Shown here piece by piece: positions 1-64,000 of a DNA stretch of 64,000 nucleotides. The position numbers were made by a program, and so were the translations under genes. Below the pieces are notes generated by a model. That model saw only the letters and a program-made list of their open reading frames with translations, made no database searches and was not told the DNA's origin. Every line of letters starts with the position of its first letter. The stretch's first letter is position 1. Location: positions 5,456,001 through 5,520,000 of the forward strand of contig NZ_CP107939.1 of NCBI RefSeq assembly GCF_036046055.1, written 5' to 3'. This stretch comes from Nocardia sp. NBC_00403 (GTDB lineage: Bacteria > Actinomycetota > Actinomycetes > Mycobacteriales > Mycobacteriaceae).

Positions 1-639
1 GCGGCAGGGGTGACCCAGGCAGTGATCCTGGCCGCCGGGCTCGATGCCAGGGCCTACCGGCTGGATTGGCCGGTAGGCGAGGTTGTGTTCGAGATCGACC
101 AGCCCAAAGTGCTGGAGTTCAAACGTCAGGTGCTCACCGAGTCCGGCAGCGCGCCGAGGTCGGACCGGCGCGAGGTCGCCGTTGATCTGCGCGACGACTG
201 GCCCGCGGCGCTCGTCGAGGCAGGCTTCGATCCGGCCTCGCCCACCGCATGGTCGGCAGAAGGGTTGCTGCCCTACCTGCCCGGCGCCGCACAGGATGCC
301 TTGTTCGCGCGGATCGGTCGGCTTTCGGCACCCGGTAGCACAGTGGCGGCGGAGACCGTCGGCAATAACATCGATATGGGCCGCATCGCCGAGCAGGAGT
401 CGGAATACTTGAAAGGCTTGAAAGGCATCCCGTTCGGCAAGGTCGACCTCGCGGCACTGTTCTACACCGACGAGCGCAGCGATCCGGCTGAATTGCTCAC
501 CGTCTACGGCTGGACCACCTCGAGCCTGCACCTGCAGGAACTGGCCGCACGCTACGACCGTCCCATGGCAACGGTCCCGGAGCCGCTGGCGCAAATTTTC
601 GACAGCACGCAATACCTGACAGCTAGCAAGCCGTCCTGA
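1..639 (+). CDS. class I SAM-dependent methyltransferase, TIGR00027/LCM-like, 5' partial
   Basis: The reading frame is open from the first base, so the N-terminus lies outside the window. About 212 residues remain. The opening stretch VILAAGLDARAYRL followed by FEIDQP is the SAM-binding signature of the actinobacterial TIGR00027 methyltransferase family (leucine carboxyl methyltransferase-like). The later SAEGLLPYLP is the family's characteristic post-motif. Such proteins methylate small molecules, and their substrates are mostly unknown. The C-terminus ends normally at TGA. It is followed within 20 bases by a fragment of a different methyltransferase. The family call is firm; the substrate cannot be inferred. 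Confidence 0.85.
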   Translation, partial: AAGVTQAVILAAGLDARAYRLDWPVGEVVFEIDQPKVLEFKRQVLTESGSAPRSDRREVAVDLRDDWPAALVEAGFDPASPTAWSAEGLLPYLPGAAQDALFARIGRLSAPGSTVAAETVGNNIDMGRIAEQESEYLKGLKGIPFGKVDLAALFYTDERSDPAELLTVYGWTTSSLHLQELAARYDRPMATVPEPLAQIFDSTQYLTASKPS

Positions 640-650
640 TTCGGTGCTGT

Positions 651-899
651 TCAGCGAAACGCGAGCAGCTTCAAAGTGACGCGCCGCCGGAGCGGGATGC
701 TCCTGCGCTGATCCCCTGGGACATTGGCGGCCCACAGCGGGTGGTCGCCTACGGCGCTGTGCGGGGCGAGGAGCTCGACCCCGGAACCGGCCCGGGACAT
801 CACGCGATCTACGACGGGTCCAAGGGCTACGCGGCCACCGGGGTCGACGCGTCGCCGGTGGCATCGGGCGCTCCGGCTCCTGCACCGTGCCACGCTTGA
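651..899 (+). pseudogene. fragment of a second class I methyltransferase
   Basis: Frame 3 reads LQSDAPPERDAP, then WDIGGPQRVVAYGAVRGE, then LDPGTGPGHHAIY and TGVDASP. This is the N-terminal SAM-binding part (motifs I and II) of a class I methyltransferase. After VDASP the homology stops and the frame ends 11 codons later at TGA (897-899). No convincing start codon or ribosome binding site is visible, and everything past motif II is missing, so I read it as a decayed remnant. It ends 2 bases before the convergent stop of the HbpS-like gene. Confidence 0.6.
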
Positions 900-901
900 C
901 C

Positions 902-1459
902 TCAGTCGCCGAGCGCGGCCACACCGGTCCGCGCGAATTTCTCATCCAGGTCACCGCTGGGCGCACCCGCGACACCGATGCCGGCGATCGGTGCGCCGTC
1001 GGTGGCCACCGGGACACCGCCGCCCAGGAACAGGGTGCCGGGAATGTCGGCCAGATGCGGGGCCTTGTCCAGACGCCCGGCCAGCTGGGAGGTCGGCGCG
1101 TTCCAGGAGACGGCGGTGAAGGCCTTCCGCTCCGCGGCCTCGTAGGACTGTGGTCCCGCGCCGTCGCCACGCAGCAGCACGATGGTGTTGCCGTCACGGT
1201 CGACGATGGCGACGCTGACCCGCTGGTTCTCCCGGCTCGCGGCGGCGAGCGCGGCCTGCGCGGCCTCGGTGGCGGCGGCCACGGTGAGGTGATTGGTCTG
1301 CCGCAGGTCGGCCGGCTCGACCTTGCTGGCCAGCGCCGGTTGCGCAGCCGGGCCCGCGTCCTGACTGCCCCCCGCCCATACGCCGATGGCGCCAGCGGCG
1401 ACGAGCGTTCCGCCGACGAGGGCGCCGGCGCGCTTGCCTGTTTTCTTGTGAATGTCCAT
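902..1459 (-). CDS. GlcG/HbpS family heme-binding protein, membrane-anchored or exported
   Basis: 185 residues. The N-terminus has a basic stretch (MDIHKKTGKR) followed by a hydrophobic segment (about residues 11-30), a signal or membrane anchor. The rest is the GlcG/HbpS fold: AAQAALAAASRENQRVSVAI, then VDRDGNTIVLLRGDG, then FLGGGVPV and GIGVAGAPSGDLDE, the usual end of the family. HbpS proteins bind heme outside the cell in Streptomyces; other GlcG-like members are uncharacterised. The ATG at 1459 was chosen because AGGAGA lies 7-8 bases upstream. It is the last gene of the leftward cyn-deaminase run, 147 bases behind the deaminase, so it may be co-transcribed. Confidence 0.8.
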   Translation of the reverse strand: MDIHKKTGKRAGALVGGTLVAAGAIGVWAGGSQDAGPAAQPALASKVEPADLRQTNHLTVAAATEAAQAALAAASRENQRVSVAIVDRDGNTIVLLRGDGAGPQSYEAAERKAFTAVSWNAPTSQLAGRLDKAPHLADIPGTLFLGGGVPVATDGAPIAGIGVAGAPSGDLDEKFARTGVAALGD

Positions 1460-1606
1460 GGTTGCGTTCTCCTGTGGTCGGGCATCGATGGCGGCCGGGC
1501 AGGTGCCGCGATGGCCATCTGCTGGTTGATACCGTCCGTCGCCATCGCCACACCGGCTGCTGTCGGCGGGCTGTTCGGGCGGCATGGGCAATGGGGTAGG
1601 TGAGGG

Positions 1607-2107
1607 TTAGGTGGCGGTGGGGGCGCCCGCGACGCGTCGCTCGCCGCCGTTGGCCACTTGCCAGAGGCGGTAGACGTCGACCGCTTGGTCGCGGGGTTCG
1701 TGGCGCATGGGTAGGCGTCGCTGGTCCCAGGGCTTGGCGAACTCGTCGTAGAAGGTGTTGAGTTCGAAGTACTTTCGGTCGTCGATGTAGTGCGGTTCGT
1801 AGGCATCGCGGGTGGTGAGGAAGACGACCTCGTCGGGTGAGCAGTAGTAGAGCGCGCCCAGGCACATCGGGCAGGGCAGGGCGAGGATGTAGATGGTGGT
1901 GCCGGTCAGGTGTTCGGTGCCGAGCTTGGCGCAGGCCTCGCGGATGGCGAGGATCTCCGCGTGCGCGGTGGGATCGTTGGTCTGGGCGACCCTGTTCGGG
2001 CTCTCCGCCAGGATCTGGCCGTCCTTGACGATGACGGTCGCGAAGGGGCGGCCGCCCTCGGCGACGTGGCGGCGCGCGAGGTCGATGGTGTGTCGTGCGA
2101 AATCCAT
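1607..2107 (-). CDS. nucleoside/guanine deaminase-type zinc hydrolase (CDA superfamily)
   Basis: 166 residues. The zinc site of the cytidine deaminase superfamily is complete: HAE at 49-51 (zinc ligand and proton-shuttling Glu) and PCPMC with cysteines at 79 and 82. The arrangement resembles bacterial guanine deaminase/tRNA-adenosine deaminase-like enzymes that release ammonia from a purine or pyrimidine base; the substrate is not determinable here. ATG at 2107 has AAGGA 7 bases upstream. It lies 146 bases downstream of cynS on the same strand and behind the shared cyn operator, which suggests membership of the cyanate regulon. Confidence 0.85.
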   Translation of the reverse strand: MDFARHTIDLARRHVAEGGRPFATVIVKDGQILAESPNRVAQTNDPTAHAEILAIREACAKLGTEHLTGTTIYILALPCPMCLGALYYCSPDEVVFLTTRDAYEPHYIDDRKYFELNTFYDEFAKPWDQRRLPMRHEPRDQAVDVYRLWQVANGGERRVAGAPTAT

Positions 2108-2253
2108 GAGTTGTCCTTGCGGTGCGTTTCAGGCCACCGACTGCCCGCGGAGGTCCGACCAGGGAGGGGTGTCGGCCAACCGATGCGGCGCGGCTGCCCC
2201 TCCCTGGCGAAGGGCCCGGATCTTCGAGGTCGAGGGCTTGGCGACTGGTGTTA

Positions 2254-2724
2254 TCAGAACGGCTTTGTCGGCAGGTACTTGCCATCCAGGGTGATGACGG
2301 CGCGCTCACCGCCCTCGGGGTCGGCGACTTTCTTCACATCGAGCTTGAAGTTGATCGCGCTGATGATGCCGTCCCCGAACTGCTCGTGGACCAGGGCCTT
2401 GAGGGTGGTGCCGTAGACCTGCAACATCTCGTAGAAGCGGTAGATCGTCGGATCGGTTGGGACCCCGCCGGGGATCGACCCGCGGGTCGGGATGGTCTGC
2501 AGCAGCATCGTCGCGTCGCCGCCCAGGCCGAGCAGGTCGGCGACCGCCGCGGCACTCTTCTCGGGCAGGGCGTGCTGGCCGAGAACAGCGGCGGTCACGA
2601 ACGCCACCGACAGGCCGGCGGCGTCCGCGAGCTCCTGCCAGGTGAGGTCCTTCCTCGTCTTGGCGTCCACCGCTGCGGCGGCCAGTGCCTGGCGGGCGGT
2701 GGGGTCGAACTGTGCGTGCACCAT
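2254..2724 (-). CDS. cynS: cyanate hydratase (cyanase)
   Basis: 156 residues, the usual family length. It converts cyanate plus bicarbonate into ammonia and CO2 as a cytosolic decamer. The catalytic residues of E. coli cyanase fall at identical numbers: Arg96 and Glu99 in YRFYEM and Ser122 in [10 protein letters not shown]. The C-terminus ends in the canonical GKYLPTKPF. The N-terminal part is the helix-turn-helix-like dimerisation domain. ATG at 2724 has AAAGGAA about 11 bases upstream and discards a long unsupported N-terminal extension. It lies 118 bases downstream of cynT, as in other cyn operons. Confidence 0.97.
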
Positions 2725-2842
2725 GATGCGTGGGTTCCTTTCGGGATCGAACGTCGGCCGGGCCGGTGGTCGGGAGGTATCGGCGCTGTGGGGAGGTCCC
2801 GGGTGGCATGCGCGGGGGACCCGAGATGGGTGATCTGGGAGA

Positions 2843-3445
2843 TCAGGCAGCGAGCACGCTGTCCGATCCGGCGGCGTCGATGACCGTGATCGCGCCGGTG
2901 CCGATGTCGAACACCCATCCCTCGACGGTCGCGGTGCCGGCGGCGACCGCGTGGGCAACCGAGGGGTGACTGGCCAGGTTGGCCAGCTGTGCGAGGACAT
3001 TCACACGCACGAGCGTCGGGACGGCGTCGCCGGCAGCGGCGCCGGTGGCCCGGGCGGCGGAGGCGGCCGCGTGACGCAGCCACTCGGCGATCATCGGTGT
3101 TGCGCTCAGGTCGTGGCGTTCCGCCAGCGCGGTCATCGCCCCGCAGCCGGAGTGGCCGCACACCACGATGCGGGAAACCCCCAACACGGCAACGGCGTAC
3201 TCGATGCTTGCCCCGACGCCGTCGGCTCCGGGTGGGCAGGCGGGGACGAGGTTTCCCGCGGTGCGGATCACGAACAACTCGCCCGGCTCGCTGTGGGTGA
3301 TCAACTCCGGGACCACGCGCGCGTCCGAGCAGCCGATGAACAGTGTCTCGGGACGGTGGGTGGTGGCGAGGCGGGCGAACAGCTCCGTCTTGGCGGGGAA
3401 GACATCGCGTTGAAAGTGCGTGACGCCGGCGGCGAGGTCGTGCAT
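2843..3445 (-). CDS. cynT: beta-class carbonic anhydrase of the cyanate operon
   Basis: 200 residues. The zinc site is seen as Cys39-x-Asp41-x-Arg43 (CSDAR) and His98-x-x-Cys101 (HSGCGAM), the same positions as E. coli CynT. It hydrates the CO2 formed by cyanase so that bicarbonate, a cyanase substrate, is not lost from the cell. It is the first gene of the leftward cynT-cynS unit, and its start codon is 69 bases from the shared GTATTGGACTCTAT operator. ATG at 3445 is preceded by a purine-rich GGGAGC stretch. The identification is firm from motifs plus gene order. Confidence 0.95.
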
Positions 3446-3511
3446 GGATCGCTCCCTTCAGGGCGCTTGGCCGGGTTGGACCTGACAAGATCCACCATGC
3501 ACAACCTGTCG

Positions 3512-3562
3512 CTATAGAGTCCAATACTTACTGTTCATAGCAATGATTGGTTGCATCTATAG
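3512..3562 (-). promoter_or_regulatory. CynR-type operator/promoter module for cynT-cynS (left copy)
   Basis: Read on the minus strand, this region has CTATAGATGC (3562-3553), 25 bases of spacer, then GTATTGGACTCTAT (3527-3514). The identical two boxes with identical spacing stand in front of the ankyrin/deaminase genes at 4480-4528. The ends also form a CTATAGA/TCTATAG inverted repeat (3512-3518 with 3556-3562), with inner CCAAT/ATTGG arms. The layout fits a LysR-type recognition site plus activation site next to a promoter, with TTGGAC as a possible -35 element. Binding by CynR is inferred. Confidence 0.65.
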
Positions 3563-3586
3563 TCGGTCTGGGGCGGGCCGATACCG

Positions 3587-4480
3587 CTAGGTCGACCGTG
3601 CGGCGGCCTGGGCGATCGCACTGAAGGCGCGGGCGGCCGCCGAATGGTAGGCGCTACTGCGACGCAGGAGTTCCACCGTCCGGGTGGGCAACGCGGGGGC
3701 TAGCGCGATGGGCAGTAGGTCGGGATGAGCACGCGTGATGGCGTCGGGCAGGACCGTGGCGAGCGATCCTCGCCGAACGAACTCGATCAGCGCGCCGATG
3801 GAGTTGGCTTCGACCCCGATGCTCGGCGCGATCTCGCAGTCATCGAAGTATTCGTCGATGTGAGACCGGGTCGCGAAGTCGCGACTGAGCAGCGCCAGTG
3901 GATGGTCCATGAGCTGCTGGACCGGCAGTGGCTCCGATCGCGCGGCGAGGGTGTGGGTCGATCCGACCACCAGGCTGAGATTCTCGGTGAACAGCCTGAC
4001 GTTCTCGATCCCGGCGGCGTGGGTGCCGGTGAAGGCGATGCCGAGATCGACGCGGTCGGCGAGCAGGTCCGCCTCGATCCGGTCCTGGGTGGTCTCCACG
4101 ACGGTGAGGGTTACGCCCGGGTGTGCGGCGTGGAACTGGTGCACCAGCGGGCCGATGAGGTAGGCGGTGATGGTCGGTGTCATCGCCACCCGCAGGTGCC
4201 CTCGGGAGAGGTCCTGCACGTCCTGTATCGCGCGCTCGCCGGCGTCGAGGTCGCGCAGCGCGAGACGCGCGTGATGCGCGTACGCCGCGCCGGCCTCGGT
4301 GAGGCGCACGGTGCGGCCGGACCGGTCGAGCAGCTGCACCCCCAGCGCTCGCTCGGCTTGCCTGACCTGCTGCGAGAGGGTGGGTTGAGACACGTGCAAC
4401 GCCTCGGCCGCGCGGGTGAAGTTGCCGTGATCGGCGACCGCCAACAGATACCGGATATGGCGCAGCTCCATGACCGCCAC
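3587..4480 (-). CDS. cynR: LysR-family regulator of the cyanate operon, CynR-like
   Basis: 297 residues with an N-terminal winged helix-turn-helix (about 1-60: MELRHIRYLLAVADHGNF, then LHVSQPTLSQQVRQAE) and a C-terminal periplasmic-binding-like effector domain. CynR in E. coli activates cynTS in response to cyanate. Here the gene lies directly upstream of cynT and is transcribed in the same direction, not divergently as in E. coli. An ATAGA-N5-TCTAT palindrome (4482-4496) begins 2 bases upstream of its start codon, which suggests autoregulation. The family call is certain; the CynR role comes from the neighbourhood and shared operators. Confidence 0.88.
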   Translation of the reverse strand: MAVMELRHIRYLLAVADHGNFTRAAEALHVSQPTLSQQVRQAERALGVQLLDRSGRTVRLTEAGAAYAHHARLALRDLDAGERAIQDVQDLSRGHLRVAMTPTITAYLIGPLVHQFHAAHPGVTLTVVETTQDRIEADLLADRVDLGIAFTGTHAAGIENVRLFTENLSLVVGSTHTLAARSEPLPVQQLMDHPLALLSRDFATRSHIDEYFDDCEIAPSIGVEANSIGALIEFVRRGSLATVLPDAITRAHPDLLPIALAPALPTRTVELLRRSSAYHSAAARAFSAIAQAAARST

Positions 4481-4528
4481 TATAGATGCGCTCTATCGTG
4501 ATGATGGGAAGTAGGTATTGGACTCTAT
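4480..4528 (+). promoter_or_regulatory. CynR-type operator/promoter module (right copy)
   Basis: The plus strand carries CTATAGATGC at 4480-4489 and GTATTGGACTCTAT at 4515-4528, 25 bases apart. The module in front of cynT has the same boxes at the same distance on the opposite strand. It also contains the ATAGA-N5-TCTAT palindrome at 4482-4496, next to the cynR start. The 14-mer ends 50 bases before the GTG of the ankyrin lipoprotein. This puts the rightward ankyrin/deaminase unit under the same probable control as cynTS. Confidence 0.65.
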
Positions 4529-4577
4529 CTTGCGCGCTGGGCACTCCGGAGATCAGCAACCAGTGAGGAGTTCTCAG

Positions 4578-5355
4578 GTGAACAAGCGTCCCCGCCGAAG
4601 CGTGTTGGCCGCGAGCGCATTCGCGGCGCTGTCCCTCGCAGCCGTGGCGTGCACGGCCAATCCTCCCGCCGCTCGGACAGCAGCGGAAACCTCGCCGGCG
4701 CCGACCACGGACACGCCGACTGCACCCGCCGCCGATCCGGCACCGACCCGAGTCCCTCGCGCCCCGGCCCTCAACCCCGCGCTCCTGCAGGCGGCAGCGA
4801 ACAACGACGCCGCGACCGTGCGGGAGTTGATTGCCCGCGGGGCCGACATCGAGACCCGAGGCGATCACGATCGCACTCCGTTGATCGCGGCCACGAAGAA
4901 CCGCGCTGCCGCCGCGGCGCAGGCGTTGATCGACGCCGGCGCCGACGTCAACGCCAAGGACGATCTCGAGGATTCGGCCTACCTGTATGCCGGGCGCCGA
5001 GGGCCTCGACGAGATCCTCGAGATGACGCTGCGCAACGGCGCCGACCTGCGCAGCGTGAACCGCTACAGGGGAACGGCCCTGATCCCGGCGAGTGAACAC
5101 GGCTACCTCGCCACCGTCCGGAGGTTGATCGAGGCAGGCGTAGACGTCAACCACATCAACACACCGCGCTGGACCGCCCTGCACGAGGCGATCGTCTACG
5201 GAGACGGATCCGAGCGATACCGGCAGGTCGTGACGGCCCTGCTCGACGCCGGCGCCGACCCATCGATCCGCGACGGAGCCGGACGCACCGCGCTCGACAA
5301 CGCGCAGCGCCGTGGTCAGACCGCGATCGTCTCGATTCTGCGCGGCCACCCATGA
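4578..5355 (+). pseudogene. ankyrin-repeat lipoprotein, single-base frameshift
   Basis: GTG at 4578 has GAGGAG 7 bases upstream. It opens a lipoprotein-like N-terminus (NKRPRRSVLAASAF, then SLAAVACT, with a somewhat degenerate lipobox) and a Pro/Thr-rich linker. Ankyrin repeats follow (PALLQAAANNDAATVRELIA, ALIDAGADVNAKDD). At about 4990 the frame breaks: GCCGGGCGCCGAG has one G too many. The downstream frame resumes GLDEILEMTLRNGAD, ASEHGYLATVRRLIEAG and LLDAGADPSIRDGAGRTALD to a TGA at 5355. Removing one G restores a protein of about 258 residues. It may be a real frameshift or a read error. It sits behind the cyn-type operator and 14 bases before the second deaminase. Confidence 0.75.
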
Positions 5356-5369
5356 GAGAAGGAGTCGCG

Positions 5370-5831
5370 ATGATCAAGGGTGAGGAAGCCTATCTGCGGC
5401 GGGCGATCTCGCTCGCCGAGCACACAGGTCGCGAGGGCAACCACCCGTTTGGTGCCGTCATCGTGGCCGCCGACAGGGCCGCGATCGCCGAGGGCCGCAA
5501 CGAGGTGGCCAGTGCGGGCATCGTCACCGCCCACGCCGAGCTCGTCGCGATCACGGCCGGGCGCGCCGCGGAGCTTGCCGGGGCCACGATCTACGCCAGT
5601 GGTGAGCCCTGCCCGATGTGCGCCGCGGCCGTCGTCTGGGCCGGGATCGCCCGCGTTGTGTTCGGCGCCGCCGAGCCGGATTTCAGCGCGATCATCGGCG
5701 GGTACCCGCGATTTGGTCTGCGCTGCGCCGAGGTCATCGGGTCCAGCGACGCGGCAGTCACCGTCTGTGGCCCGAACCTGGGCGACGAGGCACTCGCGCC
5801 GTTCCTCCGTCACGCCGCGGCGAATCCATGA
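5370..5831 (+). CDS. nucleoside deaminase (CDA superfamily), second copy
   Basis: 153 residues with HAE at 55-57 and EPCPMC with cysteines at 81 and 84, the full zinc-deaminase signature. NHPFGAVIV and GATIYASGEPCPMC are typical of the guanine/tRNA-adenosine/cytosine deaminase group. ATG at 5370 follows AGAAGGAG by 5-6 bases. An upstream in-frame ATG at 5352 overlaps the ankyrin stop but lacks a ribosome site. It is probably translationally linked to the ankyrin lipoprotein gene and shares the cyn-type operator. With the deaminase at 1607-2107, two such enzymes flank the cyanate genes. Confidence 0.85.
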   Translation: MIKGEEAYLRRAISLAEHTGREGNHPFGAVIVAADRAAIAEGRNEVASAGIVTAHAELVAITAGRAAELAGATIYASGEPCPMCAAAVVWAGIARVVFGAAEPDFSAIIGGYPRFGLRCAEVIGSSDAAVTVCGPNLGDEALAPFLRHAAANP

Positions 5832-5985
5832 CGCCAACGCACAGCACCGTCCGGCAGGCTCTCGCCATACTCTTCGACCGAGCCGACCGGATCCCGATCG
5901 TACGATCGAGATGTTCGGATCCGGAATCTGCCTGCCGATTTGGTCAACCTCGGTAGAAGGTTCGGTCGCCGGGAGCCCGGGAAGC

Positions 5986-6408
5986 TCAACGGTGTGGATA
6001 AATTCGACGGCGGCCGGATCGACGGCCAGTGAGATCGCCCGCCTGTACGTTGCCCGCCTTCGCCTTTGCGGCACCGAGCTCCGGGGCGCGCGCTGACTTC
6101 ACGAACTTCAGACCGATCACGCTGGCGACGATACCGCCGAGGAACAGGACCTTCAGTGCGGAAACCGATTCCGCGCCGGTGAGCATCGCGTAGGTGATGG
6201 TGAGTGCGGCGCCGACGCCGATCCAGACCGCGTAGGCGACGCTGAGCGGAAGCTTGCGCAGCGCGATCGCGAGTCCGATCATGCTGAGCGCCAACCCGAT
6301 CAGGAAGACCACCGTCGGGACCTGTTCGGAAAGACCATGGGAGCTACCGAGCGCGGTCGCCCATACGGCCTCGAACACCGCACTGACGAGCAGAATGATC
6401 CACGGCAT
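5986..6408 (-). CDS. small multidrug resistance protein, SugE/Gdx-like (second of a pair)
   Basis: 140 residues with four transmembrane helices. The essential membrane-embedded glutamate is Glu13 and is followed by Trp16 (SAVFEAVWATALG), the pattern of the Gdx/SugE guanidinium-exporter branch. AYAVWIGVGAAL is the usual TM3 signature. A basic tail of about 35 residues follows TM4. It starts 1 base after the stop of the other SMR gene, so the two are translated together. Paired unequal SMR subunits often form obligate heterodimers. The guanidine-III riboswitch upstream argues for guanidinium as substrate. Confidence 0.88.
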   Translation of the reverse strand: MPWIILLVSAVFEAVWATALGSSHGLSEQVPTVVFLIGLALSMIGLAIALRKLPLSVAYAVWIGVGAALTITYAMLTGAESVSALKVLFLGGIVASVIGLKFVKSARAPELGAAKAKAGNVQAGDLTGRRSGRRRIYPHR

Positions 6409-6409
6409 G

Positions 6410-6724
6410 TCAGCTCACCGCCTTCAGGCCTGTGACGCAGCCGATCAGCCAGAGTAGTAAGAGGGTTCGCGCGGCAGTCGGTTTCTCTTTACCGCTGATA
6501 ATCGCCCAGAACGCTGTCAGTACAGCGCCGATACCCACCCAGACCGCATATGCGGTACCAGTCGGCAGGGTATTCATAGCAATGGCGAGTCCGATCATGC
6601 TGCCCACCAACGCAACCGCGAAAACAAAGGTGGCGCCGACGCGCCGGAAACCGTGGGACGCGGCTAGCGCGGTGGCCCACACCGCCTCCAGCACACCCGA
6701 CGCAATCAGAATTACCCAAGCCAT
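6410..6724 (-). CDS. small multidrug resistance protein, SugE/Gdx-like (first of a pair)
   Basis: 104 residues, four transmembrane helices, typical SMR length. Glu13 and Trp16 occur in SGVLEAVWATALA, and TAYAVWVGIGAVLTAF marks TM3. It is the promoter-proximal gene of the SMR pair. Its GGAGG ribosome site, about 10 bases before the ATG, lies in a GACC-ATGGA-GGTC hairpin next to a guanidine-III riboswitch. Together with the downstream gene it most likely forms a proton-coupled guanidinium exporter in the inner membrane. Confidence 0.9.
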   Translation of the reverse strand: MAWVILIASGVLEAVWATALAASHGFRRVGATFVFAVALVGSMIGLAIAMNTLPTGTAYAVWVGIGAVLTAFWAIISGKEKPTAARTLLLLWLIGCVTGLKAVS

Positions 6725-6730
6725 GACGAG

Positions 6731-6747
6731 CTGACCTCCATGGTCAG
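6731..6747 (-). promoter_or_regulatory. Shine-Dalgarno-sequestering hairpin of the guanidine riboswitch
   Basis: CTGACC-ATGGA-GGTCAG on the minus strand is a perfect 6-bp stem. Its left arm is the 3' strand of riboswitch helix P2, and its right arm overlaps the GGAGG ribosome site of the SMR gene. The two pairings are mutually exclusive. Guanidine binding that stabilises P2 would free the ribosome site, an ON switch acting on translation. The pairing is seen in the sequence; the switch mechanism is inferred. Confidence 0.6.
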
Positions 6748-6782
6748 TCTTGTCGCTGTCCGGGTACTGAACCCTCGTCCGG
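6742..6782 (-). promoter_or_regulatory. guanidine-III (ykkC-III) riboswitch
   Basis: Read on the minus strand, the 41 bases begin CCGGACGAGG, continue to GTACCCGG and then ACAAGAC. These are the invariant blocks of guanidine-III riboswitches, known from actinobacterial SMR genes. The CCGG blocks pair in P1. The loop arm GGTTCAGT pairs with ACTGACC with one bulge, keeping helix P2 while its bases differ from the Thermobifida fusca example I recall, which amounts to covariation. It precedes the SMR pair and ends 17 bases before the start codon of the first gene. Confidence 0.92.
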
Positions 6783-6937
6783 AGGCCCGATCAGGGCCTT
6801 GACAAGCAACGTAGCACGCGGGTCATTCCAGATTTCGAAGGTGTGAAGACTGCCTGTGGGCGGGGCGTATGGCGGATTCTTCGGGGAATTCCCACGAATC
6901 GAATACCGCATTGCAGGTTGGATATGACCGACCACAC

Positions 6938-7081
6938 GACAATGCGCCGCGTGTCTTCGATCGCTTCTATCGAGCCGCTGAATCACATTCCTGCACTGGC
7001 GGATCCGGATTCGGACTGGCCATTGTCGCCGCCGTAGTCGGCGCACACGGCGCCAGAATCCAGGGACCAACAGCCGACTGA
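6938..7081 (+). pseudogene. remnant of a sensor histidine kinase C-terminus
   Basis: The plus strand reads RVFDRFYRAAES, then GGSGFGLAIVAAVVGAHGA and a TGA at 7081. This matches the F and G2 boxes of a histidine kinase ATPase domain (xVFxRFYRxxxS and GxGLGLAIV). No H-box, N-box or start codon belongs to it, and the normal C-terminal 20-30 residues are missing. It is a fragment left by deletion in a patch of remnants between the riboswitch and the methanethiol oxidase gene. Confidence 0.6.
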
Positions 7082-7116
7082 TCCCACTGGTGGACCCGCG
7101 GCGCGCGGGACGATGA

Positions 7117-7176
7117 TTGGAATCGACCTTGGACGTGTACGGACACTTCGCCGACCGGGCGTACGCGGTCGAGGTC
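7117..7176 (+). pseudogene. possible integrase C-terminal scrap
   Basis: The plus strand reads STLDVYGHFADRA, close to the STLDVYGHLFPD motif at the catalytic-Tyr end of actinobacterial phage/ICE tyrosine integrases. Only about 20 codons are recognisable, and the frame then runs into the antisense of the methanethiol oxidase gene. It may be a trace of an earlier integration event or chance similarity. Confidence 0.35.
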
Positions 7177-7198
7177 CAGTGGCCCCCGCTCGACCCGA

Positions 7199-8605
7199 CT
7201 ACCGGTAGCAGTAGGAGTCGGAGGACGCGTCGCCGCCCTGGAGGCGCACCTGGTGCACCCGAAGACCTCGAAAGTCCTCGTCGTGCGGAAAGAACGACTC
7301 GTCGATGGTCATTCCGCCGTCGGGATCGGTATGCATCACGGCCATCCAGGCGCCAACCCCTTCCGGGTAGAACTGGTCGTCCCACGTGCTGTAGAGCGAG
7401 TTGGTGAGGTAGACCCGCCGGCCGTTTCGGCTGATCTCGACCATCTGGGGGCCGCCGGCAAGCGGCTGGTTCGGCGCGGCCGGGTGGGCGGTGCGGCCCA
7501 CGATCCCGCCGAGCCGGACCGACCCGGTCTGTTTCGGGTTAGCCGGATCGCGCACGTCGAATTGCTTGAGCTCTCCGGTACCCCAGCACGAGACGTAGAG
7601 GTGTGCGTCGTCGACCGACAGGTCGATATCGCTGACCAGCGGCGGCACCGCGCCGAACGGTTTCAGTGCCGGCGGTAGCAGGTCGGGATCAGCTGGCTCG
7701 GCCGGGATGGTGATCACCTTGTCTACCGCCCACACGCCACCATCGCGGTGCCAACGCCACACGGAGGCCGACAAATCCTCGGTCGAGATCACCACGCCGA
7801 CGAACCCCCAGGTGGCGTCCGGATCGTGCGAAGGGCGCAGCTCGAGTGGCATCTGGTACTGCTCGCCGAGATCGATCCGCTGCTGGTGCCGACCGGCGGT
7901 GAGGTCCCAGAAGTGGATCGCGTGGCCGTACTTGTTGGCCAGCAGCAGCTCCGGATTCAGTCCGTCCTCGATCATGGACGGGGTGCCCCACTCGCTGCTG
8001 ATCAGCGTGTTCTGGTTGAGATGCCACCATGCGTCGTACGCGAGGTATTGCGGCCCACGGTCGGTCTCCCATTGCCGCAGCACATCGAACGTGCCGTGAT
8101 CGAGCAGCGCGATCCCGCCCGGCCCGTCCGATCCGTCTGACCCGCCAAGGCAGGTCATGAACACACCGTCCGGCCCGCAGTGCAGCGTGTGTGGACGGGA
8201 GTAGCCGGCCTTGGCCGCGAGCTCGGAGCTGTCCACGATCTTGGACAGGGTGGGCTGGCGTGGGTCGGGCTGGGTGTCGAACACGTACAGGTGCGACGAG
8301 CGCAGACCCGGCACGATCAGGTACCGCCGAGCCAGTCCCGCAATGTGGTGGCCCTCGTGCTTCAGCGCGCTGCTGCAGGCGTTCCAGCCGAAATGGTGCA
8401 GCTCGTTGCCCAGGTGGGGTACCTCGGTCCAGCCCACCACCCGGCCGTAGGTGGCCGAGCCCGGATCCACATCAACTACTGACAGCGCATCCGGCTTCTG
8501 TGCCGCCCGGTCGAACGCAACGACGTATGCGAGCCGCTCCGGTGGCGCGGCAGCCGCCTCCGCTGCGCTCCGATAGAAGGTCGGGTCCATGTCTGAGTGA
8601 TTCAT
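7199..8605 (-). CDS. methanethiol oxidase / selenium-binding protein SBP56 family
   Basis: 468 residues, the family's usual length. Landmarks of the SBP56/SELENBP1 beta-propeller are present: GNELHHFGWNACSS, HTLHCGPDGVFMT, SSEWGTPSM and DIDLSVDDAHLYVSCWGTGE. The protein ends with VHQVRLQGGDASSDSYCY as in the family. Bacterial members oxidise methanethiol to formaldehyde, hydrogen sulfide and hydrogen peroxide using a metal site formed by conserved histidines. ATG at 8605 is preceded by GAAGGAGG. No sulfur genes are adjacent, so it appears as a single-gene unit. Confidence 0.92.
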   Translation of the reverse strand: MNHSDMDPTFYRSAAEAAAAPPERLAYVVAFDRAAQKPDALSVVDVDPGSATYGRVVGWTEVPHLGNELHHFGWNACSSALKHEGHHIAGLARRYLIVPGLRSSHLYVFDTQPDPRQPTLSKIVDSSELAAKAGYSRPHTLHCGPDGVFMTCLGGSDGSDGPGGIALLDHGTFDVLRQWETDRGPQYLAYDAWWHLNQNTLISSEWGTPSMIEDGLNPELLLANKYGHAIHFWDLTAGRHQQRIDLGEQYQMPLELRPSHDPDATWGFVGVVISTEDLSASVWRWHRDGGVWAVDKVITIPAEPADPDLLPPALKPFGAVPPLVSDIDLSVDDAHLYVSCWGTGELKQFDVRDPANPKQTGSVRLGGIVGRTAHPAAPNQPLAGGPQMVEISRNGRRVYLTNSLYSTWDDQFYPEGVGAWMAVMHTDPDGGMTIDESFFPHDEDFRGLRVHQVRLQGGDASSDSYCYR

Positions 8606-8823
8606 TTCCAGCCTCCTTCATGTCGATGGGCGCAGACCCACGCACCTCGCCCGATCTGGCGGTTCCGAGATGGGCGCGACCCGTGGGTCGCGTGCCGCAA
8701 TGGCGCGGGCAGACAGTAACCAGTCTCGGCCTTTCGACATAGATCCACCAGCTACCGCCAGTGCGGGGGCAGAGCGTTCGGTAGGACGCAGTCGTATTCC
8801 GGGAAGACCGGAAGGGTGAGTAG

Positions 8824-9353
8824 GTGACGGGAGTCGAACAGCAAGAGAAGAACGACAAGCCGAATTTCTTCGTGAAGATGCGCGTCAGCTGGTGGAAAAG
8901 GCAAACGATTCAGACTCGATTGCCCGAGAAAGGCGCTACCACGTATCAGACAAGCCGGGCCGCAACACGTTGCACATCAACCTACCGCTGTTCGAGGGCT
9001 TCGTGGAGAATGATATCGCCATGGAGATCACCGGTATCGAGATGGACACATTCGATACCTACGACAAACTGCGGCCGTGTCGGCGCGCTGTCACCGGCTT
9101 GCCGGCAGAATGGTTGGGTTCGATCGGACCGGGTGCTGACGCTACTGGCGATTGCGGTACCGCATCGAAAGAGCATGAGCAGAACCCGCCGCACGGCAGC
9201 CGGCGCCGCGCCTGCATGGACCGAAATAGCGGTCGTGTCAGCTCGCGATCGGTAGCGCCAGCAGCCGCGCCCATGGTGGCGTTCCGGGCACACGACGCCC
9301 ACCGTTCGGCCGCAGTTGTCCTGCGCAACATCCGACTTCGCGACTCGTCGTAA
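8824..9353 (+). pseudogene. uncharacterised gene, probably frameshifted
   Basis: I do not recognise this protein. GTG at 8824 with upstream GAAGGGTGAG opens VTGVEQQEK. A neighbouring frame then carries the more protein-like ERQAEFLREDARQLVEKAND, SIARERRYHVSDKPGRNTL and INLPLFEGFVENDIAMEITG without its own good start. One base removed at about 8847-8850 would join the two. After IEMDTFDTYDKL the composition changes to low-information Arg/Pro-rich sequence until TAA at 9353, so the end may also be damaged. It could be an intact gene starting at 8892. Confidence 0.35.
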
Positions 9354-9404
9354 ATCGATCAGGTTCGGCAGCTTCCGCCGGCCCGACTACAGAGGGAGCA
9401 TCAG

Positions 9405-10223
9405 ATGACCGAATCCGGCCCCGCTGATCTCAAGACGCGACATCGAGCAATGTGGGCACTGGGCGACTACCCGGCCGTCGCCACCGAAGTCATCCCTGGG
9501 CTGGGCCGGCGTCTCGTCGAGGTCTGCCGTATCGGCCCCGGTCAGCGCGTGCTGGACATTGCGGCCGGATCTGGGAATGCAGCGATCCCGGCCGCGGAGA
9601 CCGGCGCGGACGTCGTTGCGAGCGACCTCACGCCGGAGCTGTTCGACGCGGGCCGGCGTATCGCCGCCGCCCGGGGCGTCGACCTGCAGTGGCAGGAAGC
9701 CGACGCCGAGGCATTGCCCTACGCCGATGCCGAGTTCGACGCCGTGATCTCGTGCGTAGGCGTCATGTTCGCGCCGTTCCACCGGGCGGCCGCGGACGAA
9801 CTGGTGCGCGTCACCAAGCCGGGCGGCACGATCGGGCTGATCAACTGGACACCCACTGGATTCATCGGGCAGATGTTCGCCACGATGAAACCGTTCGCTC
9901 CGCCGCCACCGCCCGGTGCGCTGCCGCCACCGATGTGGGGCGACGAGACGCATGTCCGGTCGCTCTTGGGCGACCGCGTTGCCGACCTGGAGCTGCGACG
10001 CGAAAACGCGGTCATCGATCGTTTCGCCGACGGCGCCGAGTTCCGCGACTTCTTCAAGGCCTACTACGGACCGACGGTCGCCGTGTACAAGGCCATTGCC
10101 GCAGAACCCGACCGGATCGCGCGGTTGGATCGGGAACTCGCGGAGCTCGCTTTCCAACACGACCTGGGCAACGGGCGGATGGAGTGGGAGTACCTCTTGA
10201 TCACCGCACGCCGATTGGCCTGA
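9405..10223 (+). CDS. class I SAM-dependent methyltransferase (UbiE/MT-11-like)
   Basis: 272 residues. Motif I is VLDIAAGSGNAAIPAAETG (about 48-66), motif II ends with VASDLTPELFDAGR, motif post-I is QEADAEALPYADAEFDAVIS, and motif III is RVTKPGGTIGLINWTP. It transfers a methyl group from SAM to an unidentified small molecule. ATG at 9405 has GAGGGAG about 7 bases upstream. No pathway neighbours indicate a substrate; a secreted lipase follows after about 400 non-coding bases. Confidence 0.85.
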   Translation: MTESGPADLKTRHRAMWALGDYPAVATEVIPGLGRRLVEVCRIGPGQRVLDIAAGSGNAAIPAAETGADVVASDLTPELFDAGRRIAAARGVDLQWQEADAEALPYADAEFDAVISCVGVMFAPFHRAAADELVRVTKPGGTIGLINWTPTGFIGQMFATMKPFAPPPPPGALPPPMWGDETHVRSLLGDRVADLELRRENAVIDRFADGAEFRDFFKAYYGPTVAVYKAIAAEPDRIARLDRELAELAFQHDLGNGRMEWEYLLITARRLA

Positions 10224-10640
10224 CCTGGTCGACAGGTGACACCGAAGCAGAGCGCCGCCTGGTTCCGCGATGTGATCGCGCGCAATGGCCTGACACCGCA
10301 TTCCTGAGCGGCTGCACCCCAGCGCCTGCGGGCGCAGTGACGGTAGCGGCGGCGATGAGTGCCGCCCGGAAGATCGTTGCTCGCGAGTGCTCATCGCCAC
10401 CAGCCCCTCGGCCGCCGTGACGGGCTTGTGGTGGTCATGGCTCTGCTCATCGTGCTGGCCCATCGTCTCACCGGACATGCCGTTGAGAGAGCCGCACAAC
10501 GAATCGGAACGCCGCCGGCTGCTGCACCCTTTTCCAGGACCACGATCTCGGCTGAGCAGCGTGTTGAAGCGGGCTGTCGCCTTCTGATCTATACGCTCGT
10601 TCCCGGTTTTGACGGTGTCGGATCGGTTGGGAGGTGTTCG
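10224..10640 (+). other. intergenic region, no supported gene
   Basis: Open frames here are either upstream extensions of the lipase frame without a ribosome site or antisense of the methyltransferase. A short frame near the left end (SAAWFRDVIARNGLTPHS) has no recognisable family. A GGGAGG ribosome site for the lipase lies at the right end. Confidence 0.5.
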
Positions 10641-11822
10641 ATGCGAGTTGTCCATACGTGTCAGCGAGCCGTCGCGGTGGTCACGTTGTCAGTCGGCGCC
10701 GCACTTCTGATGCACACCGTTGCGGCACATGCAGAAACCTCGGGAACCCTGATCGCGGAGTACCCGCTACCCGAAGGTACGCGCGGGATGTCCAATGCCG
10801 ATGGCTCAGTGATCGAGTACTGGATGCGCGGCTCGCACGGGACGACACAGCCAGCTAGCGGAGCGCTGTACATCCCGGCCGGTACCCCGCCGCCGTCCGG
10901 CTGGCCGATCATCGCCTACGACCACGGCACCAGCGGGCTCGGACCAGGTTGCGGTGGCCAGTCCGATCCGCTCGCGCACCCCGCCCAGACGATTGCGGGA
11001 GATGAAGATGCACTGCTCCAGTACTTGGCGTCGCGGGGATTCGCCGTGGTCGCGCCCGACTATCTCGGCCTCGGCCTCTTCGACACCGGAACGCATCCAT
11101 ACCTGGGGATCGATACCGAGGCGACTGCCACGATCGACCTCGTGCGTGCCGTCCGGTCCGCCCACCCGGAACTGTCGCGGACATGGGCGGTTATCGGCGC
11201 GTCGCAAGGCGGGCAGGCCGCGCTCGGCACCGGCCACCTGCAGGTCACCGATGCCCCGGACCTGGACTTCCGCGGCACCATCGCGATCGACCCCGAGTCC
11301 GACGTGGAGAAGCTCGCGTCTCTGTTCGGACCCGGCACTCCCACCCCGCCCGCAATTGCGGACGGTTTCATGGACCTGTTCGTCAGCATATTGGCCGGAC
11401 TCCGTGCCACTCGACCGGAGGTGAGCGTCGACCAATACCTGACCCCCGAGGGCCGCTCCGTGCTCGACAGCGTCGGCGCGATGTGCACGCCCCAGATCAT
11501 GGACCGCGTCCGCGGCCTCAGCATCGGCAACGTGCTGGCGAAGCCCCTGTCCGTCGAGCCCATGCCTGCCGCCGTAGACGCTTACATGGCCGTTCCCACC
11601 GGTGGCTACAACGCCCCGATCCTGTTGTGCGTCAACGTCACCGACACCATCGTTCCCTCCCCACTGCACGGCGTCCTCGTCGCCCAGCTCGCCGCCGCTG
11701 GTGTCGACTTCCAGACCGTTTTGGGCACCGGCAAGCACACGCAACTCAACCCCCGGATGTGGACCGCCATCGAGCAGTTCGTGGCCCGCATCCAGTCCAG
11801 CCCGGCCAGCGATAACCCCTGA
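10641..11822 (+). CDS. secreted lipase (LIP family)
   Basis: 393 residues. A Sec signal peptide is clear: RVVHTCQRAVAVVT, a hydrophobic core and a cleavage site after about residue 31 (AAHA-ET). The alpha/beta hydrolase has GASQGG as the nucleophile elbow (Ser), PDYLGLGLFDTG, and the late LGTGKHTQLNP with a probable catalytic His. The sequence follows secretory lipase family PF03583 of actinobacteria and fungi, which cleave triacylglycerols or long-chain esters outside the cell. ATG at 10641 was chosen for the GGGAGG site and the signal peptide. Upstream extension of the frame is not coding. Confidence 0.88.
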   Translation: MRVVHTCQRAVAVVTLSVGAALLMHTVAAHAETSGTLIAEYPLPEGTRGMSNADGSVIEYWMRGSHGTTQPASGALYIPAGTPPPSGWPIIAYDHGTSGLGPGCGGQSDPLAHPAQTIAGDEDALLQYLASRGFAVVAPDYLGLGLFDTGTHPYLGIDTEATATIDLVRAVRSAHPELSRTWAVIGASQGGQAALGTGHLQVTDAPDLDFRGTIAIDPESDVEKLASLFGPGTPTPPAIADGFMDLFVSILAGLRATRPEVSVDQYLTPEGRSVLDSVGAMCTPQIMDRVRGLSIGNVLAKPLSVEPMPAAVDAYMAVPTGGYNAPILLCVNVTDTIVPSPLHGVLVAQLAAAGVDFQTVLGTGKHTQLNPRMWTAIEQFVARIQSSPASDNP

Positions 11823-12121
11823 GCCCGCGCTGGATCATCTCACCCCGGTGAGAGTCGCCGTTGATTCCGTGCCGTGGAAGCTGCGGGATATGTTGCGTAT
11901 CAATGGATCATCGGGATCCTTTGCGGCCTCCATGCCCGACACTGGCACCGTCAACAGGCGAGAGTCCTCGACACCATCGGCCTGCATCCCCGACACGTCG
12001 ACACACTCATCGCCGCCGACGCGACAACACAGGCGTGACACACCGACAAGGCCGCCAATTCGAAACGGGCCATCCTCGATAGCTGAACCCGGGTCGCCCG
12101 GCCGGCCCGAATCGGTTGTGG
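11823..12121 (+). other. intergenic region, no supported gene
   Basis: Between the lipase stop and the convergent hypothetical gene I see no frame with a ribosome site or recognisable family. One short plus-strand frame reads VLDTIGLHPRHVDTLIAADA and stops at about 12037. It may be a fragment, but I cannot assign it. Confidence 0.4.
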
Positions 12122-12622
12122 CTATAGCGAATCCGACGGCCCGGCCGAATCATTGTCGTCGAGCCCGGATCTCGATCGGCGATGCGCGTCGCGCAACTGG
12201 AGCTCTGCCTTGATCGACATCGGATGATCCGAACCGAGGGCACGCAGGCAGCTGGCGTGGGTTGCCATGTACCAGTAGAGCGCTTCGTCCTGCTGCCCAG
12301 ACGCCCAGCACGCATCGCCGAGTACTAGCTGGGCTCCAAGCGTGCGCGGATCCTCCGCACCGAACGCGTCGATATTCTGACCAACCTCCCACCGACACTG
12401 GGCAACGTCAGGATTCGCCATAGGCGCGCGCTCGACAGCCGCCGTTCGCACTCCCAGCCGGTGACCGAACCACCACGCAATGGCGCCGACCACGCCGGTT
12501 GCCGCATAGGCACGCCAGTAGCCGTTGTCGGAAAACCATGATCCGACCGCGAAGATCGTGCAGTACGCGGCCGCCCCCGCCCCAATCCTGCTACCCCAGA
12601 ACCAGAACGCCGACCTGCGCAT
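12122..12622 (-). CDS. hypothetical membrane protein with TPR-like C-terminal half
   Basis: 166 residues. Two hydrophobic helices span about residues 10-30 and 35-55 (GAGAAAYCTIFAVGSWF, AATGVVGAIAWWFG). A soluble part follows with a tetratricopeptide-like rhythm (PRTLGAQLVLGDACWASG, QDEALYWYMATHASCLRALG). ATG at 12622 has AAAGGAG 6 bases upstream. I do not recognise the family. The architecture suggests a membrane-anchored scaffold facing the cytosol. It stands alone, convergent to the lipase gene. Confidence 0.6.
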   Translation of the reverse strand: MRRSAFWFWGSRIGAGAAAYCTIFAVGSWFSDNGYWRAYAATGVVGAIAWWFGHRLGVRTAAVERAPMANPDVAQCRWEVGQNIDAFGAEDPRTLGAQLVLGDACWASGQQDEALYWYMATHASCLRALGSDHPMSIKAELQLRDAHRRSRSGLDDNDSAGPSDSL

Positions 12623-12809
12623 GGATCTCCTTTGCGACCGAAAATTGCGGTGTACTACGCATCTGTTCGTAGCCGAACGGGCTCGCGATTGGTGCGCCGT
12701 CACCGCTGCGCCGCAGAGCCGGCGGCTCCCAGCCCGATCAACCCCGGACCGCGCGGCGGTCCGCGATGGGGCGTCGCTGAGCTCGGTGAGCGCGGTTCAG
12801 ATCGGCTAA

Positions 12810-13016
12810 GCCACCGGCAAGCTCGCCGCCCGCGCGGAACTGGACAAGCCGCTGCTGGTGGCCATCCGGCCCGGCGACCAGTTCCACCTCACGGCCGGCG
12901 AGATCCTTGGACAACTCGATCAGATGCCTCGAGGGTGCGGCCGAGCCGATCGAGCTCGGTGACCACTCCGTCGGGTTCTGGTCGGAGGTGGATACGCGTC
13001 CGTAGCCGATTCTCAC
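12810..13016. pseudogene. scrambled serine-resolvase remnant with an inverted segment
   Basis: Three pieces of a Tn3-type resolvase are present in the wrong order and orientation. On the minus strand RIGYGRVSTSDQNP (13016-12973) is followed by VVTELDRLGRTLE (about 12966-12928) and, one frame over, HLIELSKDLAGREVELV (about 12925-12876). The segment that belongs between them, TGKLAARAELDKPLLVAIR plus PGDQ, is on the plus strand at 12810-12881. The pieces meet at a shared GACCAG/CTGGTC. The gene cannot be functional. Confidence 0.65.
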
Positions 13017-13231
13017 GCCCGGCAATGTATTGCGAACCCCGACGGGTTGACATTGCCGTGTACACGGCCATCCATACACTCTTCTTCTGCGGAAACAGCC
13101 TGCCGCGCACGGTGTCTCGCGAACGTTCGTGATTGATTCAGGACCCCGGCCGCGCCATCTGGCTCCCATTCGAGAGGAAGACGATCCTGAGGTTCGCCGC
13201 GCAGCATCGGACAGACTGCGGTCTTTGCCGA

Positions 13232-14191
13232 TCAGCTGGACGTCGCCGTGGTGCGCGGGATGCGCTGCTCCCATTTCGGTATCCATACCTCGGTGTCGGG
13301 TGCTTCTGCTCGTCTGGAGTCGAGGTGTTCGCGGAGTTTGATTAGCGCGGGATGCGGATTGTCGTTGCGCCAGATTATTGACATCGGGTAGACCGGTGTC
13401 GGGTGACGCACCGGTATGCGCCGCAGGTCGTAGCTGTCCGGCCACAGATACCGCGAGCCTTCGCCGATCAGGGTCGCCAGGTCCGATGAGTCGGCGATCT
13501 CGTCCAGCAGGGCCTCTTTTGCGAAGACAGGGCCGAGCACGTCGATGGTGAATCCGAAGGTGGTGGCGAGTTCGGAGTAGTAGTCGGTCACCTCGCCACG
13601 GGCAGCAAGGCCGGGCATCCAGATTCGGTGTCCGGCCAGTTGCGAGGGAGTGACGGCGTGGGCGTTGGCGAGTGGGTGGCGGGGGCCGACGAGCAGTTGG
13701 TGCGGTTCGTCGATCACTCGGGCAGCGTTGATCGGCTTGGGTAGCTGCTGCTGCGGGGGGACGGCGTGGAAGGTGGCATCGATCGTTCCAGCTTCGACAG
13801 CGGCGATCGCGGCGTCGACATCGGCATCGAGGGTGACGACGTCCAGCTCGATGTCGGGATGTGTGCGGTGGAAGTCCTGCAGGGCCACCGCCGTTACGAC
13901 GCGCCGGGCGACGACATCCACGCGTAGCACGCGCCGGCCAGGGCGCACGGAGGCGTCGGCCCGCTCTGCTACCCGCAGTAGTTCACGGGCGTGGGGCAGG
14001 AATGCCTGGCCGTCGATCGTCAGCTGGGCGCCTCGGGCCGTGCGGGCGAACAAGCGCACATCCAGGTGTTTCTCCAGAGTCGCGATGCGTTTGGAGACGG
14101 CCTGCTGGGTGATCGACAGCGCAGCGGCGGCTTCCTGGAACTGGCCGGCGTCCGCAGCGGCGACGAAGGTGCGCACGGCGTTGAGATCCAC
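13232..14191 (-). CDS. LysR-family transcriptional regulator
   Basis: 319 residues. The N-terminal HTH is MDLNAVRTFVAAADAGQFQE and SITQQAVSKRIATLEKHL; a full effector-binding domain follows. GTG at 14191 is the start. A palindrome CACAACC-TAA-GGTTGTG lies 18 bases upstream (14209-14225) and is a probable own operator. It is divergent from an MFS remnant and, further on, an isochorismatase-fold gene. The original pair was probably regulator plus MFS exporter, with the exporter now lost. Confidence 0.88.
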   Translation of the reverse strand: MDLNAVRTFVAAADAGQFQEAAAALSITQQAVSKRIATLEKHLDVRLFARTARGAQLTIDGQAFLPHARELLRVAERADASVRPGRRVLRVDVVARRVVTAVALQDFHRTHPDIELDVVTLDADVDAAIAAVEAGTIDATFHAVPPQQQLPKPINAARVIDEPHQLLVGPRHPLANAHAVTPSQLAGHRIWMPGLAARGEVTDYYSELATTFGFTIDVLGPVFAKEALLDEIADSSDLATLIGEGSRYLWPDSYDLRRIPVRHPTPVYPMSIIWRNDNPHPALIKLREHLDSRRAEAPDTEVWIPKWEQRIPRTTATSS

Positions 14192-14208
14192 GCAGCAAAC
14201 CCTACTGG

Positions 14209-14225
14209 CACAACCTAAGGTTGTG
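14209..14225. promoter_or_regulatory. palindromic operator of the LysR regulator
   Basis: CACAACC-TAA-GGTTGTG is a perfect 7-bp inverted repeat with a 3-base centre, 18 bases upstream of the regulator's GTG. It lies between that gene and the divergent MFS remnant, the position and size expected of a LysR recognition site. Confidence 0.55.
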
Positions 14226-14290
14226 GCTCGCCGTCGGCTCAGTTGTTTGATTCCGCCCCTTCGGCCTTGCTTTGATCACGGCGATCAACA

Positions 14291-14457
14291 GTGAGTTGTT
14301 CGAAGCGGGAGGTGCGGAGCTTGGTGGCCAGAGGATCCTTGGGTCGGCAGTTCGGATGGCTGTGGACGGCGTACGCAGTCAGCGCCTAAGGCTCGGGGGT
14401 GGGGTTCGGTGGGTTCCCGCTGATCGCCGTGCTGGTGTTGCACGCCAGCCCGCTGCT
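14291..14457 (+). pseudogene. N-terminal remnant of an MFS transporter with an in-frame stop
   Basis: From GTG at 14291 the frame reads VRSLVARGSLGRQFGWLWTA and YAVSA, then TAA (14387-14389). It continues in the same frame with GSGVGFGGFPLIAVLVLHAS. This is the first transmembrane region of an actinobacterial MFS exporter, normally GRQFxWLWxAYAVSxFGSGLGFGAFPLIAV. Homology ends at about 14457; the remaining 350 or more residues are gone. It is divergent from the LysR gene, so it was probably the regulated exporter. Confidence 0.6.
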
Positions 14458-14657
14458 GCTACCCCGCCGCCAGGATCCCGCACTTGGAAGCCGGCAACAG
14501 CCCGTGCCCACCCACAGGCCGCAGACGTTTCGCATGACGCCAAGTAAGGGGCTGCCAACAGCTTTCAGATACAAGCCACGCGACTACAGCAAGAACTCGC
14601 ACCGAGCCACACGTCAGACACCGCGGCTGAGCCGCCCATGCAGCAAAGGCACAATTC

Positions 14658-15242
14658 ATGACTGTCACCGCACTCGACTCATCCAGCGCGCTGGTCATCA
14701 TCGACTTGCAGAACGCCATCATCGACGCTCCCACGGTCCCCCATACCGGCCCCGAGGTGGTAGCCCGGGCGGTCGAGTTGGCCCACGCCTTCCGCGAACA
14801 CAACGCCCCGGTCGTCCTGGTGCGGGTCACGGCCCGTGCGGACGGATCGGATACCGCTCCAGGTCGCAACGAGGTCCCGAGCCGGGCCGGTTCCCTGCCC
14901 GAAGGCTGGGATGTCATTGTCGATGACCTCGCCGGCCACCCCGACGACATCACAGTGACCAAACGCACCTGGAGTGCTTTCTACGGAACCGACCTCGACC
15001 TGCAACTGCGCCGCCGCGGCGTCACACAGATCGTGCTGGCCGGGCTCACCACCAGCATCGGCGTGGAGTCAACCGCCCGTGCCGCCCACGAACACGGCTA
15101 TCACGTCACACTCGCGACGGATGCCATGGCCGATCTGGATGTGGAGGCGCACCGCAACAGTATTGAACGGATCTTCCCTCTCCTCGGCGAGACTGGTTGC
15201 ACCACCGAGATCGTTGAAATGCTTGCCAAGACCTGCAACTGA
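14658..15242 (+). CDS. isochorismatase-fold hydrolase family protein lacking the Cys nucleophile
   Basis: 194 residues. The Asp-Lys-Cys catalytic triad of the cysteine hydrolase family is only partly present. Asp16 (ALVIIDLQNAI) and Lys102 (TVTKRTWSAF) are seen, but the nucleophile position in LAGLTTSIGVESTA is Gly135 instead of Cys. A subgroup of the family has this change, and its activity is uncertain. ATG at 14658 follows AGCAAAGGCA by about 7 bases. It is likely regulated by the LysR protein on the other side of the MFS remnant. Confidence 0.8.
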   Translation: MTVTALDSSSALVIIDLQNAIIDAPTVPHTGPEVVARAVELAHAFREHNAPVVLVRVTARADGSDTAPGRNEVPSRAGSLPEGWDVIVDDLAGHPDDITVTKRTWSAFYGTDLDLQLRRRGVTQIVLAGLTTSIGVESTARAAHEHGYHVTLATDAMADLDVEAHRNSIERIFPLLGETGCTTEIVEMLAKTCN

Positions 15243-15404
15243 CACCCGGGACGCCGGGATCGGTCCTCCTCGTCAGGGTCGGTGTGGTCGGGTACGCGTA
15301 GCGGGCGACGTCTTCGTCCACCACTGGATAGCCTCTGCCGATAGGGCAGGGGCCTCCGGCGCTCGGGTGCCGACCGGCATTTCGGCCACATGCAGCTGCG
15401 CGAG

Positions 15405-16895
15405 TTACCGCGCGTCGGCCGCAGTCGGCACGCGACCGTCTCCGGCGTGGTCCACATGCGCGCCGACCTGCGGGTAGGTCGGATACTCGATGCCCGAGAT
15501 GTACTGCACTGTCCGCACTACCTGGCACGAGTAGCCGAATTCGTTGTCGTACCAGAGATACAGAATCGCGGTGTCGCCATCGACGATGGTGGCATTGGCA
15601 TCGACGATCGACGCCGCGCGTGATCCGATGAAATCGCTCGAAACCACATCGGTGGCCGCGGTGTAATCGAGGTTACGGCTCAACGGTCCGGCCAGGGACA
15701 CCTGACGCAGGTACTCGAGCAGTTCACTCTTCGTGGTCTCCCGCTCGAGCTGCAGGTTCAGTATCGCGACCGAGACGTCCGGGGTGGGAACGCGAATCGA
15801 GTTGCCGGTGATCTTGGCCTTGAAGTCCGGCATCGCCTTCGCGACGGCGGACGCAGCGCCGGTTTCGGTGAGCACGAGGTTGAACGGCGCGGAGCGACCA
15901 CGACGGTCGGCCTTGTGATAGTTGTCCAGCAGGTTCTGATCGTTGGTGAACGAATGCACTGTCTCCACGTGACCGCGGACAATGCCGTACTCGTCATCCA
16001 TCGCCTTGAGCGGCGGAACGATCGCATTGGTCGTACACGAAGCGCACGAGACGATCCGCTCCGGCCGATCCAGCCCACGGTGGTTGACGCCGTGCACAAT
16101 ATTCGGAACGTCACCTTTGCCGGGCGCGGTGAGAACGACCTTCGCGATGCCGGGACACAGGTGCTGCGACAGGCCCTGACGGTCACGCCACTTACCGGTG
16201 TTGTCGATCAGGATCGCGTCGTTGATGCCGAACTCGGTGTAGTCGATCGTCGCCGGATCATCGCTGTAGATGAACTTGATCACGTTGCCGTTCGCGATGA
16301 TCGTGTCATTGTCGGCATCGACCTTGATCGTTCCATTGAACTGGCCGTGCACCGAATCCCGCCGCAACAGCGACGCACGCTTGGCCAGATCACCCCCGCC
16401 GCCCTTGCGCACCACCACGGCCCGCAAGTTCAGCCCATTGCCGGACCCGGTCTTCTCGATCAGCAGACGAGCGACCAGACGACCGATACGTCCGAAGCCG
16501 TACAGGACCACGTCCCGGGGGCCCTGGGGCTCAGCCTTGTTGCTGTCGGTGACGTCGGCCAGAACCGCGGCGGTGAACTCGGGGATCGACAGTCCGCGAT
16601 CGCCGGTGCGGTAGACCATGGCCAGTCGGCCGAGGTCGATCTTGCACGGCCCCAGATCCAACTCGCTGAGCACTTCGAGGAACGGCAGGGTCTCGTCGAT
16701 CGACAGTTCCTCACCCTCGATCTGCCGAGCGAAGCGGTGCGTCCGCAGGATGCTGATCACCGATTTGTTCACCAGCGACCGGCTGTGCAGCAAGATGGTC
16801 ACCCCCTTCTCGCGATACAACCTTCCAATGATCGGAATCATCGCCTCCGCGGAAGCTTCGTGAGCGTTCCAGCGGTCAAGATGGTCGGTAGTCAA
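15405..16895 (-). CDS. glyceraldehyde-3-phosphate dehydrogenase, long form (GapB-like)
   Basis: 496 residues, longer than the 330-residue glycolytic enzyme. An N-terminal extension of about 125 residues (EASAEAMIPIIGRLYREKGV and following) precedes the NAD-binding GFGRIGRLVARLL. The active-site SCASCTTN is intact with its Cys, and the catalytic-domain ending WYDNEFGYSCQVVRTV is normal. This long architecture is known from GapB-type enzymes of Corynebacterineae, which favour gluconeogenic flux. It is a single-gene unit; the nearest upstream sequence (16896-17449) has no gene. Confidence 0.9.
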   Translation of the reverse strand: MTTDHLDRWNAHEASAEAMIPIIGRLYREKGVTILLHSRSLVNKSVISILRTHRFARQIEGEELSIDETLPFLEVLSELDLGPCKIDLGRLAMVYRTGDRGLSIPEFTAAVLADVTDSNKAEPQGPRDVVLYGFGRIGRLVARLLIEKTGSGNGLNLRAVVVRKGGGGDLAKRASLLRRDSVHGQFNGTIKVDADNDTIIANGNVIKFIYSDDPATIDYTEFGINDAILIDNTGKWRDRQGLSQHLCPGIAKVVLTAPGKGDVPNIVHGVNHRGLDRPERIVSCASCTTNAIVPPLKAMDDEYGIVRGHVETVHSFTNDQNLLDNYHKADRRGRSAPFNLVLTETGAASAVAKAMPDFKAKITGNSIRVPTPDVSVAILNLQLERETTKSELLEYLRQVSLAGPLSRNLDYTAATDVVSSDFIGSRAASIVDANATIVDGDTAILYLWYDNEFGYSCQVVRTVQYISGIEYPTYPQVGAHVDHAGDGRVPTAADAR

Positions 16896-17449
16896 CGTAG
16901 ATCCTCGGATTTCCTCGATTTGTTCGCCGTATCGATGCTAGTGAGGGCTGCGATATCACCGAGGCCGGATACCCACTCGTGAGATCGCCAGGTGGTGACG
17001 CCGATCGAGCATCATCCGCCACCAAGCGGTTGCGCGAAGAGTCAGCAATACCAACGAATCTCGTTCGAGGTCCACTCGTCAGCGAGTTGTGTGGACCTCG
17101 AATCGCAAATGGGCCCCTGCCCAAAGCAATCCGACCACTACTACATTGACGGGACCCCGTGGTTGAACCTGCCGACCGGAGCATCCGGTGTGGTCGATGT
17201 GGCAGATCGGGAAACGGCGCAGCAGCTGCGCGCCGGCTCCGGTGCCGATGTTCACCGGAGCCGGCTGGATTGTCGCCCTGGCGACCGCCGGCGGCCTCGC
17301 CATCACTCTTTCCTCAGGGTTCGGTACGTTTACGACTCTCTGAGCCCGGCTATCTCCGCGGACACTTGTACTACCGCAGTCGGCGCCGACTGCAGCAAGC
17401 TGATATCGGCGCCGAAACTGTAAGTGCAGTTGCAGGGCTTGATACAGCT
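16896..17449. other. intergenic region, no supported gene
   Basis: About 550 bases without a credible coding frame. Frames on either strand lack ribosome sites and recognisable motifs. A short hydrophobic-looking stretch (GWIVALATAGGLAITL) occurs near 17250-17310 on the plus strand but ends at a stop and has no start context. Confidence 0.4.
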
Positions 17450-17745
17450 CTACCTTGTCCGAACGCGCACCTGCGGTAACACTGCGGCGATGTCACCGAG
17501 TGAGTCGACGAGCTCGCGGATCTCGGTTTCGGTCAGCCGCGGCGTGCTGGGCAGATTCTGTAGTTCCGTGTGGGCTGCTGCTCTGTCAGCTTGTGCGGTG
17601 TTCATCGCGGAGACGAGGGCTGCCGGGTCCATTCCGGCTTCGATAGCAGCGAGGTGGCGTGCGAGCAGGGCCTCAGCGTCGGCAACAAGGTGGTGCAGGA
17701 GGCCACGCTGCGCGCGCGAGCGGCGTCCCCGTGGCGGGTCCGGTC
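17450..17745 (-). pseudogene. C-terminal fragment of a large serine recombinase
   Basis: The minus strand reads AQRGLLHHLVADAEALLARH, then LAAIEAGMDPAALVSAMN and LTETEIRELVDSLGDIAAVL, ending at 17450. This is the coiled-coil/C-terminal region of a large serine integrase-type site-specific recombinase. The rest of the gene is absent. The fragment is cut exactly where the 40-bp inverted repeat at 17746 begins, so the transposon end replaced or interrupted the recombinase gene. Confidence 0.6.
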
Positions 17746-17785
17746 ACGGCCCCGGAATCCTGAAGCTGGCCCCAGCCCCAAAGTA
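17746..17785 (+). repeat. left 40-bp terminal inverted repeat of the mobile island
   Basis: This stretch, beginning ACGGCCCCGGAATCC and ending CCCCAAAGTA, recurs as its reverse complement at 34120-34159 with one mismatch in 40. The length is typical of Tn3-family ends. It truncates the serine recombinase fragment on its left and is followed by the res-like region and resolvase on its right. Confidence 0.7.
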
Positions 17786-17843
17786 AGGCCGCCTGAAGCC
17801 ATCCAGGTCCGTTTGTCCTGGGCGGTAGCCGGGTTGGCTATCT

Positions 17844-17992
17844 GTTCCGCTTCCTTGGAAGTGGAACAACCCGACGCCGCGCCGAACCCGCCGCGGTCGG
17901 TGATCGGACACCAGGGCGAACCGGAACGGCATTCGTTCCGGAAATCGTTCCACCGAAGATGTTCCGAAAGGCGCGTACGGCAGCGAATTCCG
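17844..17992 (+). other. res-like site with repeated GTTCC/GGAAC palindromes
   Basis: Immediately upstream of the resolvase are several dyads: GTTCCGCTTCC-TT-GGAAGTGGAAC type arms at 17844-17867, GGAACG-GCATT-CGTTCC at 17923-17939, and GGAA-ATCG-TTCC at 17940-17951, then further TTCC motifs to about 17992. Resolvases of Tn3 transposons act at a res site of three such subsites next to their own gene. The position and repeated dyads fit; exact subsite borders are uncertain. Confidence 0.5.
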
Positions 17993-18005
17993 GTACATTT
18001 CGGGT

Positions 18006-18617
18006 ATGGCGAACGCGCCACAGCATCCGGTCGGCGGACTCGAACTCGGCTACGCCCGAGTCTCGGCCACCAAGCAAAGCCTGGAACGCCAACTCGACGC
18101 CCTCACCGCCGCAGGCCTGCCAGATGAGCGGATCTACCTCGACAAGAAGACCGGGGCGGCCGTCGACCGGCCCGGACTGGCCAAACTGCTCGAATACGCA
18201 CGCCCCGGCGACACCATCGTGGCCTACACATTCGACCGGCTCGGCCGGAACCTGCGCGAGGTACTGAACCTCGTCCACGACCTCAGCGAAAAGGGAATCG
18301 GCGTGCGCACGCTGGCCGACCCCATCCCGATCAACACCGCCGACGAAGGCATGGCCCGCATCGCGTTCCTGCTGCTCGCCCTGTTCGCGGAGATGGAACG
18401 CACCTTCACCGCCGAACGCGCCGCCCACGCCCGCAGCGTCGCCGAATCCAAGGGCCGCCACATCGGCCGACCCACCGCCTGGCCCGACGACAAGATCGAC
18501 TATGCCCGGCTGCTCCGCGAACAAGGAAACAGCCTCGGTGAAATCACGAGCAAGACCGGCATCCCGAAGACATCACTGCACCGCTACCTCACGCCGGCGA
18601 CCGAACAAGAACAGTGA
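18006..18617 (+). CDS. tnpR: Tn3-type serine resolvase
   Basis: 203 residues. The catalytic N-terminal domain has the nucleophile Ser20 in [19 protein letters not shown], then [31 protein letters not shown] and the long helix [20 protein letters not shown]-terminal HTH follows ([31 protein letters not shown]). It recombines two res sites to resolve cointegrates. It lies just inside the left inverted repeat, behind the res-like dyads, and is intact, unlike both transposases of the island. Confidence 0.93.
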
Positions 18618-18683
18618 TCGCGGTGGCTACCTGGCTGAACAGGGCTCATGTACCAGGTGACACGACCGTTAACGGCACTCCTA

Positions 18684-19670
18684 CTAGGTCGATTCGGCCG
18701 CGCGGGTGCGGGTGGCGGTCGGTGTCTCGCCGGTGTGCCTGCGGTAGATGCGCCGGAAGGCCGCCGGATCGGCGTAACCCACCGCGCCCGCGATCACGTC
18801 GACGGGCTCGCGCGTGGTCGTGAGTAGGGTGGCCGCCTGCCCGACCCGGAGGCGATGAACGTACTGGGTGGGTGAGACGCCGACGCGGTCGCGGATGCGG
18901 CGGGTCAGAGTGCGCGGAGAAACCGCTGCGACACCGGCCAATTCGTCCAGCGATAGTTGCCGGTGCAGATTGGCGTGCACGTGCTGTTGCACGGCGCGCA
19001 GCACCGGGTCGGTGGCCCGTAGATGCTCGAGCACCATGTAGCGCGACTGCGACATGCGGGCATCGAGCACCAGGTAGTGAGCCACCTGCTCGGCCAGTGC
19101 ACCGCCGCCGAGGCGGGCGACCAGCGCCAGCAGCAGATCTGTGTGGGCGAAAGCCGCACCGGCGGTGAGTACTGCGCCGCTGTCGACCACCATGCGATCG
19201 GAGTGCACGGTGACATCGGGGAAGCGGCGGGCCAACAGCGGCGCCAGCCACCAAGTAGTGGTGGCGGCCCGGCCCGACAGCAGCCCCGAGGCCGCGAGCA
19301 CGAAGACAGCCGAGCAGGAGGCAGCTACCGTAGCGCCGGAATCAGCGGCACGCCGGATGATTTCGACGGCCTGCATGGTCTGGGGTCGGGTCAGCAGTTC
19401 CTCGACACGCGCTTCGCTGGACGCGGACGGCCCCGGCAGCACCAGAATATCGCCGGGTTCGAACTCCGCCGCGCCGAGCGGGGTTTCGGTATCGACGCTG
19501 ATCAGTCGCCCACCGCTGGATCGGACCGGCAGCCCATCGAGTGATGCGACGCGCTGCCGCAGCCGCCCGCCCGTCGTGTCACCAGCGATCCCGGCTGCCG
19601 TGTCGACGATGTCGATACCGAGGCCGAGTGCACCTTCGAGCACACCGTCCAGCGCAAGGTGGGTAATCAT
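18684..19670 (-). CDS. GlxA-type AraC-family regulator (DJ-1/PfpI domain plus HTH)
   Basis: 328 residues. Residues 1-190 form a DJ-1/PfpI-like domain (PGDILVLPGPSAS, the nucleophile-elbow-like AASCSAVFVLAASGLLSG, VTAGAAFAHTDL-like end). The C-terminal 110 residues are an AraC HTH pair (LSLDELAGVAAVSPRTLTRR, VDVIAGAVGYADPAAFRRIY). It is divergent from the dienelactone hydrolase-like gene and is its likely regulator. The pair is probable cargo inside the island. Confidence 0.88.
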   Translation of the reverse strand: MITHLALDGVLEGALGLGIDIVDTAAGIAGDTTGGRLRQRVASLDGLPVRSSGGRLISVDTETPLGAAEFEPGDILVLPGPSASSEARVEELLTRPQTMQAVEIIRRAADSGATVAASCSAVFVLAASGLLSGRAATTTWWLAPLLARRFPDVTVHSDRMVVDSGAVLTAGAAFAHTDLLLALVARLGGGALAEQVAHYLVLDARMSQSRYMVLEHLRATDPVLRAVQQHVHANLHRQLSLDELAGVAAVSPRTLTRRIRDRVGVSPTQYVHRLRVGQAATLLTTTREPVDVIAGAVGYADPAAFRRIYRRHTGETPTATRTRAAEST

Positions 19671-19744
19671 GTGGCGAGACTAGACCGAAGAGTGGCGATC
19701 TTGCCAATGGCGGTGTGCTGACCTGCTGCGGCAGGGTTTGGGGT

Positions 19745-20584
19745 GTGCAGCAATCTCTCCCGCAGGATTCTCTCGACGACGACCTCGCCGATTTCGCACC
19801 CCGGTCGATCACGCTCGACGGAGTAGCCCGCACGGTGTACGTCAGCGGCAACGGACCGGCGGTCATCGTCATGGCGGAAATGCCCGGCATCAGTCCCGAT
19901 GTGGCTCGCTTCGCCCGCTGGGTGCGCGACGCCGGGCTCACCGTCTACCTGCCGTCACTGTTCGGCCGCGACGGTGCCTATCCGGAGGCAGAGGCCGGCG
20001 TGGAAGTCTTCAAACGAGCCTGTGTCAGCGCGGAATTCCGGGCCTTCGGCGCGGGCAAGTCCAGCCCGGTCGCGGTGTGGCTGCGTGCGCTGGCGGCCTT
20101 GGCCCATCGCGAATGCGGCGGCCTCGGCGTCGGCGCGCTGGGTATGTGCTTCACCGGGAATTTCGCGCTCACCATGATGCTCGAGCCCGCGATGCTGGCG
20201 CCAGTGCTGTGCCAGCCGTCGCTGCCACTGGATGAGCCTGGCGGACTAGAGATTTCGCCCGGTGAGCTCGCGGCCGTGCGGGAGCGACTCGATCGCGATG
20301 ATCTCGTGGTGCGCGCCTATCGCTTCGAGGGCGACCGCTTCTGCACCGCGCAGCGCTTCGCCGCCTACGCCGCAGCGCTGGGTCCGCGTTTCGAGCCGCG
20401 AGTGCTGCCCGCCGACGCGGCGAATCCCTCTCCGCCGCCGTTTTTCTCGCAGATCGTCGGCTGCCCGCACAGTGTGGTCACCGCGCATCTGGTCGATACG
20501 GCGGGGGAGCCGACCGCCGAGGCCCGCGACGAGATCCTCGCCTTTCTCGTGGATCGGCTGACTGCGGACGTCCCGTTGCAGTGA
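19745..20584 (+). CDS. dienelactone hydrolase family protein
   Basis: 279 residues, alpha/beta hydrolase. The Cys nucleophile elbow GALGMCFTGNFAL matches the GxCxG of dienelactone hydrolases, and CPHSVVTAHL near the end supplies the probable catalytic His. GTG at 19745 was chosen; the upstream in-frame start at 19715 overlaps the divergent promoter region. The substrate is unknown. It is divergent from the GlxA-type regulator with about 75 bases between them. Confidence 0.82.
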   Translation: MQQSLPQDSLDDDLADFAPRSITLDGVARTVYVSGNGPAVIVMAEMPGISPDVARFARWVRDAGLTVYLPSLFGRDGAYPEAEAGVEVFKRACVSAEFRAFGAGKSSPVAVWLRALAALAHRECGGLGVGALGMCFTGNFALTMMLEPAMLAPVLCQPSLPLDEPGGLEISPGELAAVRERLDRDDLVVRAYRFEGDRFCTAQRFAAYAAALGPRFEPRVLPADAANPSPPPFFSQIVGCPHSVVTAHLVDTAGEPTAEARDEILAFLVDRLTADVPLQ

Positions 20585-20639
20585 CATAGCGTCCACTGCT
20601 GGTCCAGCTTCGCGGCCACTTCCGACGTACAGGAATTCT

Positions 20640-20993
20640 CTAGCCCGCAACACGTTCTCGGCTCAGGTCCAGGCGTGTGTCCATGTCGAGCCGGAATCGG
20701 CCATAAGGGTTGATATTCGACCAGAACAACGGCGACATCGCCCGGCGTTCGTTCTCGCCGACCAGGTCGTGGAATTCCGGATTCTCCAGGACGGCTTGGA
20801 GCAGAAGGGTATTGATGTGCACCATCGCCGATTACAGCAGGTGCAGCGCCAGCATCGAGACCTCGGCGTGTTCGCGGTCGGCGCCGGTGAGCTGGGAGTC
20901 CTTGCCGTAGAACACGAGGGTGTTGGCGGAGTTCCAGTTCTCCACCACCTGCAACCCGCTGTTGATCTCCCGTCTGAGCTCTTCGGGGGTCGA
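20640..20993 (-). pseudogene. tnpA: C-terminal fragment of a Tn3 transposase with a nonsense mutation
   Basis: The minus strand reads TPEELRREINSGLQVVENWN, SANTLVFYGKDSQLTGADRE and HAEVSMLALHLL, then TAA. It continues in the same frame with SAMVHINTLLLQAVLENPEF and SPLFWSNINPYGRFRLDMD to the normal C-terminus. The stop sits where other Tn3 transposases have Gln (LHLLQS), a one-base CAA-to-TAA change. The strand and missing middle suggest it is the other end of the N-terminal fragment at 32.2-34.1 kb. Confidence 0.75.
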
Positions 20994-21015
20994 GACTGGT
21001 GAGGTCGCGTATTCA

Positions 21016-21052
21016 ACTGTCGCAGGTTCTGGATGGACTTCATCCGTCGGGT
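21016..21052 (+). repeat. 37-bp direct repeat, copy A
   Basis: ACTGTCGCAGGTTCTGGATG continuing to CATCCGTCGGGT is repeated at 21374-21410 with 3 mismatches in 37. Copy B codes for the last residues of the 516-aa recombinase. Copy A borders the truncated Tn3 transposase fragment, so it may mark an element boundary or a duplicated end. Confidence 0.55.
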
Positions 21053-21358
21053 ATGGGCGTGGCCCCGAACGTTGAGGGTCTGGAGATCCCCCGGACGGTG
21101 TCGGAATCTGCGCAGGCCGAGGATAGGTGCCGCCCGAGAGGTCGTTCGATAGCAAGGAGTCGGTGCGATCGGCTAACTTCGATCACGCGCGGCCAGCATC
21201 CGGGGCCTCCAGCACCGAAAAGCGGCTGCATCCCTGGGTTTGTCCGGGGGTGACCTGAGGGCTGCTCAGGGTCTAACCGACGTCCAGGCTTTAGCTGATG
21301 GCCAAGAGCCAGCCCGTCAGCGCTGGCCGCGCATCCTCACGCAGGCTGCGTGAAGGGG
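21053..21358. other. intergenic region, no supported gene
   Basis: About 300 bases between the Tn3 fragment and the recombinase operon hold no frame with recognisable coding features. Confidence 0.4.
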
Positions 21359-22909
21359 TCAAGGCTGGTGAGGACTGTCGCGGGTTCTGGATGGGCTCCA
21401 TCCGTCGGGTGATCGGAACCTGGGGGCGGTGACGTAACGGTTCCAGGTGGTGGCCGCTTCGGCGGCGAGCCTGGTGGCTGTGACGTGGTGATAGCCGAGA
21501 GCGTCGGCGACGACGGGGGCGGGCATCTGTTGGACGTGCTGACGCATGGCGGAGGTCCGGCCCGCGAGGTTGGCGACGCCGAGGGCTCTGAGCAACCCAC
21601 CGAGTGTGGCTGCGTGCATGGGTTGTCCGGCTCGTCGGCCGGGGAACAGCCATCGTGAGTTGCGGTTGGTTGCGGTGTTCATGTTGGTGCGGTTGTCGAT
21701 CCAGGCCAGGAGTAGGTCGGCGGCGGGTTGCGGGATCGGTGACGGAGGTTCTCCGAGGCGGAGCAGTACTTGGTCGCCGTCGTGGACGACGTCGTCGATC
21801 GTGAGCCGGACGATGCGGCTGAGTGGCTGGGCGTAGAGCAGGACGATGATGGCGGCGGCGCGTGAACGAAGCGGCTGATCGTCGTCGGTCAACACGCGCC
21901 CGATCAACGCGATGCGGTCCTCGGGCGGCATCGGTGAGCGTCTGCGGGATTCGAATGTCGGCAGGCGGAGACGGCGCAGGAGTTTGCTCTCGATGCACCA
22001 GAGCAGAAAGTCGCGCAGTGCGCGCCGCCGGTGTGTGGTGTTCTCGGCGTGCCAGAGATCGATCTCGGCTTGGCCGCAGGTTTCGAGGGTGATTCCCTGG
22101 GCGGCAAGCCATTCCAGGAATCGGGTTGCTTGCCGGACTTGGTCGTCGGCGAAGCTGCGGCTGGCTTGAGTGATCGGTTTCTGTTCGGCTGCGCCGCGGA
22201 GCCGGGGTAGGACGTGCCAGGTGGCGTAGCGGCGGATGGTCTGAGTGTGGTCGGCGTTGTCGATCGGTGCGAGGTGGTTGATCAGCCAGCGTTCGAACCC
22301 GCAGATCTGCTTGTCGATCACGGGTAGGACGCCGCAGGCCATGAGTAGTTCGCGCAGGTGGGCGGCTGCTCGCCAGGGCTCGGCGGTGTGGAACGCGGCA
22401 TGGGTCAGTTCGATGTTCCCGCGGCCGAGGTCTCGCAGCAGGTCCGCTGGGCTGCGGCTCTGACCTTTGCGTGGGTTGAGCCATTTCAGGCCGGACAGCG
22501 GGTTGTTCATCGCGAGCATGTGCTCGGCGAACCGAACGAGTTCGGGCCGGATTCGGCCGGTGCCGTCGTCGAGGAGTTCTGCAAGCCTGTCGGAGAAGGT
22601 GCAGGGGGTGCAGAGTCGGCGAGCGTGGAGTTTGCCTTCGCGGTCGCAGCGTGCGCATCGGTAGCCGGTGCTGAATCCGGCGCAGTCGGTGCAGATAGGT
22701 TCCCGCGAGCCCGGATCGATGCCGGGCAGGATCCGTTCGTCGTTGCATCCGGGACAACGGCCTCGGACCTTGAGGGCCCGGTCGTGGCAGGTGCGGCAGA
22801 CGTGCCCATCAGGCCAACCGGCCGCGAAGCATCCGAACCGGCCGCAGCGAGCGCAGGTCTTCTTGAACCAGCGCTCGAACTGCTCGTCGGTGCAGTAGGC
22901 CGGGCTCAT
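21359..22909 (-). CDS. zinc-ribbon tyrosine recombinase-like protein (third gene of module)
   Basis: 516 residues. Residues 15-110 have several CxxC pairs (CARCGRFGCF, CRTCHDRALKVRGRCPGC, CTDCAGF, YRCARCDREG), a multi-zinc-ribbon region. The C-terminal half is a tyrosine recombinase core: SRAAAIIVLLYAQPLSRIV for the Arg region and LLRALGVANLAGRTSAMRQH, then ADALGYHHVTATRLA. The classic HxxR/Tyr residues are degenerate. It overlaps the HTH gene by 4 bases (ATGA). Homologous recombinase-HTH-recombinase trios recur in actinobacterial mobile DNA; the role of this partner is not established. Confidence 0.78.
   Translation of the reverse strand: MSPAYCTDEQFERWFKKTCARCGRFGCFAAGWPDGHVCRTCHDRALKVRGRCPGCNDERILPGIDPGSREPICTDCAGFSTGYRCARCDREGKLHARRLCTPCTFSDRLAELLDDGTGRIRPELVRFAEHMLAMNNPLSGLKWLNPRKGQSRSPADLLRDLGRGNIELTHAAFHTAEPWRAAAHLRELLMACGVLPVIDKQICGFERWLINHLAPIDNADHTQTIRRYATWHVLPRLRGAAEQKPITQASRSFADDQVRQATRFLEWLAAQGITLETCGQAEIDLWHAENTTHRRRALRDFLLWCIESKLLRRLRLPTFESRRRSPMPPEDRIALIGRVLTDDDQPLRSRAAAIIVLLYAQPLSRIVRLTIDDVVHDGDQVLLRLGEPPSPIPQPAADLLLAWIDNRTNMNTATNRNSRWLFPGRRAGQPMHAATLGGLLRALGVANLAGRTSAMRQHVQQMPAPVVADALGYHHVTATRLAAEAATTWNRYVTAPRFRSPDGWSPSRTRDSPHQP
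21374..21410 (+). repeat. 37-bp direct repeat, copy B
   Basis: This copy lies inside the 3' end of the 516-aa recombinase gene and repeats 21016-21052 in the same orientation with 3 mismatches. The two copies are 358 bases apart. Confidence 0.55.
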
Positions 22910-23241
22910 TCCTCGGCGAGGATGCGCGCCGGCCGGGGCCGCAACTTGGCGACCACCGGCGGCTGCGCGGTCGTGTCGGCGGTTCCGGTCCGGCGGACTC
23001 CGGCGTTCTCGGCGGAGGTGACCACCAGGTCGGCCGGTGTGCAGGCGAGAATGTCGCAGAGCGCCGAGAGCACCTGTAGTGACAGCCGTTCCGGGGTGCC
23101 GGAGACCAGGCGGTGGACCTGGGAGGCGGACAGGTTGATGCCGCGTTCGTGTAGCAGCTGGACCAGCTCGGTCGCGGTGAAAACGCGCTGAACTGCCATG
23201 ACCTCACGCAGTCGCCAGGTGTAGCCGACGGTTCGTTTCAT
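22906..23241 (-). CDS. small XRE-type helix-turn-helix regulator (middle gene of module)
   Basis: 111 residues. An XRE/Cro-type HTH spans about residues 20-75 (ATELVQLLHERGINLSASQV, HRLVSGTPERLSLQVLSALC, DILACTPADLVV), with a basic, probably disordered tail. It overlaps both neighbours by 4 bases, so the three genes are translationally coupled. It is the obvious candidate to bind the two tandem palindromes upstream of the operon (24385-24419). Confidence 0.85.
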   Translation of the reverse strand: MKRTVGYTWRLREVMAVQRVFTATELVQLLHERGINLSASQVHRLVSGTPERLSLQVLSALCDILACTPADLVVTSAENAGVRRTGTADTTAQPPVVAKLRPRPARILAEE

Positions 23242-24374
23242 GCCTGTTCACCTTTCTGGGAGCGCAGAGCCGCCACGACGGTGGCATCGAGTCGTCGCCG
23301 CAACGTGCGGGTGCGGAAGTCCGACGACACGCAGGTGTAGAGGGCGGTCGTGGATGCGTGCTCGTGGCCGACCTGTTCCTGGACGAACCGAGGATCCCAG
23401 CCGTCCTCGATCAAATGGGTGACATAGAACCGTCGCAGAGAATGGAAGTCCAGCCCATCGTCGAGGCCGAGTGCCTGCCGGTAGGCGACGAACCGCGAGT
23501 TCAGGCGTTGGCAGCCGATCCGAAGACCGCGTTCGGACGGCCAGGCCGCCGGATTGCCGTCGGCGCCGAACAGAGGCCGGATCTCGGTGAACCACTCGTC
23601 GAGGACCTCGACCGTCCAGCCCCAGACGGTCAGCACTCCGCGCCGTTTCGGCGGCGAACCCTTCTTGGCCTTCCCGAACCGGACCTGGCAGCGCCCGAAC
23701 GACCCGAACTCCGGCCCGTGCGGGTTCGTCCCGAAGTCGGCGGCGTCCAGCATCCGGGTTTCGTTGCGGCGCAGACCGAATGCGTAGGCCGTTTTGAACA
23801 GGGTGGCGTCGCGGAACGCGGGCAGCCAGCCCTTGCGCCCGAACGATCGGATCCGGGCAACTTCGTCATCGCAGTGAGTGAAGAAGGCTTGCAGTTCCGC
23901 CTTGGTGAACGCCCGCTTCGCCGGATCGGACTCACCTTCCTGGACGTGCGTGGCGGTGTTCCATTCGTGCACCACCTGGATCGGGTGCGTACCGAATCGG
24001 CCCTCACAGGTCGCCGGCCACTTATAGAGCGGATCGGTGACGAAGTGGCAGAACACCCGGACCGCCTCGGAGTAGGAGCGGATCGTCGAGCGCTTCAGAT
24101 CACGCAACGACCGCAGATCACCGAGCCACTCATCGACCATCGCCGGAGTCCACTGCCAGGGAAAAGCGTTCACGTAGGCGGCGAACGCCTTGACCGTGTT
24201 CTCCCGCCCCTCGACCGTGGTGCGAGCCAGGTTCCGCGCCAGCTGCTGGTTGGCGAACCCGGTCAGCATCGCCTCGAACACCTGCTCCTCGGGCCGCAAC
24301 AGCGACACACCGTCGACCAGATGCAGCCGCGCGGCACCCGGCACCGAACCGCCCAGAAACGCCAAACCACCCAC
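23238..24374 (-). CDS. tyrosine recombinase/integrase (first gene of module)
   Basis: About 378 residues. An N-terminal SAM-like core-binding domain (TTVEGRENTVKAFAAYVNAF) precedes the catalytic domain: AYAFGLRRNETRMLDAADFG (first Arg), DFHSLRRFYVTHLIEDGWD (HxLRR), VQEQVGHEHASTTALYTCVS (GHxxxxTTxxYT, Tyr nucleophile). All catalytic residues appear present. The frame is open to 24602, but tandem operators at 24385-24419 lie within that extension. I therefore favour the GTG at 24374 or a TTG at 24365 behind GGAGG; the start is uncertain. It heads the three-gene unit. Confidence 0.88.
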   Translation of the reverse strand: MGGLAFLGGSVPGAARLHLVDGVSLLRPEEQVFEAMLTGFANQQLARNLARTTVEGRENTVKAFAAYVNAFPWQWTPAMVDEWLGDLRSLRDLKRSTIRSYSEAVRVFCHFVTDPLYKWPATCEGRFGTHPIQVVHEWNTATHVQEGESDPAKRAFTKAELQAFFTHCDDEVARIRSFGRKGWLPAFRDATLFKTAYAFGLRRNETRMLDAADFGTNPHGPEFGSFGRCQVRFGKAKKGSPPKRRGVLTVWGWTVEVLDEWFTEIRPLFGADGNPAAWPSERGLRIGCQRLNSRFVAYRQALGLDDGLDFHSLRRFYVTHLIEDGWDPRFVQEQVGHEHASTTALYTCVSSDFRTRTLRRRLDATVVAALRSQKGEQA

Positions 24375-24384
24375 CCTCCACTCG

Positions 24385-24419
24385 TCGCATCTGATGCGAG
24401 AAAGTCGCATCGTATGCGA
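24385..24419. promoter_or_regulatory. two tandem TCGCAT-N3-ATGCGA palindromes
   Basis: TCGCAT-CTG-ATGCGA at 24385-24399 and TCGCAT-CGT-ATGCGA at 24405-24419 are perfect 6-bp dyads. Their centres are exactly 20 bp apart, two helical turns. They stand just upstream of the recombinase-HTH-recombinase operon, the expected site for autoregulation by its small XRE protein. Confidence 0.65.
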
Positions 24420-24673
24420 GTCGTGATCGAACCCGCAGGCAGTTGGACCGAACCTGGCCACGCCGAAGCGCGACAGGACTACGATTACGCATGCCGACCC
24501 GGATGAAAATGGCTGGTAGAACCCGAAAACGAGCTCCCGCTCCGGGCGATCTCCACACCGTCGCGAGTTCGCACCCGATGCAATTGGCGGCGAAAGGAAC
24601 ATCTTTGAGAAATCCGGCGCTTAAGGATCGGATTCGGCGAACGGGGTTGGCCGGTAGGTGATTTCATGTCGCG

Positions 24674-27600
24674 GTGACGGATGAGGGTTACGGCCGGTTC
24701 GGGTCGTATTCGCGGGTTGAGCTGGAGAGATTCTTCTATCTCGACGATGAGGACCGGCGACTGATCGCGGCCCGCCGCCGTGACTACAACCGCCTTGGAT
24801 TCGCGCTCCAGATGGTCACGGTCCGTCACTTGGGGATGTTCCTGGCCGATCCCCTCGACGTGCCGGCGGAGGCGGTCGCCTACGTCGCCGAGCAGCTCGA
24901 TATCGCCGATCCGGCGTGCGTGAAGAGCTATGTGGACCGGGAGAAGACCAAGCTCGAACACGCCTGGGAGATCCAGCGGGAGTACGGCCTTGTGGGGTTC
25001 GCCGAGGTCGAGGCGGAGTTGTCAGCGTGGATCGCGGACCAGTCGTGGATGACCGGCGACGGACCGAAAGTGATCTCCGACGGCGCGGTGGCGTGGCTGC
25101 GGGAACGCCAAGCGCTGCTGCCGGGAATCACGACGCTGGAACGTCTTGTCGGAGAAGGCCGTAAGACGGCTGATCGGCGGTTGTCGGCTCAGCTCACAGA
25201 ACGGCTACCGGCGACGGCGAAGACAGCTCTGCGTGCATTGCTGAGCTCGCCTGTCGATGGCAAGGTGCGGATCAGCGAGCTGGAGCGGCTGCGCAAGGGC
25301 GTGTTCCGGCCCACCTCCAAGGGCATGGTCACCGCGGTGGATCGGTTGTCGGACCTGCTCGGGATCGGTGTCGATCTGGACGTGTCGCAGGTGCCGCCGC
25401 GTCGCCTGATCGGGTTGGCGACCTACGGGTTGTCGAGCAAGGCGGCGCAGCTACGGCGGCTCGAGCCGCCCGAGTATCGGCTGGCAGTGCTGGTGGCGAC
25501 GGTGAAGGTGCTGATCGGGCGGGCCACCGATGACGTTCTCGAGTTGTTCGACCTGCTGATGGTCACCGACCTGTACTCCAAGGCCGAACGCGAATCCAAG
25601 GATGAGAAGCTGCGCCGCTACCCGCGGGTGTCGCGGCACGCGGGCAAGCTCGGGCCGCGGTGAAGGTGCTGCTGGAGATGACGGAGGTGGGACCGGAGCT
25701 GAGTTTGGAGATGATCTGGGACCACATCGAGAACGCCGTCACCAAGAGCGAGCTGCGCAGGGCGGTGGCCGCGATCAACGAGCTCGTGCCGGTCGACGAC
25801 GCCGAGTTGAGCGGGCAGCGGCTCGAGGAGCTGGCCGGGCGGCTGGCGACAGTGCGCACGTTCCTGCCGCCGATGATGAGGGTCGTCGAGTTCGGCGCGA
25901 GTACCGAGGGCGCGGCGGTGCTGGCGGCGACGAAAACCCTCGGTGAGTTGATGACCACGAAAACGAAACTGCCCGCGACCTGGCTCGATGCCCGCAAAGT
26001 CGATCACGACCTGATCGGCGGGGCGTGGAAATGCCTCGTCTATCGGGAACCTCGTCCGGCCGCGACGGTGGACTGCGCCGCCTACACGTTGTGCCTGTTG
26101 GAGCAGTTCCATCGACATCTCAAACAGCGCAACATCTTCGCGCCACATTCCTCGCGGTGGCGCGACCCGCGCGCCCAGCTGCTGTCGGGCGTGGCGTGGG
26201 AACGGACCCGCGAGGTGGGCATGAACGCGCTGAACCTGCCGACGGACCCGGCGGCGCTGCTGGCCGATCACGCCGCCGCGGTGGACACCGCCTATCGGCA
26301 GGTCGCCGCCCGCCTGGACGGCGACGGCCCTGCCAGCGTCGACGAGGACGGCAAGCTGCACCTGGCCGCGCTCGAGGCAGTGCCGGATCCGCCATCGCTG
26401 ACCGACCTGCGCCGGCGCGTCGAGCGGATGCTGCCGGAAGTCGATCTGCCGGAGATGGTCCTGGAAGTGATGTCGTGGGTGCCCGGGTTCACCGAGGCGT
26501 TCGTCCACGCCTCCGGCAACGACGCCCGTGTCGCCGACCTCGGATTGTCGGTGGCGGCCGTGCTCTGCGGGCATGCGATGAACGTGGGTTTCAAACCGGT
26601 GACCAGCCCTGGTGTGCCCGCGCTGACCCGGGACCGGCTCCATCGCGTCGACCAGCACTATGTGCGGTTGGAGACGATGAGCACCGCCAACGTCGCGCTG
26701 ATCGAGGCCCAGGCGCGGGTGCGGTTGGCGCGGACCTGGGGTGGCGGGTTGTTGGCGTCGGTCGACGGTATCCGGTTCGTCACCCCGATCCGCACGATCC
26801 ACGCTCGACCGAGCCCACGGTTCTTCGGCCGCCGGCGAGGCATCACCTGGTTGAACATGCTCAACGGTCAGGCCGCCGGCCTGGCTGCGAAGGTCGTGTC
26901 CGGGACGCCACGCGACTCGCTGCACATTGTCGATGTGTTGCAGAGCCAGCACGGCGGGCGGGTGCCCGATTCGGTCATTTCCGACACCGGATCGTATTCC
27001 GACATAGTCTTCGGTCTCCTGCATTTGACCGGCTACCAATATCGGCCGCAGCTGGCGAATCTGCCCGATCAGCGGCTGTGGCGGTTCGACACCCGCGCCG
27101 ACTACGGGCCACTGGATCAAGCCGCCCGCGGCCGTATCGACGTCGACAAGATCGCCACGCATTGGCAAGACATGTGCCGGGTGGCGGTGTCGATCCACTC
27201 CGGTGAGGTCAGCGGTCACGACGTGACCCGCATGATTTCCCGCGATGAGCGTCCGACACCGCTGGGGAGGCCATCGCGCACTACGGGCGGATCTTCAAGA
27301 CCCTGCACATCCTGCGCCTGGTCAACGACGAACCCTACCGGCGTGAAGGCAAGGCCCAAGCCAACCTCGTCGAAGGCCGCCACGACCTGGCGCGGCGGAT
27401 CTACCACGGCCGTAAGGGCGAAATGGTACGCGCCGACTACGAAGGCATGGAAGACCAACTCTCAGCGCTCGGCTGGTGCTCAACTGTCTCGTGCTGTGGA
27501 ACACCGTCTACAGCGACCGCGCCCTGGAACAGCTTCGCGCACAGGGCTATCCGGTGCGCGAGGAGGACGCCGCCCGGTTGTCGGCGTTCATCCGCGGCCA

Positions 27601-27694
27601 CATCGGCCTGGACGGGCATTACGCCTTCCACCTGCCCGACCTCGACGGAACCCACCGGCCGCTGCGCGATCCCGATGCCCGCGACGATGAATGA
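24674..27694 (+). pseudogene. tnpA: Tn3-family transposase, three single-base frameshifts
   Basis: The sequence covers a full TnpA of about 1,000 residues: N-terminal DUF4158 part (FGSYSRVELERFFYLDDEDR), central part and the catalytic region (GGGLLASVDGIRFVTPIRTI, ISDTGSYSDIVFGLLHLTGY, then LVNDEPYRREGKAQANLVEG and the end at DARDDE). The frame breaks three times. A GGGG has become GGG at about 25652. A G5 run has become G4 at about 27265. CC has become C at about 27472. Each repair restores the expected protein. It is inactive as read, unless these are sequencing errors. Confidence 0.88.
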
Positions 27695-27811
27695 GCCGCG
27701 TGTCGGTAGCCATGGCGACACTGGTCTAGACAGGCAAGGCAATCATCCAGCCGAAACCACCATCCAGCCCGGAGAAGGTGACGTGCACTGCGGCTGCCCC
27801 ACCATTGCCTC

Positions 27812-28243
27812 ATGGACAGCTCTGAACTTGCAAAGCTGGTCGCCCACGAACTGCGGAAAGTTGGCCTGCCGTTCGTGGACCGCGAACCGAAGCGCGACGC
27901 AGGAGGAATTGCGCTCGGCGCGGGATTCGACGACACACCTCACGTCTCGGTGGCGTGGGTTGTCTCCGGAGACCTTAATGACGAAGCACAGCAGTCGATG
28001 GAGAGTTTGCTCTCGCCGTCCGAGTATCGCCGGCCTGTGCAGGAACGACTGGATGAACTGTTCTCATCCTCCTCGCGCTATGGCTACCGCGATCAAGTCC
28101 GCCGCATCATGGCCACTGCGATCCACGAGATCCTCCTGTCAGGAGGGTTCGATGCTCGGGTGAGGATGGACGACACCCATCCCGGGATGACTGTGGACGT
28201 GTTCGACCGGGCCGAACCCAGCAAAACACGCGGTCCCCGCTGA
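27812..28243 (+). CDS. hypothetical protein
   Basis: 143 residues, soluble, mixed alpha/beta composition (MDSSELAKLVAHELRKVGLP, HVSVAWVVSGDLNDEAQQ, YRDQVRRIMATAIHEILLSG). I do not recognise the family. The ATG at 27812 has no strong ribosome site, but codon use is coding-like across the whole frame. It lies between the Tn3 transposase pseudogene and the Tn3-type element at 28354, so it is probably cargo. Confidence 0.5.
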   Translation: MDSSELAKLVAHELRKVGLPFVDREPKRDAGGIALGAGFDDTPHVSVAWVVSGDLNDEAQQSMESLLSPSEYRRPVQERLDELFSSSSRYGYRDQVRRIMATAIHEILLSGGFDARVRMDDTHPGMTVDVFDRAEPSKTRGPR

Positions 28244-28341
28244 ACGTTTGATTGCCATAACAGGTTCGCCTGCGTGAGACGACGACCCCCAATGAGGGTT
28301 CTGGACTGGTGAGGACTCGTTCGGAAACAACGGATACGGCG

Positions 28342-28644
28342 TCATCGCATTTCGGGGTTCCGGTAGTAATCGCCGAAAAACCAACGGACATGGCGTAGGC
28401 CCTGGTCAGGGATGGATGCGGCGTTGAGGGTTCGGGCTGGCCACTGGTCGTCTGGACGCTGGAGGACCTGGGCCTGGAGGCGGTCGCGGAGGTCGGATTC
28501 CTCGGGTGTGAGCGGGTCGTCGGGGCGGCGGATGCTGGCGTGCTTGGGCCGGATCGCCACGCCATCGTCTGCGGCGGTGTGTTCGACTTCTTGGCGTCCT
28601 GCGGTTTCGTGGTCGCTGCGGGGGCTGTCGCACAACTCTCGCAT
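28342..28644 (-). CDS. hypothetical ORF reading out through the Tn3-type inverted repeat
   Basis: 100 codons from ATG 28644. PLTPEESDLRDRLQAQVLQR is protein-like, and the last residues (VRWFFGDYYRNPEMR) are encoded by the 35-bp inverted repeat of the surrounding element. I do not recognise it. The other copy of the repeat also reads CFFGDYYRNP in the plus direction, so the ending is a property of the repeat. The IS630 copy inserted 45 bases upstream of the start may have removed its promoter. Confidence 0.35.
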   Translation of the reverse strand: MRELCDSPRSDHETAGRQEVEHTAADDGVAIRPKHASIRRPDDPLTPEESDLRDRLQAQVLQRPDDQWPARTLNAASIPDQGLRHVRWFFGDYYRNPEMR

Positions 28645-28689
28645 CTGATCGTTTGTGAGAATCGCGAATCCGATTCCAGCGGGGAACTA

Positions 28690-29876
28690 GTGCCGCGTCA
28701 AGCAACCTTCGGTAGGTAATCCGGCAGCCGGATCTTGGAGTTGACGGCGAACTCGCGCTTGGGCTGGGCGTGTTGGTTGTGCCAGCGGAGGTAGGCGCCG
28801 ATCGCGGCGTCCTGTTCGCCGTGGCTGCAATGGTCGGTGCCGTTGAGAGCGAAGTAGCGCAACGCCGCGAATTCGGACTCGATCCAGTTCAACCACGACG
28901 AATAGGTCGGCAGGAACACCAGTTCCACGTCGTTGGCTGCGGCCCAGTCCCGGACCTCGGCTCGCTTGTGCGGGGAGAAGTTGTCGGCGATGACGTAGAG
29001 CTTGTCCCCGGGCCAGCGCTCCCGCAGCGACTTCAACAACGCCAGAAACTCCTGCCACCGCTTACGATCCCGGATCCGATAGTGGATCTTCCCGGTAGCC
29101 AGATCCAGAGCACCGAGTAGGTGCCGCACACCCTGGGTGCGGTGATAGGTCGCCCGCAACCGTTTCGGGCTTCGTCGCGGAAACCAGCCACGACCAGTGC
29201 GGGGTTGCAGGTTGAGCGGCCCGAACTCGTCCACGCAAACCACCCGCCCATCGGCCGGCGGATGATCGTAGAGGTCGAGGACGCGGTTCATCTTGGCAGT
29301 GAACTCCGGATCGGTACCGGCTTTCCAGGTCTTGGTGGTCTGCCACGACACCCCCTCGGCTTTGAGGATCTTGCGCAGAGTCTCGCGGCTGATATCGGCG
29401 ATCTCGTTGGTGACCAGTACTTCTCGCAGTTTCGACAGACTCCACACCGAGAACGGCCAGCCCAGGTCCCGCGGACAGCACCGAGCGATGCAAGCGATGC
29501 GTTCACGCGCCGCCCGATCCACCTTCTTCGGCCTGCCCGCGCTCCATTTTGGGTCCAGAGCCTCGAACCCCCGTTCGTTGAACTCGTGGATCACTTGCCG
29601 CACATAAGCTTCGCTGACCTGCATCAACCTCGCGATCGCGGGGACCGGCTGCCGCTGCGCCGAGGCCATCACCACGATCGCACGTCGCGTCCTGATCGGT
29701 TGTCTGCTCGTCTTCGTGATCTTCTGCAACCGGCGCCCCTCTTCCGGGGTCACCGCTCGCACAAACACTTCCGGCCTCCGGGCCACCGGCACCACCTCCA
29801 CCGGCAGCATCACCGGCCACGTGCCCACGATCAACTCGACACCCGGTTACCGGGGCAACCTACTTAGACGAGGCAC
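28690..29876. mobile_element. IS630-family insertion sequence, complete
   Basis: 1,187 bp flanked by TA on both sides (28688-28689 and 29877-29878), the IS630/Tc1 target. The ends read GTGCCGCGTC and, inverted, GTGCCTCGTC. It contains one intact transposase on the minus strand. It is nested inside the Tn3-type element 28354-30810, so it arrived later. Confidence 0.88.
28698..29834 (-). CDS. IS630-family transposase
   Basis: 378 residues. Tandem HTH motifs are at the N-terminus (AIARLMQVSEAYVRQVIHEF, ISRETLRKILKAEGVSW). The DDE catalytic domain has the Asp in GRVVCVDEFGPLNLQPRTGR, the second Asp in KLYVIADNFSPHKRAEV and the Glu in YSSWLNWIESEFAALRY. All three acidic residues are present, so the enzyme looks active. 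It fills almost the entire IS, starting near one end (TTG at 29834 or GTG at 29828) and ending 8 bases from the other. Confidence 0.92.
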   Translation of the reverse strand: MIVGTWPVMLPVEVVPVARRPEVFVRAVTPEEGRRLQKITKTSRQPIRTRRAIVVMASAQRQPVPAIARLMQVSEAYVRQVIHEFNERGFEALDPKWSAGRPKKVDRAARERIACIARCCPRDLGWPFSVWSLSKLREVLVTNEIADISRETLRKILKAEGVSWQTTKTWKAGTDPEFTAKMNRVLDLYDHPPADGRVVCVDEFGPLNLQPRTGRGWFPRRSPKRLRATYHRTQGVRHLLGALDLATGKIHYRIRDRKRWQEFLALLKSLRERWPGDKLYVIADNFSPHKRAEVRDWAAANDVELVFLPTYSSWLNWIESEFAALRYFALNGTDHCSHGEQDAAIGAYLRWHNQHAQPKREFAVNSKIRLPDYLPKVA

Positions 29877-29904
29877 TAGCCGATCAGAAGATGGTCCGCC
29901 CGCG

Positions 29905-30672
29905 CTATTCGCAGACCTGGGTGTGGGAGAACATGAATTCAACGGTGACGGCCGCCCGTGCCGGGGCGAATCGGTTGTGCGGTATGCCGGGGGTGAAGGC
30001 GAAGACCGAGACGTTCTCGTTCTGGCGATCCAGCCACCAGCCCGCGGTGCGGCAGGCGCGCCACCGGGTACCGCTCCAGTCGGCGAGCCTTTCCTCGCCC
30101 GCGGAACCGAATGTCCAGCCGCCGGAATCACCCAGATGAGCGAGCAAGCGGCCGGCCACTTGATCATCGGGCGTGCCGTCGGCGGCGGCGATGGCGAAGG
30201 TGCGCATGCAGTAGCTCCTCGTGTTGGAGCAGCTGGTCGTGTGGTCGGCGACCGTCAGACCGGCTGGCAGGGGTAGCAGCAGTTCGGCGTCGGGGGTCGC
30301 GACGGCCTTGCCTCCGTAGGCTTGGTCCTCCGCGAAGACGCCGAGGTCGCCCAGCACGAAGTACAGCAGCACGAACAGGGCCAGTACGCCGTACAGCCCG
30401 CCGAGCACCCGGGCGATCCAGTGCTGGACCCCACCACCGTCGGTACCGGCCCAGTCCCAGATCAGTCCCGCCAGCAGCACCACGACACCGGCGGCGATCA
30501 TCAGCACCTCGAGACTGTGCTGAAAGTGGCGCACTCTCCAGCCCCCGTACGCCACACCCAGTTCGGCCACGGTCAGCACCGCCAACACCGCACCCACGCG
30601 CCACCGGGTGCGGGGCGCTCGCGCCGCGAGCAGCCAGCAGACCAACGGCACCAACAAGATCAGCCAAAACAC
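29905..30672 (-). CDS. hypothetical membrane protein with extracytoplasmic C-terminal domain
   Basis: 255 residues. Three to four transmembrane helices occupy residues 1-120 (MFWLILLVPLVCWLLAAR, VLAVLTVAELGVAYGG, VLMIAAGVVVLLAGLIWDWA, LGGLYGVLALFVLLYFVLGD). A soluble domain with paired cysteines follows (TTSCSNTRSYCMRTF) and probably faces outside. I do not recognise the family. It is the only non-transposon gene within the Tn3-type element and may be its passenger. Confidence 0.65.
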   Translation of the reverse strand: MFWLILLVPLVCWLLAARAPRTRWRVGAVLAVLTVAELGVAYGGWRVRHFQHSLEVLMIAAGVVVLLAGLIWDWAGTDGGGVQHWIARVLGGLYGVLALFVLLYFVLGDLGVFAEDQAYGGKAVATPDAELLLPLPAGLTVADHTTSCSNTRSYCMRTFAIAAADGTPDDQVAGRLLAHLGDSGGWTFGSAGEERLADWSGTRWRACRTAGWWLDRQNENVSVFAFTPGIPHNRFAPARAAVTVEFMFSHTQVCE

Positions 30673-30831
30673 GTCGCCAGTCTAAAACGGGGGTCCGGGA
30701 ACATCGGCGAGAAAAGTCACGCTGAGGAGGGCACCCCGAGCACCAAACAAGCTCGCCACCAACGAATTACGCAAATCCGTTGTTTTTTCGGCGATTACTA
30801 CCGGAACCCCATTTCAGGGGTATGGGCTGGC

Positions 30832-31020
30832 TCAGTGACGTCGGTTGGCGCCGGGGCCGAGGAGGCTGGTGAGCCGGCGCATGGCCTTGGGGGATGGTTC
30901 GAAGTAGCGGCGCAGGTTCTCAGGTTTGCGGTGCCGGGATATGGCCATGAGTTCGAGGAGGCTCGCCCCGGACTGGCCGGGGCGGGTGAGCCGGGAATGG
31001 TGCAGGTCGTGGAGGTCCCA
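30832..31020 (-). pseudogene. C-terminal fragment of a tyrosine integrase
   Basis: The minus strand reads [40 protein letters not shown] and [17 protein letters not shown] to a [12 protein letters not shown] is the HxLR-type box (Arg changed to His) and [12 protein letters not shown] carries the catalytic Tyr region of an actinobacterial integrase. The upstream catalytic part is missing. The Tn3-type element inserted 16 bases after its stop codon. Confidence 0.65.
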
Positions 31021-31219
31021 CCACCCGTTCGGTCGCGGCGCCCACCACCCGTTCGGCGGTGCGGATAGCGATGTCGCTGCACCCAGCGGTGGGAGCAAGG
31101 CACAATCGCGGCATATCGGGGGGCGGATTCATAGTGCCGCGAACTCGCTGGGTTGTGTCGACCCCCAGCCGAGGGCGTGGCTCCCGCTCCAGACAGATTG
31201 AATGTGAAAGGACTGCGGC

Positions 31220-32155
31220 GTGCGGGAAGTGGCGAGCCACCGTATCGATGAGTGGCGAATGGCCTACGCGCTGGACGGAATCCCCGAGCGCACAAGGATC
31301 CACTGGGAGCACTGGTGCGACGGCCCGTCTCTCGGGATTCTGCAGGAGATGTGCGACATGCTCCTCGACCACCTCGCCGCGCGCATCGCGCAGGACCCCG
31401 AGCTGTGTTCGCCTCCTTCGGCCGTAGTCCTGCGCACTGCAGCGGAGTGCGCTCTCGGGGCTTTGAGCTATGGCGCGTCCCCCAACGGCGACCAAGAGGT
31501 GCCTCTCCCGCTCATCGGCGAGACGTTCAGTAGTGAGGTAGCCGGCTACGATCCTCCTGTCGACCAGGCACCGACCGCACGAACCTGGCGGCAAGTGTTC
31601 TCATTGTGCCTGATCAGCGGCCCATGGGAGCGAGACCGAGCGATCGGCGGGCTGCTGCGCGTCGACTTTGCGCCCACGATCCGTGAGGGAGTGCCGTACT
31701 CGCCGCTGGAATCACAGTCGGATCCAGCGGATATCGCGGAGATGGACGCGTTGTGCAGCTACCTGGTCGGGCCGTGGCGATCGAACTATTCCGAGTCCGG
31801 GCTGGTTCTGTGCAAGCCCGACGCGGACGAGCGCGCCGAGGCAGCACGACAGTTGGACGCAGTCGGTGCGCTGACATCGGATCAGCAGCTGCTCCGGACA
31901 CTGCTGGAAGACGACCGGTCGACCTTTGAAGACGCATTGACCACCCGTCTCACTCAGTATCGCGATAACGCAGCAATCGACGCGCCTCCACGAACCCTGT
32001 TGCCGTTCGGCACGATCTCGCTGGTCAAGCTCGCCACCCAGGTTTACGGGTGGGAGTTGGGCATCCGATCCGACTACCTACCGGCGGGCCTACTGCACGG
32101 CGAATACAGCCTTCCCACGGAGCCGGAGGTCGAGGAAGATCTCTGCGAAAAGTGA
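31220..32155 (+). CDS. Imm49-family immunity protein
   Basis: 311 residues. HRIDEWRMAYALDGIPERT, LGILQEMCDMLLDHLAARI, LRTAAECALGALSYG, EMDALCSYLVGPW, CKPDADERAEAARQLDAVGA and YGWELGIRSDYLPAGLLHG follow the Imm49 family of polymorphic-toxin immunity proteins from actinobacteria. Such proteins neutralise a cognate toxin by direct binding. No toxin gene is adjacent; the gene is flanked by an integrase fragment and a Tn3 transposase fragment. GTG at 31220 follows GGACTGCGGC, a weak ribosome site. The C-terminus looks complete or nearly so. Confidence 0.82.
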   Translation: MREVASHRIDEWRMAYALDGIPERTRIHWEHWCDGPSLGILQEMCDMLLDHLAARIAQDPELCSPPSAVVLRTAAECALGALSYGASPNGDQEVPLPLIGETFSSEVAGYDPPVDQAPTARTWRQVFSLCLISGPWERDRAIGGLLRVDFAPTIREGVPYSPLESQSDPADIAEMDALCSYLVGPWRSNYSESGLVLCKPDADERAEAARQLDAVGALTSDQQLLRTLLEDDRSTFEDALTTRLTQYRDNAAIDAPPRTLLPFGTISLVKLATQVYGWELGIRSDYLPAGLLHGEYSLPTEPEVEEDLCEK

Positions 32156-32195
32156 CGTTAAGGATTTATTGTTGGTGCCATCCCATATTTGACGT

Positions 32196-34105
32196 GCTCG
32201 TATGTTCACGATCGCCCGGATCCCCATGTTCGTCCCGAGCGCGAACAGGTCCAGCAGCAGCCGTCTTCGCAACGTGTCGCGGTCGATCACCTCACGAGAG
32301 GCGACCGAGGTGAACTCGGCGGTGAAGTCGGTGAGAAAGTCGGCGTCCTTGAGCACATCGAGGAGATCCAGGGTTCCCCAGCGGCGGGCGACCTCGGCCT
32401 TGATCTTCTCCAGGTTCTCCAGCTCCGGCTGTTTGTCCAACTTCGGCACACTGATCCACTGCTCACCACGCCGCCGCGTCAATCGCACACCGCCGGTAGC
32501 GTTCTGGGCCAGACCGGTATCGAGACGGGCCAGGGCCTGGCTCATCCGCTGCTTCAACCCCGCGATGAACTCGGTCGGATCCAGCGGCTGACGGATCACG
32601 GCGTAGCGCACCTCACGGGCGGTGTCGAAATCACCGGGCAGATCATCTTCAGGGTTGCGCCACCGGTTCCCGCTATCGACATAGATCTCGCGTCTTCGGA
32701 TCGCGTCCCGCAACGCGACCAACACACACAATTCGTATGGGATGCGCCCGACGCGCCCCTTCTCATCGACCACCGCCTCCCGCCACGCTTTCGGCACCAC
32801 ACCATCGAGCGGGGCGAGCGCGTGTTTGTCGTAGAAGCGGACCTTCCCGTCGATGCTCGCGTAGCGCGCCAGCAACTCCATCGCCACCATGACCGGCCGG
32901 TAGGCGGTGTTGTTGCACCGAAAATCCAACGCCGCCAACAACGCCGGCAACATCCGCCGATAGTGATTCGAGTACGAGCTGCGCAGCACCGTGCGCACCC
33001 GCGCCTGGAACACCTGGTCGTTGGCCTTCGCCTCTTTCACCAACTCCCGCAGCGTCTTCTCCCCGACCACCGGATACAGGGCCTCACGCACGATGTCGTC
33101 GGGATGATCGACCGCCGCTTGGGCCAGCCGGAACAGAATGTTCTCCTTGCCCCGCACCCGCCGCAGATCCTCGGTCAGCTCCTTTCCACCCGCCGATCCG
33201 CCGGCGTATTGACCTTGTGCACCAGCTCGATCAGCAGATCCACCAGCGCGTCGGTGATCTCGGCCGACCGCGCCCAGCACAACGCCGCCAGCAAAGTCAG
33301 CATGATCGGCTCGGGCATATCCCGCAGATCTGACGGGAACGACCGCGCCGCTCGTGCCCGCCACGCGTCGACCAGGTTTTCACTCGTATCGTCGAACAAA
33401 TCCGGTGGCAGCTCGAGCGCCCGCACCGCCGCCAGCTTGTCCACCTCGCGCAGCAACGTCTCCAAACTGACCTTGCCTGGATCGGACTTCAACTCCGCCA
33501 ACAGATTCCGGCCACTAGCCAACGGAGCCGCACCAATCGCGACCGTTGTTCAGCCGGTCGATCGACAGCTCACTCAGCCGCGACACGGTGCGATCGCAGA
33601 ACCGCTTCTCGAACGTCGTGCGAGCCGATCCGATGATCCGGTCGATACGTCCGGGTGGTTCGATCCGCTCGGCCCGGCAGCGTACCAGCAGCGCCTGAAG
33701 CAGTTGCTCGTCGCGCAGCTCGACCGGGCACACCTCCGTCGCCAGCCACGACCCGAGTTTGTCCTCGTCGCTGCGTGACGATTCCCGGAAGCCGAACGCA
33801 TCCCGCACCTGTGCCCGGTGGTACTCGATCGTGCTGCCGCTCCAGCGATAGGTGTCCAGCAGCGCTGGATCGACCTTGACCTGATCGGCCATATACGCCA
33901 CCGCGGCGGCCGGTAACTCCTCCGGCCCGGTTGGGAATCGGCCCCCGAGTTCGAAGAATTTCAGCAACAGGCTGAAGCCGAGGCCACGGGTCGCGCCCGA
34001 CTTATTGCCCACCAGCCGCCAGTCTTCACCGACCAGCGTCCACGACCCGATCAAATCCTCGGTCGACCACTCCTGACGCACGCCCGGCAACCGTAGACGA
34101 ATCAC
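32196..34105 (-). pseudogene. tnpA: N-terminal two thirds of a second Tn3 transposase, frameshifted and truncated
   Basis: Starting at 34105 the minus strand gives the DUF4158 N-terminus (TEDLIGSWTLVGEDWRLVGN, GATRGLGFSLLLKFFELGGR). After a shift near 33530 it gives LASGRNLLAELKSDPGKVSL. After a second shift near 33190 (AAAA reduced to AAA) it gives ELTEDLRRVRGKENILFRLA, on to FALGTNMGIRAIV at about 32200. The catalytic domain is missing here. A C-terminal piece on the same strand lies at 20640-20993. Its start is 15 bases from the right 40-bp inverted repeat. Confidence 0.82.
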
Positions 34106-34119
34106 CCTGAGCGCGAAGC

Positions 34120-34159
34120 TACTTTGGGGCTGGGGCCAGCTTCAGGATTCCCGGGCCGT
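34120..34159 (-). repeat. right 40-bp terminal inverted repeat of the mobile island
   Basis: Reverse complement of 17746-17785 with one mismatch in 40 (TACTTTGGGGCTGGGGCCAG at its left). It lies between the start of the truncated Tn3 transposase and the stop codon of the SRPBCC gene. No matching 5-bp target duplication is visible at the two outer edges. Confidence 0.7.
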
Positions 34160-34626
34160 CATGAGCGTTCCGTAGTTCCCGCGCCGCTGTTGCGGGCTTC
34201 GACAGCCTTGACGGTCTTTCCGAACGCATGTCTCAAGACGCCCTGGCCGACGGTTCCGACCACAACGCCGAGCACCCGTCCCGTGAGGTTCTTGCCCTCG
34301 CGCACCACGACAACATCCACATCGGTCATCCCGTCGCGCCGGCGTGTGAAGGTGTAGGTGTGGCCGGAGTGACCGCCCCACAGGTTGGAGTCGGTGGTCG
34401 TCATGACGACGTGGTTGGGGTCCGACCAGTCGTAGTGCAGGCGTTCCCAGATACCGCGCGAGCCCTCGGTGACGTCGGCCTCACCGAGGCTCTGGGCGTG
34501 CACCTCGAGGTATTGGTCGGTGCTGTTGCCGAACAGCTGTGAGCGGCCGGGCCCGAAGTCGGTGAGTGCCGCGACGAACTGTTCGGGCGTCGAGGTCGTC
34601 GTCTCCTTGAAGTGAATGGTGGACAT
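34159..34626 (-). CDS. SRPBCC/START-like family protein
   Basis: 155 residues of the polyketide cyclase/START-like fold: TTTSTPEQFVAALTDFGPGR at the N-terminus, RGIWERLHYDWSDPNHVVMT and GHTYTFTRRRDGMTDVDVVV in the middle, and a C-terminal helix (VVVGTVGQGVLRHAFGKTVK). Such proteins bind hydrophobic ligands; no substrate is suggested. Its TGA touches the right inverted repeat of the island, so the last residues may be altered. It follows the SDR gene by 85 bases and may share its transcript. Confidence 0.78.
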   Translation of the reverse strand: MSTIHFKETTTSTPEQFVAALTDFGPGRSQLFGNSTDQYLEVHAQSLGEADVTEGSRGIWERLHYDWSDPNHVVMTTTDSNLWGGHSGHTYTFTRRRDGMTDVDVVVVREGKNLTGRVLGVVVGTVGQGVLRHAFGKTVKAVEARNSGAGTTERS

Positions 34627-34710
34627 GTTTGCTCCTTGTGTTTCGGCGGTGATGGGTGTTGTTCCTTCGTCGACGACGTTCCCGCCGCAGAGCGACGGCG
34701 GCCGCTGCGA

Positions 34711-35625
34711 TTAGACCGGGAACGTCACGCCGGTCAATTTCTCCGAGACCGTCCACAAGCGTTGCTGGATCGCTGTGTCATGCGATTGTGGACTCGATTC
34801 GACGATTTTCGGGTAGCCGCGGGTCTCCAAGAATCCACCTGGTCCGTAGTACTGACCGCCGAGCACGTCGGGGTCGGTGGCCGCGCGGAGTATCGACAAG
34901 GCACCCATCGCCGGGCTCTGCGTGGCGATGGGTGCAATAACAGGCACGAGCGCACGCAGCGCGGCCGGCATGTTGCGCATTAAGTCGGTGTTGGCGGCAC
35001 CAGGGTGAGCCGCGACCGCGATCGTCTCGCCGGTGCCGGACAGGCGACGTTGCAGCTCGTAGGTGAACATCAGATTCGCCAGCTTGGACTGGCCGTACGC
35101 CGCCACCCGGTTATAGGACCGTTCCCCTTGCAAATCGTCGAAGTTGATCCGCGCCCGGATGCGATGGCCGACGCTGCTGACCGTGACCACCCGCGAGCCA
35201 GGTACCGGCAGCATTCTGTCGAGCAACAGCCCCGTGAGCGCGAAGTGTCCCAAATGATTCGTGCCGAATTGCAGCTCGAACCCGTCGCTGGTGATCTGCC
35301 TCGGCGTGTACATCACCCCAGCGTTGTTGACCAACAGATCGATCGTGGAATACGCGGACCTGAGCTGTTCGGCAGCATTGCGCACGGATTCCAACGAGGT
35401 TAGATCGAGCTGTTGAACGGTGGTGTCCGCGCCTGGGACTACAGCGGCAATACGGTCCGCGGCATATTTACCCTTGTCCACATCCCGCACTGCCAACACC
35501 ACCGACGCGCCGTGCGCCGCAAGTGCCCGAGCGGCCTCGAACCCGAGTCCGCTATTGGCGCCGGTGACGATCGCCAGTCGGCCCTTCTGAACTGGTATGT
35601 CTTGCTCCGTCCACCTGTTCGCCAT
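34711..35625 (-). CDS. short-chain dehydrogenase/reductase
   Basis: 304 residues. The NAD(P)-binding TGANSGLGFEAARALAAHG, the NNAGV motif (LLVNNAGVMYTP) and the catalytic YGQSK with a preceding Ser (VVTVSSVGH) are all present, the classical SDR set. It resembles the retinol dehydrogenase/WWOX-like oxidoreductases common in actinobacteria. ATG at 35625 has a GGGAGGAAA purine-rich site. It is followed by the SRPBCC gene and preceded by the ECF sigma factor on the same strand. Confidence 0.9.
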   Translation of the reverse strand: MANRWTEQDIPVQKGRLAIVTGANSGLGFEAARALAAHGASVVLAVRDVDKGKYAADRIAAVVPGADTTVQQLDLTSLESVRNAAEQLRSAYSTIDLLVNNAGVMYTPRQITSDGFELQFGTNHLGHFALTGLLLDRMLPVPGSRVVTVSSVGHRIRARINFDDLQGERSYNRVAAYGQSKLANLMFTYELQRRLSGTGETIAVAAHPGAANTDLMRNMPAALRALVPVIAPIATQSPAMGALSILRAATDPDVLGGQYYGPGGFLETRGYPKIVESSPQSHDTAIQQRLWTVSEKLTGVTFPV

Positions 35626-35770
35626 ATTTTCCTCCCAAAGATCGGTCGGTCCGTCGGTTCACCCGACGAGCCCGGCGAGGGCGAGACTTATATCCCCACC
35701 GTCGCGCTCCCGGTGCAGTTGCGCAAGGGGCGACAACCGCCACGCACGCGTGCACGACACATCGTCGTGG

Positions 35771-36673
35771 TCATCGGTGTCCTGGCTCAGTTAGGAGCGG
35801 GACGATGTCGAGTGAGCTCAGATGTTCGGGATCGGCGACGATATCGATGGCCGTGATCCGTGTGCCGGTGACGGTGATGTCGAGTACCAGCGCCGCACGA
35901 CCAGGCGGTGTGTTGAGGATGCCGATGCGGCCGTCGATGAGCGCGATCCGCGCGTATCTGGCCCGCTCGGCGAAGGCGCGCGCCCCCCGTGCGACAGCCG
36001 TCGCGCCTCGCACCTCCAGCGGGCGGTGTGTCGGGGCCACGGTGGCGTCGACGTGCAGCACGACGTCGGGGTCGAGGACCGTGAGTAGATCTTCGAAGTC
36101 ACCGCTGCGTGCGGCGGCGAGGAAGGCTTCGACGATGCGCCTGCGGCGGGCTTGATCCGAGTCGAGGACAGGATCAGCTCCGCGGACCCGGCGGCGAGCA
36201 CGGGAGGCCAGCTGGGCGGCCGCGTTCACCGAGCGGCCCAGAATCGGCGCGATCTCGGCCAACGGGACATCGAACAGGTCGTGGAGCACGAAGGTAACGC
36301 GCTCGGCCGGCGTGAGTGTCTCGATGACCGTGAGCAACGCCAACCCGACCGAATCGGCGACGATCGCCTCATACTCGGGGTCCGTGCCGGTGCCGGGTGC
36401 GGGCTGACCCGGTTCGGGTGTCTGCAGTCCCGACGGTTCTTCACGCCGGGTGCTGCGAGCGCGGAGCATGTCCAAGCACACCCGCCCGACGACGGTGGTC
36501 AGCCAGCCGGTCAGGTTGTCCACGTGGTCGGTGTCGGCGCGGTCGAGCCGCAACCAGGCTTGCTGGACGGCATCGTCGGCCTCGCTGAGCGAGCCCAGCA
36601 TCCGGTAGGCGACCGACCGCAGGTGGCCGCGGTTGCGTTCGAACCGTTCGGCAAGCAAGTCCCTGTCGTCCAT
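35771..36673 (-). CDS. ECF41/SigJ-like RNA polymerase sigma factor with SnoaL-like domain
   Basis: 300 residues. Region 2 is RNRGHLRSVAYRMLGSLSEA and DDAVQQAWLRLDRA; region 4 is TLTPAERVTFVLHDLFDVPL and ILGRSVNAAAQLASRARRR. The C-terminal 110 residues form a SnoaL/NTF2-like domain (VEAFLAAARSGDFEDLLTVL), which in this group regulates the sigma factor in cis in place of an anti-sigma factor. It is divergent from the MFS exporter across a 116-base region with a 16-bp palindrome, and upstream of the SDR gene. Confidence 0.9.
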   Translation of the reverse strand: MDDRDLLAERFERNRGHLRSVAYRMLGSLSEADDAVQQAWLRLDRADTDHVDNLTGWLTTVVGRVCLDMLRARSTRREEPSGLQTPEPGQPAPGTGTDPEYEAIVADSVGLALLTVIETLTPAERVTFVLHDLFDVPLAEIAPILGRSVNAAAQLASRARRRVRGADPVLDSDQARRRRIVEAFLAAARSGDFEDLLTVLDPDVVLHVDATVAPTHRPLEVRGATAVARGARAFAERARYARIALIDGRIGILNTPPGRAALVLDITVTGTRITAIDIVADPEHLSSLDIVPLLTEPGHR

Positions 36674-36715
36674 CTGTCACCTCCGACGCCACTGTCATCT
36701 TCCTCCGCCGTCATT

Positions 36716-36731
36716 CGTCATAGATATGACG
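36716..36731. promoter_or_regulatory. 16-bp palindrome between sigma factor and MFS genes
   Basis: CGTCATA-GA-TATGACG is a perfect 7-bp dyad in the middle of the divergent intergenic region, 43 bases from the sigma factor start and 59 from the MFS start. It is a candidate operator for a dimeric regulator acting on one or both genes. Confidence 0.5.
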
Positions 36732-36789
36732 GAAGTAATCGGCCTCGGATGTCATCGCCGAGGCAGATCACCGAGGAGGAACCGCTGCC

Positions 36790-38526
36790 ATGCTCGAGAA
36801 CTCGCGCCCGATGAAGCAGACAGCAGTCGTGGTGGGCGGCGAGCTCGACCGCGAGACGGCTGCGTCGGCGCTGGACCCGCGGCGCTGGCTCGCGCTGGTC
36901 GTGATGCTGGTCGCCGGGTTCATGGATCTGCTCGACGTCACCATCGTCAATGTGGCGATCCCGAGCACGCTCGAGGACCTGGAAGCCGCCTACGCCCAGA
37001 TGGAATGGGTCCTCGCCGGCTACGTGCTCGGGTTCGCAGCGCTGTTGATCACCGGCGGCCGGCTCGGTGACATCTATGGCCGCAAACCCGTATTCCTGAT
37101 CGGCGTCGCCGGGTTCACCCTCGCGTCGGGACTGTGCGGCGCCGCCGCCGACCCGGCCATGCTCATCTCGTCGCGGCTGTTGCAGGGCGCGATGGCAGGG
37201 CTGATGGTTCCGCAGATTTTGGCCATCGTGCACGTCAGCTTTCCCGCGAACGAGCGGGGCAAGGCGCTGGGCATTTGGGGTGGGGTGCTGGGCTCGGCGT
37301 CGGTGGCCGGACTGGTCCTGGGTGGCGCGCTGCTGCAGTGGGATCTTTTCGGTTGGGGGTGGCGCCCGATATTCCTTATCAACGTTCCGGTGGGCATCTG
37401 CGCGCTGGTCGCGGCGTGGTTGCTGGTCCGCGACTCGCGGTCACCGGCCGCGTCCCGGCTCGACTCGGTCGGGGTCGCGCTCGCCACGACTGCCGTCGTT
37501 ATGGTCGTCTATCCCCTGACCGAGGGACGCAGTCTGGGCTGGCCCGCATGGACAATTGGGCTGATGGCCGCAGGGGTGATCCTGCTCGGCGTGTTCGTCG
37601 TCTACGAGGGCCGGCGCACCCGCACCGTCGGGTCACCGTTGATGGCGCTCGCCCTGTTCCGAATGCGGGCCTTCTCGACGGGCATGACGACGTGGGCGAT
37701 CTTCTGGGTCGCGCTCGGTGGCTTCTTCTTCGTGTGGACGCTCTATATGCAGGTCGGCCTGGGCTGGACACCCCTGCGGGCCGGGCTGACCGCCGCCCCG
37801 TTCGCTGTGGCCGCGGCCGCCGGATCCGGGCTGTCGGTGCAAGTGTTCGTGCCCCGGGCCGGGCGCCGGGTCCTCGCGACCGGTGCCCTGGTCAACGCCG
37901 CCGGGTTCGCCGGCTACATCTGGGTGGCCATCCATTACGGACCCGCAATCACCTCCTGGCAGATGATCATCCCGCTGACGGTCTCCGGTTTCGGATTCGG
38001 TCTGGTCGTCGCCCCGATGGTCGACCTGATCCTCACCGGTGTCCCCGCACCCGACGCGGGATCGGCATCCGGAACGTTGAGCACCGTCCAACAGGTAGGG
38101 ATGGCTCTCGGGATCGCCCTGGCAGGCATCGTGCTCTTCACGCAGCTCGCCGACGACTCCGGACGCGGCGTCGGCGCCGTCACCCCCGCCCTGCATCAGC
38201 AACTCACCTCGGCCGGTGTGCCGACTGCGGCTCAGGATGCCGTTATCGCGGGGTTCCGCGTCTGCGTCCGCGACAGGTCCGCCGCGACCGATCCCACCCA
38301 AATCCCCGACAGCTGCAGGGCCCGTCCTGACACGCCGGCTGCGGTGCAGCGCATCCTGATCATCGCCGGCCCGCAAGCCAACGCCCACAATTTCGCCCAC
38401 GCGTTCGGCTACACCCTCTGGTACGGGGTGGGCACCATGATCGCGGTCTTCCTCGGCATCTTCGGGCTGCCGCATCGGATGCGGCGAACAAACCTCTCCG
38501 AACAACTGGCCTCGACCGCTGCATGA
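36790..38526 (+). CDS. MFS drug exporter, DHA2 (EmrB/QacA) family
   Basis: 578 residues, 14 predicted transmembrane helices. Motif D1-like FMDLLDVTIVNVAIPSTLED, motif A-like GGRLGDIYGRKPVFLIG and motif C (GVLGSASVAGLVLGGALLQW) identify the 14-TMS proton-coupled exporters. An extended extracellular loop near residues 460-525 carries two cysteines. ATG at 36790 follows GAGGAGGAACC. It is divergent from the ECF41-like sigma factor, a common arrangement for stress-induced exporters; the substrate is unknown. Confidence 0.92.
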   Translation: MLENSRPMKQTAVVVGGELDRETAASALDPRRWLALVVMLVAGFMDLLDVTIVNVAIPSTLEDLEAAYAQMEWVLAGYVLGFAALLITGGRLGDIYGRKPVFLIGVAGFTLASGLCGAAADPAMLISSRLLQGAMAGLMVPQILAIVHVSFPANERGKALGIWGGVLGSASVAGLVLGGALLQWDLFGWGWRPIFLINVPVGICALVAAWLLVRDSRSPAASRLDSVGVALATTAVVMVVYPLTEGRSLGWPAWTIGLMAAGVILLGVFVVYEGRRTRTVGSPLMALALFRMRAFSTGMTTWAIFWVALGGFFFVWTLYMQVGLGWTPLRAGLTAAPFAVAAAAGSGLSVQVFVPRAGRRVLATGALVNAAGFAGYIWVAIHYGPAITSWQMIIPLTVSGFGFGLVVAPMVDLILTGVPAPDAGSASGTLSTVQQVGMALGIALAGIVLFTQLADDSGRGVGAVTPALHQQLTSAGVPTAAQDAVIAGFRVCVRDRSAATDPTQIPDSCRARPDTPAAVQRILIIAGPQANAHNFAHAFGYTLWYGVGTMIAVFLGIFGLPHRMRRTNLSEQLASTAA

Positions 38527-38692
38527 CACGACCGTTGTCCGCCATGTCGGCCTTCCGAAGAACCTTGCTCAGCCCGCCAAGGGAATCGACGATGAGTTTC
38601 GACTCCCTGTGCGTTCAGGAGCAGCGGGGGCTACGCGATATCCCTCGTTCTTCAGCGGCTACTACTGGAACCTGTATCGGTGTTCTGAAGTC

Positions 38693-39427
38693 TCAGTAGG
38701 ACGCGATGGGTCCCAGCGGACGCAACGACCAAGGCATCGCCTCGATCGGGACTGTAGCAACAGACCTGTCCATCCGGCTCGTCTTGGATCCGGTCGTGAA
38801 TTCGGGATCGGTCCCCATAATGACGCGTCCTTCGCTGTTGACCAGCACTACTCGCTGACCGGATGCCTGGAATCGCGGAAGCAAGACCTCCTCGATCGCG
38901 GCGACCGGTACGTCGGCACCGGCAATTCCGAGGAATGTTCCCGATGTGGTCGTGACCGGTATCGAGAATGTGCAAACATACTGATCGGAGCACGCGTAAT
39001 CGAGGTGCGGCCCCTGCACCCATCGCCGACCCTGCTCGCGCGGAATCGTGAACCAGTCCATTCCGGTGTAGTCGTAGAAGTATTCGCTATCGGGATTCAA
39101 TTCCAGCAGCAGGCGTTGCGCGTCCGGAAGCCACCATTCCAGGTGCCGGGGGCGATCAGCGAGAACGCTGTCGGCCATCACTACGCCTGCGCCGGTGAAC
39201 AGCTTTCCGCGCCGCTCGAGCTCACCGGCGATAGTCTCGCGCAGCGGTGCCAGGTCAGTCGACTGGGGAGCGGACCCCAGCTTCTCGGTGAGACCACCCC
39301 ACAGGATTGTCAGTGCGGTTCCGATAGTTTCCAGCGACAGGTAGATCTCGTCGACCAGTTTTGCGACGGAACTAGCGAGCGACTCGACGGTCGCCGGGGC
39401 CGGAAAGCTATCGGTGTCCCTCATCAA
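38693..39427 (-). CDS. Cache/PDC sensor-domain protein
   Basis: 244 residues. The middle part has the PDC/Cache pattern: LEWWLPDAQRLLLELNPDSE, FYDYTGMDWFTIPREQGRRW, GPHLDYACSDQYVCTFSIPV and GTFLGIAGADVPVAAIEEVL. Cache domains bind small ligands such as amino acids and amines. No signal peptide or transmembrane segment is evident, so it is probably a cytosolic ligand sensor. Its ATG overlaps the GntR stop by 4 bases, so the two proteins are coupled and may work as one ligand-responsive switch. Confidence 0.75.
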   Translation of the reverse strand: MMRDTDSFPAPATVESLASSVAKLVDEIYLSLETIGTALTILWGGLTEKLGSAPQSTDLAPLRETIAGELERRGKLFTGAGVVMADSVLADRPRHLEWWLPDAQRLLLELNPDSEYFYDYTGMDWFTIPREQGRRWVQGPHLDYACSDQYVCTFSIPVTTTSGTFLGIAGADVPVAAIEEVLLPRFQASGQRVVLVNSEGRVIMGTDPEFTTGSKTSRMDRSVATVPIEAMPWSLRPLGPIASY

Positions 39428-40173
39428 TCACTGAGCTCCAAGCGTAGGGCGACGAGACGGCGGATGCGTGATTCCGTATGCGATTCTGCCAGTTCTCTCG
39501 CCTGGGCATCGTCTTCTCGTTCGATCGCGTCCACCAGGTCACGATGGGCGGCCGCCTCAGCTGCCGGGGCCAGTTTCAGCCGCGGCAGCCAGAGCAAGGC
39601 GGAGAGTTCTGCTTGCAGACCGACCTCGGCACGGGTCAGCCGGGTGGACTGCGCGCAGACCGCCATCTCGATATGAAAGCGGCTGTCGGCTTGGCGTGCA
39701 GCGACGAGTTCGGTGCTGTCCTTCAGCCGGTCGGTCAGGGCGCGGAGCCGAACTATGTCGGCCCGCACCCCGCGGCGCGCGGCAAACACAGCAACCGCTC
39801 CGGTGATGGCGAAGTGCTCGTCCCCCAGATCACGCAGCTCCTGGATGCTCATCTGCTGCAACCGCGCCAGCGAGGTGCTCTCGAAAACCTCCGCCGAAGC
39901 GCTGATGAAGCTGCCACCCCCGCGCCCGCGCTTGGTGTGCACGATGCCCTGCTGTCGAAGCACCACCAGCGCCTCCCGCAGGGTCATCGTCGATACCCCC
40001 AACTGGTTGGCGAGATCGGCCTCGCTCGGCAACTGCTGGCCGTCGACCATCACGCCGAGGCTGATCGCAGCGGACAACCGCTGCGCCACGGCCTCGGTTT
40101 TCGGACCGCCGCCCTCGAGCGGCGAAAGCACGGCGCCGAGCGCGGTCAATCCGGCCCTCTTCTGATGGGGCAA
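39424..40173 (-). CDS. GntR-family regulator, FadR/FCD subfamily
   Basis: 249 residues. The winged HTH is QQLPSEADLANQLGVSTMTL, REALVVLRQQGIVHTKRGRG. The all-helical FCD effector domain follows (DEHFAITGAVAVFAARRGV, DSRFHIEMAVCAQSTRLTRA, HRDLVDAIEREDDAQARELA). It overlaps the Cache gene by 4 bases. A TAGTCGACTA palindrome 37 bases upstream of its start fits the TnGTnnACnA-type operators of FadR-like regulators and suggests autorepression. Confidence 0.88.
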   Translation of the reverse strand: MPHQKRAGLTALGAVLSPLEGGGPKTEAVAQRLSAAISLGVMVDGQQLPSEADLANQLGVSTMTLREALVVLRQQGIVHTKRGRGGGSFISASAEVFESTSLARLQQMSIQELRDLGDEHFAITGAVAVFAARRGVRADIVRLRALTDRLKDSTELVAARQADSRFHIEMAVCAQSTRLTRAEVGLQAELSALLWLPRLKLAPAAEAAAHRDLVDAIEREDDAQARELAESHTESRIRRLVALRLELSD

Positions 40174-40209
40174 CGCGACTCCTCGGGTGGCGGGGACGTG
40201 ACACGATTC

Positions 40210-40219
40210 TAGTCGACTA
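40210..40219. promoter_or_regulatory. TAGTCGACTA operator candidate of the GntR gene
   Basis: A perfect 10-bp palindrome 37 bases upstream of the GntR start codon. The TxGT...ACxA arms are those preferred by FadR-type GntR proteins. A second dyad, TCTAA-AG-TTAGA, lies at 40237-40248. Confidence 0.5.
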
Positions 40220-40222
40220 ACA

Positions 40223-40241
40223 CTTGAAATATGAACTCTAA
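40223..40241 (+). repeat. 19-bp direct repeat CTTGAAxTATGAAxTCTAA, copy 1
   Basis: CTTGAAATATGAACTCTAA recurs at 40400-40418 with 2 differences in 19. Both copies contain a TTGAA that could act as a -35 element on the plus strand. This copy lies between the two dyads upstream of the GntR gene. Confidence 0.5.
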
Positions 40242-40399
40242 AGTTAGATGTACATCACAGTGGGTCCCGCCCGCACCCGTGGTCACCCCGGCGGTATTCG
40301 CAATCGCCAGGCGGCGGGGCGATGGATGCCGAGCTGCCTGGCGACGAGGCGCGTCCTGGATGAGCGGCGGGACTTAATGCGATTTTTACTGAAGAACCT

Positions 40400-40432
40400 C
40401 TTGAACTATGAAATCTAATGTCTTATGTTCAA
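40400..40432 (+). promoter_or_regulatory. direct-repeat copy 2 and promoter candidate
   Basis: CTTGAACTATGAAATCTAA (40400-40418) is the second copy of the 19-bp repeat. TTGAAC at 40401-40406 and TATGTT at 40424-40429 are 17 bases apart, a good sigma-70-type promoter on the plus strand. TTGAAC and GTTCAA (40427-40432) also form an inverted repeat around it. Confidence 0.45.
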
Positions 40433-40664
40433 GGCATGTGAACTGCCCCACCCGGACAACTTGACGCGCCGACGTCACGATCGAAGCAGGAATTCCTCAT
40501 GTCCGAGAACCCGACCTGTCCTAGCGGGCACCTCCAGTGGTGCATCCGTGGCCGTGCCGAGTTGCCAGCCGAGATGGTGGCGCATAGCCGAGTGCGGCCG
40601 GTCGATGGTGGTCGCCGAATACCCGAGGCAACGGTGCGACGGCGGGGTATCGAAGGTGGATGAT

Positions 40665-40922
40665 ATGTGGCGAACGGAAGTCGACGGACTGCGTGTGACG
40701 TGGCGCTTGGTTCAGCATCATCTGATCGCAATTATCGCGGTGGACAACGCATCCGACGCTTCGCCGGTAGCTTCCTTCTGCCCGAGCAACTACCCGGATC
40801 TCGCCCTGGCGCGAGAACTGCTTCCGGAACTGACGAGGCTGTGGGATGCGGTCCGCCATGAATTCTGGACGAAACTCATTCCGCCGATGTCTCTGGCGGC
40901 GAGGCAGCGGGTATTGGCATAA
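40665..40922 (+). CDS. hypothetical small protein
   Basis: 85 residues from the ATG at 40665, chosen because GAAGGTGGATGAT precedes it. TEVDGLRVTWRLVQHHLIAI and NYPDLALARELLPELTRLWD look like genuine protein, but I do not recognise the family. The frame is open further upstream to 40425, where the composition is less coding-like. It lies downstream of the promoter candidate at 40401-40429. Confidence 0.45.
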   Translation: MWRTEVDGLRVTWRLVQHHLIAIIAVDNASDASPVASFCPSNYPDLALARELLPELTRLWDAVRHEFWTKLIPPMSLAARQRVLA

Positions 40923-41315
40923 CGTGCCGAACGCCGACCACTCCGGTGCGTGCTCAGCCCCGGACGTCGTGGCCCACCCCCGCGTGGACTCGGAGTCTCG
41001 CTCCGCGTGGGCTCGACTCTCCGTGAACGCGCCTCGCAGAATGCCGAGCGGGTCGTAGGGGCGGCGACAACCCACCCTGCTGTCCTTCATCGCGATCCCG
41101 GCACCGAATCGCTTGCTGCTCGTCCACGCAAACTGCGGGAAATGCCCTGCCCGCATCAAGATGCCGGGGTTGCCGACACGCCCCACAAGGTGGTGGGCTG
41201 TTTGGAAACGCCACATCACTCATATCCTGATCAGCTCGCAGTCCGGTCGGGAAAGAAGGCGGTTCACCAGGCAACCGCTTGGAATAGCCGGCCAGATATC
41301 AGCGCCGAGACGACC
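40923..41315. other. intergenic region, no supported gene
   Basis: The GH15 frame is open through this stretch, but the sequence is Arg/Pro-rich without family similarity and lacks a ribosome site. Nothing else is recognisable on either strand. Confidence 0.45.
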
Positions 41316-43274
41316 ATGGAGCAACACATGGACGACGAGACTGAACGCACGCCGCGACTCACCGCGTTCCCGCGCATCGACGACTACGGTTTCATCTCCG
41401 ATTGCGAGGTCACCGCACTTATCGCCCCCAGCGGAGCCATCGAGTGGATGTGCCTACCCCGCATGGACTCCCCCAGTGTCTTCGCAGCCATACTCGATCG
41501 TTCCGCCGGTTCGTTCCGGTTCGCCCCTGCCGACTTCATGGTGCCCACCGATCGCCGCTACGTCCCCGGCACGATGGTCATGGAGACGAGTTGGCGCAGT
41601 GGCGAAGGGTGGGCGACAGTTCGTGATGTGCTGCTGGTCGGGCCCTGGCGACACCAGACACCCGGCCATAGCGCCCATCGCCGAACGCCCACCGACTACG
41701 ACGCCGAGCACATTCTGCTGCGGACGGTGCACTGTGAGACCGGGCAGATTCAGTTTGTGCTCGACTGCCAACCATCTTTCGACTACGGCAGGCATCGCGC
41801 TCATTGGGAGTACCTCGACAGTTACCACCTCGCGCAGGCCAGCGCTGACGGGATCGATCTGCAGCTGACACTGAGCACCGACATGCGCTTGGGGCTGGAA
41901 GGTACGCACGCGCTTGCCCGCACCCTGCTGAAGGCGGACGACACACGCTTCTGTGCGCTCTCCTGGGGTAGTCGCGACGCCCCCCGCGCCGTTGACGACG
42001 CCGATGAACGGCTGCTACGGACAATCCACCATTGGCGGCACTGGCTGGCCGGCGGGCGGTTTCCGGATCATCCGTGGACTGCCCAGCTCACCCGCAGCGC
42101 GCTGACCCTCAAGGGTCTGACCTTCGCCCCCACCGGTGCCATCAGTGCTGCGGCCACCACGTCATTACCCGAAACCCCAGGTGGACAACGCAATTGGGAC
42201 TACCGCTACTCGTGGATACGCGACTCCGCCTTCGCGCTGTGGGGCCTGTACACACTGGGCTTCAGCTGGGAGGCGAACGAATTCTTCTCGTACATCATCA
42301 GCTTGACCGAAGATGTCCGCGACATGCAGATCGTCTACGGCATCGGCGGCGAAACCGACCTCACCGAGCGGACCCTCACCCACCTGCGCGGCTACGAAAA
42401 TGCCGGCCCCGTGCGCATCGGCAACGGCGCGTACCAGCAACGCCAGCACGATGTGTGGGGCGCTGCACTGGACGCGGTCTATCTCTACGCACGCAACCAA
42501 GACCAAATCGACGCCCGAGCGTGGCCGCTGCTGGGCCGGGCGGTCAAGAGCGCCCTCACCTACTGGCGCGAACCGGACCATGGCATTTGGGAAGTACGCG
42601 GGGAGCCCCAACACTTCACCTCCAGCAAGGTCATGTGTTGGGTTGCCGCCGATCGCGGCGCCCGGCTGGCCCGCATCCACCAGGACTTCGAACGCGCACA
42701 TCGCTGGCAACAGGCCGCAGACGAAATCCACGCCGACATATGCACCCATGCGGTCGACTCCCGGCAGGTGTTCACCCAGTACTACGGCAGCACGGCACTG
42801 GATGCTTCGACCTTGCTCATCCCGCTGGTTCGTTTCCTGCCACCCGACGACGACCGGGTACGCAACACGGTGTTGGCCATCGCCGACGAACTGACCGAGG
42901 ACGGCCTCGTATTGCGGTACCGCGTCAGTGAAACCGACGATGGATGTGCGGGGGAAGAAGGCGCTTTCACGATCTGCTCGTTCTGGCTTGTCTCGGCACT
43001 GTCGGAGATCGGCGAAAAGAAGCGAGCCAAACAGCTGTGCGAGAAACTGCTTGCCTACGCCAGCCCTCTTGGCCTCTACGCGGAGGAGATCGACCCACGA
43101 ACCGGCCGGCACTGGGGCAACTACCCCCAGGCGTTCACCCACCTCGCGCTGATCAACGCCGTAATGCACGTCATCCAGGACGAACAAGCCGTACTGCGGC
43201 AGGCACTGGGCGGGGAATCGATCGCCCCACGACTGGACGTTGCATCATCTACACCGGGATACATGCACCGCTAA
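41316..43274 (+). CDS. glycoside hydrolase family 15 (glucoamylase/trehalase-like)
   Basis: 652 residues. The N-terminal GH15-associated domain is IDDYGFISDCEVTALIAPSG and EWMCLPRMDSPSVFAAILD. The (alpha/alpha)6 catalytic domain includes RNWDYRYSWIRDSAFALWGL, DHGIWEVRGEPQHFTSSKVM (general acid Glu region) and GAFTICSFWLVSALSEIG (second Glu region at EEGAF). No signal peptide is seen, so it is cytosolic, which fits mycobacterial GH15 trehalases. It hydrolyses alpha-linked glucose from maltooligosaccharides or trehalose. ATG at 41316 was chosen; 41328 is an alternative. Confidence 0.92.
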   Translation: MEQHMDDETERTPRLTAFPRIDDYGFISDCEVTALIAPSGAIEWMCLPRMDSPSVFAAILDRSAGSFRFAPADFMVPTDRRYVPGTMVMETSWRSGEGWATVRDVLLVGPWRHQTPGHSAHRRTPTDYDAEHILLRTVHCETGQIQFVLDCQPSFDYGRHRAHWEYLDSYHLAQASADGIDLQLTLSTDMRLGLEGTHALARTLLKADDTRFCALSWGSRDAPRAVDDADERLLRTIHHWRHWLAGGRFPDHPWTAQLTRSALTLKGLTFAPTGAISAAATTSLPETPGGQRNWDYRYSWIRDSAFALWGLYTLGFSWEANEFFSYIISLTEDVRDMQIVYGIGGETDLTERTLTHLRGYENAGPVRIGNGAYQQRQHDVWGAALDAVYLYARNQDQIDARAWPLLGRAVKSALTYWREPDHGIWEVRGEPQHFTSSKVMCWVAADRGARLARIHQDFERAHRWQQAADEIHADICTHAVDSRQVFTQYYGSTALDASTLLIPLVRFLPPDDDRVRNTVLAIADELTEDGLVLRYRVSETDDGCAGEEGAFTICSFWLVSALSEIGEKKRAKQLCEKLLAYASPLGLYAEEIDPRTGRHWGNYPQAFTHLALINAVMHVIQDEQAVLRQALGGESIAPRLDVASSTPGYMHR

Positions 43275-43572
43275 CCCTGACGCTCGGGATAACCACGACA
43301 GCTCGACCACCGGACGCGAGAGGGTGCGGTTCGCCGATCGGTAATGCCACCGCTGCAGTGGCTTCCGCGATCCAGGCGCAATGTAGGTGGTCTGGTCTTA
43401 CCGCTCGAGCACCCCGCGTGTCGAGGCTTCGGACCTAAACGTGTCGGAGGTGGTGGCGATAGATGGGGCAATCCCACGGGTGTCCGTACTGCGTAGGGCC
43501 GAAATCGACCGTAGACCAACAACTCTCGGTACGGTCCGTGCGTGGTGAACCACGGTAAGACGTGTTTGCTCC

Positions 43573-44247
43573 TTGTCAGGGGAAGCGGCCTACCAAGGCC
43601 GGCGCTCGGACGCGCGGCTCACGACCTCGGCGGCACCCGTCACCCGCGCGACGCCCGCCCCGACGACAACCTCCTCGGTGACACCGACTACCCCGGCCAC
43701 ACCACCAGCGATCATCGCGCCCGCACCGCCGGCTGCGGCACCCGCGCCCGTCGCACCTCCAGCCGCGGCGGCCGCGACGACAACCCCCGCATCTCCCAGC
43801 GTCTACTACCCGAACTGCGCCGCAGCTCGCGCTGCGGGCGCCGCTACGACGCGGCGAACGTCGAACCAAAAGTCGGCCGCCGCGGCCACGCTGCCGACGC
43901 CGACGGGGCCGGGGGTGGTCAACCCGAGCAGCGCGCCGAGCTGGTCTGCAGAGCTGCGTCAGAATTGCGTCGCGGCCAACCCTGAGCAGTCAGACCGTGA
44001 GGACCATGCGGTATCGGGCCCGCCCCTGTTCCATTGCGGCATAGGCCTCGGCAGCTTGATCCAGTGGCCGTTCCTGGGTTCGCGCGCGCACACCGGATTG
44101 GACCGCGAATTGCATCGTTTCCTCGATATCGCGCGCGGTGCCGGAGGCGTGGCCGGTGACGCTGAGTCCGGTCATGATCAGCTGCGTCGGGGTGATCGGC
44201 AATGGCTCGGCGGTGACGCCGATGGCGATGAGTTCACCGCGCGGTAG
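43573..44247 (+). pseudogene. Ala/Pro/Thr-rich protein with truncated Excalibur-like domain
   Basis: From ATG at 43573 comes a low-complexity linker (APAPPAAAPAPVAPPAAAAA) and then SVYYPNCAAARAAGAA, the first half of an Excalibur calcium-binding domain. The expected DRDGDGxxCE second half is missing. The frame instead runs on, 258 bases into the antisense of the alcohol dehydrogenase, before a stop. I think the true end was lost by mutation. A different reading frame (GTG 43542) shows nothing familiar. Confidence 0.4.
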
Positions 44248-45003
44248 CAGCCCACCAACCGTTTCGGCCATGGCTGTGGCGCTGCCGACGGTCCCCAGAA
44301 CGACCGACACACCACCGAGTCCGCGCAATGCCTTGCTGACATCACCGGCGGTCGAGTCGATGTAGTGGTGGGCGCCGAGCGCGCGGGCGTCCTCGGCTTT
44401 GTCAGGGCCGCGGGCGATCGCAATCGTTTCAAAGCCCATCGCGCGCGCGAACTGCACGCCGAGGTGGCCCAGTCCGCCGATCCCCAGAATGGCCACACGG
44501 TGGCCGGGCACCGCCCTGGTTTCGCGAAGTGCGAGGAAGGTGGTGACTCCGGCGCAACCCATCGGCGCGGCCTCGGCCAGGGAAAGCTCGTCGGGGATGC
44601 GGGCCAGCGCATTGGCCGGTACGGTCACCGACTCGGCGTATCCACCGGGGTAGTGCCAGCTGGGGACCTGCAAGTTCTGGCAGTGGATGAAGTCGCCTTT
44701 CCGGCATGGAATGCACTTGCTGCAATGCCCACCGAACCAGCCCACAGCCACGCGGTCACCGACGACGTAATTGTCGACATCGGCGCCCAGTTCGGCGATC
44801 GTGCCGGCGATCTCATGCCCGGGTGTCAGCGGCCACGCCATGCCGGGGAACGCGCCGCTGATGAACGCACGGTCGGTGCCGCAGATCCCACACGCCGAGA
44901 CCGCGATGCGGACATGGTTGTGAGGCGGTGAAGTCGTATCAACATCGACCAGTTTCAACGCCGCACCGGCGGACTGCACGTGAACAGCCTGATGAGTAGA
45001 CAT
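43990..45003 (-). CDS. zinc-dependent alcohol dehydrogenase (MDR superfamily)
   Basis: 337 residues. Catalytic zinc ligands are in SACGICGTD (Cys) and TPGHEIAGTI (His-Glu). The structural zinc lobe is CSKCIPCRKGDFIHC with four cysteines. The Rossmann motif is VAILGIGGLGHLGVQFARAM. The order matches AdhP/AdhA-type ethanol or aldehyde oxidoreductases. ATG at 45003 follows GAGGATACC. It stands alone between the Excalibur remnant and IS remnants; the physiological substrate is not determinable. Confidence 0.92.
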   Translation of the reverse strand: MSTHQAVHVQSAGAALKLVDVDTTSPPHNHVRIAVSACGICGTDRAFISGAFPGMAWPLTPGHEIAGTIAELGADVDNYVVGDRVAVGWFGGHCSKCIPCRKGDFIHCQNLQVPSWHYPGGYAESVTVPANALARIPDELSLAEAAPMGCAGVTTFLALRETRAVPGHRVAILGIGGLGHLGVQFARAMGFETIAIARGPDKAEDARALGAHHYIDSTAGDVSKALRGLGGVSVVLGTVGSATAMAETVGGLLPRGELIAIGVTAEPLPITPTQLIMTGLSVTGHASGTARDIEETMQFAVQSGVRARTQERPLDQAAEAYAAMEQGRARYRMVLTV

Positions 45004-45382
45004 CGGTATCCTCGCTTTCCTCGGGGAGCGTCGGTGGCGGCGAGGGCCTCACCGCAGCATGATCGAGGCAGCGGCGCCGGCAATTCTCGAACGGCAATCG
45101 GGGCACCGGATGAAACATCAGTTCTCACGGTCTGTGGCACCCCTGGATGCGATGCCACCGACGCTACTATCGCCTTCAACGATGGTGCCAGCGGCACCCT
45201 GGTTGTGTCCGTAGAACTACCTGGTCGTGCCACCTTGTGCCGGCCGGCCACGGCTCGTCATCCGTCCTGCGCAGCGTCGCACGCTCGACAGAAGGCACCG
45301 ACCCGATAAGGGTGCCTGGAGAATTATACGTTCGCCGAGGCGGTACTGAGGTGTAACGCGACAGGTGCGCGTGCGCGTGGGG
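45004..45382. other. intergenic region, no supported gene
   Basis: No frame with a start context or known family was found. It separates the alcohol dehydrogenase promoter from transposase remnants. Confidence 0.4.
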
Positions 45383-45490
45383 CGTCGAGCAACCTTCGGT
45401 GGGTGGTCCGGATGTCGAATCTTTGAGCCGACTGCGAAGTCGCGGACCGGCATGGTGTGCTGGTTGTGCCAGCCGATGCATAGCGGACCG
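45383..45490 (-). pseudogene. C-terminal scrap of an IS630 transposase
   Basis: The minus strand reads GWHNQHTMPVRDFAVGSKIR and HPDHPPKVA, matching the last 30 residues of the intact IS630 transposase at 28.7 kb (RWHNQHAQPKREFAVNSKIR, DYLPKVA). The stop TGA is mutated to CGA. Only this end is left. It reads in one frame with the adjoining IS110 scrap. Confidence 0.7.
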
Positions 45491-45515
45491 GAACTTTCCC
45501 GCGCCACCGGGGAAG

Positions 45516-45735
45516 ACTCGAGCAGAAACCGTTGCAGTCGGTTGATCGTCGCAGTTCGCGCGCGACCGAGTTCGTCTCGGCGATCAGTGAGCATGCCCAG
45601 TATGACCAGCTCCGAATCGGGCTCGACAGGAAGCAGATTCGGCGAATACAGCGCCGCCATCGCCACTGAGCGTGCGTCGACCGGGCCGGTCTTGCGGCCG
45701 TTGACGGTGGCGAATACTCGCTGTCTGGCCATCAG
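45516..45735 (-). pseudogene. fragment of an IS110-family transposase
   Basis: The minus strand reads ATVNGRKTGPVDARSVAMAA, LVILGMLTDRRDELGRARTA and TINRLQRFLLE. This is the segment of an IS110-type transposase between the RuvC-like and C-terminal parts. Both ends are missing. It overlaps the stop of the coxE-like gene by 4 bases, so the insertion or its decay lies right at the edge of the CO dehydrogenase cluster. Confidence 0.65.
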
Positions 45736-46931
45736 GTGACAACCGCCGATGCCAGGTCCTGTATGAACGCATGCATGCCCGCCAGCGTGTGCGCGGGCAT
45801 CATGATGTCGCAGTATGGCAGGGCTGCCGCCATCGCACCGGTGGCTGGCTGGAACCGGGAGTCGCCCGCACGAGGGTTGAGCCAGATGACGCGCCAAGCC
45901 CGGCGTCGGATCCGGGCCATCGCGCGGGCGAGAACATCGGGGGTGTCGCTGTCCCAGCCATCCGAGGCGATGACGACGACGGCGCCGCGCACCGCATTGC
46001 CGGACGGAGTGGCAAGTAGCGTGCCGAGGCATCTGCCGATGTGCGTGCCGCCGTGGCGGTCGACCACCTTGTCATTGGCCCGGGCCACCGCGACATCCGG
46101 CGAACGGTGCGCCAGCACCGAGGTCAGCCTGGTCAGCGAGGTGGAGAAGGCGAACACCTCGGGGCGATCGGGCGAACGGCGCTGCATCGCGGCCCGCATC
46201 AGGTGCAGGTAGATCGTCGAATACGGCTGCATCGAGCGGCTGACGTCGCAGATCATGACGATTCGGCGCGGGCGGCTACGGGGACGAGTGCGGACCAGCA
46301 CCGCTGACTCCCAGCCGGTGCGGCGGGAGTTGTTCATCGTCGCCCGGAAGTCGATCCGCTTGCCGTGCGGATGGTTTTCGTAGCGCCTGCTGCTGCGCTG
46401 CGGCCAGTGCGCCGACACCTGCTCCAGCCAGGTTCCGACCGTTCGCAGATCGTCCGGATCGAAGTGATCGAACGGTTCCTGTGCTCGTGCCGCGAGCCGG
46501 CTCGGCAGTACGTCCGGCAGCGCCACACCCTGGTCGGTCGAGCGGTCGGCAACGACCGCCGATCGCGTTGTCGCCCAAGGGACTTCACCGCTTTGCCGAG
46601 ATTGCCCCCGCCCGCTCACGCGCGGTGCCGACGGGCGTTCGGTCGGCAGACTGCGTGTTCGGCTCGGCGGGTCCACACCTAACACCGCGTCGGCGAACAC
46701 CATCGCGAAGACCGCGTCGAAGGCAGCGAGATCCTGCATGCGATCGACGAGCGTGAGCCGCGCAGCCCAGTAGAACTCGGTGCGCGACCGCGGCGCCATG
46801 CGGCGCAAGGCTTGCACGAACAGCGCCGGCCCGCTCGGGGCCACCGCGATGCCACCACGCCGCAGCCGGGCGACCACCGCGACAGCGAAGGCAGCGAGAT
46901 CGACACCACGTAACAGAACCGCCCGTGTCAT
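45732..46931 (-). CDS. coxE: CoxE-like von Willebrand factor A domain protein
   Basis: 399 residues. VWA domain with the metal-ion-dependent adhesion site DVSRSM (VMICDVSRSMQPYSTIYLHL), HGGTHIGRCLGTLL and VVIASDGWDSDTPDVLARAM. CoxE works with the MoxR-type ATPase CoxD in maturing the copper-sulfur-molybdenum centre of CO dehydrogenase. Its ATG overlaps the coxG stop by 4 bases. It is the last gene of the cluster and its stop lies inside an IS110 remnant, but the protein looks complete. Confidence 0.88.
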   Translation of the reverse strand: MTRAVLLRGVDLAAFAVAVVARLRRGGIAVAPSGPALFVQALRRMAPRSRTEFYWAARLTLVDRMQDLAAFDAVFAMVFADAVLGVDPPSRTRSLPTERPSAPRVSGRGQSRQSGEVPWATTRSAVVADRSTDQGVALPDVLPSRLAARAQEPFDHFDPDDLRTVGTWLEQVSAHWPQRSSRRYENHPHGKRIDFRATMNNSRRTGWESAVLVRTRPRSRPRRIVMICDVSRSMQPYSTIYLHLMRAAMQRRSPDRPEVFAFSTSLTRLTSVLAHRSPDVAVARANDKVVDRHGGTHIGRCLGTLLATPSGNAVRGAVVVIASDGWDSDTPDVLARAMARIRRRAWRVIWLNPRAGDSRFQPATGAMAAALPYCDIMMPAHTLAGMHAFIQDLASAVVT

Positions 46932-47578
46932 CGCTTCCCGCGCATCAGCTTGCGTACCAGGACAATTGCGAGCACGGCAGCCAGCCCTGACGCGATCGCC
47001 GGCGCATATTTCTTGACTATCGCGGGCCCGACCAGATCGACGAGGTCGAGCGGTGCCGGCTCGGATTGTGCGACCGGTTGCGGCCGCATCCCTCGGCTGT
47101 CCGGCGCGACCACTGGCTGCGCGGCGGCCGAATCGCCCGCCGCGAGTTTCGCTTCCAGGGCTGCCACGAACTGACCAACCAGTTTCTCGGACACCTGCTG
47201 CAGTATCCCGCTGCCGAATTGGGCAAGCTTGCCGACGATCTTGAGGTCGGTGTCCACGGTGATGCGGGTCTTGTCGCCGTCTTCGTGCAGTTGCGTGGTG
47301 ATGGTCGCCACTGCGTTTCCGGATCCGCGTGAATCCCGGCCGCTGCCGTTGATAACGGCGCGATGGTCGTGTTCGTCGCGCTCGACGAAATTCGCCTTCC
47401 CGGTGAATTCGCTGGTCACCGGGCCGACTTTGACCTCGAGTTTGCCGAGGAAGTCGGCTCCCTCCCAGCCGACCATCTGCGCTCCAGGCATCAGCGGGAC
47501 CACCTGTTCGAGGTCGGTCAGCACCTCCCATGCCCGCTCGACGGGCGCATTGACGGTGAACTCGTTGGCAATCTTCAT
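46928..47578 (-). CDS. coxG: CoxG, carbon monoxide dehydrogenase membrane-anchor subunit family
   Basis: 216 residues. The SRPBCC fold of the CoxG family is clear: NEFTVNAPVERAWEVLTDLE, VPLMPGAQMVGWEGADFLGK, VKVGPVTSEFTGKANFVERD and RGSGNAVATITTQLHEDGDK. A linker leads to a C-terminal transmembrane helix (IASGLAAVLAIVLVRKLM). CoxG is thought to recruit the dehydrogenase to the membrane, where quinones accept its electrons. It overlaps coxE by 4 bases and follows coxD by 13 bases. Confidence 0.93.
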   Translation of the reverse strand: MKIANEFTVNAPVERAWEVLTDLEQVVPLMPGAQMVGWEGADFLGKLEVKVGPVTSEFTGKANFVERDEHDHRAVINGSGRDSRGSGNAVATITTQLHEDGDKTRITVDTDLKIVGKLAQFGSGILQQVSEKLVGQFVAALEAKLAAGDSAAAQPVVAPDSRGMRPQPVAQSEPAPLDLVDLVGPAIVKKYAPAIASGLAAVLAIVLVRKLMRGKR

Positions 47579-47591
47579 CGGAGTATCCCTC

Positions 47592-48479
47592 TCATCCGGT
47601 AGCCAAGCCTTGGGTGTACTCGACGAATGCCGTGTGCACGGTGGCGCGGTCGTCGGGTGTCTTCGCCAGTGCGCTCAGCGCGGTCACCGCCTCCGGCGCG
47701 GTGAGATCGGCGACGTCGAGCGTCGCCAGCGCGGCGATCCAGTCGATGGTCTCGGCGACGCCGGGCGGCTTGTCGAGATCGAGATCGCGGGCACGGCCGA
47801 CGAATCGGGTGGCGTGATCGATCAGCGCGTCGGTTGCCCCGGGCACGGTGCGTCGCACGATCGCCACCGCGCGGGCGGGCTCCGGGTAGTCGATCCAGTG
47901 GTAGAGGCAGCGCCGGCGCAGCGCGTCGTGCAGGTCGCGACTGCGGTTCGAGGTCAGCACCGCGGTTGGCGGGTGTTCGGCAACAAAGGTCCCGAGTTCG
48001 GGAACTGTCACGGTGGCCTCACCGAGGAATTCGAGCAGCAGCGCTTCGAATTCGTCATCGGCACGGTCGATTTCGTCGATCAACAGCACCGGGGGCGTCG
48101 GACCGCGATATCGCACACAGCGCAGGATCGGGCGGTCCACCAGGAATGCCTCGGTGAACAGGTCGGCTTCGGTGAGATCGGTGCCGCGCGCCTCGGCGAG
48201 CCGGATGCTCAGCAGCTGACGCTGGTAGTTCCAGTCATACAGCGCTTCGCTCACGGTGAGGCCCTCGTAGCACTGCAGGCGGATCAGCGGTGCACCGAGC
48301 ACGGTGGCCAGGGTCTTCGCCGCCGTCGTCTTGCCCACTCCCGGTTCGCCTTCCAGCAGCAGCGGCCGACCCAAAGTGGTGGCCAGATAGAAGGCGGCGG
48401 CGGTCCCGGTATCGAGTAGGTAGTCGTCGGCGTCGAATCGTCGCACCACGTCCTCGACATCGTCGAACGGCGACATCAT
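47592..48479 (-). CDS. coxD: CoxD, MoxR-type AAA+ ATPase
   Basis: 295 residues. Walker A is LLEGEPGVGKTTAAKTLATV, Walker B is VLLIDEIDRADDEFEALLLE, sensor 1 is AVLTSNRSRDLHDALRRRCL. CoxD is the chaperone ATPase needed to insert copper and sulfur into the CO dehydrogenase active site. ATG at 48479 overlaps the upstream nucleotidyltransferase stop by 4 bases; the next codon is also ATG. It is tightly coupled in the cox operon. Confidence 0.93.
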   Translation of the reverse strand: MMSPFDDVEDVVRRFDADDYLLDTGTAAAFYLATTLGRPLLLEGEPGVGKTTAAKTLATVLGAPLIRLQCYEGLTVSEALYDWNYQRQLLSIRLAEARGTDLTEADLFTEAFLVDRPILRCVRYRGPTPPVLLIDEIDRADDEFEALLLEFLGEATVTVPELGTFVAEHPPTAVLTSNRSRDLHDALRRRCLYHWIDYPEPARAVAIVRRTVPGATDALIDHATRFVGRARDLDLDKPPGVAETIDWIAALATLDVADLTAPEAVTALSALAKTPDDRATVHTAFVEYTQGLATG

Positions 48480-49069
48480 GGCGACGCCGCGGCACGCAGG
48501 CGCTCGTAGTCGTCCCAGGTGTCCACGTCCAAGGGCATCGGTGCGTCGATGTCGAGTCGGGACACCATGACGCGGCCCGACTCGATGATCTTCCACACGG
48601 CCTTGTCGCCGTGCAATCGGGCCAACTCGCTGAATACGCTGCGGCTCAGCCAGAATGGATGCCCGATACCATCGTGGTAGCGGCAGACCGTGATCGCGGC
48701 CGACATTCCCTCTTCGATCAGTCGGTCGACGGTCGCCTCCGACAGACCCGGCTGATCACCGAGCATCAGCACGACTCCGGCGGCCCGGGGATGCACCGCG
48801 CTCAGTGCCGCACGCAACGACGACGAACAGCCCGACTCGAAGTTGTCGGCCATGGCCACCTCCATTCCGCTGAGATCGACCTGCTGCCGGACCGCCGCCG
48901 CTGCGCCGCCGAGGGTGACGATGATCTGATCGAAAGCGCAAGATCGCACCATGTCGAGAGTGGCGCCGAGAACTGTCGTATTCCGGTACGGCAGTAGCTG
49001 TTTTGCAGTGCCGAGACGCCGTGAGGTGCCCGCAGCGAGTACGACTCCGGTGACAAACCCGGTTGTCAT
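48476..49069 (-). CDS. MocA/MobA-like molybdopterin cytidylyltransferase
   Basis: 197 residues. The nucleotidyltransferase signature is VVLAAGTSRRLGTAKQLLPY, with MLGDQPGLSEATVDRLIEEG as the metal-binding Asp region. It probably activates the molybdenum cofactor with CTP to give molybdopterin cytosine dinucleotide, the form used by CO dehydrogenases. It overlaps both coxF and coxD by 4 bases. CDP transfer is inferred from the family and context. Confidence 0.88.
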   Translation of the reverse strand: MTTGFVTGVVLAAGTSRRLGTAKQLLPYRNTTVLGATLDMVRSCAFDQIIVTLGGAAAAVRQQVDLSGMEVAMADNFESGCSSSLRAALSAVHPRAAGVVLMLGDQPGLSEATVDRLIEEGMSAAITVCRYHDGIGHPFWLSRSVFSELARLHGDKAVWKIIESGRVMVSRLDIDAPMPLDVDTWDDYERLRAAASP

Positions 49070-49962
49070 GAGCCCGTCTTCGCCGCGGCGAAGGAGGTAC
49101 GACAGCCGGAGCTGCAGAACCAGTAGTCGATATCGTCGATAGTGAGATGCGGTGTGTCCGGCCCGATCGTCACGGTCATGCCGCACACGGGATCGAGCGC
49201 CTCGACCGCGACATCCACCGGGCGGGGCGTGACGGCCAGGCCATCTTTGCGGATCGCCTGGATCACTTGCGCGACAATCGAGACGGCGATTTCCGCGGAG
49301 GTCTTGGCGCCGATCGGCAAACCCACCGGGGTGCGCACGCGCGCCCGCTCGGCGTCGCTCAACCCGAGCTCGTCGAGAATCGACGCACCCCGAATCTTGC
49401 TGGCCACCAACCCGATATACCCCACACCAGCGTCGAGCGCGGCGCGGATCATCTCGGCTTCCGGGCCACCGTGGCTCGCGATCACCATCGCCGTCGTGTC
49501 CGCCGGCGAGTCGGCGCCGGCAGCACTGCGCTGCACCCCGAATCCCACCAGTTCGCACATTTCGGCCAGCGCGTCCGCGATGGGTGTCGCGCCGCAGATG
49601 CGCACCAGCGGCGCCGGGATCTGCGGCTCGAGGAATATCTCCAGCGCTCCGCCGGACAGGCAGGGATTCACCACCACCGCCGCGCCGGGCGCTTCGGGAA
49701 ACTGCAGATCGCCGTCGGGCAGCACGCGCAGCAGCACACTTTCGTGCGACTGCAGGGCACCCAGCGCCGCCTTGCGGACCGAGTTCTGGGCACACTGGCC
49801 GCCAACGAATCCTTCGATCGTCCCGTCTTGCAACAGGATCGCCTCGTCGCCGGCATGCGCCGAGGTCGGCTGTTGCGCGCGCACGACGGTCGCGTGCACG
49901 AACGGAGTCCGGGTGCGAACCAGCTGCTGTGCCCGCTCGGTCAACTTCATCGGTGATCTCAT
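49066..49962 (-). CDS. coxF: CoxF/XdhC-family maturation protein with C-terminal YHS domain
   Basis: 298 residues. The XdhC_CoxI N-terminal part (FVHATVVRAQQPTSAHAGDE, GFVGGQCAQNSVRKAALGAL) is followed by a Rossmann-like part (MVIASHGGPEAEMIRAALDA, YIGLVASKIRGASIL, PVGLPIGAKTSAEIAVSIVA). Residues about 255-298 add a YHS metal-binding domain (LDPVCGMTVTIGP, DYWFCSSGCRTSFA) with three cysteines. XdhC proteins carry sulfurated molybdenum cofactor to the large subunit. It is coupled to coxL (13 bases) and to the nucleotidyltransferase gene (4-base overlap). Confidence 0.9.
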   Translation of the reverse strand: MRSPMKLTERAQQLVRTRTPFVHATVVRAQQPTSAHAGDEAILLQDGTIEGFVGGQCAQNSVRKAALGALQSHESVLLRVLPDGDLQFPEAPGAAVVVNPCLSGGALEIFLEPQIPAPLVRICGATPIADALAEMCELVGFGVQRSAAGADSPADTTAMVIASHGGPEAEMIRAALDAGVGYIGLVASKIRGASILDELGLSDAERARVRTPVGLPIGAKTSAEIAVSIVAQVIQAIRKDGLAVTPRPVDVAVEALDPVCGMTVTIGPDTPHLTIDDIDYWFCSSGCRTSFAAAKTGS

Positions 49963-49975
49963 CGCTCGCTCTCAC

Positions 49976-52366
49976 TCAGATAGGCGGTGTGGCCCGCCCC
50001 TGCATCGCTTCCCACACCCGCGACGGTGTCAGCGGCATGTCGGCGTGCCGAATTCCGAACGGCGCCAGCGCATCCACCACCGCATTGACCACCGCTGGCG
50101 GTGATCCGACCGTGGCCGATTCGCCGATGCCTTTTGCGCCGATCGGGTGGTGCGGCGAAGGGGTGACCGTGTACCCGGTCTCGAAATGCGGAACCTCTAG
50201 CGCCGTCGGGATGAGGTAGTCCATCAGGGATCCGCCGAGGCAATTGCCGTCCTCGTCGAAGGCGATGATCTCCATCAGCGCCATGCCGATGCCGTCGGCG
50301 ATGCCGCCGTGCACCTGACCCTCGATGATCATCGGATTGATCCGGGTGCCGCAGTCGTCGACGGCGAGGAAGCGCCGGACCTTTACTACGGCCGTCCCCG
50401 GGTCGATGTCGACGACACAGAAGTACGCACCATAGGGGTAGGTGAGATTCTCCGGGTTGTAACAGATCTGCGCGTCGAGACCGCCCTCGATACCCTCGGG
50501 CAGATCACCGGCGCCGTGTGCTCGCATCGCGATCTGCTGGATCGTCACGGCCGCGGACGGATCGCCCTTGACATGGAACGATCCCTTCTCCCATTCGAGG
50601 TCTGCGACGGAGACTTCGAGCATGCCGGATGCGATGATCCGCGCCTTGTCGCGCACCTTCCGTGCTACCAGTGCGGCAGCGGCGCCCGAGACCGGTGTCG
50701 AACGGCTGCCGTAGGTGCCCAGGCCGAACGGAGTCTGATCGGTATCGCCGTGCACCACGTCGATGTCGTCCGGCGGGATGCCGAGTTCTTCGGCAACGAT
50801 CTGGGCGAAGGTCGTCTCATGCCCCTGCCCCTGGGTCTGAACCGATATGCGCACAACAGCTTTGCCGGTCGGGTGGATGCGCAGCTCGCACCCGTCGGCC
50901 ATCCCGAGTCCGAGGATGTCCATATCCTTGCGCGGACCCGCGCCGACGGCCTCGGTGAAGAAGGACATCCCGATGCCCATCAACTCGCCGCGGGCGCGCT
51001 TGTCCTGCTGCTCCTTTCGCAAGGCGTCGTAGCCGATCATCTCCATCGCCAGGCGCATGGTCTTCTCGTAGTCGCCGGAGTCGTAGACCCAGCCTGTTTT
51101 GCTGCGGTACGGGAACTGTTCGGGACGAAGGAGGTTCCGTAGCCGCAGCTCGGCCGGATCCATCTTCAGTTCGTAGGCCAGGCAATCCACCAACCGCTCG
51201 ACGAAGTAGACGGCCTCGGTGATCCGGAACGAGCACGCGTAGGCGACGCCGCCAGGGGCCTTGTTGGTGTAGACCGCGGTCATCTTGCAGTAGGCCGCCT
51301 CGATGTCGTAGCTACCGGTGAAGACGCCGAAGAAGCCGGCCGGATACTTCAGCGGCGCGGCCTGGCCGTTGAAGGCGCCGTGATCGGCGAGCACGGTCGA
51401 CCGGATGGCCAGGATCTTGCCCTCGGCGGTGGCGGCGATCTCGCCGACCATGATGTAGTCGCGGGCGAACCCGGTGCTGGTGAGGTTTTCGCTGCGATCC
51501 TCCATCCACTTCACCGGTTTGCCCAGCAACAGCGACCCGACGATGGCGCAGACGTATCCCGGATAGATGGGCACCTTGTTGCCGAACCCGCCGCCGATAT
51601 CGGGTGAGATCACCCGGATCTTGTGCTCGGGCAATCCGGCCACCAACGCATAGAGCGTGCGGTGGGCATGCGGCGCCTGGCTCGTCGACCACAGCGTGAG
51701 CTTCCCGGTCACGGGATCGAGATCCGCGACGGCCCCGCAGGTCTCCATCGGGGCGGGATGCACTCGCGGATAGACGATCTCCTGTTCGACGACGACGTCG
51801 GCGCGCGCGAATACCGCCTCGGTCGCGGCGGCGTCGCCGGTCTCCCAGTCGAAGCAATGGTTGTCCTTCTTGCCCTCGAGATCGTCGCGGATCACCGGCA
51901 TCTCGGGCGCCAGTGCAGTCCGGGCGTCGATCACCGGATCGAGCATCTCGTACTCGACATTGATGAGCTCCAACGCGTCACGTGCGGAGTAGCGATCCTC
52001 GGCGACGACGAAGGCCACCTCCTGGCCCTGGAATCGGACCTTATCCGTCGCCAGCACCGCCTGCACATCGTTGGAGAGCGTCGGCATCCAGGCCAGTCCC
52101 TTCGCCGCCAGATCCGCACCCGTGACAACCGCCCTGACCTTCGGATGTGCCTGTGCCGCAGAGACATCGACGCTCACGATCCGCGCGTGCGCGAACGGGG
52201 AACGCAGGATCGCCAAATGCAGCATGCCGGGCAGCGATACGTCGTCGACGTAATTGCCGCGTCCGCGAATGAACCGCGGATCCTCCTTGCGGAGCATCCT
52301 GCCGTGACCGCACGGCTTGTGGTCGTTGTCGACACGGTCTTCGGGCCGGGACTCGACGGCGGTCAT
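49976..52366 (-). CDS. coxL: form I aerobic carbon monoxide dehydrogenase, large subunit
   Basis: 796 residues, normal CoxL length. The active-site loop is AYACSFR (in GGVAYACSFRITEAVYFVER), the AYxCSFR motif that separates genuine form I CO dehydrogenases from form II enzymes (AYxGAGR); its Cys carries the copper-sulfur bridge to molybdenum. Cofactor-binding stretches are GGGFGNKVPIYPGY, TQGQGHETTFAQIVAEELG and GIGESATVGSPPAVVNAVVD with the catalytic Glu. It oxidises CO with water to CO2, passing electrons through CoxS and CoxM. ATG at 52366 overlaps the coxS stop by 4 bases. Confidence 0.97.
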   Translation of the reverse strand: MTAVESRPEDRVDNDHKPCGHGRMLRKEDPRFIRGRGNYVDDVSLPGMLHLAILRSPFAHARIVSVDVSAAQAHPKVRAVVTGADLAAKGLAWMPTLSNDVQAVLATDKVRFQGQEVAFVVAEDRYSARDALELINVEYEMLDPVIDARTALAPEMPVIRDDLEGKKDNHCFDWETGDAAATEAVFARADVVVEQEIVYPRVHPAPMETCGAVADLDPVTGKLTLWSTSQAPHAHRTLYALVAGLPEHKIRVISPDIGGGFGNKVPIYPGYVCAIVGSLLLGKPVKWMEDRSENLTSTGFARDYIMVGEIAATAEGKILAIRSTVLADHGAFNGQAAPLKYPAGFFGVFTGSYDIEAAYCKMTAVYTNKAPGGVAYACSFRITEAVYFVERLVDCLAYELKMDPAELRLRNLLRPEQFPYRSKTGWVYDSGDYEKTMRLAMEMIGYDALRKEQQDKRARGELMGIGMSFFTEAVGAGPRKDMDILGLGMADGCELRIHPTGKAVVRISVQTQGQGHETTFAQIVAEELGIPPDDIDVVHGDTDQTPFGLGTYGSRSTPVSGAAAALVARKVRDKARIIASGMLEVSVADLEWEKGSFHVKGDPSAAVTIQQIAMRAHGAGDLPEGIEGGLDAQICYNPENLTYPYGAYFCVVDIDPGTAVVKVRRFLAVDDCGTRINPMIIEGQVHGGIADGIGMALMEIIAFDEDGNCLGGSLMDYLIPTALEVPHFETGYTVTPSPHHPIGAKGIGESATVGSPPAVVNAVVDALAPFGIRHADMPLTPSRVWEAMQGRATPPI

Positions 52367-52881
52367 GACGCGCTCCCTACCGGCGCCGGCGCGGCAACGG
52401 GTTCGGGCTCCGCTGCTTCGCCTCGTTGCTTCGCCGCGGCCCACTGGATCGACCGCACGATGGTGGTATATCCGGTGCAGCGGCAGATTTGGCCCGAGAT
52501 CGCCTCCCGGATGGTCTGCTCGTCGGGATTCGGGTTGCGGTCGAGCAGGGCGCGGGCAGTGATCATCATTCCGGGCGTGCAGAATCCGCACTGCAACCCG
52601 TGACACTGCATGAAGCCCTCCTGCACGGGATCGAGTTGGCCGTCCACCTCGAGCCCCTCGACGGTGCGCACCGCATGACCGCCGGCCATGACGGCCAGCA
52701 TCGTGCACGACTTCACCGGTTCGCCGTCGACCTCCACCACGCAGGTGCCGCAGTTGCTGGTGTCACAGCCCCAGTGGGTTCCGGTGAGCCGCAACTGGTC
52801 TCGCAGGAAATGCACGAGCAGGGTACGTGGCTCGACCTCCGCGGTCACCGGCTCGCCGTTGACGGTCATGGTTACCTGCAT
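52363..52881 (-). CDS. coxS: carbon monoxide dehydrogenase small [2Fe-2S] subunit
   Basis: 172 residues. The plant-type [2Fe-2S] cluster ligands are in HWGCDTSNCGTCVVEVDG plus KSCTML, and the second cluster in LQCGFCTPGMMITARALL with QICRCTGYTTIV. It relays electrons from the molybdenum centre of CoxL to the FAD of CoxM. ATG at 52881 is 2 bases from the coxM stop, and its own stop overlaps coxL. Its tail after residue 155 is Ala/Pro/Glu-rich. Confidence 0.96.
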   Translation of the reverse strand: MQVTMTVNGEPVTAEVEPRTLLVHFLRDQLRLTGTHWGCDTSNCGTCVVEVDGEPVKSCTMLAVMAGGHAVRTVEGLEVDGQLDPVQEGFMQCHGLQCGFCTPGMMITARALLDRNPNPDEQTIREAISGQICRCTGYTTIVRSIQWAAAKQRGEAAEPEPVAAPAPVGSAS

Positions 52882-52883
52882 GG

Positions 52884-53774
52884 CTAATTCCCTTCCAGCG
52901 CAGGATGATTCAGAACGCGCTCGACGGCGGTGCGCAGCACGCGAATCGTCAGTTCGGACGCGAGATGGCGTTTGTAGTCCGCGCTGCCGCGCGCATCGGA
53001 GCCAGGTGAGCACGCTGCGCTCGCCCGGCGGCCCGCCTCCGAGAAGACCTCCTCGGTAGGCGGCTCACCGAGGAGCACGTCCACCGAGGAGGCGAGCGCC
53101 GCTGGGTCGGGATTGACCGCCGTCAGACCGATCCGCGCGGCCGCGATCGTCCCGCCTTGCAGTGTCACCGTCGCGCCGGCCGCCGCGATCGCCCAGTCAC
53201 CGACCCGGCGCTCCACTTTCGCGTAGGCACTCGATGTCCGATGTCGCACGGGAATTCGGATCTCGATCAGAAGTTCGTTGTGCGACATGGCGGTTTCGTA
53301 CGGACCGACCAGGAAGTCGTCCATGGCGATCTCCCGGTCGCCGGACGGTCCGCGCACCAGGCAGGTGGCGCCTAGGACCGTGCAGACCGTGCAGAGATCT
53401 TCGGCGGGATCGGCCTGACACAGCGAACCACCGATCGTGCCGCGGTTGCGCACGACCGGATCGGCGATCACGCGCTCGGCATCACGGAAGATCGGGCACA
53501 CCGCGGCGAGATCGTCGGACTCGAGCACATGCCGATGCCGGACCATCGCACCGATTCGTACCAGGGTCGGATCGGTGACGATGTAACCCAGTTCGGCAGC
53601 CAGGTCGTTGATGTCGATGAGATATTCCGGATTCGCCAGACGCAGCTTCATCATCGGCAGCAGACTGTGCCCGCCCGCGACGATGCGCGCCTCCTCCCCC
53701 AGCCGGTCCAGTAGTCCGATGGCGTGATCCACGCCCGTTGCGCGCTCGTATTCGAATGGCCCAGGAACTTGCAT
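52884..53774 (-). CDS. coxM: carbon monoxide dehydrogenase medium FAD subunit
   Basis: 296 residues. FAD-binding motifs are AGGHSLLPMMKLRLANPEYL and RGTIGGSLCQADPAEDL. The C-terminal CO_deh_flav_C domain includes AIAAAGATVTLQGGTIAAAR. It takes electrons from CoxS and passes them to the quinone pool. It is the first gene of the coxM-S-L order, which defines form I operons, and lies 57 bases after the XdhC-family gene. Confidence 0.96.
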   Translation of the reverse strand: MQVPGPFEYERATGVDHAIGLLDRLGEEARIVAGGHSLLPMMKLRLANPEYLIDINDLAAELGYIVTDPTLVRIGAMVRHRHVLESDDLAAVCPIFRDAERVIADPVVRNRGTIGGSLCQADPAEDLCTVCTVLGATCLVRGPSGDREIAMDDFLVGPYETAMSHNELLIEIRIPVRHRTSSAYAKVERRVGDWAIAAAGATVTLQGGTIAAARIGLTAVNPDPAALASSVDVLLGEPPTEEVFSEAGRRASAACSPGSDARGSADYKRHLASELTIRVLRTAVERVLNHPALEGN

Positions 53775-53831
53775 GTGATCGACCTCACATCAGCGGGAAT
53801 ACGCCAAGCCTCTGCCCCGCCCATTCAGTCG

Positions 53832-54992
53832 TCAAGACCGATTTAAGGAATCACTTAATTCGCTGTTCGCGACCGGTGTGTGGTGAATCCGGCCGCCGGT
53901 TTGGGCCAGTGAGCGGCCGTGTCCGCCCCAGCGTCGCGCGATGATCTCGGCCGCGATGGACACCGCCGTCTCTTCCGGTGTCCGGCCGCCCAGATCCAGC
54001 CCGATCGGGCTGGCAAGTCGGGCGAGTTGCTCGGCGGTGAGGCCCGCCTGTCGCAGCCGGGACAGGCGCTCGTCGTGCGTGCGTCGCGACCCCATGGCGC
54101 CGACGTAGCCGATCTGCGGCGCGCGCAGTGCCACCTCGAGCAGCGGAACGTCGAACTTGGGATCGTGGGTCAGCACGCAGACGACGGTCTGCGAGTCGAC
54201 CGCGCCAGCCGCGATCTGCGCGGCCAGGTAGCGGTGCGGCCAGTCGACGACAACCTCGTCGGCGGTCGGGAACCGGGCGGAGGTGGCGAAGACCGGCCGC
54301 GCGTCGCACACCGTCACCCGGTAGCCGAGGAACGATCCCTGCTGGGCGACGGCGGCGGCGAAATCGATCGCCCCGAACACCAGCATCCGCGGCTGTCGGG
54401 CATAACTGGCGACGAAAACACCCATGCCCTCGCCCCGACGTTGTCCGTCCGGACCGTAGGACAGCACCTCGCTGCGGCCAGCCGCGAGCAGCCCGCCTGC
54501 GTCATCGATCACCGCATCGTCGGCGCGCGCCGACCCCAGCGTGCCGTGTGCATTGCTCGGCCGGATCAGCAGCCGTCGCCCTACCCAGGCGCCGTCGGGG
54601 TGCTCGATAACGGTCGCGATCGCGATAGGCCGCTGGTCGGCGATGTCTGCGGCGACCTCGCCGAGTTCCGGAAACGTCTCCCGCGAGATCGCTTCGACGA
54701 AGATGTCGATAATGCCGCCGCAGGTGAGACCAACGGCGAAGGCGTCCTCGTCGGAGAGCCCGTACCGCTGCAGCACCGGATGACCGGTCCGGACGACATC
54801 GGTGGCGAGTTCGTAGACCGCGCCCTCGACGCAGCCACCGGAGACCGAACCGCCGACTGTCCCGTCCGGGGCAACGACCATGGCGGCACCGGGCGGTCGC
54901 GGCGACGACCGGAAGGTCCGCACGACCGTCGCGACCCCAGCCGTGCCCCCGGCGTTCCATGTTGTCATCAGATCCGTGAGCACGTCCTGCAT
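53832..54992 (-). CDS. coxI: XdhC/CoxI family protein
   Basis: 386 residues. The N-terminal XdhC_CoxI motif is SSPRPPGAAMVVAPDGTVGG, SVSGGCVEGAVYELATDVV. The Rossmann domain has MLVFGAIDFAAAVAQQGSFL, VCVLTHDPKFDVPLLEVALR, YVGAMGSRRTHDERLSRLRQ and SPIGLDLGGRTPEETAVSIA. It is the classical XdhC-type chaperone that binds and protects the sulfurated cofactor. It is the promoter-proximal gene of the leftward cox unit, 64 bases from the divergent regulator. Confidence 0.9.
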   Translation of the reverse strand: MQDVLTDLMTTWNAGGTAGVATVVRTFRSSPRPPGAAMVVAPDGTVGGSVSGGCVEGAVYELATDVVRTGHPVLQRYGLSDEDAFAVGLTCGGIIDIFVEAISRETFPELGEVAADIADQRPIAIATVIEHPDGAWVGRRLLIRPSNAHGTLGSARADDAVIDDAGGLLAAGRSEVLSYGPDGQRRGEGMGVFVASYARQPRMLVFGAIDFAAAVAQQGSFLGYRVTVCDARPVFATSARFPTADEVVVDWPHRYLAAQIAAGAVDSQTVVCVLTHDPKFDVPLLEVALRAPQIGYVGAMGSRRTHDERLSRLRQAGLTAEQLARLASPIGLDLGGRTPEETAVSIAAEIIARRWGGHGRSLAQTGGRIHHTPVANSELSDSLNRS

Positions 54993-55056
54993 AATGCGTC
55001 CTCCAGACGCTGTGTGGCTCTCGGCGCTGCGTCCACCTCCAAACTAGACTCGGATT

Positions 55057-56013
55057 GTGACGCCCGCCCAGCTTCGGGCCTACTCGACCGTGGTGCGGCT
55101 CGGCTCCGTCCGTGCGGCGGCCAGAGAGCTGGGGATGACCGACGCCGGTGTCTCGATGCACATCGCCCAGCTGCGCAAGGAGCTCGACGACCCGCTGTTC
55201 ACCCGCACGGCGGCGGGTCTGGCTTTCACCCCCGGCGGGCTCCGCTTGGCCAGCCGGGCGATCGAGATTCTTGGACTGCAGCGCCAGACCGCCATCGAGG
55301 TGAGCGAGGCGGCGCACGGCCGGCGGCTGCTCCACATCGCGGCATCGAGCGCGTTCGCCGAACATGCCGCCCCCGGCCTCATCGACCTGTTCGCGGCGCG
55401 CGCGAAGGATCTCTCGGTCGAGCTGAGTGTGCATCCCACCAGCCAGTTCCGCAGCCTGATCGAGTCCCGTGCGGTGGACATCGCGCTGGGGCCGGGGCAA
55501 GACGGCACCGACACGACCCTCACCGCCCGGCCGTTCCTGAAATATCAGATCATTTCGGTCGCGCGCCCGGACAGCCCACTTGCGGACGTCGCGCCGCATC
55601 CGGCGCTGCTGCGGGAGCAGCAGTGGATGCTGGGCCCTGGGGCCGGAAGTGTCGACGGGCACATCGCGACGATGCTGCGCGAGTTGGCCATTCCCGAATC
55701 CCACCAGCGGATATTCCAGAGCGACGCTGCTGCCCTCGAAGAGGTCCGCCGTGTCGGCGGCATCACCCTGACGATCGGCTTCGCCGTCTCCTCCGACCTC
55801 GCGGCTGGTCGGCTTAGCCACATCAAGGGGCCCGGCCTTCAGGTATCCGATGAGTGGTGCGCGACCACCCTGCCGCCCGACACCCGCCAGCCCGCGGTGT
55901 CGGAACTGCTGCGGTTCATCACGACCCCGCGATGCATGCAGGCGATGATCCGCGGGTCCGGCGTGGGCGTGACGCGGTTCCGCCCGAAAGTGCATGTGAC
56001 GCTGTGGAGTTGA
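55057..56013 (+). CDS. cutR: LysR-family regulator of CO dehydrogenase, CutR-like
   Basis: 318 residues. The N-terminal HTH is TPAQLRAYSTVVRLGSVRAA, ARELGMTDAGVSMHIAQLRK; a LysR effector domain follows (LLHIAASSAFAEHAAPGLID). It is divergent from the cox genes across 64 bases. In Mycobacterium sp. JC1 the LysR protein CutR activates the CO dehydrogenase genes from a similar position. The name is therefore a context-based inference. The GTG start has little 5' leader. Confidence 0.8.
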   Translation: MTPAQLRAYSTVVRLGSVRAAARELGMTDAGVSMHIAQLRKELDDPLFTRTAAGLAFTPGGLRLASRAIEILGLQRQTAIEVSEAAHGRRLLHIAASSAFAEHAAPGLIDLFAARAKDLSVELSVHPTSQFRSLIESRAVDIALGPGQDGTDTTLTARPFLKYQIISVARPDSPLADVAPHPALLREQQWMLGPGAGSVDGHIATMLRELAIPESHQRIFQSDAAALEEVRRVGGITLTIGFAVSSDLAAGRLSHIKGPGLQVSDEWCATTLPPDTRQPAVSELLRFITTPRCMQAMIRGSGVGVTRFRPKVHVTLWS

Positions 56014-56049
56014 ACCTGGGCACCGCCGCGCCGCGCTCGCCCGGCACTA

Positions 56050-56919
56050 TCAGTAGTGCTCTTCCCGATAGACGCCGTCGGCGTCGACACCACAGCCCCA
56101 CCCACCAAAGCTCGTGTTCGCCAGCTCCATGTTGGCGACGAAGGAACCGGCCGCTGCGAGGGTGATCCTGAACGGATCATCGTCATCGTCGGGCAGGTTG
56201 TTCACGGCCAGCAACGGGAACTCTGCGGAGGCCAGTGCCCGCTCGTCGGCGATGAGGACGACGGTACTGCCGGGCCGGTCCTCGTCATCGCGCCCGATCC
56301 GCGCCTGGATCTGATCCGCCGTGAAGCCCGCGTAGGCGCGGTTGTCGACGACGGTGATCGACTCGTAGTGCTCCGAGCATCCTTCGAGGGCCTGGAGCAG
56401 GCGTGCCCACCCATCTGGCTGCTCGAAGGACGTCCGCACCAGGAGCGGACCTGCGGCCTCCTCCATCGCGGCGGAGGTCGGCTCGGGCTCTGCCGCCGTA
56501 CGCTCGCCGGGGATGACGTGGATGAGGAAGCGGGGCTTCTTGCCGTCCGACGACCGGTCACTGGCATGGACGCGGATCAGATAGGGACCGACTCCTGCGG
56601 TGGCGAGATTCTCTTTGCGCAGAGGCGCATATCCGCTGTCGCACAGGGCAAGGAAGCCGGTCGTGGAGATCACGGTGATCTCTTCGACCTCGTCCCAGCC
56701 GCTCTCTGCTCCCGGGTCATCTCCGGCGTAGAGGGTGACGATGGGGTTCTCCAGGGCGCTTCCGGCGTCGATGTGCAGCCAGTCTTTCTCGGCCGCCAGG
56801 AACCCGCGTCCGCGCGGCCGCTTGCCGGCGTCGGGGTCCATGACGGCCAGGTCGCCCCACTCCTTCATCTCGAGCGGCCGGGTGCGGCCGTCAAGAAGCG
56901 GCCGGTTGGAACGCTGCAT
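56050..56919 (-). CDS. DUF6924-like domain protein
   Basis: 289 residues. The C-terminal 150 residues match what I recall of DUF6924: LLVRTSFEQPDGWARLLQAL, ITVVDNRAYAGFTADQIQAR, VVLIADERALASAEFPLLAV and FVANMELANTSFGGWGCGVD, ending GVYREEHY. The N-terminal half is different (AVMDPDAGKRPRGRG, WLHIDAGSALENPIVTLYAG) and contains no motif I recognise. Function is unknown; such domains occur near secretion and toxin loci. ATG at 56919 was chosen over a longer unsupported frame. It converges with cutR. Confidence 0.65.
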   Translation of the reverse strand: MQRSNRPLLDGRTRPLEMKEWGDLAVMDPDAGKRPRGRGFLAAEKDWLHIDAGSALENPIVTLYAGDDPGAESGWDEVEEITVISTTGFLALCDSGYAPLRKENLATAGVGPYLIRVHASDRSSDGKKPRFLIHVIPGERTAAEPEPTSAAMEEAAGPLLVRTSFEQPDGWARLLQALEGCSEHYESITVVDNRAYAGFTADQIQARIGRDDEDRPGSTVVLIADERALASAEFPLLAVNNLPDDDDDPFRITLAAAGSFVANMELANTSFGGWGCGVDADGVYREEHY

Positions 56920-56933
56920 GGAGAACCCCCATC

Positions 56934-57265
56934 GTGCTTGTGTGCCTGCCGGTTTGGTTGGCCGATCGGGAAGGTCAGCTTCCTGATCTGCCACCAGTGC
57001 CGCCGCGGTTCGTTGGCAACATCGACGTGCAGAAGAACATGTGGGGCCACGGTATCGCCACCTGCGCACTGACCGAGATCCGCGCGCAGGTGCCCGACTA
57101 CGTCTGGCGCATGAGCCTGCATGACCTCACCGCGAAGAGTTTCTGGCTGCTGATGGCCGAAGCAGCGGCGAGGACTACATCGACGCAGACCGCACGCACA
57201 GGGCAGTAGTAGACGCCGTGTACACCGACATGAACGTAGGTGCCGCTCGGCCTGGTTCCGCATGA
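56934..57265 (+). pseudogene. remnant of a GNAT-like protein, frameshifted
   Basis: The plus strand reads PPVPPRFVGNIDVQKNMWGH, GIATCALTEIRAQVPDYVWR and LTAKSFWLLMAEAA. After a one-base shift near 57166 it reads GEDYIDADRTHRAVVDAVYT and DMNVGAARPGSA, then TGA at 57265. WGHGIAT resembles the acetyl-CoA loop (QxxGxG/A) of GNAT acetyltransferases. The N-terminal half is missing, so this is a truncated and frameshifted copy. The family assignment is tentative. Confidence 0.4.
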
Positions 57266-57339
57266 CGACCTGCTCCACCACGCGTGAGCCTCATTGGAGG
57301 TGAACGCTTTCGGCAACTCCTGCCGTGGAGTGATGGTGT

Positions 57340-58011
57340 TCAAGGCTTCGCAACGCTGAGATGGCGGCCGAACCAGTCGAGGGCCAGATCCGCCACCTGC
57401 TCGAGTGCGCCGGGCTCCTCGAACAGGTGCGTCGCGTGGGGGACAACGTCGATCTCGCTCGGACACGGCATTCGCAGCCGGGCCTCCCGATTGAGCTCCA
57501 GCACGCGCTTGTCGTCACCACCGACGATAAGCAGCGTCGGTGTGCGGACCAGCGCCAGCCGCGGACCGGCCAGGTCGGGGCGGCCGCCACGAGAGACGAC
57601 GGCCGCAATCTCGGCGCCGGGTTCGGTGGCCGCCCAGAGCGCGGCACCGGCTCCGGTGCTCGCCCCGAAATATCCGGTGGGAAGGCCGCTCAGGGCCGAC
57701 CGCGTGCGCAGCCAACGGGTGACGTCGACGAGACGATGGGCGAGCATCTCGATATCGAAGACGCGGGCACGATCGCCCTCCTCGTCCGCGGTCAGCAGGT
57801 CGAGCAGCATCGTCGCGAGTCCCGCACGATTCAGCACATCGGCGACGAATCTGTTCCTCGGACTGCGCCGACCGCTACCGCTCCCGTGTGCGAAGACGAT
57901 CAGAGCAGTGGCGTTCCGCGGGACGGCGAGTAGCCCCGCCAGCCGGGCGGGCTCCGACGGCACGGTGACCTCGTCGGTCCGCGTCAAATGATCGGATGCA
58001 GAGGGCGGCAT
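57340..58011 (-). CDS. alpha/beta hydrolase, dienelactone hydrolase-like
   Basis: 223 residues. ALIVFAHGSGSGRRSPRNRF is the oxyanion region, GYFGASTGAGAALWAATEPG the serine nucleophile elbow (GxSxG), VRTPTLLIVGGDDKRVLELN the Asp region, and VVPHATHLFEEPG the catalytic His. Such proteins are often found with phosphoribosyltransferases and universal stress proteins in actinobacteria. ATG at 58011 has AGGAGG 6 bases upstream. The upstream 500 bases hold no recognisable partner. The substrate is unknown. Confidence 0.88.
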   Translation of the reverse strand: MPPSASDHLTRTDEVTVPSEPARLAGLLAVPRNATALIVFAHGSGSGRRSPRNRFVADVLNRAGLATMLLDLLTADEEGDRARVFDIEMLAHRLVDVTRWLRTRSALSGLPTGYFGASTGAGAALWAATEPGAEIAAVVSRGGRPDLAGPRLALVRTPTLLIVGGDDKRVLELNREARLRMPCPSEIDVVPHATHLFEEPGALEQVADLALDWFGRHLSVAKP

Positions 58012-58537
58012 CGAACACCTCCTGGTATCCGGAGTACTCGACCAGTCCGTCATGTGCAAGAGGTACGGATTTTCGGGTAAGGCACCCAGGTTGCAGTCCG
58101 CGAGGTCGAGCAGCGCGGTGAACTGTCACACCTGCTCCAGCGCCAAACCGAGGTGGGCGTCGGGTCGCGGCTGGCGGGGCCTTCGGCAACGAACGACCCG
58201 GACACCGAGCACTCGCGTGGCAAGCGTCCACACTTAGGCGATGGAGGTGACTGCCGCTCCCGCTGCCAACGCACCAGAACTGCGGCACAGCGAGCGAACT
58301 GAAGCACAGGCACCATCGGCACTGCCGGGTGGGTTGACCAGGCACCATCGAGCCGCAGCGGTTTCCACGAGAGCGCAAAACACGCTGACATGGTCGAACC
58401 GGCGCCCCGCGTGGCGGAAATCACCACTGCACCGATCAGCCGGTCAGGTCCATCGACAGGTCGCATAACAGCTGGAAGATGAACGCGCCGTAGGGACCCC
58501 GCAGTTGGTTACTCGCGTCATACCCCGGCGCCGGACA
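58012..58537. other. intergenic region, no supported gene
   Basis: Frames on the minus strand up to 139 codons exist but show Arg/Ser/Pro-rich compositions without motifs. A minus-strand stretch (LLDLADCNLGALPENPYLL) just upstream of the hydrolase may be a trace of a lost gene. Nothing can be assigned. Confidence 0.4.
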
Positions 58538-58579
58538 GTGATGCTACCGATCCATCACGTGACGGAGCGGTAGCATCAC
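58538..58579. repeat. 42-bp near-perfect palindrome upstream of the GH-E toxin gene
   Basis: The arms GTGATGCTACCG and CGGTAGCATCAC (12 bp, perfect) enclose TCC/GGA arms and a central TCACGTGA. Only two pairs in the whole 42-bp dyad mismatch. It is followed on the plus strand by six A residues. It lies 117 bases before the probable toxin start. A run of T after it is lacking in both directions, so it is not an ordinary intrinsic terminator. Confidence 0.7.
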
Positions 58580-58696
58580 AAAAAAGGTTATGGCTCGTCG
58601 ACTATTCGAGCCATGACGACAACCGGGCCGCACAACTGCGGTGGTGGTTGCAGAGCCCTTGCGGGGCAAGGCATTTGCGGTGAGGAGCTCGGTTCC

Positions 58697-59389
58697 ATGA
58701 CTGATATTTTGGCCATGGCATGGCGAGAAGCCGCGCAGCGCGTCCGTGTAACGCTCAGCGATCGGACTCCCTTTGTGCTCGCGCATATCTACCATACGAA
58801 CGGCGCGAAGCTGGATTTCATGGTCTCGAAAGTCGAGCAACTGGACCTCGAAACCGCGAAGCGCATCATGAAGGCGGCGGAGGGTGGAGTGCAGAGTCGC
58901 CTCCCGGTGGGCGCAATCGCAAAAAATGTGGAGCACATCCGAAGCACGCGCAGCACCGGCCTTGCCGCCGGAAATCAGATGAAGATCCAGCTGCCGGAGA
59001 CCCGGCAAGCTTTGGACGATCTGAAAGCGCCGCCCGCCACCGTGCGTCCGGATGCCGAATCGCAGCTATCCTCCACCTACAGTCGCCCGACCGGCTACCG
59101 CACAGGTGTGCGGCAAAAGGTCTGGGATATGAACAAGGACACCGACGGTCTCGTTCGCGACAAGTTGACCGGCCAGGTGCTCGACCCCACCAAGCCGTGG
59201 CACATGGGACACAAGCCAGGCTTGGAGTTCTGGAAACATCAACGCCATGCCGCGCTGCGCGGGATCACGCGAGAACAGTTTCTCGACGAGCACAACGACG
59301 TCCGGCGATATCGACCCGAACTACCGAGCTCTAATCTGAGTCATCGCGGTGAAGACCGCAGTGCCAACTACTCGGGTGGTGACCTTTGA
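58697..59389 (+). CDS. GH-E (HNH/EndoVII-type) nuclease toxin
   Basis: 230 residues. The C-terminal 100 residues carry the GH-E nuclease pattern: GYRTGVRQKVWDMNKDTDG, VRDKLTGQVLDPTKPWHMGH, KPGLEFWKHQRHAALRGITR and EQFLDEHNDVRRYRPELPSS, with the GH pair and following Glu in HMGHKPGLEF. The N-terminal half (ILAMAWREAAQRVRVTLSDR and following) is unassigned and has no secretion signal. These are DNA-cleaving polymorphic-toxin domains. ATG at 58697 has GTGAGGAG 9 bases upstream; a frame extension to 58613 lacks a site. Its stop overlaps the immunity gene. Confidence 0.85.
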   Translation: MTDILAMAWREAAQRVRVTLSDRTPFVLAHIYHTNGAKLDFMVSKVEQLDLETAKRIMKAAEGGVQSRLPVGAIAKNVEHIRSTRSTGLAAGNQMKIQLPETRQALDDLKAPPATVRPDAESQLSSTYSRPTGYRTGVRQKVWDMNKDTDGLVRDKLTGQVLDPTKPWHMGHKPGLEFWKHQRHAALRGITREQFLDEHNDVRRYRPELPSSNLSHRGEDRSANYSGGDL

Positions 59390-59958
59390 CAGTCAGTGCG
59401 GATAATCGGCGAATCGCGGCGGCGGCCAGGGACGTGTTCGGCGGGACTCCCCGTGTCGTGCAGTATCTCGACGCAGACGAAAAGTCCGAGATCGACGTGC
59501 TCAGTAGCGTCGATCGGCCGGCGGCCGGGCTGATCTCGTTTTGCACCATCGGACTGTCCGATCACCCTATTCCCGGCCGGGTCCAGCCACCGCTCGGAGT
59601 CGAGATCGTCGCCGTCAGCCCCCTGCCGGGTTTCGCGGCCGTGCTGTCGACAGCGGCCTTCTGCGTCATCAACAGTGGTTGGCTCGCCGAGCCGGGGCGG
59701 GTCTTTCCCGATGTCGTCGGTGCGCACATATCCGACACCACTGTCCCCCACCTGATGTTCGTCAGTCCTTTTCTCTGGGACGATTCCGACTTCGAGACCC
59801 AGACGATGACTGGAAAGACCGTGGCGTGGGTGCAAGGTGTCGCGATCAGCGACGCCGAGATGGAGTACGTCCGGGCGCATGATTCGGACGCTCTGGAGGA
59901 CTTGTTCGTGTCCGCCCAGCCCGACGTACTCGATCTCCATCGGCCCTCCGTGGTGTGA
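59386..59958 (+). CDS. suppressor-of-fused (SUFU) domain immunity protein
   Basis: 190 residues. SUFU-fold landmarks are VVQYLDADEKSEIDVLSSVD, LISFCTIGLSDHPIP, FPDVVGAHISDTTVPHLMFV and VAWVQGVAISDAEMEYVR. SUFU-family proteins are common immunity partners of bacterial nuclease toxins and bind them directly. The start is TTG at 59386, sharing bases with the TGA of the toxin gene (TTGA overlap), so translation is coupled and antidote follows toxin. Confidence 0.85.
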   Translation: MTVSADNRRIAAAARDVFGGTPRVVQYLDADEKSEIDVLSSVDRPAAGLISFCTIGLSDHPIPGRVQPPLGVEIVAVSPLPGFAAVLSTAAFCVINSGWLAEPGRVFPDVVGAHISDTTVPHLMFVSPFLWDDSDFETQTMTGKTVAWVQGVAISDAEMEYVRAHDSDALEDLFVSAQPDVLDLHRPSVV

Positions 59959-60018
59959 GCCACGCAAAGCCGAGCGGCGCTGGGGTCGAGTTGCGGACCG
60001 TCAGCGACGTTCTGCGGA

Positions 60019-63000
60019 TCACCGTCCGCCGGGCAGCGCACCTATGGCACGTCGCGCGAAGTCGGACCCGATTCCTTGGGCATGTTCCTCGAGTACTCGA
60101 CCGATCTCGGAAAGCGCTTCGGGCGTGGTCATCTCGTCGTGCGTGACGTCGAGTGGATAGATGGCGACGGTTCCCGCGACATGCCTGCGCCAACACCGCG
60201 CCGCTGCGTTCGGGTCCGCCTTCACGGCGCCCTCGTGGTCCCGTGCCGCGGCGAAGAAGACCAGATCGCCGTCGAATCGCCGCGGGCGATGGCACCCGAC
60301 CATGCGCACTGACGCGTTGTAGGAGGCAATCCACCGCTCGAGGTCGGCGCCGGTGACGTCGAGTGTGCCCGCCGGACTGTGCCGCAGCGCCGCGGCAGCC
60401 GCCGCGGCATTCAGTTCACTCGATTCGACGTGCAAGCCGAGCAACGGACCGAACTCGTGGACGAATTGACCGGAGGTGAGCTGATCCGGTGGCTCGAGGT
60501 GTCGCGCCGCCAGATCGGTGTCGAGCAGCACCAGCCGCACATGTTCACCGGCACGTCGCAGCCGTGCCGCGATCTCGTGTGCGACGAAGCCGCCGAAGGA
60601 CCAGCCCAGTAGTTCGTACGGGCCGCGCGGCGCGATCTTGCGGATCTCGTGTACATAGCGGTCGGCGTACTGGCCGATGGTCGCCGGACCGTGGTCGCCG
60701 GGTTCGGCCGACAATGTCGGCGACTGCAGCCCGTAGATCGGGCGGCGCGGGTCGATATACGCGCCCAGCCCGGCATAGCACCAGGCCACGCCCGAGGAAG
60801 GTGCTACACAGAACAGCGGTGGCAGGTCAATGCTTTCGAACTTGGCGCGGATCGGCAGCAGCACCTGCAGGGCCGCTCGAAGCGCTGCGGCCGGTTTCTT
60901 CGCTCCCGCCACACCCTTGTCGATGCATTCGGCCAAGCCGGCGACGGTCGGATCGGTGAACACGGCTGGAACCGCGATCTCGGTGTGCAAGGCTGCCCCG
61001 AGCAGCCGGGCTATCCGCACCGCGCCGAGCGAATTGCCGCCCAGATCGAAGAAGGAATCGTCGATGCCGATGCCTTCGATGTCGAGCACCTTCTCGAATA
61101 CGTCGATGATGGTCCGCTCGCGGTCGGTGCGCGGCGCCCGGTAGGCGCGACGCGGCCCGGCATGCAGGTCCGGTGCAGGCAGGGCGGCGCGGTCGAGTTT
61201 GCCGACCGGTGTGATCGGGATGCTGTCGAGCGGGACGATGACGGCAGGCACCATGTAGGAGGGCAAAACCGAGGCGATCCGGCTGCGTACCTCATCGATA
61301 TCCGGCCGTATCCCGTCGGTGGGCAGCACGTAGGAGACCAGCACGGTGGCGCCTGCCGGACCTTCTTGCCCTGTGGTGATCGCGAACTCGATATCCGGTA
61401 GCCCGGTGAGCGCGCTGTCGATTTCGCCGATCTCGACCCGTAAGCCTCGAATCTTCACCTGGAAATCGGTGCGGCCCACGTATTCCAGCGTGCGGGCGTC
61501 CGCGCTCCAGCGCACGAGGTCCCCGGTGCGATACATCCGCCCGCCCGCGTCGCCGAACGGATTCGCGACGAATCGCGTGGCAGTCAGGCCGTACCGGTCC
61601 AGATAGCCGCTCGCCAAGGCAGGACCGGCCAAGCACAGTTCACCGACCGTGCCCGCGGGCACCGGGCACAGCCAGGAATCCAGCACCAGCGCCGCGGCGC
61701 CGTGGATCGGGGCGCCGATGGTGACCGGCTCGTTCACGGCCAACTGATCGCTTCCGGTTGCCCAGATCGTGAATTCGCTCGGGCCGTACACATTCACCAT
61801 GCGCCGGCCCGGCGCCCACTTGGTCACCAGTTCCGGACCGCAGGCCTCGCCCCCGACAACGAGCACCCGCAGGTCGGGTAGATTCGCCGATTCCATGGTG
61901 GACAGCACCGATGGGGTGATCGCCATGTGGCTGACGTGTTCGTCACGCAACAGATCTTCCAGTGCCCCACCGGCATACACATCGGGACGCGCGACCACCA
62001 TGCGACCACCAGAGCCGTGTGCCATCAGCAGCTCGAACATCGAAGCGTCGAAACTCGGTGAGGCCACGTGCAGCACGCTCGCGGAGGGATCAACCAGCAG
62101 CGATTCCTGTTGGGCGGCAACAACACCTGCGATGCCACGATGTCCGATCTGCACCGCCTTCGGCGTGCCGGTGGAACCGGAGGTGTAGATCAGGTAGACG
62201 GCCTGATCCGGGTGCATCACCCCGCCGCGCTCGCTGTCGGTGATCGGCGCGGTCGAGCGGGTCACCGAGGCGGCCGCTGTGGCGACATCATCGAGGAGCA
62301 GCCAATCCACCGTGTCCGGCAGGTTCGCTCGGCGGCCGGTGGTGGTGAGACCGAGCTCGGCCCTGGTATCGGCAACCACGTAGGCGATCCGGTCGGCCGG
62401 ATAGCCGGGATCGAGCGGGACGAACGCGGCTCCAGTCTTGGCGACGGCCCACACGGACACCACCGATTCGACCGAGCGGGCCAGGGCGAGCAGTACCCGG
62501 CTGTCCGGTCCGGCGCCATGCTCCAGTAGTAACCGGGCCAGCTGATTCGATCGCACGTCCAGTTCGCGGTAGGTCAGGTCGATGCCATTGCATGACAGCG
62601 CGATCGCCTCGGGCGTGCTGGTGACGACCGCGTCGAGGATCGCGGGCAGCGTCCGAGGCTCGGGCGCCGGCGGTCCCGAGACCACCACCACGGCAGCGGC
62701 TGGACCGAGAGCGGCCAGCTTGGTCTCGGTAGCAGTTGCGAGTTGTGCCAGCAGCTCCTCGAAACGGTCGAGCAGCCCGGCAGCTTCAGTGGTATCCATG
62801 ACGCCCCCGCGATACTTCAACGTCACCCGCAGCGTTTCGGTCCGCTCGCCTTCGGCGTCGCGCTCACGGCCGGGCACTACTTGCAGGCACAGCGGATAGG
62901 GCGTGCTGTCGGTGGCGGTGACATCGAGCACCCGCATACCCGCGATGTCCGGTGTCTCGGCCAGTGCCGCTCGATCGAGCGGGTAGGACTCGAACACGGT

Positions 63001-64000
63001 TGCGGTGTCGAACAATTCGCGGTGGCCGATGGCATGCTGGATGTCGGCCAAACCGGCGTGATGATGGTCGAGCAGCGCGGCCTGCTCGGATTGGATGCGG
63101 CACAACAGTTCGGCGACGGTCAGGCCTGGCTCCAGCCGCACCCGGACCGGAACCGTGTTGATGAACAGGCCGATGGTCGATTCCACGCCGGCAAGCTGCG
63201 GTGGGCGACCAGAAACGGTGACGCCGAAGACGACATCGTCGCGGCCGGTGCGAGCGTGCAGGATCAGCGCCCATGCGGCCTGCACGGCGGTGTTCACGGT
63301 GACGCCGAGTGTCTGGGATAGCTCCTGTAACCCCGCCGATGTTCGCACGTCGATCTCGCGCGACAGCTGCCCGGCCGCCGCTGCGGCAGGACCCGCCGCA
63401 GCGGCCAGGGTCGGCGCGTCGATCCTCGCAAGGGCGGTGACCCACGCGTTTCTGGTCACCTCTGCGTCCTGTGCCGCGAGCCAGGCAAGGAAATCCCGAT
63501 ATGACGGCGCGGCAGGCAGTCCGCGCGCATCGCCGTTGGTCGCGTACAGGGTCAGCAGTTCCCGCACCAGCAGCGGGGTCGACCATCCGTCCAGCAGGAT
63601 GTGGTGGTTGGTCAACAGCAACCGATAGGTCTCGGTGCCGAGCCGGATCAGGTGCAGTCGCAGCAGCGGCGGATGCGCCAGATCGAAGCGAATTTCCTTG
63701 TCCTCGGCGATAATTCGCTGGTATTCCGCGTGTGCCGAATCCTCCGGCAGCCACGCAAGGTCGGTGGTGCGCCAGCCGATCTCGGTCGACCCAACGACAA
63801 GTTGCCGAGGCCCGCCGTCGGCGGTGACGAACGCCGTCCGAAGACTGTCGTGGCGGGCCAGCAACGCGGCCGCGGCGCGGCGCAGCCGATCAGCGTCGAC
63901 GGTTCGCGCCAACGACAGCACGGTCTGCACCACGTAGTCGTCGACGCCGTTGTCGAATGATGCATGGAAGTACATTCCGAACTGCAGTGGCGAAAGCGGC
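60019..64000 (-). CDS. nonribosomal peptide synthetase, terminal C-A-PCP-TE module, 5' partial
   Basis: More than 1,325 residues remain; the frame continues past the right edge. The condensation domain has [15 protein letters not shown] at the edge and the catalytic NHHILLDGW. The adenylation domain has [58 protein letters not shown] and the end [11 protein letters not shown]. The carrier protein has [16 protein letters not shown] with the phosphopantetheine Ser. The thioesterase has [20 protein letters not shown]. It adds the last amino acid and releases the peptide. It converges with the immunity gene, 60 bases apart. Confidence 0.96.

Follow-up and report, generated by a model that had tools for sequence, protein, structure and literature searches.

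A guanidine-III riboswitch very probably switches on the translation of two genes for a heteromeric guanidinium exporter on the minus strand of the window, i.e., the whole stretch of 64,000 nt of Nocardia sp. NBC_00403 that was analyzed. At low guanidine, the leader segment GGTCAG would capture the 3′ strand of the aptamer helix P2 (CTGACC) and hold the ribosome site in a hairpin. We infer that guanidinium, bound on G6776, G6767, and C6777, would stabilize the pseudoknot and the triplex, whose third strand would be at approximately 6777–6772, that the ligand-bound aptamer would retain the P2 strand, and that GGAGG would in this way be freed. The two proteins, SMR1 and SMR2, lying in opposite membrane orientations, would then assemble as an antiparallel dimer that would exchange guanidinium for protons.

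A translational switch is not a discovery here, because the mechanism is already in print for the class: passages of PMC5696562 and of PMC12186494 give as its model that guanidine stabilizes the fold, that competing structures are lost, and that the ribosome site is exposed. The locus is genuine and well formed, an ordinary representative of a riboswitch class already known, and its interest lies in detail, not in kind. Its leader lets the proposed ON/OFF switch be read base by base, and the present analysis adds comparative evidence, in that within the family of the window a P2 strand and its own leader fit better than swapped ones. Two genes that family models label only as small multidrug resistance or quaternary-ammonium transporters also receive a likely specific job, the export of guanidinium.

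The Aptamer and Its Core

In a covariance model scan, the Rfam model RF01763 (Guanidine-III) matches positions 6803–6739 of the minus strand over its full length with 60 bits (E = 6.8e-10; gathering score, 36). This is the only Rfam match above cut-off in the 64-kb window. The original prediction, which had called a guanidine-III riboswitch and named such a scan as its check, is thus borne out well above threshold, and the three invariant blocks that it quoted are all found in the sequence. Its further claim, that P2 is kept with other bases, holds for the bases, which do differ, and less well for the pairing, which is imperfect: seven pairs are possible only with U6771 bulged, and Rfam flags one nonstandard pair. 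The span it gave, 6731–6782, comprises the pseudoknot core and the ribosome-site hairpin and omits an optional 5′ hairpin at 6798–6784 (Table 1).

The core is well conserved. Comparison with the Thermobifida fusca RNA shows that the three nucleotides contacting the ligand in the crystal structure are all present (C6777, G6776, and G6767). Across the 217 loci of the family sample (see below), P1 has standard pairs in 860 of 868 cells, with matched changes to GCGG/CCGC (12), TCGG/CCGA (6), and CTGG/CCAG (3). The riboswitch lies upstream of a Gdx-type SMR pair, in line with a class that precedes genes of guanidine export or metabolism. A scan of 5800–6950 for promoters of the sigma-70 type found none.

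Table 1. Features of the riboswitch and of the exporter genes, in window coordinates
Feature	Coordinates	Strand	Basis
Optional 5′ hairpin GGCCC/GGGCC before the aptamer	6784..6798	−	Sequence; inside the Rfam match
P1 (pseudoknot) 5′ strand CCGG, partner 6763–6760	6779..6782	−	Sequence; Rfam match; covariation
P1 (pseudoknot) 3′ strand CCGG	6760..6763	−	Sequence; Rfam match; covariation
C6777 and G6776, counterparts of C6 and G7, which contact the ligand in the T. fusca crystal structure	6776..6777	−	Position-by-position comparison
P2 5′ strand, U6771 bulged; G6767 equivalent to ligand-contacting G17	6766..6773	−	Rfam match; comparison with the crystallized RNA; folding
P2 3′ strand ACTGACC; CTGACC (6747–6742) doubles as 5′ arm of the competing hairpin	6742..6748	−	Sequence; Rfam match; folding
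Competing (OFF) hairpin CTGACC-ATGGA-GGTCAG, including the ribosome site	6731..6747	−	Folding; strand–leader coevolution in the family
Shine-Dalgarno GGAGG of SMR gene 1	6735..6739	−	Sequence; opening energies
SMR gene 1, 104 aa, Gdx-type, charge bias +4	6410..6724	−	Pfam PF00893; Gdx-Clo 6wk5; residues
SMR gene 2, 140 aa, Gdx-type, charge bias −12	5986..6408	−	Pfam PF00893; Gdx-Clo 6wk5; residues

The Competing Hairpin and the Ribosome Site

The competing hairpin consists of six perfect pairs between CTGACC and GGTCAG (6736–6731), closed by the loop ATGGA (6741–6737). Since CTGACC is common to P2 and to this hairpin, the two pairings are mutually exclusive. The start codon of SMR gene 1 is the ATG at 6724–6722, with a spacer of 10 nt from GGAGG. 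GGAGG has three bases in the loop of the hairpin and two in its stem, so that the blocking of the ribosome site may be partial.

The segment 6756–6722 folds at −14.5 kcal/mol (z = −3.0), and only 2 of 200 dinucleotide shuffles fold as well. Nearest-neighbor energies are −9.0 kcal/mol for the competing hairpin and −5.3 kcal/mol for P2, a figure that leaves aside the pseudoknot, the triplex, and the ligand; OFF would therefore be the resting state unless these three strengthen P2 enough. The predicted cost of opening the ribosome site is 7.4–7.5 kcal/mol as long as the 3′ strand of P2 is free and drops to 2.0–2.1 kcal/mol once that strand is removed. When the aptamer is held out of the folding, the ribosome site is still partly paired with other bases of the leader or of the coding sequence.

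The alternative pairing of CTGACC with a GGTCAG that overlaps GGAGG had been proposed beforehand, and it is found exactly as described. The claim that the switch is readable directly from the sequence is supported by the pairing, by the opening energies, and by the coevolution in the family presented below; the exact form of the hairpin is not universal. The loop of the hairpin also contains an extra ATG (6741–6739, minus strand), from which a short reading frame, out of frame with SMR gene 1, runs over the start of that gene. This ATG is also present in the leaders of three other Nocardia loci (L172–L174), and no ribosome site is seen before it.

Coevolution of the P2 Strand and the Leader

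We take the family of the window to be Mycobacteriaceae in the wide GTDB sense. The search covered 201 genomes of this family (138 with a match) and 150 genomes of Nocardia (86 with a match), the window's own genome being in both sets, and all listed matches were collected. This gave 220 loci, from which L195, L212, and L217 were left out as misfits to the motif search; the resulting 217 loci count one place twice (L050 and L159). The swap tests compared how every P2 strand folds with the leader it belongs to and with leaders taken from other clusters, over 20,000 permutations.

In the family, strands and leaders clearly go together. With 27 clusters from 136 loci, the energy is −9.45 for own and −7.77 for swapped leaders (standard deviation 0.38; 0 of 20,000 permutations), and the expected number of strand–leader pairs is 7.0 for own and 6.3 for swapped leaders (25 of 20,000). 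A second test, in which the leader's own folding was subtracted, used 209 of the 217 loci, as six have no SMR stretch (L007, L026, L117, L118, L218, and L220) and two no start (L002 and L182). With 31 clusters it gave −7.46 for own and −5.95 for swapped leaders (standard deviation 0.35; 0 of 20,000), and other clusterings agree (0, 59, and 25 of 20,000 for 58, 14, and 6 clusters). The effect remains when the loci with the CTG type of P2 are removed (7 of 20,000 with 27 clusters and 8 of 20,000 with 13) and is also found in these loci alone (117 of 20,000 with nine clusters). Hence, there is good support within the family for coevolution of the P2 strand and the leader.

Two further tests had a different outcome. 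The occlusion of the ribosome site by the P2 strand, computed on the same 27 clusters, is 0.49 kcal/mol for own and 0.31 kcal/mol for swapped leaders and is not significant (3982 of 20,000); the gain is at least 2 kcal/mol in only 36 of the 136 loci, and the median is 3.5 when the strand is present and 3.2 when it is absent. In this test the P2 strand of the window ranks first of 27 on its own leader. Outside the family, 58 loci were available from a sample of 80 SMR loci (the best 80 of 118, with SMR gene 2 as the query), once the 13 from the window's family, eight in which no riboswitch was found, and one without a start were set aside. The energy swap test on these 58 loci is not significant with 9, 18, or 32 clusters (4137, 2753, and 741 of 20,000, respectively), and pooling family and outside loci gives 8 of 20,000 with 44 clusters.

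The support for coevolution is thus limited to the family of the window, and its exact form, with the ribosome site in the stem or in the loop, varies. For example, four Nocardia loci with gene pairs (L165, L172, L173, and L174) have a strand–leader hairpin of eight pairs, which includes G-U pairs in three of the four. L140 keeps seven and L196 six pairs, U-A replacing C-G through changes on both sides, and 10 of the 16 other paired loci of the family sample have only four to five contiguous pairs.

The SMR Proteins

SMR gene 2 begins one base past the stop of SMR gene 1, and both reading frames are intact. The closest solved structure of both proteins is Gdx-Clo (6wk5; E = 4e-18 for SMR1 and 3e-17 for SMR2), with the best EmrE chain far behind (E = 1.4e-5 and 4.7e-4, respectively). 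The Gdx-Clo residues E13, W16, S42, Y59, and W62, whose roles are described in passages of PMC7695847, are kept in both proteins of the window and in all 17 first and 17 second members of the gene pairs of the family. According to the same passages, Trp16 is conserved in Gdx and replaced by Gly or Ala in Qac.

The best NCBIfam model is NF008512 (SugE), with 77.9 and 71.4 bits for a cut-off of 126, and Qac, Ebr, and Mdt models are among the next. Presumably this SugE model takes in less than the whole Gdx subtype, and the failure to reach its cut-off was for this reason not counted as defining. The two adjacent genes have opposite Arg/Lys biases (+4 and −12), as paired SMR proteins that form heterodimers do. 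The assignment of the pair to guanidinium export, already made in the original prediction, is supported by the Gdx residues and by the nearest solved structure, and the two genes probably encode, judging from their sequences, a heteromeric guanidinium exporter.

Alternative Explanations

The aptamer might mainly protect the message, the ligand-bound form blocking the scanning of RNase E and the ribosome-site hairpin being secondary. Richards and Belasco (2021) reported such protection for this class, as cited in a passage of the review PMC12186494, and in the window a 5′ hairpin does precede the aptamer. Message protection does not account, however, for the way P2 strand and leader coevolve within the family, and we consider it doubtful as the main role; it is in any case compatible with release of the ribosome site. 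Less probable still is that the competing hairpin is not a switch but a by-product of base composition, the P2 strand being rich in C and the ribosome site in G. The occlusion test across the family and the energy test outside it, neither being significant, are what one could invoke for this. Yet leader swaps keep both compositions and still cost approximately 1.5 kcal/mol in the family, the hairpin segment of the window is better than nearly all of its shuffles, and the window ranks first among the clusters. A translational switch, with the reservations given on its form, thus remains our preferred reading.

As for the product, the SMR pair could export another substrate, such as quaternary ammonium compounds or polyamines, or it could be a relic. 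The NCBIfam results would allow the former, since SugE comes first but below cut-off and is followed by models of other substrate classes. Both proteins are nevertheless nearest to Gdx-Clo and far from EmrE, and both have Trp16, while the intact reading frames speak against a relic. Either possibility seems to us very remote, and guanidinium is retained as the putative substrate.

Paired and Single Exporters

Among the 217 riboswitch loci of the family, 194 are followed by one SMR stretch, 17 by two, and six by none. The 194 single loci include L002 (a remnant) and L182 (in which no matching start was found), as well as L034, L204, and L215, which end at a contig edge (after 363, 627, and 536 bases, respectively), so that a second gene may have escaped notice there. 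The charge bias is +4 to +6 in the first gene of the pairs, 0 to −12 in the second (negative in 16 of 17), and 0 to +2 in the single-gene proteins (192 aligned). This pattern agrees with the published signature, as given in passages of PMC9574504, that distinguishes dual-topology homodimers from fixed heterodimers. In a tree of 74 rows, which includes 39 of the 194 single-gene proteins, first and second pair members each form one clade (support 100/98 and 97/86). Separate origins of the two genes were considered and not retained: the best tree sets them apart, but a topology that unites them in one clade is not rejected either (p-AU = 0.465).

The pairs are also marked by the sub-type of P2. 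All 17 pairs of the family have the CTG type (C-U-G), directly after the GACAAGA block, and among the 18 CTG loci of the family only L113 is single-gene. Because the paired genes form one clade each, this association counts as one event and not as 17. The 80 SMR loci, in which pairs are over-represented because SMR gene 2 was the query, comprise 38 CTG pairs, 18 CGG (C-G-G) pairs, 14 CGG single genes, one CTG single gene, and nine loci without a riboswitch by motif search; 4 of the 38 CTG pairs are from Nocardia. Outside the family, 34 of the 52 riboswitch-bearing pairs are CTG and 18 are CGG. A strict link between CTG and pairs, complete in the family, is thus broken elsewhere and was rejected. 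CTG nearly always implies a pair, yet a pair needs no CTG, and shared descent accounts for much of the association.

A broader reading can be put forward as a conjecture that we hold to be rather unlikely. The platform of the family would be an anti-aptamer hairpin that is re-invented lineage by lineage and tracks P2, and the P2 sub-type with A-U beside the ligand core would accompany, in this family, the passage from dual-topology exporters encoded by one gene to fixed-topology exporters encoded by two. The riboswitch may have been adjusted to the composition of the exporter that it controls. The 217 family loci and the 80 SMR loci (71 with a readable riboswitch) form a natural series of single and paired exporters under one riboswitch class. 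This comparative set serves the question of how dual-topology transporters turn into heterodimers.

Other Riboswitch Loci and Neighboring Genes

The genome of the window has a second guanidine-III riboswitch (L002; C1:5894510–5894574, minus strand, 45 bits), which directly precedes a decayed C-terminal SMR remnant matching residues 80–130 of SMR gene 2 (E = 1.5e-7). Another Nocardia genome has a similar join of riboswitch and remnant (L220), with 33 bits, below cut-off, and a weak SMR match (E = 0.025). L002 and the weaker L220 suggest an old, decayed exporter locus.

Four loci (L007, L026, L117, and L118) have the riboswitch before an arginase-family gene (PF00491) instead of an SMR gene, those of L117 and L118 being read as far as the retrieved sequence extends. 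The gene of L007 is nearest to the agmatinase models of NCBIfam, below their cut-offs. Given the riboswitch, and the guanidinases mentioned in a passage of the review PMC12186494, the product in such loci may be a guanidine hydrolase.

Within 2 kb of the exporter there is a cyanate gene set (2254–4480, minus strand) with a CynR-type LysR regulator (439 bits for a cut-off of 277), a carbonic anhydrase, and a cyanate lyase; cyanate would be a second small nitrogen toxicant handled this close to a guanidine exporter. A cytidine/adenosine deaminase-like gene (PF00383; 5352–5831, plus strand) converges on the SMR pair, and a gene of the 56-kDa selenium-binding-protein family (PF05694; 7199–8605, minus strand) shares the strand of the riboswitch and lies upstream of it.

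Comparison with Known Systems

The titles and abstract openings of the papers found in a literature search did not reveal this locus or a test of strand–leader coevolution, and we do not claim that these are absent from print. The closest known riboswitch is that of T. fusca (PDB 5NWQ; Huang et al. 2017, PMC5696562). As described in passages of that work, it is an H-type pseudoknot with the same core blocks and with ligand nucleotides C6, G7, and G17, and is a proposed translational ON switch, all of which recur in the window. The affinity reported there for the class is roughly 60 µM. The differences, with respect to the same passages, are in P2 and beyond it. The window has A6768-U6746 beside the ligand core in place of C16-G37, and its P2 has a bulge, unlike that of T. 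fusca. Its ribosome site starts 2 nt past P2, inside the competing hairpin, whereas the 3′ end of the T. fusca riboswitch is 16 nt from the ribosome site.

The proteins resemble the paired, heterodimeric Gdx exporters of PMC9574504, passages of which put this type at ~20% of Gdx, in E13, W16, S42, Y59, and W62 and in the adjacent genes with opposite Arg/Lys bias. SMR gene 2 departs from these exporters by the long, strongly basic C-terminal tail of its 140-aa product, and its bias of −12 is the most extreme of the 17. The guanidine-III loci of the family that have a single gdx gene share with the window the class of the riboswitch and its position; the window differs from them in having a gene pair with opposite charge biases and a P2 of the CTG type.
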